Below, one piece after another: positions 1-64,000 of a stretch of DNA of 64,000 nt. A model generated the notes under the pieces. That model saw only the letters and a program-made list of their open reading frames with translations, ran no database searches and was not told the origin of the DNA. Source of the DNA: Mermis nigrescens (taxonomy: Eukaryota; Nematoda; Enoplea; Mermithida; Mermithidae); the NCBI GenBank assembly GCA_036768485.1, contig JAVLUZ010000705.1, positions 124,001-188,000 on the forward strand. Reading direction: 5' to 3'. The number at the start of each line of letters is the position of its first letter. The first letter of the stretch is position 1. The position numbers were made by a program, and so were the translations under genes.

Positions 1-50
1 TTCATTTAGACCCCGAGAATGCTCATGCTGTCTGTGTATGGTCGTAGGTA
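1..50. repeat. Tail of a G/C-run dispersed repeat (family B)
   Basis: The first bases (cccgagaatgctcatgctg followed by a gtatg-cgta end) match the terminal part of the family B repeats seen in full at 4645-5044. Only the end of the copy lies in the window. Confidence 0.5.
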
Positions 51-114
51 CACCGGGTGAATTATTTGATTACAACCACCTGCCTATCTACCTACCTGTT
101 ACTGTGCATTTCAG

Positions 115-295
115 ACTACTATTGTTCGACGGTGAACATTTTATGATAATAATGGATTGTGTGCTCAGATTGAGACAACGTCCTGAAAAATCGGTCGTTT
201 TATCAGGCAGGTCACACTCACCAATATTCGAAGTGCCATTTCTGTTGACGCTTCACGAACGAATCTTGGAACCGCCTCCCAGACCATTTCCTTGA
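115..295 (+). CDS. Possible terminal coding exon, unknown gene
   Basis: A pyrimidine-rich stretch ending in tgcatttcag at 105-114 looks like a 3' splice site. It is followed by an open frame of about 60 codons to a TGA at 293-295; the product contains LLFDGEHFMIIMDC and ends in a proline-rich EPPPRPFP. The other two frames close quickly. No family is recognised and no upstream exon is visible because the window starts here. It could equally be a chance open frame. Confidence 0.22.
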
Positions 296-420
296 CTTCC
301 CAACGCTTATCCGCTTGCGACCACTTGCGGTATCTCAGCGAGAATCACACCTCGGTGTGTTGGTAATACTGTATTGGATGGAAAGCCAATCTTTAACCAT
401 TTTTCTTAACCTTTATTGGC

Positions 421-626
421 CTTATGCTGGCCATCTGAATATGCTGGCCATCTGAATACGCTGGCCATCTGAGCTAGTAGGCTGGCCATCTGAATACGCT
501 GGCCATCTGAATACACTGGCCATCTGAATATGCTGGCCATCTGAATATGCTGGCCATCTGAATATGCTGGCCATCTGAACTAGGCTGGCCATCTGAATGC
601 GCTGGCCATCTGAATATGCTGGCCAA
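421..626. repeat. 17-bp tandem array (gctggccatctgaatat)
   Basis: About a dozen head-to-tail copies of a 17-bp unit, GCTGGCCATCTGAATAT, with single-base variants and two units altered by a ctagtag or ctag insertion. There is no inverted partner array nearby, unlike the two foldback elements near 45-49 kb. The open frame across it is only the repeat read as codons. Confidence 0.9.
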
Positions 627-826
627 GTGTCCCCTACCCATTTTTAGGATTGGCGGGGGGGGTAAATCACCTACAATTTCTGGCCAAAAACGGGCAAAAA
701 ACGCCAAAAAACGGCCAAAAAATTCAATTTTTTTTCAGAAATCGGGGGGGGGTCAAAAGTTTTCTGGCTTTGGGGGATGGAGGATGTCCGACTTTCGGTG
801 GGGGGATCCCCTCACCCCCCGTTACA
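627..826. repeat. Dispersed repeat family E, copy 1
   Basis: A roughly 200-bp segment rich in G-runs and 'tggccaaaaa' motifs, ending in 'ccccgttacatgta'. A second diverged copy lies at 38637-38832 with the same order of motifs: a ggggtaaat block, tggccaaaaa, a cttctggctttggggg-like block and a gttacatgta end. Confidence 0.7.
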
Positions 827-1284
827 TGTATGGTGTTATCAAATTGATCATCAATTTGACGCATGTTTCCTTTGGGATTGAACCCCATATATCCTTTATT
901 TTTCAATCATTTTCGCTCGTAAAATGCACTTGGGAATTATGTAGGGGTCACAATAATGAAGGTAATCCATTCCCCACAAAATACGCTACAGTGGTTTTTG
1001 CCTTGTGTTTTGGATCATCACCCTTCAGGAAAAAAATTTATTGGATGTTTTTTCTAAGGCTGAAGGAACCAAGTGCTCCTTAATTAAGCAAATATATAGA
1101 GTTGTTGTATATTTTGGGTTGGAAGGAAAGAAAACCGAATCACAACATCATGGGCTCAAAATGGTCTCCACACCAAAGCAGTTGCATTCTCTTCTGTGTT
1201 TGACGCTTCCAGCCATGCATTTGACATTTTATTTTTTGTCTGAACGTCTGTGGAAAAAACCCCCTTAGTTTTTAAGTAAAATAA

Positions 1285-1537
1285 TCGAATTTTCACTCCT
1301 CAAAAAAGAAAGCCTTCGAACAATCAAGAAAAGTCCAACAAACGAAATTTCGAGCGAAAATCAATACGTTTTTCTCTTGAACTCGATCGCAAAAACACTT
1401 CCTATGACGATCCAATTATACGACAAAGACGCCGACCAATTGTCTGCCTCAAAACCAATGGTCCACAATCAATAGACAATTCACCCTGCATGCCAGGAGC
1501 CGTCCAGACTCTAATTTTTAAAGAAGTTCGCTTTTGA
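1285..1537 (+). CDS. Possible 3'-terminal coding exon, unknown protein
   Basis: An open frame without an ATG runs from about 1285 to a TGA at 1535-1537. It contains a basic, polar sequence with RKSIRFSLELDRKNTSYDD and a CMPGAVQTLIFKEVRF end. Composition is more protein-like than its surroundings, and an AG at the end of ctcaaaaaag could be the acceptor. No upstream partner exon was found, and no domain is recognised. It may be the tail exon of a + strand gene, or chance. Confidence 0.25.
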
Positions 1538-4500
1538 CCACATAGTTCTTTAGTGGTCAATTTAGAGGACCGCCCGGGTCGAGGACGATCAGCAAAGGGA
1601 TCGAACTGTTTCTGTTTCTTAAGTTTCTTTTGTATGACACATTAACTTATATTTAAACCTCCGGCTTTCACTCTTAGGAATAGTTTAGTATTCTTGAACA
1701 TAGACGCGATTTTTGATCGAAAGACTAGCAAAATGGACTGGAATTAACCCGTAATAAATCAGCTTGCACTTAACAAAATTTAAAACGACTAAGGTTTTCG
1801 AAATCAGCGAGAAAACTAATTTAGAAACTTTTTCAAAGTGAAATTTAGGTCTTTTAATTTCACAGTAAAAAGTGATTTGAAAACTCAATAGATTTTGTAG
1901 TAATCAGTCATGCTGAGGCTGACCTTAAACTTTCGAGCGGCACTGCACCTGCGGTTGGATGCTTTTCCGGAAAGAGTTTGACACGATTTTTTCTACCAGT
2001 TATGCGCATGATACCTGCTATGCGGACTTTTCCTTAATTACGCTTACTTTTGTCTCGATCTGCCCATGTTCCAGTAGTTCGGACGATTTTAATGTATTTT
2101 CCGCGTGATAATTCTAATCATCGCTTGAATTGTTGAATTGAAATTGTAAAATATAAAAAATGACTCAAAATATGCACATTGAATTGCTGATAGGAGGGGC
2201 CATGGATAAAACGCCTCTTTTTATAGCTCAGGTAATATGCCTCAAAAAAGTTCTAAAGTTAAAATTAGATTAGTAATAGTTGTGCCTTGAACAATAAGCC
2301 AAGCAATTTAACTGCTCTCTGATTCTTAATTCATAAAATCTAGGTCTGCCTGGAAAATGCTAAAATCGTTGGCGTTAGTGAAATTTTAGCAGTAGCCATC
2401 AATTTTAAAGCTAAATCACGCTAAAACTCGATTTTGAAGACGAATTTACTATCGACTGATTTGTTCTAATAAGCAACACACGTGATTCTTCAGATTCTGC
2501 CCTGCTTTAGTGTCACTTATACGTGAAATAATTTATTAAATTCTCTAGGTTCCACATTATGCCTTTAAATGTTATTTAGAAACAACAAATTTTTGCATTT
2601 TGTACGCATGAGCCTTTATTTCTTTTCGAGTCGGAGTGTGATACAAATGATCAGTGCCTGCTTTGGCAGAATGCCCGGAAAAAATTGCAAAAAAATTAGG
2701 GGCAAAACGCAAGTCGGAAAAAATGAGAAAAAATTTCGACGTCCCGAACGTCCTCGAAATGGTAGCTCGTCCAAGGTTTTTCGATTTACGCGCAACGCAA
2801 ATGCACATTTGATGTTTACATGGAAACCTGATGACGGGAAACAATTTCAACATAAATTACATCGCCAGCTTTTCAAGTTCTGCGGGTGATTCGTCTTCGA
2901 AATAGTCTAACACTTTGTTCCTCTAGCAAATTTGAGCATAGTTAAGATTTAATTTATGAGATTGCAGGAAGCCACTTGTTCGCGCTTGTCGAAATTCTTT
3001 CCTTCTTTTTTCGATAACGGCATCTACCTTGGATCGATTTTCACCACTGTTATTCACGTAATCATCGTCTTAAACACGCATTAGTTTGGTTTTTATGATA
3101 TCACTGATTAAAACGCTAATTTGTATTCCGTTTACGATTCATGCACATGGAGTTTGGGTTACGACATTGGCTTAATATCTGCTCTCTCTCTCTCTTGCTA
3201 AATGAAACCGACTTCCACGACAAAAGACAGAATTTCGAAAGAATGTTCTTATCAGAAAGAAGGCTGAACTGCTCATCTTGATATGATTTTTTGCTCGAAT
3301 TTTGTTTTTAAAATTTTTACAATACATACGAGGTTCATCTTTTCATTCTCCTATAAAGCATGGTTCTTCATATTTTAGCTTAAAGCATTGTGAGAGAACA
3401 TTTTTGCATCGTTTTAAATTCTTTGGTGCTCATAAGCCACTCGAGGATCTTTTGTAAACTCCGGAGTCGTTCAGTCGACAGCTAGTGATTAGCGAGTAAA
3501 AATTCATAACAAGCATTATAAGTTCTGATTAATGCTTTTTTAACAATTCATTGCTTTCTTGTTTGTCCAAAACTAATAATGAATTCGTCAAGTCAACAAA
3601 ATATGCTCACTGCTCAAAGGAATGTACCTACTACTTTTAAAGCGTTTCTAACCATACTGTGAGAATTAATCATCCTTGACGTCATCTTAGGAAGTTTTTG
3701 CCTATTATGTCTGGAACAAGATCCCGCATTCATCGGGCACCTATTAAAGATAATTTAGTGCGTCTGAATATTTTCGATAGGTCGTAATTACATCCGTTTA
3801 ATCTCCTAATTTTCTGTGATTTGTTGCTTTTCGACTTGACGCTGAATACTCGCGGAGAAATAAAAATATTTCGACAATTCAGTGCATCTCTTCAAGTGTC
3901 TACTCTAGTAACATCTAAGCATTCAAGGATCTCTAATCTAAGGGATCACAGAGAAAAATTTTTTGTCCACTCATTACTCCTTTGCTATTCGTGACCAACA
4001 GTGGACTGAATTATGAACAAAATGAATAATCGTACTGGTGGTTTACTCGTATAATCTGCTCTTTTGAAGCGAAAAATTTAATCCGTTGCTCCTCTCTCTA
4101 TCAGTGCACTTTTTATCAGTTTGATTGAACAAATAAAAAATGCAACTCTAGGAGCACAATTGTCCTGTGTTTGATGTATTTGAAGAACAGTCCTTTTTAA
4201 CTCCATCGTAACTCCAAAAATGGCTACATGTCGGCCGTTGTGTAAAAATTTAATTTTTTTTTAAATTATCTTGTTCACGTATTTCAGCATTGACTCAAAT
4301 GTATAGGTACCTATTCTTATTCCAAACGTGTCAAATCTAAGTTTGGGACACGTTCTTTTCAGCTGCTTGCTAATTCAGGTAAGTATAGTCTGTTTCACGA
4401 AACCTGGTGCATGGATAGCAAACCTGGAATCGATGCTAATCGATTACACAAGTGGTTTAAATTGAAGCAGCAATCACGATACTGTGCATAATAATTGATA

Positions 4501-4640
4501 CATAAATGAAACTTTACCATGCAGAATTGTATTACAGTGAACTGTCTACAAACCACTTTTGTAGCTGCTCGCTAGATCGCTGAGAATGGATTCCCATGCA
4601 CAAGGTTTCGTGAAATAGACAAAAGATATGTACTCGTACT
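1538..4640. other. Gene-free stretch
   Basis: AT-rich DNA with no open frame supported by splice sites or recognisable motifs. It includes a short CT microsatellite near 3183-3196. Overlapping frames at 2569-2889 open on both strands and carry no recognisable domain. Confidence 0.6.
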
Positions 4641-4644
4641 CATA

Positions 4645-5044
4645 CATGATCTGGGGGTGGTTTTCACCCCCAGACCTTCCTCCCAGAAAAATTTTCAACC
4701 TCCGCAAAATTTTTTCACTCACCCCCAGAATTGACGATTTTTTGATAGTTCCCAAAAATTTTCTAAAAATTTGTAGAAAAGATGCTTTAAGCGTTTTTAG
4801 CTATCTATTTGCGCAAAAGTGTCAATATCGGCGCCTTGAGCCATTATATTCATGTTTTGACTATATTTTGTTCAATTTGTTCAGACTTTTTTGATTGTTT
4901 TTCGACATTTTTTATGTTTTATGCTCTAGAAAGATAGAGCATCGTCAAAAACGCTGAAAAACGATATTTTTGACGCTTTGGACCCAAAAAAGGCATTTTA
5001 ATTTCACTCCCCCAGAATTCCCATGCTGTGCATGTATGCTCGTA
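4645..5044. repeat. Dispersed repeat family B, near-complete copy
   Basis: About 400 bp. It begins with catgatctgggggtggtttt and ends with cccccagaattcccatgctg followed by tgcatgtatgc. It is internally AT-rich with a conserved 'tctagaaagatagagcatcg' block. Other copies: 12716-13055 (inverted), 50198-50520, 53463-53780, and two copies split by foldback insertions (45398-45574 with 47256-47472; 47940-48255 with 49193-49230). No coding capacity. Confidence 0.8.
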
Positions 5045-6946
5045 ATGTGACCGAAACTTTGTACTCGTTCTTTTAGAATCTACACCCGGCTCGAATAACG
5101 CGCTTGTTACGCTTATTATTGCAAACTATCATTTTATTACGGATTTCTCGTATTTTTGCGTAACTGTGCACTTAACATAAGCTGCAGCCTACATACTACA
5201 TTTTCTTATACGTTTTGATTTAACACGATTTTTCTTATCCAGAACGTGCAAAATCAAACGAGAAGATAATGCAGTGTCTAAATATCCTGCTTTCTTGATG
5301 CATGGCCACGAAAATTGCTTCGGGGATTTCGTTCTCTAATATCACCGATTCTTGTTGCCGCCGTAAAAGTAGGCATACTTTTAGTCACAATTTCGACATA
5401 ATGATCCTTCCGGCCCGGAAATCATTTTGTGTACATGCTTCTCAACCTCATTTGAACCAAAAACTAATCTTTTAGACTAGAAAGTCATTAATTTTGAAGC
5501 CGCTCAAGTAAATGACGATGCTTCAGCTTCCCGCGCACATGATTATTTTCTCATTTAGAAACACGTATGCATAAAGTATTTATGCTTCTCGGTGGTGTTC
5601 CGCTTACTTACAAGCAGCTTTATATTATTAGGCGAGAAGTTGTACAGAAACGATAAAAGATGAAAAATCGCACCTATAACAAGCGTAAGCGAATGTCCCT
5701 CAATCTATTCTTCTGCGACGAAGATCCTACTGGGAAATCGGGAGTTTAAGTATCTAAACCTTATAACTGGCTTTTATTTGCCTGATTAGTTTAAGCAAGA
5801 AAAATCTAATAATGGATTTCCTTGTATGAGAGAAATTGCCAAAATGAAAAGGTACCTACCTACCATAATGAACTACCCGTCTGTATTCCTCGCACGTACC
5901 ATATTGCATTCCTATTTATTACACCGCGTATCAAATAAACGACACACGCGTCCGTTAGCTAGTTTTTCGGCTAACCGATTAGCTAATCGTTTATTTGTTT
6001 GCGCATTTTGTTTTTTCCCTTGAAACCGTCATTTACGTGAATCCGTGCTTCTATTAGCAATACAGTTACAATAGCTTGTTTCATGAGAGGGTGCAAATCC
6101 GTTTTATTCTCATTATTCGCCGTTTAATTGGCCAACTTGAATTGGGTTTTTAGAATGGAGTCTCTCATTTACAAAATGTTATTGCGCGCTTTTTGACCTA
6201 TTATCCCGTTTCACAATGGATATGATTTCTCGAACAATAGGATATAATCAAAGGCAAATAATCTAACGAACTGCGCACATAATGCTCGAATGTACGAAGA
6301 TCCTTGATATTTTGTGCCCGGCGTGTAGCAAGGTTGATTTTTACATATTTCTGCATCACTCGGTTTCCTCTTGATAGGTAATGAGACCTTTCTTACGTAA
6401 AAAAACTCTTGGCGAATTACATTTCTGTGTTTTTCCAAATTTTTGCAATCAATCTTTCCAACTGTGGTCATTAATGTGGCGTGTGTAAAGACGGGACGGG
6501 AATGATGCGCGAAATAAGCTGTTTGCTTATGACTTATAACGTATTTTGCGTAATTATGCATTTCGCTAAATGTTTTGCGTTACCAAATCTTATCGTTTAA
6601 GTTAAATGCGCTTAGCAGAGATTGATTTTGTCATTCCATTGAAAAGATTAACTTTTACCCAATTTTCGTCTGCAGCGTAAATTCTAGTTTTAAAAATGAG
6701 AATAAATATTAAATGACTCCCAAAAAATCTGACTATTAATCAGAATTTAGACGGTGGAGCGAGGAGCGCTGTTTTACATCAATTGATGCGAGGATATAAG
6801 TACCAGACGTGCATGTAGGAAGTTAGGTGATTTATATCCCACAAAGAAATATTATAAGAAAAGGATGAAATTAAGGACAAGAGCTTTTTCAAGCTGAAAT
6901 GGCCTTAAAAGTTATTACAATGCTAAGATATCATAAAAGCTGCCTT
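5045..6946. other. Gene-free stretch
   Basis: AT-rich, no supported exon, no tandem array. Open frames here (for example 6211-6561 on the minus strand) lack splice signals and recognisable motifs. Confidence 0.55.
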
Positions 6947-6958
6947 TACTGATTTCCA

Positions 6959-7128
6959 GGCACGTAGCTCTGGGGGGAATGGGGTTCCGGACCCCCCCCC
7001 TAAAATTCAGAAAAATCGGAAAAATATGACTTTTTAAACGTTGTTTTGTGCTAGTTTTAGCCTTTTTGGGCTTGGTCCCCCCAAAATTGGTGTTGGTCCC
7101 CCCAACATGGGACGGCCAGCTACGTGCC
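6959..7128. mobile_element. 170-bp MITE, family C (GGCACGTAGCT termini)
   Basis: The element starts GGCACGTAGCT and ends AGCTACGTGCC, a perfect 11-bp terminal inverted repeat. It is flanked by the 10-bp direct repeat tactgatttc (6947-6956 and 7129-7138), with two extra bases between the left repeat and the element. The interior has a 'ggggttccggacccccc' block and 'aaaattggtgttggtccccc'. Two further copies lie at equivalent sites in the two arms of the 54-63 kb palindrome. Length, inverted ends and duplication size fit a Mutator-like MITE, which is inference. Confidence 0.85.
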
Positions 7129-7138
7129 TACTGATTTC

Positions 7139-8485
7139 TGGTAAATTTCGAGCACGTAGCAAAAATCTTTTGATTTTAATCTATTTTTAGCCTAAATTTG
7201 AATGTATTATACCCAAAACCTTTTCCATTTAGTTCTTCCATCGACTGCAATGGACGTTTTGTAAGAGTAAGTTTAGGAAAGACTGTCCAGATTCATTAGA
7301 AATTTTTCGTAGATGGGCTTGCAATACAATAGATTTTTTGCCTACACTCGTTAGCTTTTATGCTGGAACTCAATCAATATTTATATCTCTGAAAAAATTC
7401 TTGAAAGCCTGCTGAAAATCTTAAGTAAATTCGTTAGATTTCTTTCACTTTTTTCTTTGAAGCAAAAAGTAAATTAATCTTTAATTAACATCGCCCTCGG
7501 ACGTAATGCCGCGATGAAGATAGATAGTTAATGAAGCAAGGTGGTCTTCGTTCTATTTTGATGCAATTAATTTTGGCTTAAAACCATATGTTTTACTTTA
7601 ATATTTTTGTAAAAAGGACACTATGTGTATTTTATGTGTTAGTATAAGCATGTTGCCGCGCGCTGAAGGCATTTTTAGCTAACATGCGCATGTTTCGATT
7701 GAAGAAGTTTGTTTAAGTCCTGACTTATAAACTTAATTTAGTCAATTTTCGTATATGTGATATCATTAGTTAAACCTTCTTTATCGAATCTAGCTTTCTG
7801 TTAGCATTCGAAATTTTCATGCTTCAAATGACGAACTCAAATGTTCACCTTCTTGCGAACATGATTCTATCCTAAAATCGATGTAAGTTTGTAATTTGGA
7901 AGAAATTTGGTTGAGGAAAACCCTGTCTTTGAACTTAGCTTAAGAGGGCGCAATCAGAAAACGTTGATACTTCCTTCTTCAGTTTACGAACTTCGTCCCA
8001 GATATCTTTTTTTACATTGCAAGCACGTTGATATGCGCTTGCGTATTATTTTCTCTCGGTAACATTCTCCATGTGTACATGGAACTCAGTTTTCAGAGTC
8101 TTTACTGTAATTTAGAATAAAAGGTAGACAAATCGCACTTGCTAGACCTAGACAGTTCCGCGTATCGCAAAGTAATGATTTTGGGTTCTCATGACGCACA
8201 AAGTATTTTTTCTAGAAATTCAATTTTTTCGCCCGCAAAACATATATGCACGAAATCGTTCAGAATAAAATCAACCTAAAGGGGTACTTATTTGCTAAAC
8301 GTAATAATTTAGAATAAACAAAATAATCATTTAATGTTGTGTATTCGAACGAGCTTATTGCGTTTTCTCGAACACATTTTCTGCTCGATAATCCGTCATT
8401 TGCAAAAGATAATTGGTATAGACTTTCGACGGATTGATTTGCTGATTTGATGGATACAAAACATACCGTCCCGAAGTTATTTCTC
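7139..8485. other. Gene-free stretch
   Basis: AT-rich, nothing recognisable on either strand. Confidence 0.55.
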
Positions 8486-8489
8486 TTAA

Positions 8490-9121
8490 GCCTGATTTAT
8501 ACTTCACGCGAACCGCGCCGCAAAGGGGTTTTGCGGCCACAGTATGCCCAAAAATTAGTCAACCCTGCGCGAATATTCTGCGGCAAAATCCGCTTGCCGC
8601 GCCGCGTCGTGCATTTATACTTCACGCGGCGAGCTCGCCGCGTGGACAAAAAAACCAGCGACAAGGTGGCGCCTCACCGCCGCTTCGCAGCCGCTTCGCG
8701 CAATGCCTTTATACTTCTTGCGAAGTGCCGCAGAATATTGCGTAAATCGATACCTCATTAAAATTCAAAATGATTCGACGTCGACACTCGGCTCGAAACC
8801 TCATTAGCATTCGCAAGAGCAATGGGCTTTTTGACTTTTGCGGCGCGGCGAAAAAATGGCCGAAAAAGCTAAAAATAACAATTTTGACTCCTTGCGGCGC
8901 GGCAGAAGTATAAATTGGAAAGCGGCGAAAAAATCTAGACTTTTGCGAATCAGTCCGCGGCGCGGCGGCCGCGTGAAGTATAAATCAAATTGCGGCGGCG
9001 AATAATTCGCCGGCTGCCGCGCCGCAGCTCGAAGTATAAATGGGTTTGCGCGAAATTTCTGCGGCGGCCGTTGCGGCAATTTCTCGCCGCTTCGCTCGCC
9101 GCGTGAAGTATAAATCAGGCT
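8490..9121. mobile_element. GC-rich foldback-like element with GAAGTATAAAT modules
   Basis: The element begins GCCTGATTTATACTTCACGC and ends with the inverse. It is far more GC-rich than its surroundings. The module ATTTATACTTC (or the 10-base core TTTATACTTC) occurs three times in the left half, near 8493, 8613 and 8708. Its reverse complement occurs four times in the right half, near 8907, 8975, 9034 and 9104. Modules are separated by CGCGGCG-type tracts, so the whole element can fold back on itself. It follows a TTAA on the left; the right flank reads TTAT, so a TTAA duplication is possible but imperfect. The element at 11206-12066 has the same architecture. No coding capacity. Confidence 0.75.
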
Positions 9122-9125
9122 TTAT

Positions 9126-9839
9126 CTTTTCGATGTGGAGTTAATTGGGTGAAAAAGTGAGATTCATTCGACAGATTTCTTACTGCAGATACGCTATTTC
9201 TGCGGATGACGAATGTAATAGCCCGATTTTTATGTATCATTCGAAAACGGTCAGAACGGCAAGTAGAGTTTTGCATACGAGAAATTCCTACAATATTTCA
9301 CTAACTGTGTCAATAGAGCTAAGCCGAAAAAATTGAGAATTACGGCTGAACGATATGTAATGAAATGATTAGTCTCTTGCTGAGCCTGACAATTTTTTCT
9401 GTTCGCAAACCATGATGCTATTCATAATTGCATTAGGCAAACCACGAGTTCGAATCTTGTTTTTTGGGCTAATTTTGATTCTAAAAAATGATGGGTCGAC
9501 TCTAAATTACCTTTTGATCTTGAATGGATTGTAACTTGTGTTAGTTTTGTTTCCATTTCTCTCACACAATGATGGAATTTCTGTGGTCTTAATACTATTA
9601 AGCATACATATTCAGGGTCAAAATTTTGGGCTTTTATTGGCCCAGAAATTTTTCAAAAGTCAAAAAAGGCCAAACGATTGATGGTAAGGGTAAAAACATG
9701 GGTTTTTTATGTTCCTCATCAAACATTATCCATTAGTATCGTTGGATCATCAAGCGAAAATAAATTTGATAAATTTATATCTAAGGTTCATTATTAGTTT
9801 TTAGATTCTGAAGGTCCGAGCCCTCCCCGCATATGTGTG
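9126..9839. other. Gene-free stretch
   Basis: No supported gene. A short tRNA-like B-box string (gagttcgaatct near 9449) occurs without the rest of a tRNA. Confidence 0.5.
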
Positions 9840-9849
9840 TGCTTATAAG

Positions 9850-10119
9850 CACACATGGACGTGGGGGTTTGGGGGTATGCACCCCCCCAGAAGTTGAAAT
9901 ACCCCCCCCCAGAAATCAAAATACCCCCCAGAAAAATTTTTTTTGCTTTTTTACCAATTTTTTGATGCCATTGGATAGTGCTCGATGAGAAACGTCGAAA
10001 AATGGTGTTTTTTCGCCATACAACCACTTTTAAGACCATTTTTCGACCTTTGAAAATTTTTTCACCCCCCCCCCAGAAATGTTTTCACCCCCCCCAGAAT
10101 TTCGGTGCTGCCCACCTAT
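9850..10119 (-). mobile_element. Family A MITE with 9-bp target duplication
   Basis: A copy of the family that in plus orientation reads cataggtgggcagcacc ... cccacgcccatgtgtg. Here it lies inverted, starting cacacatggacgtgggggtt and ending ggtgctgcccacctat. Direct repeats gcttataag flank it (9841-9849 and 10120-10128). The interior holds long C-runs separated by cagaatt, and a conserved gatgccattggatagtgctc block. Confidence 0.85.
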
Positions 10120-10128
10120 GCTTATAAG

Positions 10129-11201
10129 TAAGCGACCATTTATCTCAGTGAGCACAGTATTCCAGTGACTGCGGATCATCCTTTGATCGCCTAAATTAAA
10201 TTTAAGCGCAAACTACGATATGTTTATGGGCCTCTAGTCTGATTCCGGTACTGAAAATTTGCAGATAACGTAACAGAAAAGCTGAGCACATCATTTTTCT
10301 TTATTTCGGACCGCCATTTCATTTTTTTATAGAAGGACGAAACCCTAACTATCAAAAAATCATGAACATTTCTTGCGCACAAAATGGCGGGCTTTCTTGT
10401 TTTAGCTGTGTATGATTCTTGTAAAAACCAATTTCTGACTCACTATTTTTTTCGCAGTGTTTCCTGATGTAAGATGAAAACAGTCATAGAAATAGTCATT
10501 TTCCTGACTCAAACGTCGAATTGCTGGATCTTCGCTTTTTCTATTTGTCGAATTTCTTTTATGGTTTGTCGGATTCGCTTCTTGTATTGTTTTATATGAC
10601 CCGCCCGCCAATTTTGGATTTTTTCAGCCATCTCAGACGATTTCTTATTCTATTTCTTTTTGATACTTAATATTTCAGCACATTTCATAAAAACCTATTA
10701 TGCAGCTAATTACACATTCATTGCCATTTTTAAAATATAAATATGACGTAAAGATATCAACAAATCATAAAATTCGCACAGAATGGCTGAAATTTATTAA
10801 AATATGTATCTCCATCTGTAAAATTGTGCGCTTGGAGGAAAGCAAACAGTAAGCAACGTAGTGCAGACCCTAACATTTCTATTAGAAAGTAATAATACTC
10901 AAAGCTGTGACAATCTAAAAGATAGCACTAGAGCCGATTGCAAGATGTCGATTGGGTTATAGTTTTTTAGGCGTAAACTGAGCTTAAAAATTGTCGTGGG
11001 ATGTTAAAACTTTTATCTTAAAATCGCAGGACATCACCCGATAAGTATTTGAAAATGTGAGGGAGAGGCACATTAATTCACTATTTATGACTTTCCAGCC
11101 CGGTTCTGCTCGATAGTCACAAAATCGGAATAGATTAATGCATTAAACATAAATTTTACCATAGCTCTACTTGAATCAATGTGGGATTTCTTCTGCTTGT
11201 C
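10129..11201. other. Gene-free stretch
   Basis: AT-rich, no supported exon or repeat structure beyond short low-complexity runs. Confidence 0.5.
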
Positions 11202-11205
11202 TTAA

Positions 11206-12066
11206 GGCCCGTTCACACGGCGGCAACAAGCGGCCACCGGCAACCTGGTGGACGGTGGCCGGTTGCCGCAGGTCGCTAGCGCAAAATAAGACGGCAACTA
11301 GCAGCCACCGGCCACCGGCAACTTGGTGGCTGGTGGCTGGTTGCTGCCGGCAACAACCTCGTTCACACGAGTATTAACCTGGTGGTGGCAACTCATCTGG
11401 GCAACCTGCAGAAAATAGGTATCTATGCCATTTTAGTACGATATGGCTCAAGCGAAGGCTGCTTGTTCTGTAAAAAACTAATTTTCTGACGTAAATTTAA
11501 GTTTTTTAGAAAGCCAATAGAGTCAGTAAATGTCATTAATGAGTACTAGCCTTAAAATTTTATAAAAATTTGAAAAATTATGAGAAAAATGGCTAAAATC
11601 ATCAAAAGTACACATCTATTCTTAATTGCGCCCAAATATTATTTGACGACAGAGGGGCGGCCGCCCCTCCCCGCCCCCTCTAAATCCGCCAGTGAATCAA
11701 ACATATAATTTGAGTTTAATTCAAAAAGAGTACCTACTTGAATAATTATTGATTTTCTTCACAGTTTACTAATAAACACCTGCAGAAAAATCGACAGCAA
11801 TGTAAAATAGTGCAGGCGTGTGCTAAAAATAGCAGGTTGCAGCCAAAGTTCGAGCATTGTTCGATCCAGTGGCGGCAACCAACATGGTAGGTTTGTACAG
11901 GTTGCCGCAATATTTTGCCTAGAAACCAGCGGCCACCGGCCACCGGCCACCGGCCACCAGAACCTGGTTGCCATGTCATTTTTTGCTAGCAACCTGCGGC
12001 AACCGGCACCGGCCACCAGGTTGCCGGTGGCCGGTTGCCGCTGGTTGCCGCCGTGTGAACGGGCCT
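11206..12066. mobile_element. GC-rich foldback-like element, TTAA-flanked, just upstream of the GPCR
   Basis: The terminal inverted repeat starts GGCCCGTTCACACGGCGGCA on the left and its inverse ends the element on the right. TTAA flanks both sides (11202-11205 and 12067-12070). The inner ends are built from repeated GGCCACCGG and CAACCTGGTGG motifs in opposing orientation, and the centre is ordinary AT-rich DNA. TTAA targeting suggests a piggyBac-like or similar mobiliser, which is inference. Its right end lies 99 bp upstream of the GPCR start codon. Confidence 0.8.
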
Positions 12067-12165
12067 TTAAGTATTAGATTTATTTCTCATTTTTGCATTA
12101 TCTGTTAGCAGGAATTCAGTTATTGCGACGGATCATACTGAGATTAACGGATTAAAGTCAAATAA

Positions 12166-12533
12166 ATGAACACGATCAGCATAACGGCCACATTGTCATC
12201 CAGTCTACCAGATTCAACCCTTTTCAATCATGATAACTCGAGTAATTCCTCGTCAACCACCGGAGAAGGCACCGACGTGGATCAGATGATTGTCTACGGA
12301 ATTTTGTTCCCAGTGATCGTGCCCGCAGGCATATTCTTGAACGCCTGCTCGTTCATCGTGCTCAATCAGCCGACGATGAGATCCAGCATTAATTTATACC
12401 TGGCCGCCCTGAGCTTTTTCGACGGTTTATTGCTGTTCTTGTCGCTGATTATGTATCCGGCTCTTGCTTATTGCGAATCCGATTCGAATCAAGCGATCAA
12501 CCCGGCGAGTCAAAGCCGATGGACTCATTTTTG
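12166..12533 (+). CDS. GPCR exon 1 (N-terminus, TM1, TM2)
   Basis: Starts at ATG and ends before the donor gtaatt, leaving two bases of a Trp codon. It encodes the extracellular N-terminus, TM1 and TM2. A cagGAATTC at about 12109-12117 could be the acceptor of a 5' UTR intron. Confidence 0.88.
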
Positions 12534-15500
12534 GTAATTCTTTCATTATTGTGAAAGTCACGATTTCAATTCATTCTTATGATGTAGACCTTTTCCCTGA
12601 AATCCTACAACTTCATTATTAATATTCGTATGGGAGCATGGCGGTCTTTACTTGGACTCTTTATGCTCTTTTGATATCATTTTTTACTGGTTATATTCAA
12701 ACATGCATTGAGAATTTAGGAGGCGGTGAAATTTTGAAGTGCCATGTTGGGTTCAAAAACAGTACTCGTGAAAATGTCATTTTTCGGCAATTTTGACGAT
12801 TTTTTGACTTATATATCGTTGAAACAATAAAAAACAACGAAAAATATCAGAAAAATTAGATTAAATTGAACAAAATATAATAAAAACATGAATATAATTC
12901 GCAAAGCGCCGATTATTTGAAGCAAACAGATAGCAAAAACGCTCAAAACTGGATATTTTCTACAATTTTTTTCGAAAATTTTTGGAAAATCGCGATTTCT
13001 GGGAGGGTGGAAAACCCCCCTGACAAAAACCCCTCTCCCAAGATCATATATGCTTATATTACGGCTCGCTGAATCCCAAAATTGTAGATTTTTACTCCTT
13101 AGCTGATCCCTGGCCGACCATGCTGTCCAACTCTGTTTGAATCATAAGCATGCGAAGAAGCGAAATTTCTTAACTGACATGAATATAAAGGATTAAACAT
13201 TATCGAACCTCTTACATGTGCTCGTGCTAATGCATAAAAACATAGTAAGTGTTATCATAGACTCGGTTGCCTATGCTTTGTTCAATTCGCGTCATCGTTA
13301 ATTTTTGTTTTGACGACTTATTATTGGTTTACTCAATAGCTTGTGCAAAGAATTCTTACGCAGATTCGTAATCACTCGGATTTGCATAATTTTTCATGAC
13401 AGGTGCACGTATCTTTATTCTTCTGGAGGATTAACTTATCCACTATCATGCATGGCACACAGTGGATCTGTATGGACAATGGTAACGATTACGATAGACC
13501 GATTCATAGCAATCAAGTGGCCTCTGCAAGCTAAAGATTGGCTAACCACGGATCGAGCTCGGTTTTTCATAATTATCACGGCTGTTTGGTCAGTTCTGTA
13601 CAATCTGCCTCTATTTTTCGAATTAACTTTTAATGAAAAGGTAAATAAGTAGATTATTTCGCTGTTTGGTTTATCATTGGTTCGAAAGATCTTGGGACTG
13701 AACCATAAATGGGCGGCAACCGAATTCTGGGGGTCTGCATGGGGCAGAACTAGCAAAAATTTTAAGAATGCCATAAATTTATTTCTGGGGTTTACCGTAA
13801 TGTTGGGGGTATTTTGGATTCTCGAGCGGGTCGAAACCACACAAACCCCTCTCCACCACAGGACCGCGTGTGAACTGAACTCTCAGAAAAATCTATCTGA
13901 TTCTGCATGCAGTGCGTGCTCCCAGATATTACCAGATTTTGAAGAATGCGCCACTGATTTTTCACTTTGAAAAAACTATTTTTTTAGGATGGATCGTGAT
14001 TTTTCTAGCCTGTCAAGTACAGTTGGAAGAATTTCCACTTCTTATACAGAAATCCACGTGAAAAGCGTAAAGTATATTGTTTTTTGAATAGACCGCTAAA
14101 AATTAAAAATTAAAAGCTGAAAACTTAATTCAGAAAAAAATCACAGTGAATTGCTTTTAAAAGTTACGTCTGTTACTTACTCGTACATGTGTGCGTGTTA
14201 GGAAATAATTTTTTGAAGGGCAATTGTTTTCATTTCCGTTAATTACTGTTAAGCAGGAATTGATCTTTAGAATCGAAGCTAAAAATTAAAGGATATGTAT
14301 TATAAATTGCATTGAGAAAATTATTTTTATCATTTAATCATTTTTAGAATTTAGCTTCTTGTTTCTATTTGAGGTTAAAAAATTATAATTGCATGCAATT
14401 AAAAGTTGTTGAGTTAGATCAAAAACGCTCTCGATACAGGATAACTTGATCTTGAGTCAAAAGCCCTGAGTATCATAATAACTGTAGATCCACACAGTCA
14501 AAAGTTCTGGAAAGGGGTAAACCGAGTTTTCTTAGGGGGGGGGTAAATTATTAATTTTTACGGCTAATTATTGCGCTAAAATGATGAATTTATGTTGATT
14601 TTTTAGATATTTTTGTCGTTCCTTCCCCCTCCCCCGTCAAAACCCGTGAAATTCTTTGTTTCGTTGCAGTTTACTCTTCTTGAATATTCGTGATTAAGTT
14701 TGCATGAAAACAAATGATAGTGAGAATGATGGAATGACTTGGACTATCAAATATGCATAAAATAATGGACAAAAAGTGTCTGAATGAATAAGTGGACAGA
14801 GTACTACTCGAAAAATACGTCAGATTATACTGTTGGGCAATAGTTTTTGGTCCGCAAATGGTCTAAAGGGGGTATGCCTTTTAAAAGTTGTGGAGGGGAA
14901 TACCCCCATATCCCATTCCCAGTGTGCATGTGTGATAATAACTGTTTATTTTGACTGACCGGTTTAAGCCCTAAAATTCTGTAAGTTGATCTAGCCTGAA
15001 GTCATAATCAAAACAACCTTCTTCAACGTCAAGCCTCGTTTATAACTTTATCTCGCCAATTATGTAGGGTCAATAGGGGTGGCCGCCCCCCAGAAAATCC
15101 GCCCGTGACATCAACAACCGACTTAAGCTAAATTTAATCAATCCAAAGCTTTTTATTTACTAATGTGATCCGACGATCATCTTGGACTTTTTTGCGTCGT
15201 TTTCACTTAAACTTTATGAAATCAGAATCACTTGGCTTGTTGAACCAAATAATCTTTTTATCATTTCCCTCTAAATAAGTTTTGCCTGCCGTTCAAATTA
15301 ACAGATATGTTGTTAATTTTTAGGGCGAATTGGTTGTCGCTCCATTCCGTTTGAATCCTTATTATGTTACGTATTATAGAGAATATTGTTATCTGATATT
15401 CATGTTCGCTGGACCGGCTTTAGTTAGCATTATACTCAACGTCTTTGTCACACAGTCCGTGCGACGTGCGTATAAAGTGAGTTTTTCTTATTTATTTGTG

Positions 15501-18500
15501 CAAAAAAATCCATAAAATACGAAGCTCATTACTAGGAATGGAAACAAAGTAAATTACATTAATCCCGCACTTTAAATTTTATGGAAAAAATTTAGATTAA
15601 TCTGAATTGATAAGAATTTAATACGTATTTATTATAGGAACACGCCGCTGTTATAAGATATTGATCTTAACGAGAAAAACAACCGGAAAAGTCGGAAAAA
15701 ATTGAAAAAAATCATTTGTCCGTAATTGGCCATCAGATCACCTGTGAAGCGTTTTGACGGATTAACTAAGAAAATTGATCTTCATTTGGATATCTTAACG
15801 CCGATTTTTTCTATATTTGACTCTATTACGGATAATTAGATCGTGCAGAAAAAGTGCAAAAAAATTATGCGCGATAACCGGAAAACAAAAAATGTATCAA
15901 AATATTAAAAATATTGATATATTAAATCTTAAAATGATATTATTGAAAAATAATAAAACTATCAGACTAGGATAATATTTTCTTAGAAAATTGCGTTGAA
16001 TTTAAGACGACTTGACGGAAATTTCGCTAAGCACTAGTACATAATGGAATCAGCTTTAGTGCGCACTGCGCACCATACACAGGCAGCAACAAAATTATGG
16101 GGGGTCTGATGGGGCTAAATTGCCAAAAATAGCACCGAGAAATCATTTCTGGGGTCTATTGATTTGAGGGATTTCAGATTCCGGGAAATCCAGAACCCTC
16201 ACGCCCATGTGTGGTATGCACTAATTGGTAACTTAACGAGTAGTAAATGAAATTTCAGGTGCGCCAGCGTTTATCGGGACGCGAAGAAAAAGAACGACGA
16301 TGCACGTTAACTGCTATTTTGGTCGTTGGAACCTTTCTTATTCTAAATTTGTTGGCATTACTGAACAATTTTCTAGAAAATATTGTGAAGGGCGACTGGT
16401 TTAGAAAGTTAACGTTTGTCGGGAATTTTATGGTTGTCCTGAATTCCTTGGCCAACTTCGTCATTTACTGCGTTTTAGGAAATCGTTTCAGGTACTATAC
16501 TCGTACTTAATTTGAATTTTTAGTGATTTTAAGGATTTATTTGATAACACAGATTGTATGTACGTATGTACGCAAGCATAGTGATGGAGAGTCCTTTTCA
16601 AATAAATTTAGCATTACATAAACCTTAATTTGGCAGTTTTATGCATAAACTAATTCAAGATTACGATTAGCCATTCAGCTAATCATAGGCGAGCATAGGT
16701 AAATTCCTGCTCATACCGACCTTTAAACAGTATGGTATGGTGCCTTAACATAAGAAAATAAATGTTATTCCAAAACAAGTTTTTGAGCAGGGAAATGTAT
16801 GCATTCCCTAGTTCTTTTACGATCTTATTCAATATTTTTTTATCAAATTTTTTTGTTCAAATCGCTTCAAGCCATCACAAAGGATAAGTCTTTTTCGAAG
16901 TATTTTTTATCCAATCTGACCGAGCCTCCATATATCTTTTTTCATCAGCTTTAAGTCGCGTCGCTATGCTAATAGTTTATCATTCTAAACACCAAAAATC
17001 GTCAGTCAGTTTTCGAATGACCTAAACAATTTTTTTGCTTCTCGCTTCCATATATTATCGTTAATATACGCAAGCTTATATTTTAAGCAAGCGGTAATTA
17101 ATAACCTTCCATTTAATCAATTGTGAGAATTATTCTTCAGTGTGTCATTTGAACTTCTCCAACAGCTGTTTAGAAAGTGGATTTGTGACCAATGTCTTAT
17201 TTTTTCATGTTATTTGCGCGTGACGCGCATTTCGCTCCAAATGGTCCGCTTCTGTTTCTTTGATTTATGTAGGCGGTATCTATAATCTTTATCTATTAGA
17301 ATGCTTGTGCAAAAATCAGAATAGGGGGAGTGAGAATCTCAGCTTTTGAGGGATAGGTTGGGTTTCGGCCAATGGCCTAACTGAGATAAATTGAATAGAT
17401 AAATTGAATTAAATTTTCCCTATAAACTTGGATAAATTGAATTTCTGACTTGATTTGCTGCATAACTATTTGCCATTATTTTTTGGACTACTTAAGTTCA
17501 TATAAAACAGTTTAAAGCCAATAAAGGTACTGCACTAATCCTTTATCCTTTGCAAACATGAAAGTCAGAGGTCTCAAAATTGATCAATAAAAATTAAAAA
17601 ATTAGTGATCTTTTGAGGCGAATTTGAGCTAAACGTTTGGGCCATTGTCTGTTAGTAAAAATGTTAAGTGTGCATCAATTGCGACAGTTTAGCTGACTCC
17701 TAAATTCACCGCTGTCTGTTAATACATAGCATAAAAATATTCTAAAGGGTTGCTCGACATCGAATTGTTACCGAAATTTTTAGAACACTTCTGGATTTTT
17801 AGCAGAAGTAGTTTACTTATTATCCGTAGCAGTACCTAATAAGAGGGCAAAGAAATTTTAATAAATTAACTTTATTTCAAGCAACAAGTCATTGAAAGAC
17901 TTGATTAATTGCGGCACAAAATATCTTTTCAAAATACCTACATTACATTCATTCGCTCATAATATCAAAAGAGTGGCTAATTTTTAAGGGAAAGTCTTAC
18001 TCTTAATGGCATTCTACCTTGCTACATGGAAGTAAATGCAAAATTCTGCTCCAGAGTAGGTATTTAGCAATTTTTATAGACGTTTATGTGCCTATTTTGC
18101 CTCATTGTTTTCTGTATGTCCGTTTTCGTCATTTACCATACATTTTCGCCTCCACCTCCAGTCCAGCGTGAAGTAACATAATGATTGTGGGCATTTTTTC
18201 AATCCAATTTAAAAAATTTTAGCCGCTTTTATTTAATTGACTTAGGCATGTAATTCTGAAGCGTAAAAAGAAAGAAAGATATCAGTTCACGACGCGCATT
18301 CTGAGCGGTTCACGAACATAACATCTTTTCATTTTATAATATGCATATGCATGTTTGTAGATTTGAGCAAGCCTATTCTTGAATCAGTGTGATCGCCGAG
18401 ATTTTCATACCCACGTACGGTTACTATCATACATGGGAACCAAATTCTGAGGTGTCCGATGGGGCGAAATTGCCAAAAAATAATATCAAAAGTTAATTCT

Positions 18501-21102
18501 TGTAGCTTATCGATTTTTGGGGTGTCCGTAAGATTCTGAGGGTCCAGCATACACGTTGGCGTGGGGAGGGGGTTTACACCCCCCAGAAGTTTAAAAATCT
18601 GCAGATTACTGTAGACCCGAAAATTTTACTTTTAGTAACATTTTTAGCGATTTTTGGCAATTTCATTTTACCAAACCAGATTCCCCCAGAATTCTCTTGC
18701 TGCCCATATGTGGTTACCATTCCTCGCAGATTCTTGCCTTTTTAAGAACCTAATATATAATAATCAAAATTAAATCAATTTGCTAAAAAGTTAAATATTT
18801 TTGTCTCATTTCTTTTTAAACGATATCGTCACTAATTTCAGACGAATGTTTTGTAAATTATTTTGTAATCGATGCTACCGCTCCGACAAAAACGACGTTT
18901 TCCAACGAAGTAGCCTTCATTACGGTTCGACGAGGCGACCAGAGACAAGCTTTCGCCATATGCACAGTTCTAATGCTATTCACAATTGGCATCAACAGCT
19001 TTCGACCATGACTTCGTCGACCACGAACGGGTCTCCGCAACCAAAATCTATCATCAAGCAGAGCCACAATCGTGGTGACAGCGCAAACAATAACAATTGT
19101 TGTTTGAATCTAGCCAAACAAACGCTTGTGCATCGGTTGCAGGGAGAGCGCAACAGCCAACAATCGATTGCGTACCGTACTTCGCCGTCTGAATACATTC
19201 AAAGACGACCCTTACTTTTAGGTGAGTTGCTTCGCGCTTGTAGAATTTAGTACACATATGTGTTTCCTTTTTATTCAAGAAAACCTGAGGAAAAATTAAA
19301 TCAGCCTGCGATGGTGGTTTATTAGGCAAATTAGGTTGTTATGAAATAAGTAGCATGCTTCTTTCAACGCAATAATGCTGCCAGTGTTAGATTAATAAAG
19401 ACCGGATTTTTTCGATCGGAAAATTCATTTCGTGCAAAACATGAGCTAACATTTTTGTCTCAATTTCGTGCAATTTTGCACGTAAATAAAGCCGTTCATT
19501 CGAACAAAAACTTATTGATAGCAACGACATTATGCGCTTCAATGTTTTGGCGTAATAAATTATATCCGCCATCAGCCAAAATCACCTTGTACTGGGATAA
19601 TATCTTTTAGAGTCCACCGAGACCGGTGGTGCATAATAACAACTTAAACCAGAGGTCAGGGTTATTTTCTAATTTAAAAGATTTAAGAGCGAGGTTTTAA
19701 CATGCTGCAAACGAATTTTCACTCTATAAGGCCATCTAACAGTTTAGCAGCCTCATTGTACGAGTATATTCTCATTGTTCGTATATTATCAGTCCTCGTT
19801 TTTCCAACTTTGCAATAGCGTCGGGTAAAGAAAATTAAAAATAGGGTTCATCCTCCAGCACTCAAAAAAGATAAATTTGCTAACCTATTTTCACGGCAGT
19901 CGAATCTTTATCAGGCAGACTTTCCAAAAATGCACTAATTTTGACTAAATTCCTGCAGTAGTAAAATGCACAATAATTCAGGTTCCTCAACGAGTGACTA
20001 TTAAAAAGATTATCATAGATGCACAGCATAGCCGATCTGGGGGTCAGCCGGTCTGAGGATTAGTTAGTGTGCTTTTTTGAGCCGAAATGACCTGAAAAAC
20101 TGGTATAAATGCTAAAATGGCATACAAACGGCATTATTTCACAGTATTAGGACAATTTAAGCACTTTAAAAAAATATAGGATTCTCATCCATTTTTGACC
20201 TTCGTTTTGTCGCATTTTCCCACAATATTTTCCATTTTTCAATTCTGTTGGTCTAGAACCTTAAACAATCTGAAAAGTTTTTTTAGAAAAGGATTTCTTT
20301 GATATTGTTAGCATGAATTTCAATTTCATTGCATTTTCGCTAAAAGTGCGCAATTTCATGAGAAATCTCCGAAATTTCACATTTTTCATAATTTTGGGCA
20401 AAATAATGCAGCCATAGACTTTAGAAACGTTGTACGAATCTCTGCGTCCGAAATCTTTCCCAATAGTACTTTTCATCCTTAAAAATTCGCCGTCTAATTC
20501 TCAAATATGGAGTTAAACTTGTTTTTTATTCCCTAGAGGTTTATTGCCGATTTTTATCAAGAAATACATCTCTTAGCTTTTGATAAAAAATTTAGCATTT
20601 TAACAATTCTATGTCAGTAGTCACTTAGATTCGAACAACAACCGACCTAAATAAGTAAGCATAGGTGTATATACATATTTTATTTCGCGGAATGTGCCTA
20701 TTTGAAAGCTTAAACTAATTTTGTATTCGTGCAAAATAAAAAAATGACTACAATTTCAACATTCGCTTGAAAGTGCTTAATTGCTTACTTTTAGTCAATA
20801 CCAAAGACAATACAGCCGGCAGTCATACGTTGACCGTGACATCTATTTTTAAAAGTCATTTGGGACCACCAAGTCACGTGATTAAATTAAGTAAAAACAT
20901 TTCGAGTGATCGACCTGTGACGATTATTAGCTCTAGTCGATCGTTAAATCTCCCTGAGGCAGAATTGGCCGAACCCTTGATTCCACTTGAAAGAAGAGGA
21001 CATTCTTTGGGCGAGAAGGATTCTAAACAGTGGTGGTTGGCCAGTGGTGCTGGACGGAAAGTCGACGACGAAACGGCATTTATGAACAGTTCTAATGCAT
21101 AG
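12166..21102 (+). CDS. Class A GPCR, FMRFamide-type neuropeptide receptor-like (six exons)
   Basis: Seven-transmembrane receptor expected at the plasma membrane, coupling a peptide ligand to G proteins. Exons 12166-12533, 13403-13640, 15324-15476, 16259-16491, 18842-19221 and 20795-21102 join in phase with GT/AG introns to give 559 codons. The N-terminus is Ser/Thr/Asn-rich with NSS/NDS-type glycosylation sites. TM1 begins near VYGILFPVIVPAGIFLNACS, TM2 near LYLAALSFFDGLLLF. TM3 ends in IDRFIAIKWP, the DRY-position motif as DRF. TM5 is in exon 3. TM6 and TM7 are in exon 4, with NSLANFVIY in the NPxxY position, a form common in FMRFamide/myosuppressin-type receptors. A basic, cysteine-containing helix 8 (RRMFCKLFCNRC) follows. 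The last two exons form a long Ser/Asn-rich cytoplasmic tail. The first ATG in frame upstream of TM1 was chosen as start; a further non-coding 5' exon is possible. Ligand assignment is inference. Confidence 0.88.
12716..13055. repeat. Family B repeat, inverted, in GPCR intron 1
   Basis: Shares the ggtgaaattttgaagtgcc start and the lattice of 'gcaaaacgctc', 'cgcgatttctggga' and 'ccccctctcccaagatcat' motifs with other family B copies, in reverse order relative to 4645-5044. Confidence 0.65.
13403..13640 (+). CDS. GPCR exon 2 (TM3, DRF motif, TM4)
   Basis: Acceptor ttcatgacag, donor gtaaat. It begins by completing the split Trp codon and gives WCTYLYSSGG; the Cys is a candidate for the conserved TM3-ECL2 disulfide. 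TM3 holds SVWTMVTITIDRFIAIKWP and TM4 is FFIIITAVWSVLYNLPLFF. Confidence 0.9.
13691..13875. repeat. Short G/C-run repeat in GPCR intron 2
   Basis: Contains the gaattctgggggtctgcatg and cttaccg-type blocks also seen at 16083-16215, 18430-18715 and 52390-52555. Non-coding despite open frames. Confidence 0.5.
15324..15476 (+). CDS. GPCR exon 3 (ECL2, TM5)
   Basis: 51 codons, phase 0 at both ends; acceptor gttaatttttag, donor gtgagt. It encodes the end of ECL2 and TM5 (YLIFMFAGPALVSIILNVF), then a basic SVRRAYK start of the third intracellular loop. Confidence 0.9.
16083..16215. repeat. Short G/C-run repeat in GPCR intron 3
   Basis: A compact repeat with 'ggggggtctgatggggctaaa' type sequence and a terminal 'cacgcccatgtgtgg', matching family A ends. 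Confidence 0.5.
16259..16491 (+). CDS. GPCR exon 4 (TM6, TM7)
   Basis: Acceptor gaaatttcag, donor gtacta. It encodes the basic end of the third intracellular loop (RQRLSGREEKERR), TM6 (ILVVGTFLILNLLALL) and TM7 with NSLANFVIYCVLGNRF. It ends two bases into an Arg codon completed by exon 5. Confidence 0.9.
18430..18715. repeat. Dispersed G/C-run repeats in GPCR intron 4
   Basis: Two short elements back to back with cacccccc and gaattctcttgctgcccat ends. The same block recurs at 50515-50675. The rest of this 2.35-kb intron shows nothing recognisable. Confidence 0.55.
18842..19221 (+). CDS. GPCR exon 5 (helix 8 and cytoplasmic tail)
   Basis: Acceptor actaatttcag, donor gtgagt. It starts by completing the Arg codon and reads RRMFCKLFCNRCYRS, a likely amphipathic helix 8 with palmitoylatable cysteines. 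A polar tail rich in Ser, Asn and Gln follows. Confidence 0.8.
20021..20248. repeat. Family D dispersed repeat in GPCR intron 5
   Basis: Begins gcacagcatagccgatctgg and contains 'ccgaaatgacctgaaaaactgg'. A longer relative is at 48751-49070 in the core of a foldback element. Confidence 0.65.
20795..21102 (+). CDS. GPCR exon 6 (C-terminal tail, stop)
   Basis: Acceptor cttacttttag; completes a Val codon and reads to TAG at 21100-21102. Polar tail with SSSRSLNLPEAELAEPLIPL. No transmembrane segment. Confidence 0.75.
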
Positions 21103-21780
21103 GTCACTGTGTCGTATCTTATTGTCAATGTTTCATGTACTCATATTCGATTTTTATGTCTTGTTATTTCACTAATGTTTTTCTCGTCAGCTTTTTGTAA
21201 GACAAAAGAGAAGCGTGCTTTTATTTTATCACCATTCGTGAAAATTTTAGCGATGTTAGGTAGGTACCTTAAGGATGGGGGAATTCTCTAGTATTCAAGT
21301 TTGTGGTTTGTGACATTTTTATGTTTGAGTAAGAAATAATTAAAACACTCAATGATTTACAGAACAAAATAGACATACGCATGCAAAATAATTTCGTATC
21401 ATTTCATTGCCTATGTTTCACCAGTTATTCGTTTTGACCTGAAATGAGAAAATTCGTTTAAAATGTAGAAAAGTAAGCACTTGTAAACATACATGTACAG
21501 TATGTGAATTTGGGGGGGGGGGGTCAGGCAGGCCAAAAAAATTTTAAACAGTGCTTTTTTGGCTAAAAACGATGAGTACGCCTCAAAAACACTCTTTTCT
21601 GACGTTACGTACAGTGCCCGTTTTTAAATAAAATATAGTTCAAAAACGCTAAAAAGGCACAATTTTTACAATTTTTACGAAAAATCGACAACTCTCAGAG
21701 AGGGGAGATCACAGCCATTTTGCAGGGGTCAGTAGCCACTCTGAGAGGGTCAAACCACCCGAAAAACACTGCTTGTAGCA

Positions 21781-22267
21781 ACACCTGGGTGTGGGGGTAT
21801 GCAATACCATGAGACACCAAAATACCCCCCCCAGAATTCAATTTTTGAATTTTTTCGTTTTTCGCAATTTTTTGATGCCAATGAATAGTGCTCGATGAGA
21901 AACCATAAAAAATGGTGTTTTTCACCATACCACCACACATGGGCGTGGGGGGGTTTGGGGGGTATGCACCCCCAGAAGTTTAAATACCCCCAGAAATCAA
22001 AATACCCATCAGAATTCAAATTTTGAAATTTTTTTGCTTTTTTTGCGATTTTTTGATGCCATTGGATAGTACTCAATGAGAAACGTCAAAAAATTGTGTT
22101 TTTTCGCCATACGACCACTTTTAAGACCATTTTTTGACCTTTGGAAATTTTTCACACTCCCCCAGAATTTCGGTGCTGCCCACCTATGCATACCACCATT
22201 TTTGAGGCCATTTTTTGATCTTTGAAAAATCTTGCACCCCTAGAATTTCGGTGCCGCCCACCTATGC
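21781..22267 (-). repeat. Family A copy interrupted by a second family A copy
   Basis: An outer family A element (cacctgggtgtgggggtatg ... gtgccgcccacctatg) is split by another copy at 21936-22188. The inner copy is flanked by cataccacca on both sides (21926-21935 and 22189-22198), a 10-bp target duplication made within the outer element. Confidence 0.85.
21936..22188 (-). mobile_element. Family A MITE nested in family A
   Basis: 253 bp, begins cacatgggcgtggggggg and ends ggtgctgcccacctatg. Its perfect 10-bp direct repeat cataccacca defines the insertion precisely. Confidence 0.85.
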
Positions 22268-23367
22268 AGTCCATCGTTTTGACCTTCTATATAGGCTAAT
22301 GTAGAGCAATCCGGCGAATGCGGTCAAAGTCATAAGCAGGAGGCAGAAAAATATAAGGACGATATTGTCACTTCTGAAAGTGGCGTATCTCAGCTGAGGC
22401 AAACATCTCTGAAAAACACGATTTGAATGTCTTCATTTGACAACATTCCTTGATTGAATTGTGTATTGACTAAAGTATCTTAAAATTTAAAAAATTAATT
22501 TGCAGTTATCACCCCGGTACTTAAATTTCCCAAGTTCTATAGTCTGTTTCACACAAGTTCGGTCATGAATTTTAAAATTAACTCCGACAATAAGCTGACA
22601 GATTGCGATTATAACATTGATCTGATATGTAATTATCGTACGTAACCCTCGACTTACTGTCGATGAAAATTCTTAAAATTTATGCACGAAATCCTGTAAA
22701 ACAGACTATAATTGGCTATCTTCAAGTCTTTAGTAGGCTTACCGAAATAAAGCGGAATCGAATTTGCCATAGTTTTCTATTATGTGTGCAGATGGATAGA
22801 CAATAAATTTAAAGACATGTGAAAAATAAAAATTAATTGGGTACGAAATTTTAGAAAAAAATGTGAAAATCACTGCAAAAAGTTTTCTGATTAAATTATG
22901 CAGACAAATCGTGCATGTTCCGGCTTGAACTAAGCGCGATTCGAAATATATGTATGTAGAAAGTTTACTAATGACTTCGTAATCGATTTTCATATGAATT
23001 TCCATCTCATTCTACTATTTACACTGGAAAATAGGTCGAACTTTCAGAGAACATAGGAAAATAAATCAATTTTCTAATAACTTGAAAAAGCTGGCACAGT
23101 TTAAGAATTGTGAATTCTAGTTCGCAGACCTCACAAGTGAATATTATTTTTACTGGCTAACCTCCAGACTATTTATTAACCGAAGAGCAAAATTGAAAAA
23201 GAAGCGTGACAAATGCTAGAGAGAAATCTCCAAAAGACATTTCAATTATTCGTTTTTACGCTTATCATGATTAATTATCGCCCGAACAGACATGAATTTT
23301 CGTTGAACAACTGCGTTTGATCGTCACATGACGTAAGGCCTCCCAAATATAAAAATTTTCAGCATAC
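22268..23367. other. Stretch between GPCR and last cadherin exon candidate
   Basis: No supported exon. If the cadherin gene ends on this side, its transmembrane and cytoplasmic exons should lie here; a minus-strand open frame at 22739-23005 lacks convincing splice sites. Confidence 0.4.
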
Positions 23368-23541
23368 CGTTATGCCCGAAATTTTCAGCGCATCATGCAG
23401 CGCGTTCTTATCGATTAGCAGTCTATTTATTGTATCGAAACTTTCGCTGGGGCTAAGCACTTCCGTTTCATTCGTGTACAAGTGGAAGCATAATTGTGAT
23501 CTTCGAAGAAAAAATAATAGAATAAAGTCCCGCTCCGTCAG
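23368..23541 (-). CDS. Candidate downstream cadherin exon
   Basis: 58 codons, phase 0 at both ends; acceptor ttctcattcag, donor gtatgc. It contains RDFILLFFLRRSQLCFHLY and a SFDTINRLLIDKNALHDAL segment, which is not EC-like. The phase fits the preceding exon at 27516-27595. It could be part of a membrane-proximal domain, or belong to another transcript. Confidence 0.45.
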
Positions 23542-26500
23542 CTGAATGAGAAGAAATATTTTTTTATAAAATAAACATAAAAAATAACGCATTGCTATTT
23601 GGATTTTAAGGAAAAACAAGCGAACTTTTGAAGCCAACTTCTTATTCGATACACGTGTGGAAGAGGGGTTGGGGTTTGAAGATATAAATCCCCAGAATAA
23701 AAAAATGGGAAATTCGGGAAAATGAAACAAAATGAAACCAAAACCGGATGAAAATTGAAAATTTTCTTCAAAAGTGCTTTAAATTGACCAGCAACTGTGT
23801 AAAAACGTAGTTTTAACGCTACTTTAGCGCTTGTTTTTGAGCTCATTTTGGCCTAATAAGGGCTCAATTTCTAGCCCCCTCCCCAGGCCGACTGTCCCTC
23901 CACCTAAATCGGCCATGCTGTAGGCAGCTCATTGATTTTTTTACAAAACCGCATTCGTAATTTTCATTTTTTCTAGCAATCCAGCTAGAAGAATACTCAA
24001 TTTTAGATAGTAAAAAAGAACACTTCTCCCAAATGAAAGATCAGAATTAAATTTTTCTAGGAATTTCCTGTGGAATATATACGCTCTGATATGCTGCAAG
24101 CATCATCTTAAGGCCTTGGATGGAAGAACATACTTAATCCGAAATTCAAGAAGCATACCTCGCACTGCCTTTGCCGAAAGCTGCCGAAATTACTTAGTTC
24201 ATGAAAAACCGCACTATATCATAAATAACTATGAAGCTAGGGGTTGAGGATTCCCAACCCTCAAAAGTCAGAAAATTTTGAACCTTCCTTTCGATTTTTG
24301 GCAAAACCCTGCGTTTTATGTAATTTTTAGGTGTTTTTGCCATTTTGACCAGAAGTTGATAGTCACTTACGTAGGTGGGCAGCACCAAAGTTCTGGGGGG
24401 CAAGATTTTTTCAAAGGTCAAAAATGGCCTTTAAAATGGTGGTGTGGCAAAAAACACCATTTTTCAACGTTTCTCATCGAGTACTATCCATTGACATCAA
24501 AAAATTGTGAAAAAAAAACAAAAGAAATTTTCATAAATTGAATTCTGGGGGGGGGTATTTTGGTTTCTTGGGGGGCGCATACCCCCTAAACCCCCACGCC
24601 CAAGTATGGTCACTTACCTCCTTCCCCTCCAAAATTAATTGACAACCCCACCCAAAATTTTGAGCTATTAAATGTCTGGTAAAATAATTACCTTTTTCGC
24701 TTCTTCTTATTTAGCTAAGTGCATCAACATAAAACCTTGCCAGAAAAATTTTCAGCGAATGAAATTCAGGGGGTCTGCGAGGATTTATTCTTTTCAAAGG
24801 TCTTAATCTCCCAAGCTCACGCGGACATAAAACTCGAAAAAACAAAGCGATCACAGTATTCACTGTACTAAGCGTGAAGAAGGGGTTTGTAGGGTATGCA
24901 CTTCCCCAGAGGGTCGAATACCACTCAGAAACATAAATAACCCCAGAATTCAATTTTTGAAATTTTCTTCTGTTTTTTTTCGCAATTGTTTAATTCCAGT
25001 GGATAGTGCTCGACGAGAAACGTTGAAAAAAGGTATTTTTTTACCATACCACTATGTTTAAGACCATGTTTTTACCTTTGAAAAATCTTGCACCCCCCTC
25101 AGAATTTTAATGATGCCCACCTATGATCCTAACCCGTTAGTAAGCAATGTCCGGAAATTCGATTTTTTGTCGTGTATTTGATCTGATTTTTGTTAATGTC
25201 ATGAGGAAAACCCATTTTATGTTTCTCCAATAGTTATAACGAGAACCCCTCGACCTTCAAAAACGCGCCTTACGTATCGCATCTCGCGACCTTTGAATTT
25301 AAAAGCTAATTTGAGGCGAGTTATTTAATTTAACGTCAGCGCTGTATGTACAAGCTTATACTCACCTGAACAGTGATCCATCTGCAGAAGTTGGTTCATC
25401 GAACATGAATGAAAACTTTTCGACTGAAGTATTAAACATATCGGGTATTTTTCTGAAAAAACGAAACAATTTTCAGCAACATAATAATTGTTCTATTCAG
25501 TGCTCGTAAAATATGCGCATCTTTATTCATAAAGCAGAAACTGTGAAAATTAGCGCACAATTAGACGGTTAGAAAACAGTATTGCTACCAAGCGCCACCT
25601 CCCCGAGAATCTGGTAGACCCCTAAAAAATAGATAGCCCTCCAGAATTAGATTTTTTGGCATTTTTTTGGGATTTTTACCGGTATTACTCAATTCCGACC
25701 CCAGGATTCGGCCGCTATCCATGTATGCCCCATCCCTAGTCTTATCGAAAACTGTGCCCGATTTGAATATGTGCAGACTTAAATGCGTTTTGGAATAGGA
25801 GAAACCTCGCTCATGCAGGATCAAAAATGCCCAGGTTTTAGCTTGAACCTCAAGCCACTGTTGAAACACACGACAATAAAATTGAATGCTACTTATGCCA
25901 AGTACGAGTTTAAAACGGCTGAAGTCAGAGAAAAGAAGATTTTTAAAGAGTGCCTTTTTGGGCTCAAAAACCGAGGGCACACATACTGTTTTCGACGTTT
26001 TAGATGGAGCCCGTTCTTTCTAGAACATAAAAACATCAAGACAATTTTTAAAAAATCGAAAACGAATTAGAATTAATTGAACAAAGTAAAGTCTAAAAAT
26101 ACGACTAGCGTGAAGCGCCGAAAATTTGACACTTCTGGGCCAAATAGTTTAAGACGCTTAAAAACATACTTTCTTTCGATTTTTTCGGAAAATGGACCAT
26201 TCTGTGGAGTTCAGTCAGAAGCCATTTTTAGAAACAAGCAGCCACTCTGCTACTCTGCTAGGGATCAGCCATGTAAAAAAATTTTGGAGAAAATGGAGCA
26301 AAACGATAGACAAAAATTGATTAAAATTACATTTTTCCTGCAAAAGAGCTCTAAAATCATTAAGAGCAGTAGAGCTTTTACGCTATTTTAGTATTTATAC
26401 CAGTTTTCGAGGCTATTTTCAGCTCGAAAATTATGTATCTAGCTGACTTCCATCCCAGACCGGTCATGTTGTACATCTATGCTTTCTATCCTGTTGCCAG

Positions 26501-29500
26501 ACAAAATCACAGCTATCGAGTTGTTGGGCCTTGACTTTTGGATTGGTGTAGAGGAAGCAATAGCAGAAAAATGAGACAAAGTTGTGCCCGATTATACGAA
26601 GTAATATGGGTGCCAACTGAGTGATTATTTATGATGAGTGGCGAGCTCCAATAAATTTATAATCTTGACATTAAATACAGAACATAAATGTTTGGAGCTA
26701 AGGATTCACTAAATACTGCTAGCTAAATATTTAGCAGAGTTTTAGGGGAAGAAAACAGCTCTGACTTTGAATTCTGCCATTTTAGGAGCGTCACTTTTTC
26801 CGTGGTTTTAATCGTTTCAAATTTATCTATTCTCCTGCCTGCTAATATTGTCGTCTTTCATTCTTGACCTCGTGCTTTGTTTTCTTCGATTTTAGCGTTG
26901 ACTCTAAAACGAATTTGCTCATCACCACGAGCATTTCTCAGTAAAAAAGCGAGAAAGAAAATGGGCAAATATGGTAGCAATGTCGTAACATTTTGCATTC
27001 TACCAGAATACAGGGCTTTAGTCTATAAACAGTAAAGCGAAATGACTGAAAATGGTCTTATGCTAAACAATGAAAAACTGAAAGGAATTAACTAAGCGCA
27101 TACTTCAGGGAAGCTTGAACAATGCAGTGGCTGATTTCCTTGAAATAATACCTTAATATTTATGCAGACGGGATGAAGCTGACTGGTGTTTGGTTTTACT
27201 CAATAGCGATCTATCCAAATTAGTAACAGGTTTTTCGAACTCAACAAGAATATCTTATAAAATAAAAAGAAATATGTAGGGCTTGATTCCACTAATGCCC
27301 AAAACACTGGATTAAACCTAGGAACCAAAGATTAATAAGTAAATAACACGCATTAAGTCCCCCTCACTTGGCAAACTTGCTAAATTGTGGCCGCAAAAGC
27401 TCCAGCGGTAGCTCGAACACAAATTTTAATTTCTGACTGCTGTTTACGTTGTGCACCTAAATTCAGGTACAAAAAAATTAATAAGATGATTACAAAAATT
27501 TTATATTTCCTTCACATATGCAAAAAGCACGTCTTCATTGGTGTCGCGGCTGTTCTTGATATTTATGTTCGATATGGCATCTGTCAGCGAAACATCTGCA
27601 GGCCTTAAAATTATCGATTGAAAAGTGGAATCGAACCTAGAATCGGAACCTTCTAAATCTTTCCGTTCAATTCTAAATTACGAAGGCACCGATAAAAAAT
27701 AAGCCTTACTTCCAAAAAAATTATAATCATTACGAATAGATCATCTGGCTAGATTTTATTGAACCGTATCTCAGAAGATTAGTTTTATTGACAATCGGCT
27801 CGTGTCCTAAATTCGAAGGATGCATGATGAGTTAAAGCAAAAAATAAATGAAAAATAAAAAAACAGGATCGAGACTAAATTATTATCGAATAAATCAAGC
27901 GATTGGGTTTAATTTAGTAAGAATAGCTTTTGATTACATTGAAAATTTAATAAACAAATTTCGACATATTATGTAATTACCAAAATTTATATGGCTGTAA
28001 TTAGGCGGTTTTGGAAGCTGTACGAAATTATTTTTAGCTTCCATAATATGGATAATGATTCTGTGGTCGCGCCATTCATTTTTAAACGATTCGCATGACT
28101 GATCTGGTAGAGCAGCTGATGTAATTTTATCTGACAGGATCAACTCGTAATTGCCTTTGTACTTTGCCGAAAGATTTCGAGCCAAAGATATTTTATTGCC
28201 CTTTTGAATGTAGAAAAGGCGATTCCGATCGCCGCCTGAAAATGTCAGCTAGAGTAATAGATCTGAACTATTTTTAGCTTTTACATAACTCAGTTTTACA
28301 CTTGATGGCTATTAACCTTATATTGCTCTATATTTATACTATTAATGAGATTATTAATCAAAACCTCTTTATCATTAATATTTTCTTGTCTGCAAATGCC
28401 TTATTGACTAAATGATGACCATAAGAAATTTAAAAAAGTCAAGAATCACGATATATCAATCGTTATAACGAGGTTTAAATAACATGCGGCTTCAGTTTAA
28501 TGTTTATTAATGTCCCACACATGGATTGATTGAGTTCTCAAACTTGCTGTTAGTGGGGAAATTCATAAACTTCGAAAAATAAGGGTTTGCAGGGAAGGAT
28601 TAAGCGTCGGAAAAGTGTTAAAGTTGAATAAATTTAGGCAAGATAAGCTATTCTGTACTCAACATTACTGGGAAAAACCCTCATCTGATAATATAGAATA
28701 TCGTAATCAATATCGAATTCTGGAATCTATTTCTCCAAAACATAATACTTTATTTGAACAACTCCAAAAAATATTATCTCTCGTCTCACATGCAATGTCA
28801 AACGAAACATTTCCTATTGTTTTCCTTCTGTCCACTATCTCAGCTAATATGAATCCAATTGTTCCGTTTGACCAGACGGCGATCGTACTGTTATAATTCT
28901 GAAATGATAAAATTAAGTATAATCGCTTTGAAAATGCGAAAAAGTAGATTAAAATGCATGGAAAAACGCGTGAGATTTTGTATTTCAAAGAAATGAAGCC
29001 CAGAACAAGTTGCCCGAATGCCGATTGGAATGAGAAATTACGCTCAGCAATATCTAAGGAAGTAGAAGCAGAATAAAAGTTCAAACAACACTGATAAACG
29101 TTTTGTTTATTTTCTGATTATGTGCTTACATTTTCTACTCTCGGCCTTAAACCATGTTCCTAGAACTATTAGGGTACAAACCGACTACGCAGAAGTGCAA
29201 TCTATGTAATTCAGTTAAGGATTCAACTGTGCGTTATCGTGTTTACATCCTAAAATTTATTTTAGTCACATACTAAAATTTACTGAAAATTTATTCTTTA
29301 GTTTATTTATTTGGATAGAATTGAATCAGTATACTGCTAAATGAGCCTACCAACTCATTTCCTTCGGTCGATTCTTCACTTGAATAGTCGTCAATAACGA
29401 TATTCAGCAATCTGTGTATTTGTGAGCCGTTTTTGGACGATGATTCAGTACGAGCAGTAATCACTATCTAAAATATGTTTTATTTAAAACCATCACATTT

Positions 29501-32500
29501 TATATTCTGCTTATCCAAGCAATGGGTGCATTAAATAACTTGATATGAATCAGAATAATGAATATAAAGCCCTTTGTATTTGTACTAGTAAATTTCAATT
29601 TTGAAAAAAACAATTGTCATAAAATCTGAGATCTTGGAATATTTACTGAAGACCTTTTTGTCAGGCTGTCTTGCATTAGGAAGGAATAACTCAAAACATA
29701 TGCGCGTTTTTGAAATTTACGTGTCATTTACAAGAACGAACGACTCATGTTCTTAATGTATTTACTGCTAATTTAACTCCGTTGAAACGAACACATGCGT
29801 TTGGCACCTACATGATACTAAGTTAGATACATTAAAAAAATATATTTACTAAATTTTCTCATAGCAAATTTTCTCTTGAAGTTTTCAGCTAATCATTCTT
29901 GAAGCTTAAACTAAGAATTATCATTGTTCTGCAAACATTTATAGCGCTTTCATCAAAATGTTCTATTCTACACGTGAATGTTTCCTTCAGAAATTATAGC
30001 CTGCATAATTTAAAACAAGTCGTTAAGCTTTTATATAGCAAATATAGATTTAATAATCAAAATCAGCTTTAATTTGAGTAATTGACTAAATTGTGAACTT
30101 CAACACTAAAACCACGGCCACTTGCAAGCATAACAACATCTCACGCATTCGCAAATGACCGATGTGAAAATGAAGTCGCAGTCAGACATGCACACGCGGA
30201 AAGGGTAGACCTCCCAGAAAATAAGAAATTAAGGCTATTGCAAGAATACTTAAAATTGAACAGAAATTGTCGATTAAGGCAGTTTTTATGCCATTTTAAG
30301 ATTTATAACACTTTTTTAGGAACATTTTTGGCCAAAAAAGCTCTCTAGCTGTCCTTCAATCAGACTGGTCATGCTGTGTATCTCTGTACACAAATATGTC
30401 TCACCACCACACCTGGGCGTGAAGGGGGGTTGGGTTTGGGGATATGCCCCCCGAGAAACCAAAATACCCCCACCTACCCCCCCAAAAAAACAGAATACCC
30501 CCCAGAATTCAATTTTTAAATTTTTTGTCTTTTTTCGCAATTTTTTGATGATAATGGATAGCGCTCGATGAGAATACGTTGAAAAATGTTGTTTTTTCGC
30601 AATACTACCATTTTTAAGGCTATTTTTTGACCTTTGAAAAATATTGCACCCCCAGAATTTATGTGCCGCCCACCTATGCTCAACTACCAATAAATGAATA
30701 GATTCTGACGATAAAAAATTAAAATTAATTAATTTTTAGTCAATCGTTAATTGGTTCCGTTAAAATTGTCTAGAAGATGCTACTAGAATGTGGGTATAAA
30801 AAGGAATTATTTAAAGTGATTGATTGTATAATACAGCTAATGCATTCGTAGAACGTCTTCGGGTGAACGAAAACGACCTCAAAATCCGAAGTGCAGTTTT
30901 ATGATAAGCCCAGACTAAATACGGCTTACCGACCGACCGACTTTATCGGTTAGCAGGAGTCTACTATCACAATGCAAAACTGAAATTAGTTACGATAACA
31001 AATTCGGATTTTTATAATCAATAATTGCAGTCTACTTAAACTCTAAAAATATTATGCTTTTCCAATCCCATTAAAAAACTTTTAAAGTATATTTCAGTGC
31101 TTTGTATTTGCATTTAATTACGTAAGTCGAGTAGGTACACTACTTCACTAAATCTGAAAAGCTGATTGATTCGTTGCGTTGCGACTGACTCATTGTCCGT
31201 AGAATTTAATGCTAAAATCCGAAACATGTATATATTTTGCAAGCGCAACTATGAGGTTGAAACTTTTTGAATATATTCATAATAGTTTGATCGTCCGCAT
31301 GCTTCTTCGATTTCGCAGAAATTCATGATTTAATAATTAGGGTGCATTTTGGAGAGCAAAGCAAATTAAAAGAATATAGGCTTGCGCTTGTGCCAATGCG
31401 TATGATGAGCAAGGAATTTGTTGTCTATGAGATTTATCGACAGATAATGAAATTTACAGACAGGACGCGCTCTTTTAGTTCAAAAACAATACATTCATGT
31501 AAGAATTGAATGTAAAACACTAAAGTATACTCTGTTAAAAAGAAAAGGATGGCAAGGTGGGCGGCACCAAAATTCTGGGGGGTGCAAGATTTTTCAAAGG
31601 TCAAAAAATGGCCTTAAAAATGGTGGTATGGCGAAAAACACCATTTTTAAACGTTTCTCATCAAGTGATATCCATTGGCATCAAAAAATTGCGAAAAAAA
31701 CAAAAAATTTCAAAAATTGAATTCTGGAGGGTATTTTGGTTTCTGGGGGATTTCGATTTCTCGGGGTTGGGGTGCATACTCCTAAACCCCCACACCCAGG
31801 TGTGAGCAAGACTACCTTTTGCTTTAAATCGTTACTGTAATCCCGTAATTAAGGACTATCCATATACTGCCTCTTTTTTCTTGTTTTATGCAAAATAATC
31901 GAGCAAAGTAAACAAATTACAAGGGCAAGAACTTAAGCGAATTACATTCATGACCTTTTGTTAATTAATTAAAAGGCAGTGAAACATTTTTTATCCTTTT
32001 ATGACGCACAGGTATATGTTTAGAGTCTCAACATACAAGTTTCTGAATAAGAAAGTTTTTGCAACCTATGCCAAGTTCATCATATCTCAACGCATTTTGC
32101 ATCATACAAATTTAATAATGACAATACAAAATTCAGTCGATAGTGAACTGAGTTTTCAGTGTCTGTTTCTCACAAGTTCGATCATAATTGAAAAATTAAG
32201 CCGACAATGTACGGTAAAATTTCAATACAGCCATCTATTCTTCATCAGCTCAATTGGCTTGTGTCCAAATTTCTGTGAAATGAAATAAATCTCAAATGAA
32301 TGTAATTGCAATAATGTGTCAATGATAGATCAAAATTTGCTGAAACCATATGTAGATGAAATTTATACAAAGATCTATATGTGCGCGACTGCCACAAATA
32401 TGACAATCATTCTCCATTTGTACTTATTTGCAAGCTACTGAGTATTTTTAAGCCGCGTATTTTACTGCCCATTAGCCCAAAAACCACGCCGAAATTTATA

Positions 32501-35500
32501 TAACTTTCCTCAATAGTACTATTTACGCATCTGTATCAGTATTTTGTTTGTACTCGGCAAAGATTTTTCCCGATGTACAAAGACTTTTCGAGACCGTCTT
32601 TGTACATGCACAAAGATTTTTGGGAAGACAAAAATTGCAAAAAAAGGTATGAAATTCGCAAATATTTTCGCGCTTCGCGCCGAAATGAGTAATTGTGTGT
32701 TCTATATATCTTTATAATGGCAGAAATTGCATTTCAAAGGAAAAAATGTCAAATTTTTCGGTGCTTCGCGCCGTTTTAAGACAATTCTTAGTGATTTTTG
32801 CCCTTGGAGACCCAGAAATCAGCTAAAATACACTACCAAAAGTCGAACAACTCTGTTTTTACCACACTAAAATCGCTACTGTACCACATTATAATACCCT
32901 AAAAATTTATTTGTGTTTACAAAATTTACAAAGATTTTTGGGCAGATAAAAACTGTAAAAATGTGTAAAATTTTCAAAAATTTTGCCGAAATGAATAATT
33001 GTTTGTCCTATATATCTTTAAAATGGCAGAATTTGCATTTAGAATGGAAAAATGTCAATTTTTTCGGCGTTTCGCGCCGTTTTGAAACAATTTCCAGTAA
33101 TTTTTGGCATCAGAAACCCAGAAATTAGCTAAAATACACTACCAAAGATCGAAAAACCCGTTTTACTACACTAAAATCGCTACTATACTATATAATAGTA
33201 CACAGAAATTTGCATGTACAAAATGTACAAAGACTTTTGGGGACTATCTTTGTATATGTACAAACGGACCTTGTGCAAAAAAAACACTGATCTGTATTAG
33301 TTGTATCTACAAGTGTAATACTACTACGATTCGCTGAAAATCAAACTCGGACTAAAGCTTATCGAAACTAAGACAAATCAAATTAAGCATTAAAATGGTT
33401 GTATCCGATTCGCAGCCTATCATTGTCCAGGGCGTTTTATCCAGTCTGGATTTTCGCCGGCATTGTTTTATCGTATCTCCGACGTCTCTGCCGCGATATT
33501 CGGCCGGTAAAAATCCGTCATAATGTCGACGATACGAACCAACGAAGCAAACGTTGTTAGAAACACATTTTTCCAGAACAGTACTGTCAGGAAAAATCGC
33601 CAATTTCCCCCGTTTCGCACTGATCGAATCGATTTTGTTCCAAACTACTCGATTGTTGTATCGCAGATAACGACCTAAAGTATCCTTCAGTTTGACCTCT
33701 AGCGCGTGATCGCGAAATCTCACTGGGACTGACCAAAACAATTCGCAACACACCGCTACGGATTTGACCTGACCGGACGTTTTTGCGCCGTCGCCCGCGA
33801 TCCAAATCAGCAATTCGTCGTCGAACGATTTGAAGAGGTCGGATAAGCCTTTGTCCTTCACCTCGAATACGCAACTGACCATTTTACTTTCGCTGACCGA
33901 GTCCAGTAAAAAATTAATGTCGTATTCGGGATCGATCGTATCCAACTTGGTGCCCTTTCTGCGCAAGGCGGCTTCGTACCCCAAATTTATGCGGCGGGGT
34001 TCGGTTTTGTCACAGGGTATCTGAACTAGAGGAACGTCATCCTTGTTCTTATCAAACAACGAACTATCATTCAGGTTATTGTTCAGATCAAAACATAAAA
34101 CTCGCAGCAATGCGTCGTTGAAAGTATCAATATTTTCTTCATCGCAAATCGAAAATATACCCGAATCAATAGTATCAAAACGAGTGGGTCCGCGAAGATT
34201 GTATCTGATTAATCCATCGTTGCACATCAAGTGATCATTGAATCGCAAGCTGTGAATCGTAGGAGCTAATAGGGATGATATTCCGTGTGTTGCAGCCTGA
34301 GCCGACTTCCATCGATGCCGTTCTAATGCGCATTGATCATGAATTTTCGTCGATTTAGTTGAATCGATTGATTTTCTCGATTCTGGCTTTTGTACGTGAT
34401 TTCCTTTCGACACATGACGCTTTTTAGGTTTGAATATTGAAAAACGACCGGAAATGAAGTTAGTCAATCCGATGATCGACGTTGGATGCCGCTTTTCGTT
34501 CGCTCTAGCGTCACAAAGAGCATCACTCGACATAATTCCTGTGAATGGGGTAGGCGTGCGTTAGTCGAAATTGATAAGAACCCGGCTTTAATGTGACTTT
34601 CAACGCAGAAATGAACGTACATCAGAAATGCAACACATAAAAATAGATTAATGTTCAATTAAGGCTGAACCGCGCGTTTTCTTCGCATTTGATGGAATGA
34701 ACACTATTAGCCAGGCGTAGAAGAGGTGCTAAGGTGCTTCATCAAGTAGTCTTCGAATTATCACCACGAATATATTGAAATAAAGATTCAAGACAAAGAC
34801 ACACAATTCTATCCCCGCTGAAATGGCCTTTCGAGCGATATCAAAGCTCGCCCGTTAGCTTTTTTCAGCGCGACTGACTGAATCGAAGAATGGGATAATC
34901 GATAACTAGGTACACAAAATAATATGCCTATTGCATGTCGAGATCGAAAAATAAATTCAGAAAATGTGATTTACAATATCTGAAATATAAACAAATTTAG
35001 ATATTTAGGTCAAGGCTATTATGTATGAAATCAGAGCGGAAGATGCAGTAGGAGTAGAATGACTGCTTGATAACATGAGCTTCATTATGAAACGCTTTCA
35101 AAATCAATCTGATGCACATTCCGGGTCTTATTTTCGAAGCGGATTGCCTTATTAGTGGCCAATGATTTTTTCTAAAATGTATCATTTGTACGGGTCACTA
35201 GCTTATTGCCTATCCCATTCGTGCCTTCAATATTACTGCTCATGCTCACTTATGAATAGTGAGATATATTAATTTAACTGAATTTAGAGAGTATTTTATA
35301 GAAGGGTCACTAACTGAAAGTGTGAGAAGAACTATCTGAGGTGCATTTCGTCTTGTTTCACATAAGAATTGGATAAGATTAGTAAAAATAAAATAATAAT
35401 ACGAAGATAATACTTTAGTCGGCAAAAAAATAGCGAGCTTTTGAAGATACATCAGATTTCACGTGCTCAGTGGATGAAAAACAGACAAAAGCCTGAAATG

Positions 35501-38500
35501 CTACTAGCATAGGGTACATTAAAAAGTTTCCGTTGCATTAGCAACAAATGCACGGCTCGAAAAACGCATTTGTTGCAATTTTGTCTCAGCAACCAATTAT
35601 TTCACAATAAAGTTTTCCTCTATCTCAAAAGAATAATTTAGAGTGAAGAAGGTTTTAGCATTCGCTGTAAACGAGTATTAAATAACGTGAAAGAAAGCTG
35701 ATATAATTTAAAACCAGTTAAAATCGGATTTACGTGATCGCATAATCCAAATTCAGTTACTAAAAATTAGCAAAAAACTAGTCTACATTGGAGAAAGTAC
35801 CGTCGTGATCCTTCCAGATAAAAAATAATTTGTTAAATGAGTATTCTGTAAATTTTTCGCATCACACTACTAATACATATATAGTTTGCAACGATTGTGG
35901 AATAAGGGCGAACGATATCTCAATTTGAATGATTTATTTAAAGGTATACTTAGAAGGCAGACTTTTTAAAATCACGTGCGCATTTCAATTATAGTAATAT
36001 TTGACCAAGCAGACGCTTAAAAAGTTTTTTCAGTGCAATGAGGACTAAGAAGCCGACATCGCGTCAATAATAAACAAAGCTTTTATCTTTATCAACTTTA
36101 GGCAATAAAAATGTCAGAAGCGCAATGAGCTGTTACACTTTGCTGATTAGCAAAACATTAAAAACTCATAAACCACCGCGCATTATTTTTCTATGTAATT
36201 ACATAAGCCAGCGTAAACTTTTCCATAAATATCTTTTTTTGTAGCCGTGATCTGATGTGTAGCGGATTCTCTTGATCTAGGAAGTGGGATCTGTGAGTTG
36301 ATCTGATGAGAAGAAACAGTAGCAAACTCAATATCTTCAAAAAAGCTCTTTAAAGGATCTAAAGTATCAAATTCGATAAGAGACAATTTTGAGCTTTTAC
36401 ACAGAAGAGAACTTTAAGAAATAAATTGATTGTTCAACGCTAATATTTTCTCTTCCTGGGACAGGGACGAAATTTGCATGTTTCATACATGGGTACAGGG
36501 CAGGACGCCTAATGGATAAAATAAAACTATATTGCTTTAAAATTAATAAAATGGAGTATCAAAAGAAGCAAAACTTTTTGTTATAGTACAAATCACAAGT
36601 TATGAGTATGACCATAGGCGGAAAGAATGATACAGGTCTATGGGCCTGGCCATTAAGTGGGTCAGCCGGATAGCCTTATCGAACAAGAATGGCTAAACGT
36701 AAAAATAGCGCAAAATTATCTTTTTGCTGTTTCTGATCACTCTTGCAAAAAGTCTTGATTTTTGTCGGTTTTTTTATCAGGTTCACAAGAAGAGCGGTCT
36801 GATACGTCAGTCTTGTCTGGGAAGTCAGCTGGAATATATTATCATGCAAACAAGATCTTTCAAATTGAATTCAATGTTTGGCCGATTAAAAATAACTTGC
36901 AGAAAGTTCCAATTTTCGCTCATTCCCATCATATTTCGCAATCCCAGCAAATTTCGCTTCTCTTTTGAGGATGTAGGTAGATCCCTGACCCCCTATTTAG
37001 ATCTGATTATAAGTAGAGTAACGTACATTCTGCGTTGGACTTTTATACCATAAAATCTCGTTTATTGACCGTCGGCTGACCATTTTGATGATTAGCCGAC
37101 GTTGAGTAAGAAAGGATTTTTAATGAATAGAAATTATTTACAATGCATCAGATTTTTTCTTTTAATTAAGAAATGCTTGATACGCAGTGACATGCAATGC
37201 AAAATGGATTTTCTAATTTAATATTATTAATAGGGAATGTATATCGAAGAAAATAGCGCCTCATTGAGTTTTACTATTCTACATGTTCTTTACAACGATA
37301 CATAACTGCAACCTGTGCGTAAAATGAATAGATGACACCAAAATGTTGCTTACGTCACGCGAAGCACAAGCGCAACGAAAGCTGGCATTTATTGATCGAA
37401 GAAGCAAATGAGCTTGCAAGGTTTTTAAGATTTTTTCTTTATCCCACCCGCAAAGGATCGTTACTAATGAATAGGGCTCCCATATGTCCTTTTTTAAGAG
37501 GACAGTCCTTTTTATTTGCATCAGCGTCCTTTTTTAAAACATGCCCTTTTTTGTCCTTTTTTCGCTACTTAGCCTGAAAAAATCTCTACACAATTACCGT
37601 TGTGTCGGGTGACTGGCCATTCGCGAAGGATTTTGTTTTAAAATAATGTTGTACGTTATTATGATCATTGCAGTTATATGATGGACGTTTTCTAGACTAA
37701 CATTTTTTCTTTTAGGTTAATATAGTTTTATTTACTGTACTTATTTTATTACCCCGTAATTTCACATTATTCTGAACTGCTCATTAAGCCATAAAAAGTA
37801 GGGTGTTAAACTTTTCATGCTGCATTCAGAACGATAACTTACTTAGACAAATTCAGTCTAGCAATAAGTAATGTTCATTGATCTCATTGTATTGGTCTTG
37901 TATTAACTTAGTTGGGTATGATTTCAGTAAACATTTGTCAATTTAGACTTTTTGCGAAAAATGCCCTTTTTTCTGGCAGAAAGTATGTGGGAGCCCTACT
38001 AATGAACAAAACGCTTATGTAAAAAAGTTAGGTAATTTTGTCAGTTAACAAACGAAAAAGCATTTAACTTTCCAAACAGTTCGCGTAGAGAAGAGGTCCG
38101 CGAGAGCAATAAGAATGGAAGCAATATTTACCGCAAAATTTCAAGAAATACATAGAAACATTAAATTGAATGGTCCTTAGAATCATCATACAGAAAATAT
38201 GAAAGCCAATTAGGTATGCACCTCAGCAAGCAAAAGTTTCGCTCGAAATATATATCAGGCGACGAAAACTGGTACAAACACTTCTGATCTAGAGACGATT
38301 ACGATTTACGCAAATTGCTCATATATTAGCATTATTCCATACGTATAACGACTCGAAATTTTTGGTGGGGGCATAGGTGGGCAGCAACGAAATTCTAGGG
38401 GGGGGGAAGTGAAAAAATTTTCAAAGGTCAAAAAATGGTCTTAAAAGTGGTCGTATGGCGAAAAAACATCATTTTTCGACGTTTATCATCGAGCACTATC

Positions 38501-41500
38501 CAATAGCATCAAAAAATCGCTAAAAAAGCAAAAAAATTTCATAAAATTGAATTACGGGGGTATTTTGATTTCTGGGGAGGGGGTATTCCAACTTCTGGGG
38601 TGCATACCCCCCAGACCCCCACGCCCACGTGTGGTGGGGGAGGGGGTCCCGGCCAGTTTTAGGGGGTAAATGACCCCCACTTCTTGGCCAAAAAAGGCCG
38701 GAAAAACCTATAAACGACCAGAAGATAATTCTTTCCGAAAATCGGCGCAAGGGAGGTCAAAAATCTTCTGGCTTTGGGGGGATGTTCAGGACGACAACTT
38801 TGGGTGGGGATATCCAACCCCCTGTTACATGTATGATTACCCCAACAGTTTGCATTCATTTCAATTATTTTCGATCAATTATAACAGAATTGAAACGATC
38901 TCAAATAAGCAACGATACTGCTATCACAAGCGGGCCATAAAGTTGTAAATGACTCATTTATAATGAGGTCTATAAGTTTTAACACTCAGCTTAATAACGA
39001 AAAGCTCCTTATATCAACCGTTGTGCAAACAACCGCAATCATCGACTTATTACTTTGACGATCAGCTGAGTGGGTAACATAAAAACACACAATGTACTTA
39101 GCTTATAAATAACAATGATCTTTAACACATACAGGCAGTCAGTATTATTAGGGCTTGATTGCATCATCTCATACAAGAAACTTCATTGAAGATAAGTACT
39201 GAAATAGTGCACCAAATTAAGTTCTTCTTTTCCCACATGTAACTTTAAATGTTACAGAAAACATAAAATTCCGTTCTACATGTGTATGCTATGAATTACG
39301 CTAATGAAATGGTGGTCGCTAGGCGCTGGATCATTTTTTTATTTACTAATTTCCTCGAGCTAATATACGAATCGCATGCCGTATTTAGAGTAATAACATA
39401 CAAATATCTCCTCCAAGCGCAACTTGTTATCGCGTAAAAACATGGAAAGCTTCCAATAACAACGCTGGCCAATATACTGCATTAAGAAACTTGAGTGACG
39501 TCATTGAAAAAAGCGATGCAAATTAAGTATAGTATTACATCACAGTGACGCTTTCTGATAAAACGATTCGCGATAAACATGAGAGACTTGATAACGCAAC
39601 GTAACTAACAAGAGGCGTTAGTTAGTAGCTGCTGCGATGAAAAAAATTTTGTACTCTATGTCATTGTCCAGAACTTGTTTTTCACGCAGAATGTGCGGTG
39701 AAATAAGGTAAAGACTAGCAAAGAAAAATGCTCCGATGGAACAAAAAAGATGAATATACTTGGAATTGTGGATTATTATGGATGTAAAAGGAGGGGACTA
39801 GGAAAAATCTACCTAAAGTCGGAAAATCTGCTAAAAATCACACTTTCTCTAAGCAACGCAGAAAATCGATGTATATTCTGCGGCCAACAGATTAAAATAA
39901 ATATTCAACCATAACAATGATTGAAACAGCAGCACGTTAGCTATGCAGTAGCTATGGGAAATGATATTAAGTAAACTAACAGTCTTCCAAGCCAATTGAA
40001 TGAAATAGCAAACATCGAAGACAATTGAAGACATGGTTGGTTTAAAACAGTAGGAAACGCGTAAGTTGACTTGAAACAGACTAAATGTAGATACACTAGC
40101 ATGCCCGAAACGATTGTGTGCACTAATCAATCGGCTCCTGCTTTGCTTGCTATAATGCTCATAACAGAATAAAACAACTTTAAATACAATACCTCTTAGT
40201 TTTCTATCAATCAGGTGCCAGCAATTTAAAAAAGTAACCTTGATAGATTTCGTTTATACACTCTTATCTGAAACTTCGAACATTATTTAAAAAAGACACT
40301 TTTTTAGAGGCCGCAGAATATACATCGATTTTTTGCGTTGCTTAGAGAAAGTGTGATTTTTAGCAGATTTTCCGACTTTAGGTAGATTTTTCCTAGTCCC
40401 CTCCTTTTACATCCATAATAATCCACAATTCCAAGTATATTCATCTTTTTTGTTCCATCGGAGCATTTTTCTTTGCTAGTACACTACTTTTAATTAGCGT
40501 GATTTCAGTACATCAGTCAGTAAACACAATCAGTAACATGCCACAATAATGACAACAGTCCGAGAACGCGGAAAACAATATTGTTCTTAACATCAGCATT
40601 ATCCTTTTTAAACAAGACAACCTTATTGACACCATCCATTTTCAAATTAAAACTCCATTAAGTTATTTCTTCTTAATGTGCAGTTCACTTATAATCAAGC
40701 ACAAATATTTAACCAACGAATTCACATTGCAGATCCTCACTCAATCAATACACAGGCACAATGTGTTGTGACTTTTGAAATTGAAAACACCCAATTTTCA
40801 ATTTTCAAATTGAAAATTGGATCAATTTTCAAATTGAAAATTAAGTCAATTTTCAAATTGAAAATTGGGTGTTTGAATTTGCGATAAAGAAAATAATCAA
40901 AAGATAGTCACTTGGTTTATTTAAGCCGAGTAATAAAATAACGACCGTCCACCAATTCCAAACTAAACGCGACTAATCTGATCACTATGAAAAAGTTTTG
41001 AAAAATGAGCTTGCTAAGCGAGAGTTGTAAACCAAGAGAAACTTAAAGTTAAAACCTAACATCAAGTTATTAAGAGAATTATAAAAGATTTTAAACTTTA
41101 AGAAAATGGAAAAGGCGGGATGTTGGTAAATTAGAAGACAAAGTTTTTCGGCAAAAATTCAAAAACTTCACGCAAATATCAAATGTAAGGAACACTAACG
41201 CTTTGATTTGGTAGTAAAATAAATTTGTAGTATAGACTACATATTAACAACAAATGAATAGTGCAAACTTTACACAACTACTAGGTGTAGAGAATACTAA
41301 CAGTTTACGGCTTATTAATGTACATGATTACAATAAAGCTGCATATCTTTGTCGACTTCTGTTCACAGTAGTGTGATTGCTGGTTCATTTTAAACCACTT
41401 TTGCAGGCAATTTACATCAATTAAACGATAGCTATCCATGTGCAAGATTTTGTGAAACATATTATAAACACGGCTAAGAAGGATTTAACTCTAATGCAAC

Positions 41501-44500
41501 CCATTTAAGACAAAATTACATCTCTTCAATGATCTAAGGACACTTGGACATAATTTTTAAATCACTTTAGATTACTTTTGAGGGTAAACAAACTCACTTA
41601 ATTGATGTCTCACATATGAATCCTTGAAAATTTCTTGACTTCAGTTACAAAGTCTCTGCAAGTCTATCGAATTAAGGTTAACACGTAATGTAAACTTAAC
41701 ACAAACACATAGCGTAAAGAATATTTTGGTCGGATTCGTAATTTTGATATTGCTCCGATATTACTTTCAACATTTATGGAAAAATGAGTCTCCATAATGT
41801 TTTAAAGACAATAAACATTAGGTTTAAACCACTTTGCAATACTGCTGAGTGTAAGCAAGCGCGTCCAACTGACGTATATGTTTCATTCCCTGTAAATTTT
41901 TATATCTCAGGAAAAAATTTCGGTTTTTGCAATGCTCTAGAACAAAGGCTAACATGCAGTGTAAAAAATTACTCGGATATTTTGATCAACATTCATAAAA
42001 AATTATGTCTCTACAATGGTCTGAGGACATATAAACAATGAGTGTAAACTACTTTACATCACTGTTGTATGTAAACAAACGCGCCTACGTGACGTCTCAC
42101 ATTTGATCCTTTGAAAACTTTTAGACTCCAGGAAAAGATTAGGTTTCTGGAATGCTTAAAAACGAACATAAATACATATGTAGTGTAAACTTCATGTAAA
42201 CACCTAGTGTAAAGAAGATTTTAGTCAGATTCGTAATTTTGATATTGTTCCGATATTACGATTAATATTTATGAAAAAATTAAGTCTACATAATGTTCTA
42301 TAGGCAAACTAACAATTGGTGTAAACTACTTTACAACACCGTAGAGTGTAAACATATGCGCCAGACTGGCATAACAAATTTGGTTCCTGGTCCATTTCTA
42401 GACTTGATAAACGTGTCCCTGACTCGTAACCGGAGAAGCAGGCAGAAAAAACAAGACAGAAACGCATTTTAAACTCCAAATTTTTGACTTTACACTCGCT
42501 AAATATTAATGTATAGACAATTTGCTTTGACATGCACCCGATATAAAGCACTTTATTTTTATTCTATTAGACTTATCCCGACTTCTGGACGGAGAAAGTG
42601 GCGAACAAAAAACGCAACAAAAACGTATTTTCCATCATTTAGAACACTGTAAACTTTAAAATTCCGTACCGAACTCCCCATTGAGTTTAAAGAAATTCGG
42701 TTTGGTACAATTTGTAGCTTTTAAATCGTAGTACATTCCTGTGTGCCAAAATTCTGTTGCAAAAATTATTTGGTATGATTTATCAATCAAACTTCGGAAA
42801 AAACGTGTTTTTTAGCCCATTTTTTACCTCTGATTTCGAACTTTACACCCCCATAAATAACTCAATATTGCGTTTTTTTAAATGCGGTTTGCTGCGATGT
42901 TTAGCCCCTGAGAGGCACTTTATTAATGCTGTCTTCGATTTACACTGACTCATAAGCGGAAAAATTTGGCAGAGAAATCTTAGTTAAAATCCGTTTTTTT
43001 ACACCATCCACTAGAGTGTAAACTTTAAACCCCAGGATCTAACTCACCATAGAGCATAGAAGACTTTGCTTATATGCAGAATGTAGCCCTTGATCCGCTC
43101 TACATTTCTGTCAGAAAACATTTTAAAAAACTCATAACCGGAGTTAGTATCGGACATAGGCAGGTTGAAAACTCGACCAAAAAGTGCTTTTTCACCCCCA
43201 GATTTTCGCTTTCTTTACACTGCCATTCGATAACTAATGCGAATTTCAAAAAACAAAAAAAAATTGACATCTGTAGAAATCATCTTTCTATTATCCTATC
43301 CTGTTCAGTCCTTCGAGTCATCAATACTCAGTTGTCCACATGCCGCAGTAAAAAGGTCCCAAAATTTGTCCTAAGTTATAACGTTACACAAAAACTTTAC
43401 ACCTTCTTTACACAGTCAGTTTTGAGTTTCAAGAAAAACAAAAAAACACGGGCAGCGAATTTTTTTATTATCTTTCTTTTAAAAAACACCGCACCTTCCA
43501 GAAGTGTCCCGTTATAGCTGTAGGGGGTGCACAGGTGTTGGGGGTACCCAAGTATATTGTAGGTACGCGCTAACGCGCTACCTAAGATATGCTAGGCAAA
43601 TTAATAAAAATCCCCATGATTATGCGAATTTTTCGCAATCGACACGTCTTGCCAAGAGCGGCAGCATTTATCTTTTAACGCGTGACGTTTTCATTAATTT
43701 CGCATTCAGAAAAATTAAGTTATGCAAATATCGATCGAGTAAACATTAGACCTTAACCCTACACGAACAGCTCAGGCCTTTTGAGGGTAAGCCCCAAAAA
43801 CATTTATAAAGCGCATTTTGGTCTTAATAAGGGCTGGTACCCGTCGAAAACGCTTTTTTTACGGTGAAGACGATGCTCGCTCTTTCTGTAGCATAAGAGC
43901 ATTTTGAAAAATTTTTAAAGATCGAAAGAAATTGAACAAACTAGTCGAAAAATGGCCAAAAAATGGAAAATTCGGGGCCGAAAAAAATTTGTACAAGGTC
44001 CGTTTGTACATGTATAAAGATGGTCCCCAAAACTCTTCGTACATTTTGTGCATGCAAAATTTTTATGCACTATAATATGGTACAGTAGCGATTTTAGTGT
44101 TATAAAACAGGGTTTTTCGACCTTTGATGGTGTATTTTGCTAATTTTTGGCTTTTTGACGCCAAAAATGACTAAAAATTGTCTTACGGTGCGAAGCGCCG
44201 GAAAATTTGGCATTTTTCCATTCTAAATGCAAATTCTGTCTGCTATTTTAAAGATAGACGTATAGGATACTCATTTCGGCGCAAAGCGCCGATAATTTTT
44301 GAAAATTTTTACGCTTTTTTACAGTTTTTGTCTTCCTAAAAATCGTTGTACATGTATAAAGATAGTCCTGGAAAGTCTTTGTACATCGGGATAAATCTTT
44401 GCCGAATAAAAAGAAAGCGTGCCGAAAGATAGCTAAAAACGCTTAAAGCAGCACATTTTACACGATTTTTAGGAAAATTAAGAAATTACATTGGGGTCAT

Positions 44501-47500
44501 GCAGAGATCAGCAGCCATTTCGGGGGTTGAACTACCTAAACCCCCAAGAACACGCATGTAATAAAAAAATGTAGTATTTATTCATCTTAAATTAAAAAAA
44601 AACTTACGCTGTAAGATTCCTTAAAAGCAATAGATTTTTGGTTGACTTTCGCGTGTATGTCGCCCGTTTTCTCATCCAACGTGAAATAATTGTAGTCTCC
44701 GACACTGGCTAACTCGTAACGGATGTTCTGCGAAAATTTATCAAATTTTCGGTCAATTTCGATCGCCTCTACCGAATATAAAATGATGTTACTGATCCAG
44801 TCGCTCTGAAATTTCAAAGCATGCGTTTAAGATGGCTGGATATAAACATGTAATTTCATATTGTTCTGCTAAAATATTATAAAAAATGCACTAATGCGGA
44901 GTTTCTAGTCAATTTAAAGCAGTTTTGCAGAAAACATTTGATTTTCATTCATTTTTGGCTTTGATTCTGCTTCCTCAGAAAATTTTACCCTTTTTCCCAC
45001 CTCTATACACTCCAAATCATGCGAACGCATGTCTGGTCACAACAACTTAATCAATACCTATTTTAATCACTTTGGCATTGATTCATACGAAACTAATTCC
45101 GACATAAATGAATTCCAATTACCGATTATATTAAAATAATCGGATATTAAATTTAAATATCGAAAACGATAATCACTAATATCAACATACTAAAAGAATT
45201 AAAATAGTATTAATTCTGTTGAATGAATAAACGTTTAATTCAGGTACTTCAGTATTACATTAAATGTAAGTTCTGGAAGTTGATTGATCTAGCAGTCTAC
45301 GTAAATAAACCTTTTTACGGGGAAAACGATCCAAAAACGATGTTTTTATGGACATCAAAATATTTAACAGCTGAGAACCATATGCATCATACATTATCTC
45401 AGAGGGTTTGGGGGGTTTTCATCCCCAGAAAGGTTTACATCTGCAGAAACTTTTTCAGCCCCCCAGAATTCGAGATTTTCCTAAAAATATGCTGGTTTAA
45501 GCTGTTTAGCTATCTGCTTACTCAATAGTGTCAGATTTTCGGAGCTTCGCGCCATTTACATACTTATTTTATGATTGTGTTTCAAGAGCCCCACCAGTCC
45601 CAACAGCGCCACCTTCCTAACAGTCCCACCGTCCCAACAGCCCCACCGAAAATCCCAACAGCCCCACCCGTCCCAACAGCCCCACCAGTCCCAACAGCCC
45701 CACCGTCCCAACAGCCCCACCAATAATCCCAACAGCCCCACCAATCCCAACAGCCCCACCGTCCCAACAGCCCCACCATCCCCACAGCCCCACCGTCCCA
45801 ACAGCCCCACCAATAATCTCAACAGCCCCACCCGTCCCAACAGCCCCACCAGTCCCAACAGCCCCACCGTCCCAACAGCCCCACCAATAATCCCAACAGC
45901 CCCACCAATCCCAAGAGCCCCACTAATCCCAACAGCCCCACCGTCCCAACAGCCCCCACCATCCCAACAGCCCCACCGTCCCAACAGCCCCACCGTCCCA
46001 ACAGCCTCACCCGTCCCAACAGCCCCACCGTCCCAACAGCCCCACCAATCCCAACAGCCCCACCTTCCCAACAACCCCACCGTCCCAACAGCCCCACCCA
46101 TCCCAACAGCCCCACCGTCCCAACAGCCCCACTAATCCCAACAGCCCCACCGTCCCAACAGCCCCGCCGTCCCAACAGCCCCACCAATAATCCCAACAGC
46201 CCCTCCGCCCCAACAGCCCCACTAATAATATCAACAGCCCCACCAATTCCAACAACCCCACCAATCCCAGCAGCCCCACCGTCTCAACATCCCCACCATC
46301 CTAACAGCCCCACCGTCCCAAGTCCCAACAGCCCCACCAGCATACGTTGGCAGCAAGCAAATTTTGGGGATGCAAGATTTTTCATAGGTCAAAAAATGGC
46401 CTTAAAAATGGTGGTATGGTGAAGAAAATACCATTTCTGACGGTTCTCATTAAGCACTATCCATTGGAATCAAAAAATTGCTAAAAAACAAAAAAATTTC
46501 AAAAATTGTATTCTGGGGGTATTTTGGTTTTTTTTGGGGAAGGGTTATTTTTGTTTTTTTGGTAGGGGGGTATTTTGGTTTCTCGGGGAAGGGGAGTGCA
46601 CACCCGCCCCCAACCCCCGACGCCTATTGGGGTAAAGTGACCGAGAAATGTGCTGAAAATAGAATTCTGGGGGTCTACCAGAATTTAGGGGATTTCCAGA
46701 ATTTCGGGTTGGGGGGTTAAACTCAAAACATCCCCCCACACTTATGTGTGGCTGGGACAGTGCGACTGTTGCAATGATAGGACTGCTGGAACGGTTGAAC
46801 TGGTGGGATTGGTGGGCTCTTGGGACTGGTGGGGACGGTGGGGCTGTTGGGATGGTGGGGCTTCTAAGATTCGTGGGGCTGTTGGGATTATTGATGGGCT
46901 GTTAGGACGGTGGGGCTGTTGGGACTGGTGTGGCTGTTGGGACGGGTGGGGCTGCTGGGACGGTGGGGCTGTTGGGACGGTGGGGCTGTTGGGATGGTGG
47001 GGGCTGTTGGGACGGTGGGCTGTTGGGATTAGTGGGGCTCTTGAGATTGGTGGGGCTGTTGGGATTATTGGTGGGGCTGTTGGGACGGTGGGGCTGTTGG
47101 GATTTTTGGTGGGGCTGTTGGGACGGTGGGGCTGTTGGGACTGGTGGGGCTTTGGGACGGGTGTGGCTGTTGGGATTTTTGGTGGGGCTGTTGGGACGGT
47201 GGGGCTGTTGGGACGGTGGCGCTGTTGGGACTGGTGGGGCTTTTGAGACTTCACCTATTTTATGACTATACTTGTCTTTTCTTCAATTCATTTGAATTTC
47301 TCCGATATTTTTCGATTTTTTAAATTTTTTTCATTCTAGAAAGATAGAGTATCGTCAGGAATGTCACAAATGATTTTTTGACGTGTATCTACCGTTTTTT
47401 GAGCGAAAAAAACAATTTAAAAAATCTTTTGTTTAACCCCCCCAGAATTTCTATGCTGTGCATATAAGCTGAGATGCGCGATGCAAATAAATAGAATTGT

Positions 47501-50500
47501 TCACAGAATAGTACCCGTTATCACTAACAATTCTTCATTGAACGTCGTCCATTTTTCTGTAAAACAGAAAATCAAGAGAAACTATTTTTCTGGGGCAAAC
47601 ATCCATGTGCGTATAAATGCTTTGTCTAAAAAACAAAAATCATCGCCTAACCTTTTTTAGGTGCACCTTTTCTTTTATAGTAGGCTTGACGAAAACTAAA
47701 TTCTCATCAAAAGCTGGCGTTTCTATAATACGAAAGAACAATGTACACTTCGTCCAGCGATTGGGCGAACCGTGGTCGCTTGCAATAATGGAAAATTTGT
47801 ACGGATTAGGATTGCCCAATGTAATCAGTGAGAGTCGAGTCTTCAAAACACCGGTAGCAGAATCCATACACAGGAAATCTGCGAAGCGAGAAGAGTGAAA
47901 TTTTCGATGGTTTCTCAATCGAATAAGCCATTACCAGGCATGTGCAGCATCGGAATTCTGGGGGAGGCGGATGAAATTTTAAAGTGCCAATTTGTGCTCA
48001 AAAAGAGAGGATACCTATCAAAAACATCGTTTTTTGTCGTTTCTGACGATGCTCTATCTTTCTAGAGCAAAAAAACAAAAAAATTTGGAAAAAAATTCAT
48101 AATTTGACGCTTTTAGACAAAGTGATAGCTAAAAACGTTCACATAGCACTTTTTCTATAAATTTTTCGGAAACTTTAGGACAATTGCAAATTCTGGGGGA
48201 AAGGGTGTGAAAAAATTCAGGAGGGTTCAAAACTTTTCTGGGGAACCCTTTAAACCGGGTCGGAGGCATTAAAGCGACGTTATTAACAAGAGCGACGCTG
48301 TTCACGAGAGCGACGCTATTCGCAAGGCTATTCACAAGAGCAAGGCTATTCACAAGAGCGACGCTAATTCACAAGATCGACGCTATTCACAAGAGCGACG
48401 GTAGTCAGAAGCGCGAAACAGCATAGCCTTTCATTATAGACTGTTAATAAGAATTCAAAAAATTATGTTTTTATACAGTACTAAAAAAAGTCAGAAGCGT
48501 CGTCGATTGGTATTATTTATTAAAAAACGAGCTTATTTTATACAGTTAATTAAAAAGCCTATTCTCTTAACGTGTGTGTGTTGCAACTTTCAAGACGCAA
48601 CATGAATGTGCAATACTTAGCTAATATAAAAAAGTATTCAAGTAAGTAATATGCTCATACGTACAATAAGTGTGTGTCTGCTGGTACCCCTATAATTAGG
48701 ACACTTATTGTGATAGGCGAGACACTCACCTTCTCAATAGTCATCTGCATAGATACACTGCATAGCCGATCTGGGGGACGATGGGGTTAGCCGATCTGGG
48801 TGACGATGGGGTTAGTCGATCTAGGGGGGGTCAAATATTCAGCTTTTTTGGGGCCAAAATGACCTCAAAAACTGGCTAAAATGCTGGAATATCGTTACAA
48901 CGACGTTATTCCATAGTTTCAAGTCAATAACAAGCGCTCTTACAGAAAATTTTCAATTTTCATACACTTTTGGCCTTCATTCTGCCACATTTCCACATAA
49001 ATTTTCCCATTCTTCATTCTGGGGGGTTAAAACCTCCCAAACCCTTCCCCTTGCATGTCTCGTCATGAAACTGATTTGCACACTGTTTTTCTGACGCATT
49101 CCGCTCTTCTGAATAGCGTCGCGCTTCTGACTATTGTCGCACTTGTGAATAGCGTCGCGCTTTTGAATAGCATCGTGCTTATGAATCCCAATCCCTTAAA
49201 CTACCTCCCCCAAGATCAGGCATGACAGGACCATTACAGTTAAACGCGAAAGTAAATGATCTAAATAAATGGAAAATCTTAAAAAATATTTATATGACTA
49301 AAAACACAAGATGAACACAGTAAAAGTGGATGTTAATATACTGTCTCTATGAGTATTAATAGCATAAGGAATATATTAATAAAATGTGATTAGCTCGCTA
49401 TGTAAGCACTTATAATTACTTGCTTGCAACTAAACAACTGACTGGAATAGAATAAAAATTTGAGTGGAAGAAAGAAAATCGGAAATACAATAACTGAAAT
49501 AAAATAAAATAAATTCCATAAGATACAAAATAAAAGTACAAAAGCAAGAAGGCACTGCGATTTTTGTGTGAATCGAAGTAATAAAAAATAGGCGCTGAAA
49601 AATTTATAAGCTGGAAACACTCACTATTCTTCAATTGGTTTTCGTCAGACAAAGCATACGAAATGAGACTATTGAGTCCGTGATCTGGATCAACAGCTTT
49701 GAATTTGAAGATGACCGAATCAACAGGAGTGGTATCGTATATAATGAAATCATATTCGGACTTATCAAAAACTGGGTTGTGATCGTTCGAATCGATGAGT
49801 TTCATGACAATCTGTGGAAAACAAATCAGACTTAATTATTTATATGCGTATTGCATTCATTGGAGGAGACTAAAAGCATGAATTTTTAATAATGTTTACG
49901 CACACGGAACGATCTAAAATTCAAGATTTAAAATATTTGCAATCTTTTGTTCGCTTAATGATTATATTTATTAAATGTCGTTGGGAACTTAATTGGGATG
50001 AGATACTAGAATAAATACGAGTACTTATGCAATTTTTGATCAACTAAATTATGTCTAATACAAGATCTACTATTTCATTGACGTGCTTATTGATCGTTGG
50101 ACTCAAAGAACAAGCTCACATTTCTTTGATGGATTCAAGCCTGTATTATTCATTGCAATAATGAAAACTTCCGCAAACTCCTTTTCATACACGATCTTTG
50201 AGGGAAATTTTTCACCCCCAGAATTCGCGATTTTCCTAGAATTTCCAAAAAATTTGTATAAAAGGTGCTGTTTTAAGCGTTTTTCGCTATATGTTTGCTC
50301 AAAAGTATAAAATTTTAGGCGCTTGGCGTCATTTATTCATTTTTTGATGATATTTTATTTATTTAGGACGAATTTTTCTGAATTGTTCTTGAAATTTGTT
50401 CTTTTTTTGCTCTAGAAAGACGGCGCATTGCCAGAAACGCCAAAAAACAGTGTTTTTGACACGTAAATAGATCCTATTGTACTTGGGCCAGAAAGTCACT

Positions 50501-53500
50501 TTAAAATTTCAGTTACCCACATATGGGCGTGCGGAGGGTCCCCGCAGAAGTTGAAAAACCCCCGCAGATTATTGTAGACCCCACAGAATTCTATATTTAG
50601 CAACTTTTTTGACCGTTTTTAACAATTTCACCCATTAAGACCCTCAGAATTCTCTTGCTGTCCAGGTATGGTCACACCCCCAGAATCCCCATGTTGTGCA
50701 TGTCTGCTACTTTTCAAATAATTAAAAGGAACCTAAAAACACGTGTTACACTGCAAAAAAGCAGACACATAAATAATAAATGCATTCAATTTGCATACAT
50801 GACTATGCGCCGTATGTTTTGCGCCATCTTGAATCGTCAATTTCAAATTAAAAACTTTGTCGTCAATGTCGTAATCAAGACGAATGGATGGAGCAAGAGA
50901 AATTTCAAGCGTTGTTTCATCCTGAAAAAGTACATTTTTTCAAAGACATTTTGCGGCAATATCGTATGTTATTATGTTATTATAGCTTAAGTTGGGTAAG
51001 CCATCTCACATTATTCTTTTATAAATATTTGATCGTACAGATTCCTTTACACTGTGTTCACTTGATTAACATCCTCGACTATAATCTGTTTCATTTAAAT
51101 TTGCGGTTTTCTTCTGAATTTTTCCACAAGAATCAGGCTACAAAAGCGGTTTAAACTTTTGATGCACTAATGCGGCTTAACACAAGCATTACGTCTCTAT
51201 ATGAATGACTCGACATACTGTGGATTATCATATTTATTGTATAAGTTTAAAACACTTTTGTAGTCGCTTCAGACTTTTTCAAAAACCTCAAAGTTAAATG
51301 AAACAGACTTTAGTTTGTTCTGGAGTTTACATTTAAGATAAATGTGTAGATATATGCGAAGATAAATAATTTTGCCTGATTGCAAAAGTTGATTTGTTTC
51401 TAGAGTAAATTATCTGCTCTAATCATTGTTATATATGTACATGATTATTTTCATTATATTTTTATGTATTTTTTATATTCAAAGCAGAAATTCCACTGAT
51501 TCCTAAAATTTTGCAATCGAGGAAACAAACCGCTTTATGCATCTCATTGATTAATAGGAATCAGAATTCCCTAAAAACTAAAAATGCGAGTATAAAAAAC
51601 AAAAATCTAAACTGGAGAGCATGAATGAAAAGTAGGAACAAAACCATTAATATTCCCTTAGCAATAAGAATTTCAAAAATTGTTGTTCTGCACTTCCTTC
51701 ATATTTCTACTTTACAAGCCTTAATTAGATTCATTTGCTTTAAATGTTTCAAATCGCTCTATTCCGTTTCTCTGATTATCCCAATTCTCCCAAAGTCCCG
51801 ATTCTCCATCTGATAATAAAACCGGTTAATTTTAGATTTAAGAAGACTCCGTCTCTCCGACCAACCCGATTCTCTGACCTGTATTATAGAGAATTATTTA
51901 TGCATAGAAAAAGTTCTCGATTCATCGACCGTTCCGTTTCTCCGTCCGTCCCTATTCTCCGAATATCCTCATTCTCCAACCATGTTAAAGGTTGACGAGC
52001 GACGAAGACAGTAAATTTATTTGCAATGCATTGGGAGACATTGCACAGCGCGTATTTACATATATACATACATACAATGAATTCACTTGACCACTGTAGC
52101 ATAATGCTATTTATGATTTTACTTACATAGTCAATTGTTTTTGTTCACATTCATCCATTTATTCTATTCTTTTGCTTTTCTATAATAAAATTAGTGCTTT
52201 GATCTAACGTACTAGCCAATCATATTTAAAAAGCATAGCAAACTTAAAGACAATTAATTTCGCATAAACTGCAGAACACCCCTAACGCATAAAAACTTAC
52301 TGAATTGCATGTGCTGGAGTTTAAAGACCATCCTTAAGCTATTACTTTTTACCCTAACGATTGCCATCCAGCAATTGATTGACGTGTGGTTAGCACACAT
52401 GGGCGTGAGGGGTCTGGGGTATGCACCCCACAGACTCTGAAAGACCCCCAAAAATCGATAGACCCCAGAATTGAATTTTTATGCTATTTTTGGCAATTTG
52501 GCCCCATCGGACCCCCAAAGAATTTAGTGCTGCCCATGTACGGTGGTTCGTGTCGCCTGTCACATTTAACCTGCTGTCGGAGAAATGGGAAAGTCGGAGA
52601 ATCGGGAAAGTCGGATGATCGGGATGGTTGGTAAATCGACACAATCGCTACAAATAAGAACTTACAGTCCTTTTTAGCAGGAAGTAATCGGAATTGTGAC
52701 CGATCAACTTGAATTGAAAATTTCTGCCGACTGTGTCGGCGTCTGAGAACAAAATGTTCGTGATTGTCTGCCCCGAAACTAGCGATTCTTCCATTTGAGC
52801 TTCCAGAGTCTGTTATGATCGTCAGCTCATATGAATAAATATGCAAACTATCATAGCAAATAGAATTTATAAAAAATTTCCATATGCAACGATCAAAAAC
52901 GGTCTTTGTTAATCTCATGATAAGACGCGTCATAGACCAAGCACCGCAAGTTTCGAAATTTCGACTTCGAGTACATTCGAAGAAAATTGGTGGCAAAGTA
53001 ACGGAGGAAAGACCAAATTTCTTATTAATACGTTGAATAAATACGAAAATAATTCAAAAGAAAAAGCGGAAATTATGATCTAAAATGTTATTCATTTTAG
53101 CAATCTAAGATTAGATCTAAGATCTAAGTTTAGCGATCTCGTGTGGGTATCAAGATCACTTTATGTTCGACCACAAAACGTTATTGAGAAGACAAGCGTA
53201 ACTGAATAAAAACTAGAACTTATAGTAAAATATTAATAGATATAATTAACCTGCACTTAAATAAGGACTTCTTGAAGCGAATCAAATGATTTTAAGCTCT
53301 TGTATTATCTTTTTTTAACTATGATCGATTATGCAAGTTAGGATTTTGCAGTTTGTAAGTTGTACAACATACGGCGAATAATTTTCAAGGACCGCGATAT
53401 AGGCGCCTCCTAAAATTTATTCTTTCATTTTAATTGTCGATACCTTAGCGGGTTCCGTACATGATCATGGAGGTGTTTCACCCCCAGAAAGGTTTTTACC

Positions 53501-54042
53501 CCTAGAATTCGCGATTTTCTAAAAAATCTTAGAAAGGATGCTGGCTTAAAGCGTTTCTAGCTACCTGCTTGCTCAAAACCTTTCCACATTCTCAATTTTC
53601 GACTATATTTTGTCAAATTTGTTTGAATTTTTTCTCTGTTATTACGCTCTAGAAAGGTCGAGCATCGTCAGAAATGTCAAAAATTATGTTTTGTCGCGTA
53701 CATTACATTTTAGGACTCAAAAGAAGGCGCTTTAAAATTTTAACCCACCCCCAGAATCCCTATGATGTGCCTGTCAGGTGGGTCCGGTACACCGCTGCGC
53801 TAATGTCTCCAAATATCGCGCATTGTTACAGCTGTTTTAAAATTAGTTCATAATGAAAGAAAAGTCTCAAGGTATGTTTACTTCATTTAATATGATCGGT
53901 GCATTGTCATCGATATCCAAAACCGTTATGTTCAGATAAGCAACGACAGGGAGCTCGTCCACTGCGATAACGCGAAGTGAAAACGTTCGTTGGCTTGGCT
54001 TCAGTTCTTCGAAATCGATCGGTTTTGATAGGCTGATCAATC
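23368..54042 (-). CDS. Cadherin gene, partial (minus strand, eleven in-phase exons)
   Basis: Single-pass adhesion protein with extracellular cadherin (EC) repeats. Exons in gene order: 54042-53882, 52809-52666, 50921-50799, 49811-49625, 47878-47652, 44805-44608, 29467-29351, 28898-28790, 28235-27981, 27595-27516 and, tentatively, 23541-23368. All have AG/GT borders and matching phases, and the joined protein runs through consecutive EC repeats without a gap. Calcium-binding linkers degrade towards the C-terminus: DIDDNAP, then DSNDHNPVF, then ETPAFDEN, VIDDYSS and MEAKNNF. EC core motifs such as YFTLDEKTGDIHAKV and FLCMDSATGVLKT are clear. The 5' exons lie beyond the 54-63 kb mobile element and outside the window; transmembrane and cytoplasmic exons were not identified. 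One intron is 15.1 kb and holds another ORF on the same strand. The subfamily (Fat, Dachsous or CDH23/PCDH15-like) is not determined. Confidence 0.85.
24371..24608 (+). mobile_element. Family A MITE with 9-bp duplication
   Basis: Begins gtaggtgggcagcacc and ends cccacgcccaagtatg. Direct repeats gtcacttac flank it (24362-24370 and 24609-24617). Lies in a cadherin intron. Confidence 0.85.
24866..25126 (-). repeat. Family A copy, degraded
   Basis: Inverted family A element ending gatgcccacctatg, with the conserved gtggatagtgctcgacgaga block. Confidence 0.7.
25600..26470. repeat. Cluster of degraded G/C-run repeats
   Basis: Contains several family B and D motifs (aagcgccgaaaatttgaca, ccagaattagattttttgg, gaccggtcatgttgtacatc). 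No intact ends were recognised. Open frames on both strands here are non-coding. Confidence 0.5.
26471..27515. other. Cadherin intron without recognised repeats
   Basis: AT-rich. A short minus-strand frame near 26880-26950 reads ARGDEQIRFRVNAKIEENKA, which resembles an EC strand, but its phase does not fit the neighbouring exons. Confidence 0.4.
27516..27595 (-). CDS. Cadherin exon (post-EC segment)
   Basis: Acceptor ggcctgcag, donor gtgaag. Two leading bases complete an Asp codon split by the previous intron. It reads DVSLTDAISNINIKNSRD followed by TNEDVLFAY, resembling the start of another EC or a membrane-adjacent domain. Confidence 0.55.
27981..28235 (-). CDS. Cadherin exon (EC core and next linker)
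   Basis: Acceptor acattttcag, donor gtaatt. Completes a split Cys codon and reads GDRNRLFYIQKGNKISLARN, then KGNYELILSDK and RDHRIIIHIMEAKNN. This is the second half of an EC repeat ending in a degenerate linker. Confidence 0.8.
28790..28898 (-). CDS. Cadherin exon (EC first strands)
   Basis: Acceptor atcatttcag, strong donor gtgaga. Reads NYNSTIAVWSNGTIGFILAE then GNVSFDIA and joins in phase to the next exon as FDIACGDRNRLFYI, a typical EC order. Confidence 0.75.
29351..29467 (-). CDS. Cadherin exon (EC end, after the 15-kb intron)
   Basis: 39 codons, phase 0 at both ends; acceptor catattttag, donor gtaggc. Reads IVITARTESSSKNGSQIHRL then NIVIDDYSSEES. It joins directly to the exon ending at 44608 to give KESYSIVITA, the normal last strands of an EC repeat. 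This join is the evidence that one intron spans 29468-44607. Confidence 0.75.
30411..30677 (-). repeat. Family A copy in the 15-kb cadherin intron
   Basis: Inverted copy with cacacctgggcgtgaagg at the start and gtgccgcccacctatg at the end. Partial flanking similarity (ctcaccacc and ctcaactacc) may be a decayed target duplication. Confidence 0.7.
31557..31803 (+). repeat. Family A copy in the 15-kb cadherin intron
   Basis: Begins ggtgggcggcaccaaaattc and ends cccccacacccaggtgtg; retains the gatatccattggcatcaaa block. Confidence 0.75.
32553..33285 (+). repeat. Tandem dimer of a 345-bp repeat
   Basis: Two diverged head-to-tail units, each with tgccgaaatga, a tataatggcagaa-like block, a cgcgccgttttgaaaca-like block and ctaaaatcgctactatac. 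A single inverted copy lies at 43985-44410. Units start and end with 'gtacaaagacttttgg' type motifs. Confidence 0.75.
33352..34533 (-). CDS. Single-exon ORF of 393 codons inside a cadherin intron, unknown function
   Basis: An uninterrupted frame from ATG at 34533 to TAG at 33352, on the same strand as the host cadherin gene. Codon composition is noticeably more GC-rich than the surrounding intron. The N-terminal third is basic and Ser/Lys-rich (SIFKPKKRHVSKGNHVQK), the middle acidic, and the C-terminal half looks globular (DDELLIWIAGDGAK, then ELFWSVPVRFRDHALEVKL). There is no signal peptide or membrane segment in this frame. An acceptor-like ccccattcacag lies 5 bases before the ATG, so an upstream non-coding exon is possible. 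Splicing the cadherin phase-0 exon to that acceptor would give a different frame, so this is probably its own gene and not an alternative cadherin end. No family is recognised. Confidence 0.65.
   Translation of the reverse strand: MSSDALCDARANEKRHPTSIIGLTNFISGRFSIFKPKKRHVSKGNHVQKPESRKSIDSTKSTKIHDQCALERHRWKSAQAATHGISSLLAPTIHSLRFNDHLMCNDGLIRYNLRGPTRFDTIDSGIFSICDEENIDTFNDALLRVLCFDLNNNLNDSSLFDKNKDDVPLVQIPCDKTEPRRINLGYEAALRRKGTKLDTIDPEYDINFLLDSVSESKMVSCVFEVKDKGLSDLFKSFDDELLIWIAGDGAKTSGQVKSVAVCCELFWSVPVRFRDHALEVKLKDTLGRYLRYNNRVVWNKIDSISAKRGKLAIFPDSTVLEKCVSNNVCFVGSYRRHYDGFLPAEYRGRDVGDTIKQCRRKSRLDKTPWTMIGCESDTTILMLNLICLSFDKL
34660..37463. other. Intronic stretch upstream of the nested ORF
   Basis: AT-rich. 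It contains a degraded G/C-run repeat around 36620-36990 and a minus-strand frame at 36183-36386 that ends in a stop. No exon is supported by phase. Confidence 0.45.
37472..37998. mobile_element. hAT-type MITE (527 bp) with 8-bp duplication
   Basis: Terminal inverted repeats TAGGGCTCCCA at the left and TGGGAGCCCTA at the right are perfect over 11 bases. The 8-bp direct repeat ctaatgaa (37464-37471 and 37999-38006) is the size made by hAT transposases. The interior is AT-rich with tcctttttt motifs and no coding capacity. Confidence 0.88.
38371..38636 (+). repeat. Family A copy, joined to family E
   Basis: Begins cataggtgggcagcaacg, ends cccacgcccacgtgtgg, and directly abuts the family E copy at 38637. 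Confidence 0.75.
38637..38832. repeat. Dispersed repeat family E, copy 2
   Basis: Diverged match to 627-826, ending in 'aaccccctgttacatgta'. Confidence 0.65.
39714..40480. mobile_element. Element with 172-bp terminal inverted repeats
   Basis: Left arm 39714-39885 and right arm 40309-40480 are inverse copies of each other, nearly identical. They start actagcaaagaaaaatgctc and end at gtatattctgcggcc. The 423-bp centre shows no domain. No clear target duplication was found, so the ends or the class are uncertain. Open frames spanning the arms are not supported as genes. Confidence 0.75.
40785..40868. repeat. Three 26-bp near-palindromic units
   Basis: Three tandem copies of a unit containing CAATTTTCAAATTGAAAATT. 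Each unit is itself almost self-complementary, so single strands could form a row of small hairpins. Confidence 0.85.
41230..42560. repeat. Diverged tandem repeat of about 490 bp
   Basis: The block ggtcggattcgtaattttga / tattgctccgatatta recurs about 490 bp later (41730 and 42220). The segments around 'gtgtaaac' and 'ccataatgtttt' recur in the same order. Related 'gtgtaaact' fragments continue to about 43040. Confidence 0.65.
42561..43980. other. Intronic DNA with repeat fragments
   Basis: AT-rich, with scattered 'ttacac' motifs and a G/C-run remnant near 43780-43860. No supported exon. Confidence 0.4.
43985..44410 (-). repeat. Inverted single copy of the 345-bp repeat
   Basis: Reverse complement of the units at 32553-33285: gtacaaggtccgtttgtaca at one end, tttgtacatcgggataaatc at the other, and two aagcgccg motifs inside. 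Confidence 0.75.
44608..44805 (-). CDS. Cadherin exon (EC core)
   Basis: 66 codons, phase 0 at both ends; acceptor tgaaatttcag, donor gtaagt. Reads SDWISNIILYSVEAIEIDRK, then NIRYELASVGDYNYFTLDEK and TGDIHAKV, a textbook EC strand order. Confidence 0.85.
45398..45574. repeat. Family B repeat, left part (split by foldback 1)
   Basis: The left portion of a family B element, up to cttattttatga. Its right portion resumes at 47256 with tattttatga. Together they rebuild one continuous family B copy. Confidence 0.8.
45575..47255. mobile_element. Foldback element 1 with 17-bp minisatellite inverted repeats
   Basis: Left arm (about 45585-46340) is an array of CCCAACAGCCCCACCGT units. Right arm (about 46770-47245) is the inverse, GTGGGGCTGTTGGGACG. 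Variant units occur in the same order from both ends, for example an early unit with GCGCCACC, so the arms are true inverted repeats and not independent arrays. The 10-bp direct repeat tattttatga (45565-45574 and 47256-47265) is the target duplication. The core carries a family A-like repeat (46339-46620) and a short G/C-run segment. Long Pro/Gln/Ser or Gly/Leu/Trp frames here are translations of the array. Confidence 0.88.
46339..46620 (+). repeat. Family A copy in the core of foldback 1
   Basis: Diverged, starting cgttggcagcaagcaaattt and ending at cccccgacgcctattgg. It retains the cactatccattggaatcaaa block. Confidence 0.65.
47256..47472. repeat. Family B repeat, right part (split by foldback 1)
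   Basis: Continues the copy at 45398-45574 and ends cccccccagaatttctatgc / tgtgcatataagc. Confidence 0.8.
47652..47878 (-). CDS. Cadherin exon (EC end and start of next EC)
   Basis: Acceptor gcttcgcag, donor gttagg. The split codon gives Asn, then FLCMDSATGVLKT, YKFSIIASDHGSPNRW and a degenerate linker ETPAFDENLVF. Phase matches both neighbours. Confidence 0.88.
47940..48255. repeat. Family B repeat, first part (split by foldback 2)
   Basis: Starts cagcatcggaattctggggg and reaches ggggaaccctttaaac, where foldback 2 begins. The continuation is at 49193-49230 (ccttaaactacctccccca). Confidence 0.75.
48256..49192. mobile_element. Foldback element 2 with 18-bp minisatellite inverted repeats
   Basis: The left array (about 48270-48415) is built of gagcgacgctattcacaa units. 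The right array (about 49105-49188) is the inverse, gaatagcgtcgcgcttct. Near-identical direct repeats ccctttaaac and cccttaaac (48246-48255 and 49193-49201) mark the insertion. The core contains a family D repeat. Same design as foldback 1 but with an unrelated minisatellite. Confidence 0.75.
48751..49070. repeat. Family D repeat in the core of foldback 2
   Basis: Starts agatacactgcatagccgat, followed by two further gttagc/tcgatct units, and shares 'aaatgacctcaaaaactgg' with the copy at 20021-20248. Confidence 0.65.
49625..49811 (-). CDS. Cadherin exon (calcium-binding linker)
   Basis: Acceptor gttttccacag, donor gtgagt. Reads IVMKLIDSNDHNPVFDKSEY, a canonical EC linker, then FKFKAVDPDHGLNSLISYAL. 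Confidence 0.9.
50198..50520. repeat. Family B repeat in a cadherin intron
   Basis: Contains gaaatttttcacccccagaa and the gctctagaaagacggcgcat block. A short G/C-run repeat follows at 50515-50675. Confidence 0.65.
50799..50921 (-). CDS. Cadherin exon (EC second half)
   Basis: 41 codons, phase 0 at both ends; acceptor gtactttttcag, donor gtatgc. Reads DETTLEISLAPSIRLDYDID then KLTIQDGAKHTAHSH. It fills exactly the gap between the flanking exons. Confidence 0.85.
51155..52389. other. Cadherin intron, no gene
   Basis: AT-rich. It includes short pyrimidine-rich imperfect repeats near 51755-51990 (gattctcc, gtttctccg motifs) and nothing coding. Confidence 0.4.
52390..52555. repeat. Short G/C-run MITE-like repeat
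   Basis: Begins cacacatgggcgtgagggg and ends gtgctgcccatgtacgg, giving an inverted acatgggc/gcccatgt end pair. Closely related to family A ends but only about 160 bp long. Confidence 0.65.
52666..52809 (-). CDS. Cadherin exon (EC first strands)
   Basis: 48 codons, phase 0 at both ends; acceptor gatcataacag, donor gtaagt. Reads TLEAQMEESLVSGQTITNIL then DADTVGRNFQFKLIGHNSDY. The correct frame differs from the longest open frame across this locus. Confidence 0.88.
53463..53780. repeat. Family B repeat in a cadherin intron
   Basis: Starts tgatcatggaggtgtttcac and ends ccccagaatccctatgatg / tgcctgtc, with the gctctagaaaggtcgagcat block. Flanks gggttccgtac and gggtccggtac may be a mutated target duplication. 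Confidence 0.7.
53882..54042 (-). CDS. Cadherin exon (EC end, DIDDNAP linker)
   Basis: Acceptor ttttcttcaag, donor gtaaac. Reads ISLSKPIDFEEL then FSLRVIAVDELPVVAYLNIT and VLDIDDNAPIILNE, an unmistakable EC end. Only 68 bases of intron separate its acceptor from the mobile element upstream. Confidence 0.92.
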
Positions 54043-54110
54043 CTTGAAGAAAATTTAAAATAAAACAGCTCGCTTGCCTGAATTGAGGTCGTATTTACAT
54101 TCTCTATATA

Positions 54111-54116
54111 CATGTG
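54111..54116. other. 6-bp target-site duplication, left (CATGTG)
   Basis: CATGTG directly precedes the element's 5' AG. The same six bases follow the 3' CT at 63497-63502. Confidence 0.85.
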
Positions 54117-54526
54117 AGTAGTTAACCTTGTCTCCCTGGGCTGCAACACAAAGTATAACCAATGCTTAAGCATAGGCTGTGTTAAAGCATAGTCCTGTCT
54201 TGAAGCATAGGCAGTATACGTTGTGTTGCGGTCTAGGGGATGACGTCACACTATAGTTATCCTCAACTATGGGTATACTGGAGACTATTTTAAATTTGCG
54301 GATCAAGTGAACCAGGTATACTTTACACTACAGTAAGAGTACCTATTTAATGCAAGGGGATATACGAAAAATGGGGAAAGCTATCAGAATTTTATTTTTG
54401 GGGGATAACTATGAACACCACTTACCATACTAAATGCGTACAATATTCTAACTTGGGTATCACTTGACCAATTTACGCTTTACAATCGAGTAGTTTACAC
54501 CATATCATAAAACCGCTATAAATCAT

Positions 54527-54960
54527 GAACCAATGGCCGGATTGAGCTGAAATGTTCAGAATGTAAAGAATACATGTCAAAAATATTGTGTATGGAAAAT
54601 CGTGTACCGGCTCACTGTAGCTATGTTATAACACGTATTTTTTGAACCAATGGCCGGATTGAGCTGAAATGTTCAAAATGTAAAGACTACATGCCAAAAA
54701 TAATGTATATGGAAATTCGTGCACCGGCTTACTGTAGCTATGTTATAACACGTATTTTTTGAACCAATGGCCGGATTGAGCTTAAATTTGAGAAACAGCA
54801 TATACGCGAGACACAAATTCTTTGTACATTGTCTTACTGTAGGTATACTGTAGCTTTCTGGATTTTCTATATCTCACAAACTAACAGTCAAATAAAGCTG
54901 AAATTCAATAAATTAGATGTATATGAGTCAAAAATAACGTACGCAAAATATAGTGCATGG
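54527..54960. repeat. 117-bp tandem repeat, left arm
   Basis: Units start gaaccaatggccggattgag at 54527, 54644 and 54761, with a decayed fourth. They contain ttactgtagctatgttataa and acacgtatttttt. The mirrored copy lies at about 62660-63090 in the right arm. Confidence 0.85.
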
Positions 54961-55272
54961 GGTTACTGTAGGTATGCTACAACACGTATCTTTTAATTCG
55001 CCGAGCTGGAAATTTGAGAGATTTAACAAATACGATAGAACAGTGCACCAGAACTACTATAAGCAACATTTAGTAACCCATAGTGTGGAAAAGGTGGTTG
55101 TGAAAAAGGTTACAAAGGGTCCACAGTCTCGCACAGATCTCCCCCAACCCAAAGCTAGAGGATCACTCTGTAGACTGCAGATCTTTTGTATGAACACACT
55201 GAAAACGTGCATAATACTTAATAAGATTATGAGACAATAAAACATGAAGATACGGGTTTAACGAAAAAAATC

Positions 55273-55555
55273 AGATATATTTTGTAAGATTTGGGAATTA
55301 TTTTGTAAAATTTGGAAACTTTTTTGTAAAATTTGGAAATTATTTTGTAGAATTTGGAAATTATTTTGTAAAATTTGGAAACTTTTTTGTAAAATTTGGA
55401 AACTTTTTTGTAAAATTTGGAAATTATTTTGTAGAATTTGGAAACTTTTTTGTAAAATTTGGAAATTTTTTTGTAAAATTTGGAAACTTTTTTGTAAAAT
55501 TTGGAAACTTTTTTGTAAAAAATGGAAATTATTTTGTAAAATTCGGAAATTTAAA
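55273..55555. repeat. 21-bp tandem array, left arm
   Basis: About 13 units of ttttgtaaaatttggaaact plus one base. Because the unit is a multiple of three, long heptad-like frames (for example repeated FCKIWKL) open through it. Confidence 0.9.
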
Positions 55556-55564
55556 AGAAACAAA

Positions 55565-55689
55565 AGTTTGACTACCGTGGAGACCCATGAGTCAAATTTT
55601 GATGGGTCCCCTCGCCAGTGGACCAGATATTCGGTCTTATTACGTCGTCTCCGCGTTTTTAGATTGCTGATTATCAATAGCCTGCTCAA
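55565..55689 (-). pseudogene. Chromodomain fragment of a Polinton-type integrase, left arm
   Basis: Minus-strand frame reading SNLKTRRRRNKTEYLVHWRG then DPSKFDSWVS, a chromodomain core with the YLVHW...FDSW arrangement seen at the C-terminus of Polinton-type integrases. The rest of an integrase is absent upstream and the frame runs into the 21-bp array downstream. The right-arm copy is at 61850-61963. Confidence 0.6.
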
Positions 55690-55906
55690 TATACGGACAA
55701 AGTTCGCTCGGTTCTACCGGAAATCATGAGAATGAAATTGGGGCTTTCTATATAGGAGGCATAAAATGCCTCTATAAATGATCAACGAAATTTCGAATAG
55801 TAATTATATAAGTTGGATATCGCATTGTCTTGATCTCTCCTGGCATACCCATTGTTAGCTGGAGGAAAAAAAATTCATAGTTCGATATGTTTCTATGTAT
55901 TCTGCA

Positions 55907-56068
55907 GGCACGTAGCTGACCCTTCTATTTTGGGGGACCAACACCAATTTTGGGGTGGGGGGTCTAAGCCAAAAATAGCACAAAATAACGTGTAAAAAGT
56001 CCTATTTTTCCGTTTTTTTCTGAATTTTGGGGGGTCCGGACCCCGCCAGCCCCCCAACAGCTACGTGC
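55907..56068. mobile_element. Family C MITE inside the left arm
   Basis: Starts ggcacgtagctgaccc and ends caacagctacgtgc. The direct repeat gtattctg flanks it (55897-55904 and 56072-56079). It sits at the same relative site as the right-arm copy. Confidence 0.85.
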
Positions 56069-56249
56069 ATGGTATTCTGTAGTGTATGCAAGAAAAAGGA
56101 CGAAAGGTCCACAGTCTTCCAACAGATCTCCCCAAACCCTAAGCCAGAGGATCACTCAGTAGACTGCAGAACTTTTGTATGAAAACTAAGAAAACGTGCA
56201 TAATACTTAACAAGATTATGAGACAATAAAAAATGAAAATATGGGTTTA

Positions 56250-56328
56250 ACCAAAAATGAATAAAACAGCCTATTGCATCGTTCGGCAACCAAAAATGAA
56301 TAAAACAGCCTATTGCATCGTTCGGCTA
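56250..56328. repeat. 39-bp direct duplication
   Basis: Two adjacent copies of a unit starting aaccaaaaatgaataaaaca and ending gcatcgttcggc; mirrored at about 61200-61277. Confidence 0.85.
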
Positions 56329-56563
56329 AGTACTAAACTGGACGCATAAGTGTCAGGAGGGGTCTAGACCCTCCCAGCTTAATTAGAACTCAAAATTTTC
56401 CCTACGGATTCTTGAAAATTTAAGAGAAAGTTTCAAAGTTGATCAATCATACTAAGTGACCATAATTTATACTGATGGTTGCAAAAACGATATATTTCAT
56501 AGAAAAATACTAGACCTACCTAGGCACTGCTCTCTCAGTGTGTAGCAAATGTAAATGATAATT

Positions 56564-57861
56564 TTACCAGATAAAAAGCACAACTTTACAGGCATCAATA
56601 TTGCGCAATGTTATACAATTTGAAGATGAAAAATGAATTTCAGTCCATAACGGATTCAAGAACGCGGGCGATGATTCAAGGGCGTAATAATTAACTTTCG
56701 AAAACAAAGTTTCCACGAATTGTTCAAATCGATTGCGATTTATATATCCTAAATCGTAATGACGAAATATAACTGTACAAGTCTGACGACGATCAGTAAA
56801 TATATCAATTAAATCCATAAGGCTTCCGAAAAAATTGTCATCATGATTCGAACAGACGAACCATATAGATAAAACTTCAAAGCGTTTGGCATCATAGAAA
56901 AAACTTCGAACCGCGTGTTTATCGCTATCGAAAAAACCCAAACTTCTTATACACAGTTCGCGCGGATTAAAATACTTTAAAATGCGGTAAAAGTCCATAT
57001 CTAAATCGATTGAATGCAGACACAATTTTTGCAGCAAATGACGATACGAAGGTATCCAAGAATCACTAAATAAAGTTACTAGTTTCAATTCGACCGTCTT
57101 TTGGTTGCAATCGTCCATCAGATAGGGCTCGAGGATTTCGCCACCCCAGTATTCCATAATTCGCATGTTTCGTAACACCAATTTCGATGGGTTGCATACC
57201 TTAAGTATCTTCTTCAACAGCCGATTCTCTTCGCCACTAAGATAGATCGTTGCAAGCTGCTTGTATATGTTTATTTCGATGGTAGGATCGCCTTAAGAGA
57301 AAAAGTACCAAAAATAAATTATATGTATGAAAAAGAGTGATACCAACGATAAAAAACTAATAAATTAGTCATAAATAAATGGTTTACATTTATTTTTATT
57401 GTATATTCTTATTTGTTTCCATGCACATATATTATTTTCATACAAGCAAAACATGACATGGGTGCATACCCTGTAAAGGCTGCAAATGAGGGTCGTGTGT
57501 TGGATTTCCAGGGTTTTACTGGATGGCCCATTGCTCAAATGTTGCGCCGTAAAAATCGCTGACAAAAACCGTGATTGCCAAATGTGTTGCAACGGGCCAT
57601 CGTTGCTGACGCTCCAAAATTTTCCGCCAATCCTTGCATACACGCTCAATGCGCATACGGCTGGTAAAGTCGAGGTAACTGAATATTTGTGCGTGCAGTT
57701 CGGACGGTAGACTGTCGAATGTTGCTGAAAATTCACATGGAATCAGAAATAAATGAATACAGTGCGTATTGCATCACAAATATTATATTTGAATAAATTT
57801 ACATATAGATATCTATATAAATTTGCATACCTAAACTAACGCTGTCGTTCGTGTAATCCAT
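56564..57861 (-). pseudogene. F-box protein gene, left-arm copy with a nonsense codon
   Basis: Exons 57861-57831, 57724-57470 and 57291-56564 correspond one to one with the right-arm gene. In exon 2 the codon for Tyr80 (TAC on the right) is TAA (57516-57518), which truncates the product just after the F-box. Exon 3 is otherwise open. It has several amino-acid differences from the right copy (for example Ile for Val in DFYRxLKYF) and a 10-bp deletion near the end that replaces the last residues with ACKVVLFIW. Transcription would run outward towards the cadherin exon, on the cadherin coding strand. A truncated F-box product is possible. Confidence 0.85.
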
Positions 57862-58363
57862 GATAAAAATGATAATTTAGAGAGCAAAACTATCCAACCG
57901 ACCAAACAGCTCAAGACACAAAGTCCTGAGTGATATTTTTCATTTCGTTGTGCCTTATATACCCTGTTTTTCAACTTCTCTTACACTCTCTCGCCTTATT
58001 GGTGCTGGCAAAAAGCCAATTCTAAGATGTCATACATTGTACATTTTAATTTTTCCTCTATTCCTACCTTATATACCCCCTTTTTTATCCCTCTTACACC
58101 CTCTTTTCTTATTGATGCCGGCAAAAAGCCATTTTTATGATGCTTTCACCTGCAAAAGTTTCAAATTAGGTAACAGTTTTTTGCTTCTTTCGTATAATTG
58201 ATTTGCCCCAGAATACCCAGTCTTGCTATTATAATACAAGTTTTTCAATGTTCTATCCATTTTGGTTATATTAAATTAACCTAATAACAATACTTATAGA
58301 TGAATGAGCAGGATTTTTTATCTTATTTTTTTGGGGGGGAGGATTTATATTTCGTTTATTTTT

Positions 58364-58726
58364 TTAGGTTTTATATTTTTTAATCATAAATAATACTTTA
58401 TAATTCAATTTTTCCTTTTCTTTCTCCAAATCTTGGGCTATATATCGCCTTATAACGCTGTTCCCCGCATCCTGAGACGCTCGGTTATATTCTATACATC
58501 TTGGACACATTTGTACAGTAAAATATGTACGTCCTGAATTTGTTTCAAAACAATCTTTTTCCGAACTGGCTCTTTGACAATAAAAACATAATTGAATCAT
58601 GAGAGGAAACATCGGCCGTTCTAAGTTTCGCCCACAAAGAGCTATTGGCGGTCTAATCGACCTGCCATACGGCTTCCTTCCCTCATCACCAAATGGACGT
58701 TTCTTTATTTCATTCACTTCCTCCAT
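58364..58726 (-). CDS. 120-residue zinc-ribbon-like protein
   Basis: Intronless ORF in the core. It has a basic N-terminal third (KRPFGDEGRKPYGRS), then C47-x2-C50 (CFYC) and C74-x2-C77 (CPRC) spaced like a zinc ribbon, with an additional Cys59 in the loop. A charged helical C-terminus rich in Lys and Glu follows (AQDLEKEKEKLNYK). Zinc ribbons of this spacing occur in transcription factors such as TFIIB and TFIIS and in viral late transcription factors; no specific family is recognised. The gene lies 40 bp downstream of the TBP-like ORF on the same strand, so the two may be co-expressed. A role in transcription is inference from pattern and neighbour. Confidence 0.65.
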   Translation of the reverse strand: MEEVNEIKKRPFGDEGRKPYGRSIRPPIALCGRNLERPMFPLMIQLCFYCQRASSEKDCFETNSGRTYFTVQMCPRCIEYNRASQDAGNSVIRRYIAQDLEKEKEKLNYKVLFMIKKYKT

Positions 58727-58766
58727 CTTTGAAAGGATTCATATTATTTAGGAAAAGTATTCATAT

Positions 58767-59324
58767 TTATAGACTTTTGCCTACATATTTACTCTGAGTC
58801 ACCAGATCGTTTATTAATAGATTTGCTCGAATGAGATTACGCCTAGTTTTAGCACCAGTAAGAATAATTTTTCCAGATGTATAAATTAGAGCTGTTACAC
58901 CAAAATTGTTAAGCCGATAGGTGAGAGCTGGGAATAACTCTGGTTCGTAAAGGCTGTATTTCCTATTCCGATAATAAAACTTTGTTAGATCAATTTGAAA
59001 CGGAACACTGAAAGAGCCTACAAAGTTATTGATTTTGACAGCTACATGATGCGCTATATTAAAACCTAAACTTTTTAAAATTTCTTGGATTTTTCTGACC
59101 GCTTTTTCCACTTCTTCTTCCGTTTTTGCGCCTAAACATACCATTTTGCCCGATTTAAATAACAATACCGTTATTTTTGGTTCTTTTAATTTTAAACTTA
59201 AACCTGGAAACCGACCCGGCTTATACTTGATCCGATCAATGTTTTTCTCTGCTATTAAAGATAAATTTAATTTACATCTCAAATTCGCCGACCCAATAAT
59301 ATTACAAACGATTAAACCTGCCAT
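58767..59324 (-). CDS. Divergent TATA-binding protein (TBP core, two repeats)
   Basis: 185-residue intronless ORF that covers the saddle-shaped TBP core and almost nothing else. Repeat 1 spans about residues 4-88: NIIGSANLRCKL, then YKPGRFPGLSLKLKEPKI, LLFKSGKMVCLGAK and IQEILKSLGF. Repeat 2 spans about 94-175: INNFVGSFSVPF, then YEPELFPALTYRL and LIYTSGKIILTGAK. Of the four phenylalanines that kink TATA DNA, three are kept (Phe39, Phe56, Phe131) and the fourth is Tyr148. Asn8 and Asn100, at the central minor-groove contacts, are kept. One Thr of the paired TGAK motifs is Leu64 (LGAK); the other is kept (Thr156). It should act in the nucleus at promoters. Cellular TBP usually has a variable N-terminal extension; this one has none. 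The start is the only ATG before the core. Confidence 0.87.
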   Translation of the reverse strand: MAGLIVCNIIGSANLRCKLNLSLIAEKNIDRIKYKPGRFPGLSLKLKEPKITVLLFKSGKMVCLGAKTEEEVEKAVRKIQEILKSLGFNIAHHVAVKINNFVGSFSVPFQIDLTKFYYRNRKYSLYEPELFPALTYRLNNFGVTALIYTSGKIILTGAKTRRNLIRANLLINDLVTQSKYVGKSL

Positions 59325-59384
59325 CCTTTAGGACATAAAACTGTCACACTGATTAAAATGCATATTGCGTAGCATCATAAAAAT

Positions 59385-59555
59385 GGCTTTTTGCCGGCAT
59401 CAATAAGAAAAGGGGGTGTAAGAGGGATAAAAAAGGGGGTATATAAGGTAGGAATAGAGGAAAAATTAAAATGTACAATGTATGACATCTTAGAATTGGC
59501 TTTTTGCCAGCACCAATAAGGCGAGAGAGTGTAAGAGAAGTTGAAAAACAGGGTA
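59385..59555 (+). promoter_or_regulatory. Duplicated TATA module upstream of the intact F-box gene
   Basis: Two tandem copies, about 113 bp apart, of a module that begins ggctttttgcc, continues with caataag and gtgtaagag, and ends TATATAAGG (59440-59448 and 59544-59552). The second TATA box is about 100 bp before the start codon at 59654. A mirrored pair precedes the left copy, at 57963-58131. Confidence 0.65.
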
Positions 59556-59653
59556 TATAAGGCACAACGAAATGAAAAATATCACTCAGGACTTTGTGTC
59601 TTGAGCTGTTTGGTCGGTTGGATAGTTTTGCTCTCTAAATTATTATTTTTATC

Positions 59654-60939
59654 ATGGATTACACGAACGACAGCGTTAGTTTAGGTATGCAAATTTATAT
59701 AGATATCTATATGTAAATTTATTCAAATATAATATTTGTGATGCAATACGCACTGTATTCATTTATTTCTGATTCCATGTGAATTTTCAGCAACATTCGA
59801 CAGTCTACCGTCCGAACTGCACGCACAAATATTCAGTTACCTCGACTTTACCAGCCGTATGCGCATTGAGCGTGTATGCAAGGATTGGCGGAAAATTTTG
59901 GAGCGTCAGCAACGATGGCCCGTTGCAACACATTTGGCAATCACGGTTTTTGTCAGCGATTTTTACGGCGCAACATTTGAGCAATGGGCCATCCAGTACA
60001 ACCCTGGAAATCCAACACACGACCCTCATTTGCAGCCTTTACAGGGTATGCACCCATGTCATGTTTTGCTTGTATGAAAATAATATATGTGCATGGAAAC
60101 AAATAAGAATATACAATAAAAATAAATGTAAACCATTTATTTATGACTAATTTATTAGTTTTTTATCGTTGGTATCACTCTTTTTCATACATATAATTTA
60201 TTTTTGGTACTTTTTCTCTTAAGGCGATCCTACCATCGAAATAAACATATACAAGCAGCTTGCAACGATCTATCTTAGTGGCGAAGAGAATCGGCTGTTG
60301 AAGAAGATACTTAAGGTATGCAACCCATCGAAATTGGTGTTACGAAACATGCGAATTATGGAATACTGGGGTGGCGAAATCCTCGAGCCCTATCTGATGG
60401 ACGATTGCAACCAAAAGACGGTCGAATTGAAACTAGTAACTTTATTTAGTGATTCTTGGATACCTTCGTATCGTCATTTGCTGCAAAAATTGTGTCTGCA
60501 TTCAATCGATTTAGATATGGACTTTTACCGCGTTTTAAAGTATTTTAATCCGCGCGAACTGTGTATAAGAAGTTTGGGTTTTTTCGATAGCGATAAACAC
60601 GCGGTTCGAAGTTTTTTCTATGATGCCAAACGCCTTGAAGTTTTATCTATATGGTTCGTCTGTTCGAATCATGATGACAATTTTTTCGGAAGCCTTATCG
60701 ATTTAATTGATATATTTACTGATCGTCGTCAGACTTGTACAGTTATATTTCGTCATTACGATTTAGGATATATAAATCGCAATCGATTTGAACAATTCGT
60801 GGAAACTTTGTTTTCGAAAGTTAATTATTACGCCCTTGAATCATCGCCCGCGTTCTTGTATCCGTTATGGACTAAAATTCATTTTTCATCTTCAAATTGT
60901 ATAACATTGCGCAATATTGATGATTTTGAAATCCTGTAA
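59654..60939 (+). CDS. F-box protein, intact right-arm copy (three exons)
   Basis: Exons 59654-59684, 59791-60045 and 60224-60939 join in phase with GT/AG introns to give 333 codons. The F-box is at residues 14-53: SLPSELHAQIFSYLDF, then RMRIERVCKDWRKIL, with the conserved Leu-Pro start and Trp near the end. F-boxes bind Skp1 in SCF ubiquitin ligases. The remaining 280 residues should bind a substrate; the segment LCLHSIDLDMDFYRVLKYF and following lines resemble the irregular leucine-containing C-termini of many invertebrate F-box proteins but show no named domain. The gene is transcribed outward from the element core. Carriage inside the mobile arm suggests capture from a host, which is inference. 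Confidence 0.88.
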
Positions 60940-61457
60940 AGTTGTGCTTTTTATCTGGTAAAATTATCATTTACATTTGCTACACACTGAGAGAGCAGTG
61001 CCTAGGTAGGTTTAGTATTTTTCTATGAAATATATCGTATTTGCAACCATCAGTATAAATTATGGTCACTTAGTATGATTGATCAACTTTGAAACTTTCT
61101 CTTAAATTTTCAAGAATCCGTAGGGAAAATTTTGAGTTCTAATTAAGCTGGGAGGGTCTAGACCCCTCCTGACACTTATGCGTCCAGTTTAGTACTTAGC
61201 CGAACGATGCAATAGGCTGTTTTATTCATTTTTGGTTGCCGAACGATGCAATAGGCTGTTTTATTCATTTTTGGTTAAACCCATATTTTCATTTTTTATT
61301 GTCTCATAATCTTGTTAAGTATTATGCACGTTTTCTTAGTTTTCATACAAAAGTTCTGCAGTCTACTGAGTGATCCTCTGGCTTAGGGTTTGGGGAGATC
61401 TGTTGGAAGACTGTGGACCTTTCGTCCTTTTTTCTTGCATACACTACAGAATACCAT

Positions 61458-61621
61458 GCACGTAGCTGTTGGGGGACTGGCGGGGTCCGGACCCCCCAAA
61501 ATTCAGAAAAAAAACGGAAAAATAGGACTTTTTACACGTTATTTTGTGCTATTTTTTGGCTTAGACCCCCCACCCCAAAATTGGTGTTGGTCCCCCAAAA
61601 TAGAAGGGTCAGCTACGTGCC
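61458..61621. mobile_element. Family C MITE inside the right arm
   Basis: Starts gcacgtagctgttggggg and ends gtcagctacgtgcc, at the mirror position of 55907-56068. Same flanking sequence (cagaatac and cagaatac). Confidence 0.85.
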
Positions 61622-61849
61622 TGCAGAATACATAGAAACATATCGAACTATGAATTTTTTTCCTCCAGCTAACAATGGGTATGCCAGGAGAGATCAAGAC
61701 AATGCGATATCCAACTTATATAATTACTATTCGAAATTTCGTTGATCATTTATAGAGGCATTTTATGCCTCCTATATAGAAAGCCCCAATTTCATTCTCA
61801 TGATTTCCGGTAGAACCGAGCGAACTTTGTCCGTATATTGAGCAGGCTA

Positions 61850-61963
61850 TTGATAATCAGCAATCTAAAAACGCGGAGACGACGTAATAAGACCGAATAT
61901 CTGGTCCACTGGCGAGGGGACCCATCAAAATTTGACTCATGGGTTTCCACGGTAGTCAAACTT
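61850..61963 (+). pseudogene. Chromodomain fragment of a Polinton-type integrase, right arm
   Basis: Mirror of 55565-55689, reading NLKTRRRRNKTEYLVHWRGD and PSKFDSWVS. The upstream frame is closed by a stop (cgg tag) about 40 bases before, so the integrase body is missing. Confidence 0.6.
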
Positions 61964-61979
61964 TTGTTTCTTTTAAATT

Positions 61980-62335
61980 TCCGAATTTTACAAAATAATT
62001 TCCATTTTTTACAAAAAAGTTTCCAAATTTTACAAAAAAGTTTCCAAATTTTACAAAAAAATTTCCAAATTTTACAAAAAAGTTTCCAAATTCTACAAAA
62101 TAATTTCCAAATTTTACAAAAAAGTTTCCAAATTCTACAAAACACCTATACTTAACCATATAAAAAAGTTTCCAAATTTTACAAAATAATTTCCAAATTT
62201 TACAAAAAAGTTTCCAAATTTTACCAAAAAGTTTCCAAATTTTACAAAATAATTTCCAAATTCTACAAAATAATTTCCAAATTTTACAAAAAAGTTTCCA
62301 AATTTTACAAAATAATTTCCAAATCTTACAAAATA
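61980..62335. repeat. 21-bp tandem array, right arm
   Basis: About 16 units of the inverse of the left-arm unit (agtttccaaattttacaaaa), several more than on the left. Confidence 0.9.
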
Positions 62336-62659
62336 TATCTGATTTTTTTCGTTAAACCCGTATCTTCATGTTTTATTGTCTCATAATCTTATTAAGTATT
62401 ATGCACGTTTTCAGTGTGTTCATACAAAAGATCTGCAGTCTACAGAGTGATCCTCTAGCTTTGGGATGGGGGAGATCTGTGCGAGACTGTGGACCCTTTG
62501 TAACCTTTTTCACAACCACCTTTTCCACACTATGGGTTACTAAATGTTGCTTATAGTAGTTATGGTGCACTGTTCTATCGTATTTGTTAAATCTCTCAAA
62601 TTTCCAGCTCGGCGAATTAAAAGATACGTGTTGTAGCATACCTACAGTAACCCCATGCA

Positions 62660-63090
62660 CTATATTTTGCGTACGTTATTTTTGACTCATATACATCTAA
62701 TTTATTGAATTTCAGCTTTATTTGACTATTAGTTTGTGAGATATAGAAAATCCAGAAAGCTACAGTATACCTACAGTAAGACAATGTTCAAAGAATTTGT
62801 GTCTCGCGTATATGCTGTTTCTCAAATTTAAGCTCAATCCGGCCATTGGTTCAAAAAATACGTGTTATAACATAGCTACAGTAAGCCGGTGCACGAATTT
62901 CCATATACATTATTTTTGGCATGTAGTCTTTACATTCTGAACATTTCGGCTCAATCCGGCCATTGCTTCAAAAAATACGTGTTATAACATAGCTACAGTA
63001 AGCCGGTACACGATTTTCCATACACAATATTTTTGACATGTATTCTTTACATTCTGAACATTTCAGCTCAATCCGGCCATTGGTTCATGA
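62660..63090. repeat. 117-bp tandem repeat, right arm
   Basis: Mirror of 54527-54960, with cattgcttc in place of cattggttc in one unit. Confidence 0.85.
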
Positions 63091-63496
63091 TTTATAGCGG
63101 TTTTATGATATGGTGTAAACTACTCGAGTGTAAAGTGTAAAGTGGTCAAGTGATACCCAAGTTAGAATATTGTACGCATTTAGTATGGTAAGTGGTGTTC
63201 ATAGTTATCCCCCCAAAAATAAAATTCTGATAGCTTCCCCCATTTTTCGTATATGCCCCTGCATTAAATAGGTACTCTTGCTGTAGTGTAAAGTATACCC
63301 GGTTCACTTGATCCGCAAATTTAAAATAGTCTCCAGTATACCCATAGTTGAGGATAACTATAGTGTGACGTCATCCCCTAGACCGCAACACAACGTATAC
63401 TGCCTATGCTTCAACACAGGGCTATGCTTCAACATAGCTTATGCTTAAGCATTAGCTATACTTTGTGTTGCAGCCCAGGAGACAAGGTTAACTACT

Positions 63497-63502
63497 CATG
63501 TG
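63497..63502. other. 6-bp target-site duplication, right (CATGTG)
   Basis: Directly follows the terminal GGTTAACTACT and matches 54111-54116 exactly. Confidence 0.85.
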
Positions 63503-64000
63503 AATATTTGCGTATAACTAAAAAGGCTCGAAGTGAACGGAAGAAGCCACGGCATTATTCTTATTAGAAATCATAATCATCTATGCGCTTAACTATTCAA
63601 GTTATGACCTTGATTTGTTTTGAACGAGAAAAAATGCATAGCAAGTAATAAAGTAAACTACGATCTTTTTTGAGAAAACTAAAAATTGTGCGACATTTTC
63701 ACGATTAATTTATATGAATTTTTCGGCATTAGTTTAATTCTTTGTTGCAATCGGAGCTGATTTCTGCATAACAATATAAATTATTTAAAAAATTCGTTTA
63801 AGTGATTTTCAAGTTATAATAAAAATTATTTAGAAAAATATTAAATCATATCAATTTGTGTTAAATATGAGGAAACAAGATTCAGCTTTTAGCAGCATGA
63901 GACATGCACCCATTTTAGTATATAATGAGTATCATAAGCTAGCCACATATAATTATTAGAGTTCTGTAAGTATAGGCGGGTAGGCTTGTGTGTGCTTATG
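63503..64000. other. Continuation of the host cadherin intron
   Basis: AT-rich, no exon seen. The next upstream cadherin exon must lie beyond the window. Confidence 0.5.

Follow-up and report, generated by a model that had tools for sequence, protein, structure and literature searches.

A palindromic Polinton-like element of the nematode Mermis nigrescens, with TBP and F-box genes, as a probable snap-back derivative

Polintons (Mavericks) usually have terminal repeats much shorter than those described here, together with a gene set of PolB, integrase and capsid. Among linear DNA viruses, adenoviruses and poxviruses for example, there are snap-back or end-duplicated defective genomes in which one end has given way to an inverted copy of the opposite end, and long inverted repeats also characterize Foldback elements and MITE-like deletion derivatives, which are presumably mobilised in trans. 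The element analysed here resembles Polintons in its AG...CT ends and 6-bp duplications, and its relatives with the same ends or gene block carry an rve integrase with a C-terminal chromodomain, a Pox_A32-like ATPase and a Peptidase_C5. It differs from Polintons in retaining only some 40 codons of the integrase, in lacking ATPase, protease and PolB, in consisting of inverted arms over 87% of its length and in carrying TATA-binding protein (TBP) and F-box genes. As in snap-back viral genomes, an inverted copy of one end stands in place of the other, but the family sits in the genome as many integrated copies between target-site duplications; unlike Foldback and MITE-like elements, it combines Polinton ends and 6-bp duplications with genes in core and arms. 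By description, although not by phylogeny, a virus-like DNA element that encodes a TBP recalls the mirusviruses, for which a passage in PMC10132985 gives TBP in 59% of genomes. We found no published Polinton with a TBP or F-box gene in the openly licensed literature searched; in passages of papers that pair polintons with TATA-binding protein, the bearers of TBP are either mirusviruses or elements in which no capsid or polymerase of the Polinton kind is recognised. For Romanomermis culicivorax, 6.5 Mb of polintons are reported in a passage of PMC10879605.

The window, a 64,000-nucleotide stretch of M. nigrescens DNA, contains a 9,380-bp element (54117-63496) between perfect CATGTG duplications, both read directly. 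The 9.4-kb palindrome, inverse ends and duplication of the original prediction are thus confirmed, although its span (54111-63502) included both CATGTG copies in addition to the element proper. AGTAGTTAACC and GGTTAACTACT, at the opposite ends, are exact inverses, AGTAGTTAAC-type termini. The features of the element are as follows (loci elsewhere in the genome are designated L).

54111..54116, left CATGTG target-site duplication (read directly)
54117..58144, plus strand, left inverted arm, 4,028 bp (aligned to the right arm)
54117..55663, plus strand, outer left arm, the terminal repeat common to L035 and L044, relatives with integrase, ATPase and protease (BLASTN to L035)
55280..55552, plus strand, 21-bp tandem array, 13.0 copies (TRF)
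55579..55686, minus strand, what is left, in the left arm, of an integrase C-terminal chromodomain (frame as in the right-arm remnant)
56564..57861, minus strand, left copy of the F-box gene (codon 80 is a premature stop)
58140..58144, fold-back joint, 5-bp microhomology (AGCAT on the minus strand)
58140..58260, minus strand, start of an integrase gene, about 40 codons, cut at the joint (continuous with the L053 frame)
58364..58726, minus strand, gene for a 120-aa protein with two CxxC motifs (nine metagenomic relatives)
58767..59324, minus strand, TBP gene, 185 aa, single open frame (Pfam TBP, 3.4e-50)
59371..63496, minus strand, right inverted arm, 4,126 bp (aligned to the left arm)
59654..60939, plus strand, F-box gene, right copy (exons 59654-59684, 59791-60045 and 60224-60939)
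61841..61948, plus strand, chromodomain remnant, right arm (Chromo, E 3.5e-5)
61864..63496, minus strand, outer right arm, the same common terminal repeat (BLASTN)
61975..62333, minus strand, 21-bp tandem array, 17.0 copies (TRF)
63497..63502, right CATGTG target-site duplication (read directly)

The arms and the unique core (58145-59370, 1,226 bp) match the two near-identical arms of about 4 kb and the 1.2-kb core that had been noticed before. Aligned to each other, the arms show 37 mismatches, 19 of them in the outer 600 bp, and eight indels, the largest of which (86 bp) lies within the 21-bp tandem array. The outer left arm is 91% identical to L035 over 1.6 kb (BLASTN) and 93-97% identical, in pieces, to L044. 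In L044 and L037, the integrase ends are 88-90% identical in DNA to the left-arm chromodomain remnant; the right-arm counterpart of this remnant scores 24.1 bits, slightly below the Chromo cut-off of 25.1 bits, and is matched by PDB chromodomains from 8.6e-5.

Other copies are numerous. The 524-Mb genome (523,963,438 bp in 860 contigs) holds at least 44 matches to the element ends (the best 40 of 441 candidates were scored), at least 44 to the core (best 40 of 386) and at least 42 to the F-box sequence (best 40 of 82); scanning viral contigs with the termini yielded no relative. Nine of 12 core loci taken with 1.5 kb on each side show F-box sequence on both sides, and the remaining three have it on one side, with an integrase on the far side of the core. 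Both ends could be read in nine insertions, seven of which lie between perfect 6-bp duplications: three core-bearing palindromes (the window, L030 and L048) and four gene-poor ones (L029, L031, L032 and L039). The duplication of L033/L034 matches at five of six bases and the flanks of L035/L038 mismatch, leaving no duplication; L049 has CATGTA as its right flank, and its left end does not fall within the 401 bases examined. Because its ends, its arms and its core are all found again at other places in the genome and most insertions read at both ends have 6-bp duplications, the palindrome is more than a chance arrangement. That a second palindrome family, poor in genes, has the same ends suggests that fold-back is a habit of the lineage.

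The transcription-factor core that had been proposed is borne out by the TBP gene. Both TBP repeats are present as two stretches along the protein, which matches solved TBPs from 7.5e-40 over residues 6-167. In a tree of 61 rows, among which mirusvirus TBPs were not identified, it sits on a long branch, and a TBP scan of viral contigs found no relative. The CxxC protein is 61-72% identical to its metagenomic relatives, in an alignment with 32 invariant columns, and has a poor predicted structure (mean pLDDT 62.2); we found no relative in viral contigs with the protein or its alignment, nor in genome contigs with the alignment. An F-box gene in each arm had also been predicted. Both arms do carry the three-exon gene, but only the right frame is open (333 aa in a by-eye splice model, with F-box-like at E 1.9e-10 and F-box at 3.6e-9 over residues 13-53, near the N-terminus). 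No relative of the F-box protein was found at E <= 0.001 among 867 candidates.

It is unlikely that the genes for TBP, the CxxC protein and the F-box protein are mere passengers with no role in the life of the element. The stopped left F-box copy, which differs from the right one by one synonymous and eight non-synonymous changes, would fit such a reading, as would the damage to many other F-box copies (indels in nine and stops in six of 16 copies of exon 3; stops in three of 20 copies of exon 2, including that of L053, which is not palindromic) and a copy in contig C848 that has lost both TBP and CxxC genes. No F-box exon 3 was seen in L052, and there are 1-bp deletions in the TBP gene of L054/L055 and the CxxC gene of L047. 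Against it, pN/pS over the 12 loci is 0.20 for TBP, 0.11 for the CxxC gene, and 0.28 and 0.21 for F-box exons 2 and 3, respectively; the right F-box copy differs from that of L030 by 16 synonymous and four non-synonymous changes; TBP has no stop in any of the 12 loci; and the CxxC protein is conserved in its metagenomic relatives. Judging from domains and low pN/pS, TBP and the CxxC protein probably steer transcription of the element's genes, and the F-box protein probably recruits the host SCF ubiquitin ligase. Within classes of loci, the values rest on few changes (F-box exon 2, 0.77 in class A and 1.64 in class B; TBP, 1.15 in class B), so that at this range, 0.77-1.64, selection in the palindromic form is suggested at most.

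Three non-palindromic loci (L052, L053 and L056) carry the F-box gene followed by TBP, CxxC protein, integrase (rve and chromodomain) and a further ORF. Locus L044, which has the same ends and is truncated on the right, encodes an rve and Chromo integrase, a Pox_A32-like ATPase (2.9e-5) and a Peptidase_C5 (6.1e-5); with regard to major and minor capsid proteins, its 386-aa ORF has no Pfam match and only a caspase chain as PDB match (E 0.041), and other ORFs have no convincing Pfam match. The tie to Polintons lies in the ends, the duplications and the predicted integrase, A32-like ATPase and adenovirus-type protease. The window element has the AG...CT termini and the 6-bp duplication of Polintons/Mavericks and shares its ends with the integrase-bearing L044 and L035-L038, whose genes it lacks: it has neither an A32-type ATPase nor an adenovirus-type protease, and about 40 codons and a chromodomain tail are what is left of its integrase. 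With only these remnants, it is a Polinton derivative and not an autonomous member, in line with the Polinton-like, probably non-autonomous element first proposed. The full-length relative with PolB and integrase envisaged then was not found, but integrase-bearing relatives were: L044 and L035-L038 share the termini, and L052, L053 and L056 the F-box/TBP/CxxC block. For PolB, six ORFs had no tblastn match in 27 loci including L044, and the window element has none. PolB_2 has at least 168 matches in the genome (best 80 of 1,062 candidates scored), with no tie to the element ends. Two candidates for longer elements were rejected. A PolB match in contig C828 lies about 13 kb from a core copy, but the 3 kb read there has no terminal repeat and the core copy spans the joint; the 31-kb L035-L038 was reread as L044-like, broken by other insertions.

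The origin of the palindrome is best seen at its joint. The window core breaks about 40 codons into the integrase gene, at which point the inverted F-box end is attached; in L053 the same frame continues to 356 codons of rve and Chromo, with equivalents in L052 and L056. Comparison with L053 and with each copy's own natural arm/TBP side revealed the AGCAT microhomology in all five copies of this joint (joint A, L045-L049), which occupy different contigs or places. Four loci, two of them mirror images in contig C20, have a second, different joint. Of 42 rows matching the joint query, 19 cross it (at 18 places, with the C20 pair taken as one) and 20 start exactly at its edge. Fold-back has occurred at more than one breakpoint.

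These joints bear on the proposal that the elements form a distinct palindromic transposon family, with genes of its own, which merely shares Polinton ends and whose arms grew gradually by gene conversion. The inner arms are indeed more alike than the outer ends in the window, L030 and L039, but the core stops, at a microhomology, within a frame that continues in other loci, 20 rows end precisely at the joint and breakpoints vary among copies, so that we consider this origin improbable. An assembly artefact, in which ordinary elements would seem palindromic on account of fold-back reads or mis-joined haplotypes, is highly improbable despite the nanopore-based assembly and the large mirror-image arrangement in C20, which may be such a fold, given the 37 sites and eight indels separating the window arms, the five places of joint A and the three core-bearing palindromes between perfect duplications.

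The window element is therefore very likely a snap-back, non-autonomous derivative of a Polinton/Maverick-type element, mobilised in trans. The parent lineage would have carried an outward-pointing F-box gene followed by genes for TBP, the CxxC protein and the integrase and by one or more further ORFs, as seen in three loci, with a terminal repeat outside the F-box gene, as the window, L030 and L041 suggest. During replication or repair, a strand at the integrase start would have jumped, by way of a few bases of microhomology, to the inverted F-box end within its own element, and this end, copied a second time, would have taken the place of the sequence beyond. Since the product has two Polinton ends, it could be inserted by the integrase of intact relatives, generating 6-bp duplications; spread is observed, and supply in trans would account for it. 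Because the joint lies inside the integrase gene, a longer parent had the F-box gene at one of its ends, and the inversion duplicated it; the proposed expansion of terminal repeats holds insofar as the arms make up nearly the whole element, but it was no simple expansion. The tree does not unite class A loci and groups the non-palindromic ones weakly, and the direction from parent to palindrome thus rests on the joint.

A bolder and rather doubtful reading is that the palindromes are not debris but recurrent fold-back satellites of Polintons, parasites or akin to defective interfering genomes, which shed integrase and all downstream of it, retain intact TBP and CxxC genes and carry the F-box gene twice, thereby owning a transcription switch and a ubiquitin-ligase adaptor. 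It is weakened by the C848 copy and the many broken F-box copies. Side by side, the joints, the unrearranged relatives and the descendants preserve in an animal genome the traces of snap-back rearrangements among virus-like elements that integrate, and they point to Polinton-type elements with a TBP gene of their own. Fold-back joints may report on how Polinton ends replicate, a question that becomes testable by sequence, as does whether deleted virus-like elements turn into satellites.

The 9,380-bp element is a palindrome whose two inverted arms surround a unique core of 1,226 bp:

54117-63496, whole element, with CATGTG directly outside each end
54117-58144, left arm
59371-63496, right arm, inverted; 37 mismatches and 8 indels against the left arm in the alignment

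The largest arm indel (86 bp) lies within a 21-bp tandem array. The mismatches are unevenly spread: 19 of the 37 lie within 600 bp of the outer end of the 4,028-bp arm (binomial P = 2e-7). About 3% of the sites differ between 54117-54716 and 62897-63496, compared with about 0.5% (18 in 3,428 bp) in the remaining arm. This outer excess seems to require either exchange between terminal repeats or older differences.

The minus strand of the core encodes a 185-aa TATA-binding protein (TBP; Pfam 3.4e-50, solved TBPs from 7.5e-40), for which the protein search returned 135 relatives at E <= 0.001 (28-46% identical among the 120 listed). The same strand encodes a 120-aa protein with two CxxC motifs (58364-58726); nine of 12 candidates are its relatives, at 61-72% identity. 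This family of 108-121-aa proteins has 32 invariant columns and was found elsewhere only on short metagenomic contigs (up to 4,282 bp), annotated at most as 'hypothetical protein'. Each arm carries one F-box gene, for which splicing by eye gave a model of three exons. Of the two copies, the right one reads through 333 codons without a stop (F-box-like, 1.9e-10), and the left one is interrupted by a stop at codon 80. A protein search with the product found no relative. The tail of an integrase chromodomain is also present in both arms.

Both flanks could be read for nine insertions, including other elements with the same ends.

Six-base flanks of the insertions
Window element: CATGTG, perfect duplication
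L030: TTAGCT, perfect duplication
L048: ATCGTT, perfect duplication
L029: ATGGGG, perfect duplication
L031: CCCCTT, perfect duplication
L032: GGCGTG, perfect duplication
L039: CCTCTC, perfect duplication
L033/L034: GGCGTA and GGCGAA, near-duplicate
L035/L038: ATCATT and AACATA, unlike

L031 sits among the genes of a different Polinton-like element. By eye, the L030 insertion site looks like a reverse transcriptase-like frame; a Pfam search with its left piece gave no match.

In the assembly (523,963,438 bp in 860 contigs), there were at least 44 matches to the terminal 390 bp (best 40 of 441 candidates scored), at least 44 to the core (best 40 of 386) and at least 42 to the F-box stretch (best 40 of 82). 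The polymerase domain PolB_2 (PF03175) had at least 168 matches (best 80 of 1,062 candidates scored), among them sets from separate contigs that agree in score and frame length, which suggest recent Polinton activity in this genome. Neither 'Maverick' nor 'Polinton' occurs in the main text of the M. nigrescens genome paper (PMC10989877); nematode polinton polymerases are the subject of a study cited in PMC11071308.

Twelve core loci, the window's own among them, were taken with 1.5 kb per side (L045-L056). F-box sequence flanks the core on both sides in nine of them and on one side in three (L052, L053 and L056). On the side without the F-box, the CxxC gene of these three is followed by an integrase frame of 356, 356 and 346 codons between stops, respectively, and then by a further ORF; the L053 frame scores 5.3e-14 for rve and 2.5e-8 for Chromo. 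Within the fetched sequence, the F-box gene of L052 comprises exons 1-2 only. The final part of the window core corresponds to the first ~40 codons of this type of integrase.

The integrases of the three loci are 65-66% identical to that of L044, a Polinton-like element of about 10 kb (L044:2317-8938) with genes between shared repeats, in which PolB was not found. L044 has the same left end as the window element and, besides the CxxC gene and other ORFs, encodes an integrase (rve and Chromo), a Pox_A32-like ATPase and a Peptidase_C5 protease; nothing in it matched the queries for TBP, F-box or PolB. The outer ~490 bp are missing from its right repeat, and a further 659 bases revealed no end. 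A 31-kb L044-like element containing other insertions spans L035-L038. Six PolB ORFs had no match in 27 loci, and L044-like elements may depend on the abundant PolB-bearing ones. Next to the same terminal repeat, L041 carries a diverged F-box copy (L041:3134-4408; tblastn, 40-43% protein identity), which makes the F-box gene look old in the lineage.

At the fold-back joint, the integrase start meets the inverted F-box arm. In all five class A copies (L045-L049) the switch falls at AGCAT, which is common to both parental sequences. In class B (L050, L051, L054 and L055) the joint position differs from that of class A on both sides. The overlap, measured against L053, is 3 bp in L050 and L051; for L054 and L055, mirror images of each other on contig C20, the script found none, and comparison by eye with the integrase start that L045 retains gives 8 bp. 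On C20, core, F-box and joint matches form a large mirror image (~50,800-128,000), which reflects either an inverted duplication or a fold in the assembly.

A 221-bp query across the window joint produced 42 rows, of which 19 span the joint at 83-100% identity (18 places with the C20 pair counted once) and 20 start at position 96, right on the microhomology edge, which is what unrearranged integrase genes should do. The others are one short extra row and two pieces of contig C848, where two F-box arms stand face to face around a short integrase-start remnant and the TBP and CxxC genes are absent; judged from this arrangement, C848 is a class A form reduced further. For the 29 core matches that are 684 bp or longer, listed F-box matches lie within 3 kb on both sides in 10, on one side in 11 and on neither in eight. 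The both-sided cases are an undercount because only 40 F-box candidates were scored, and several core matches with F-box on one or no side span the joint in the 221-bp query.

A second family of palindromes (L029, L031, L032, L033/L034, L039, L040, L042 and L043) shares the outer repeat and has in common a different inner arm, which reaches 2.19 kb (identity per match 93-99.8%, mostly 96% or more) and in which no gene was identified among the short ORFs examined. In the seven loci with two comparable arms, these end at ~480, 1,930-1,940 or 2,175-2,190 bp of the shared sequence. The end points may represent separate fold-backs, although later deletions can also set such ends, most plausibly in L029. 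Elsewhere in the window, an inverted repeat of 172 bp (39714-40480; 99% complementary, 423 bp between arms) is perhaps a small fold-back element, and 45556-47254 holds dense minisatellites with units of ~17-18 bp, which are open in more than one frame on either strand.

In the core tree, class B forms one supported branch (95/99), the non-palindromic loci group weakly (61/92) and class A is not united. Across the 12 loci, pN/pS in non-independent pairs was 0.20 for TBP and 0.11 for the CxxC gene (66 pairs each), 0.28 for F-box exon 2 (181 pairs) and 0.21 for exon 3 (115 pairs). Within class A the values were 0.25 (TBP), 0.23 (CxxC), 0.31 (exon 3) and 0.77 (exon 2, few changes); within class B (L050, L051 and L054, with L055 excluded as a duplicate) they were 1.15, 0.06, 0.27 and 1.64, respectively, from few changes. 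The right F-box copy of the window differs from L030 by 16 synonymous and four non-synonymous changes, and from the left copy by one and eight. Exon 3 has indels in nine and stops in six of 16 copies, exon 2 in two and three of 20; part of the indels may be sequencing errors. These comparisons indicate that the TBP, CxxC and F-box genes were under constraint across the entire mobile lineage; in the palindromes, such constraint may persist.

The joints, the gene order of the non-palindromic loci, the copies with 6-bp duplications and the shared ends can be read directly. The fold-back joint would be a product of template switching, and the resulting palindromes would be integrated in trans. The palindromes resemble the fold-back genomes of adenoviruses and poxviruses. 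The TBP and the CxxC protein would serve as transcription factors of the element, and the F-box protein as an adaptor to a host ubiquitin ligase.
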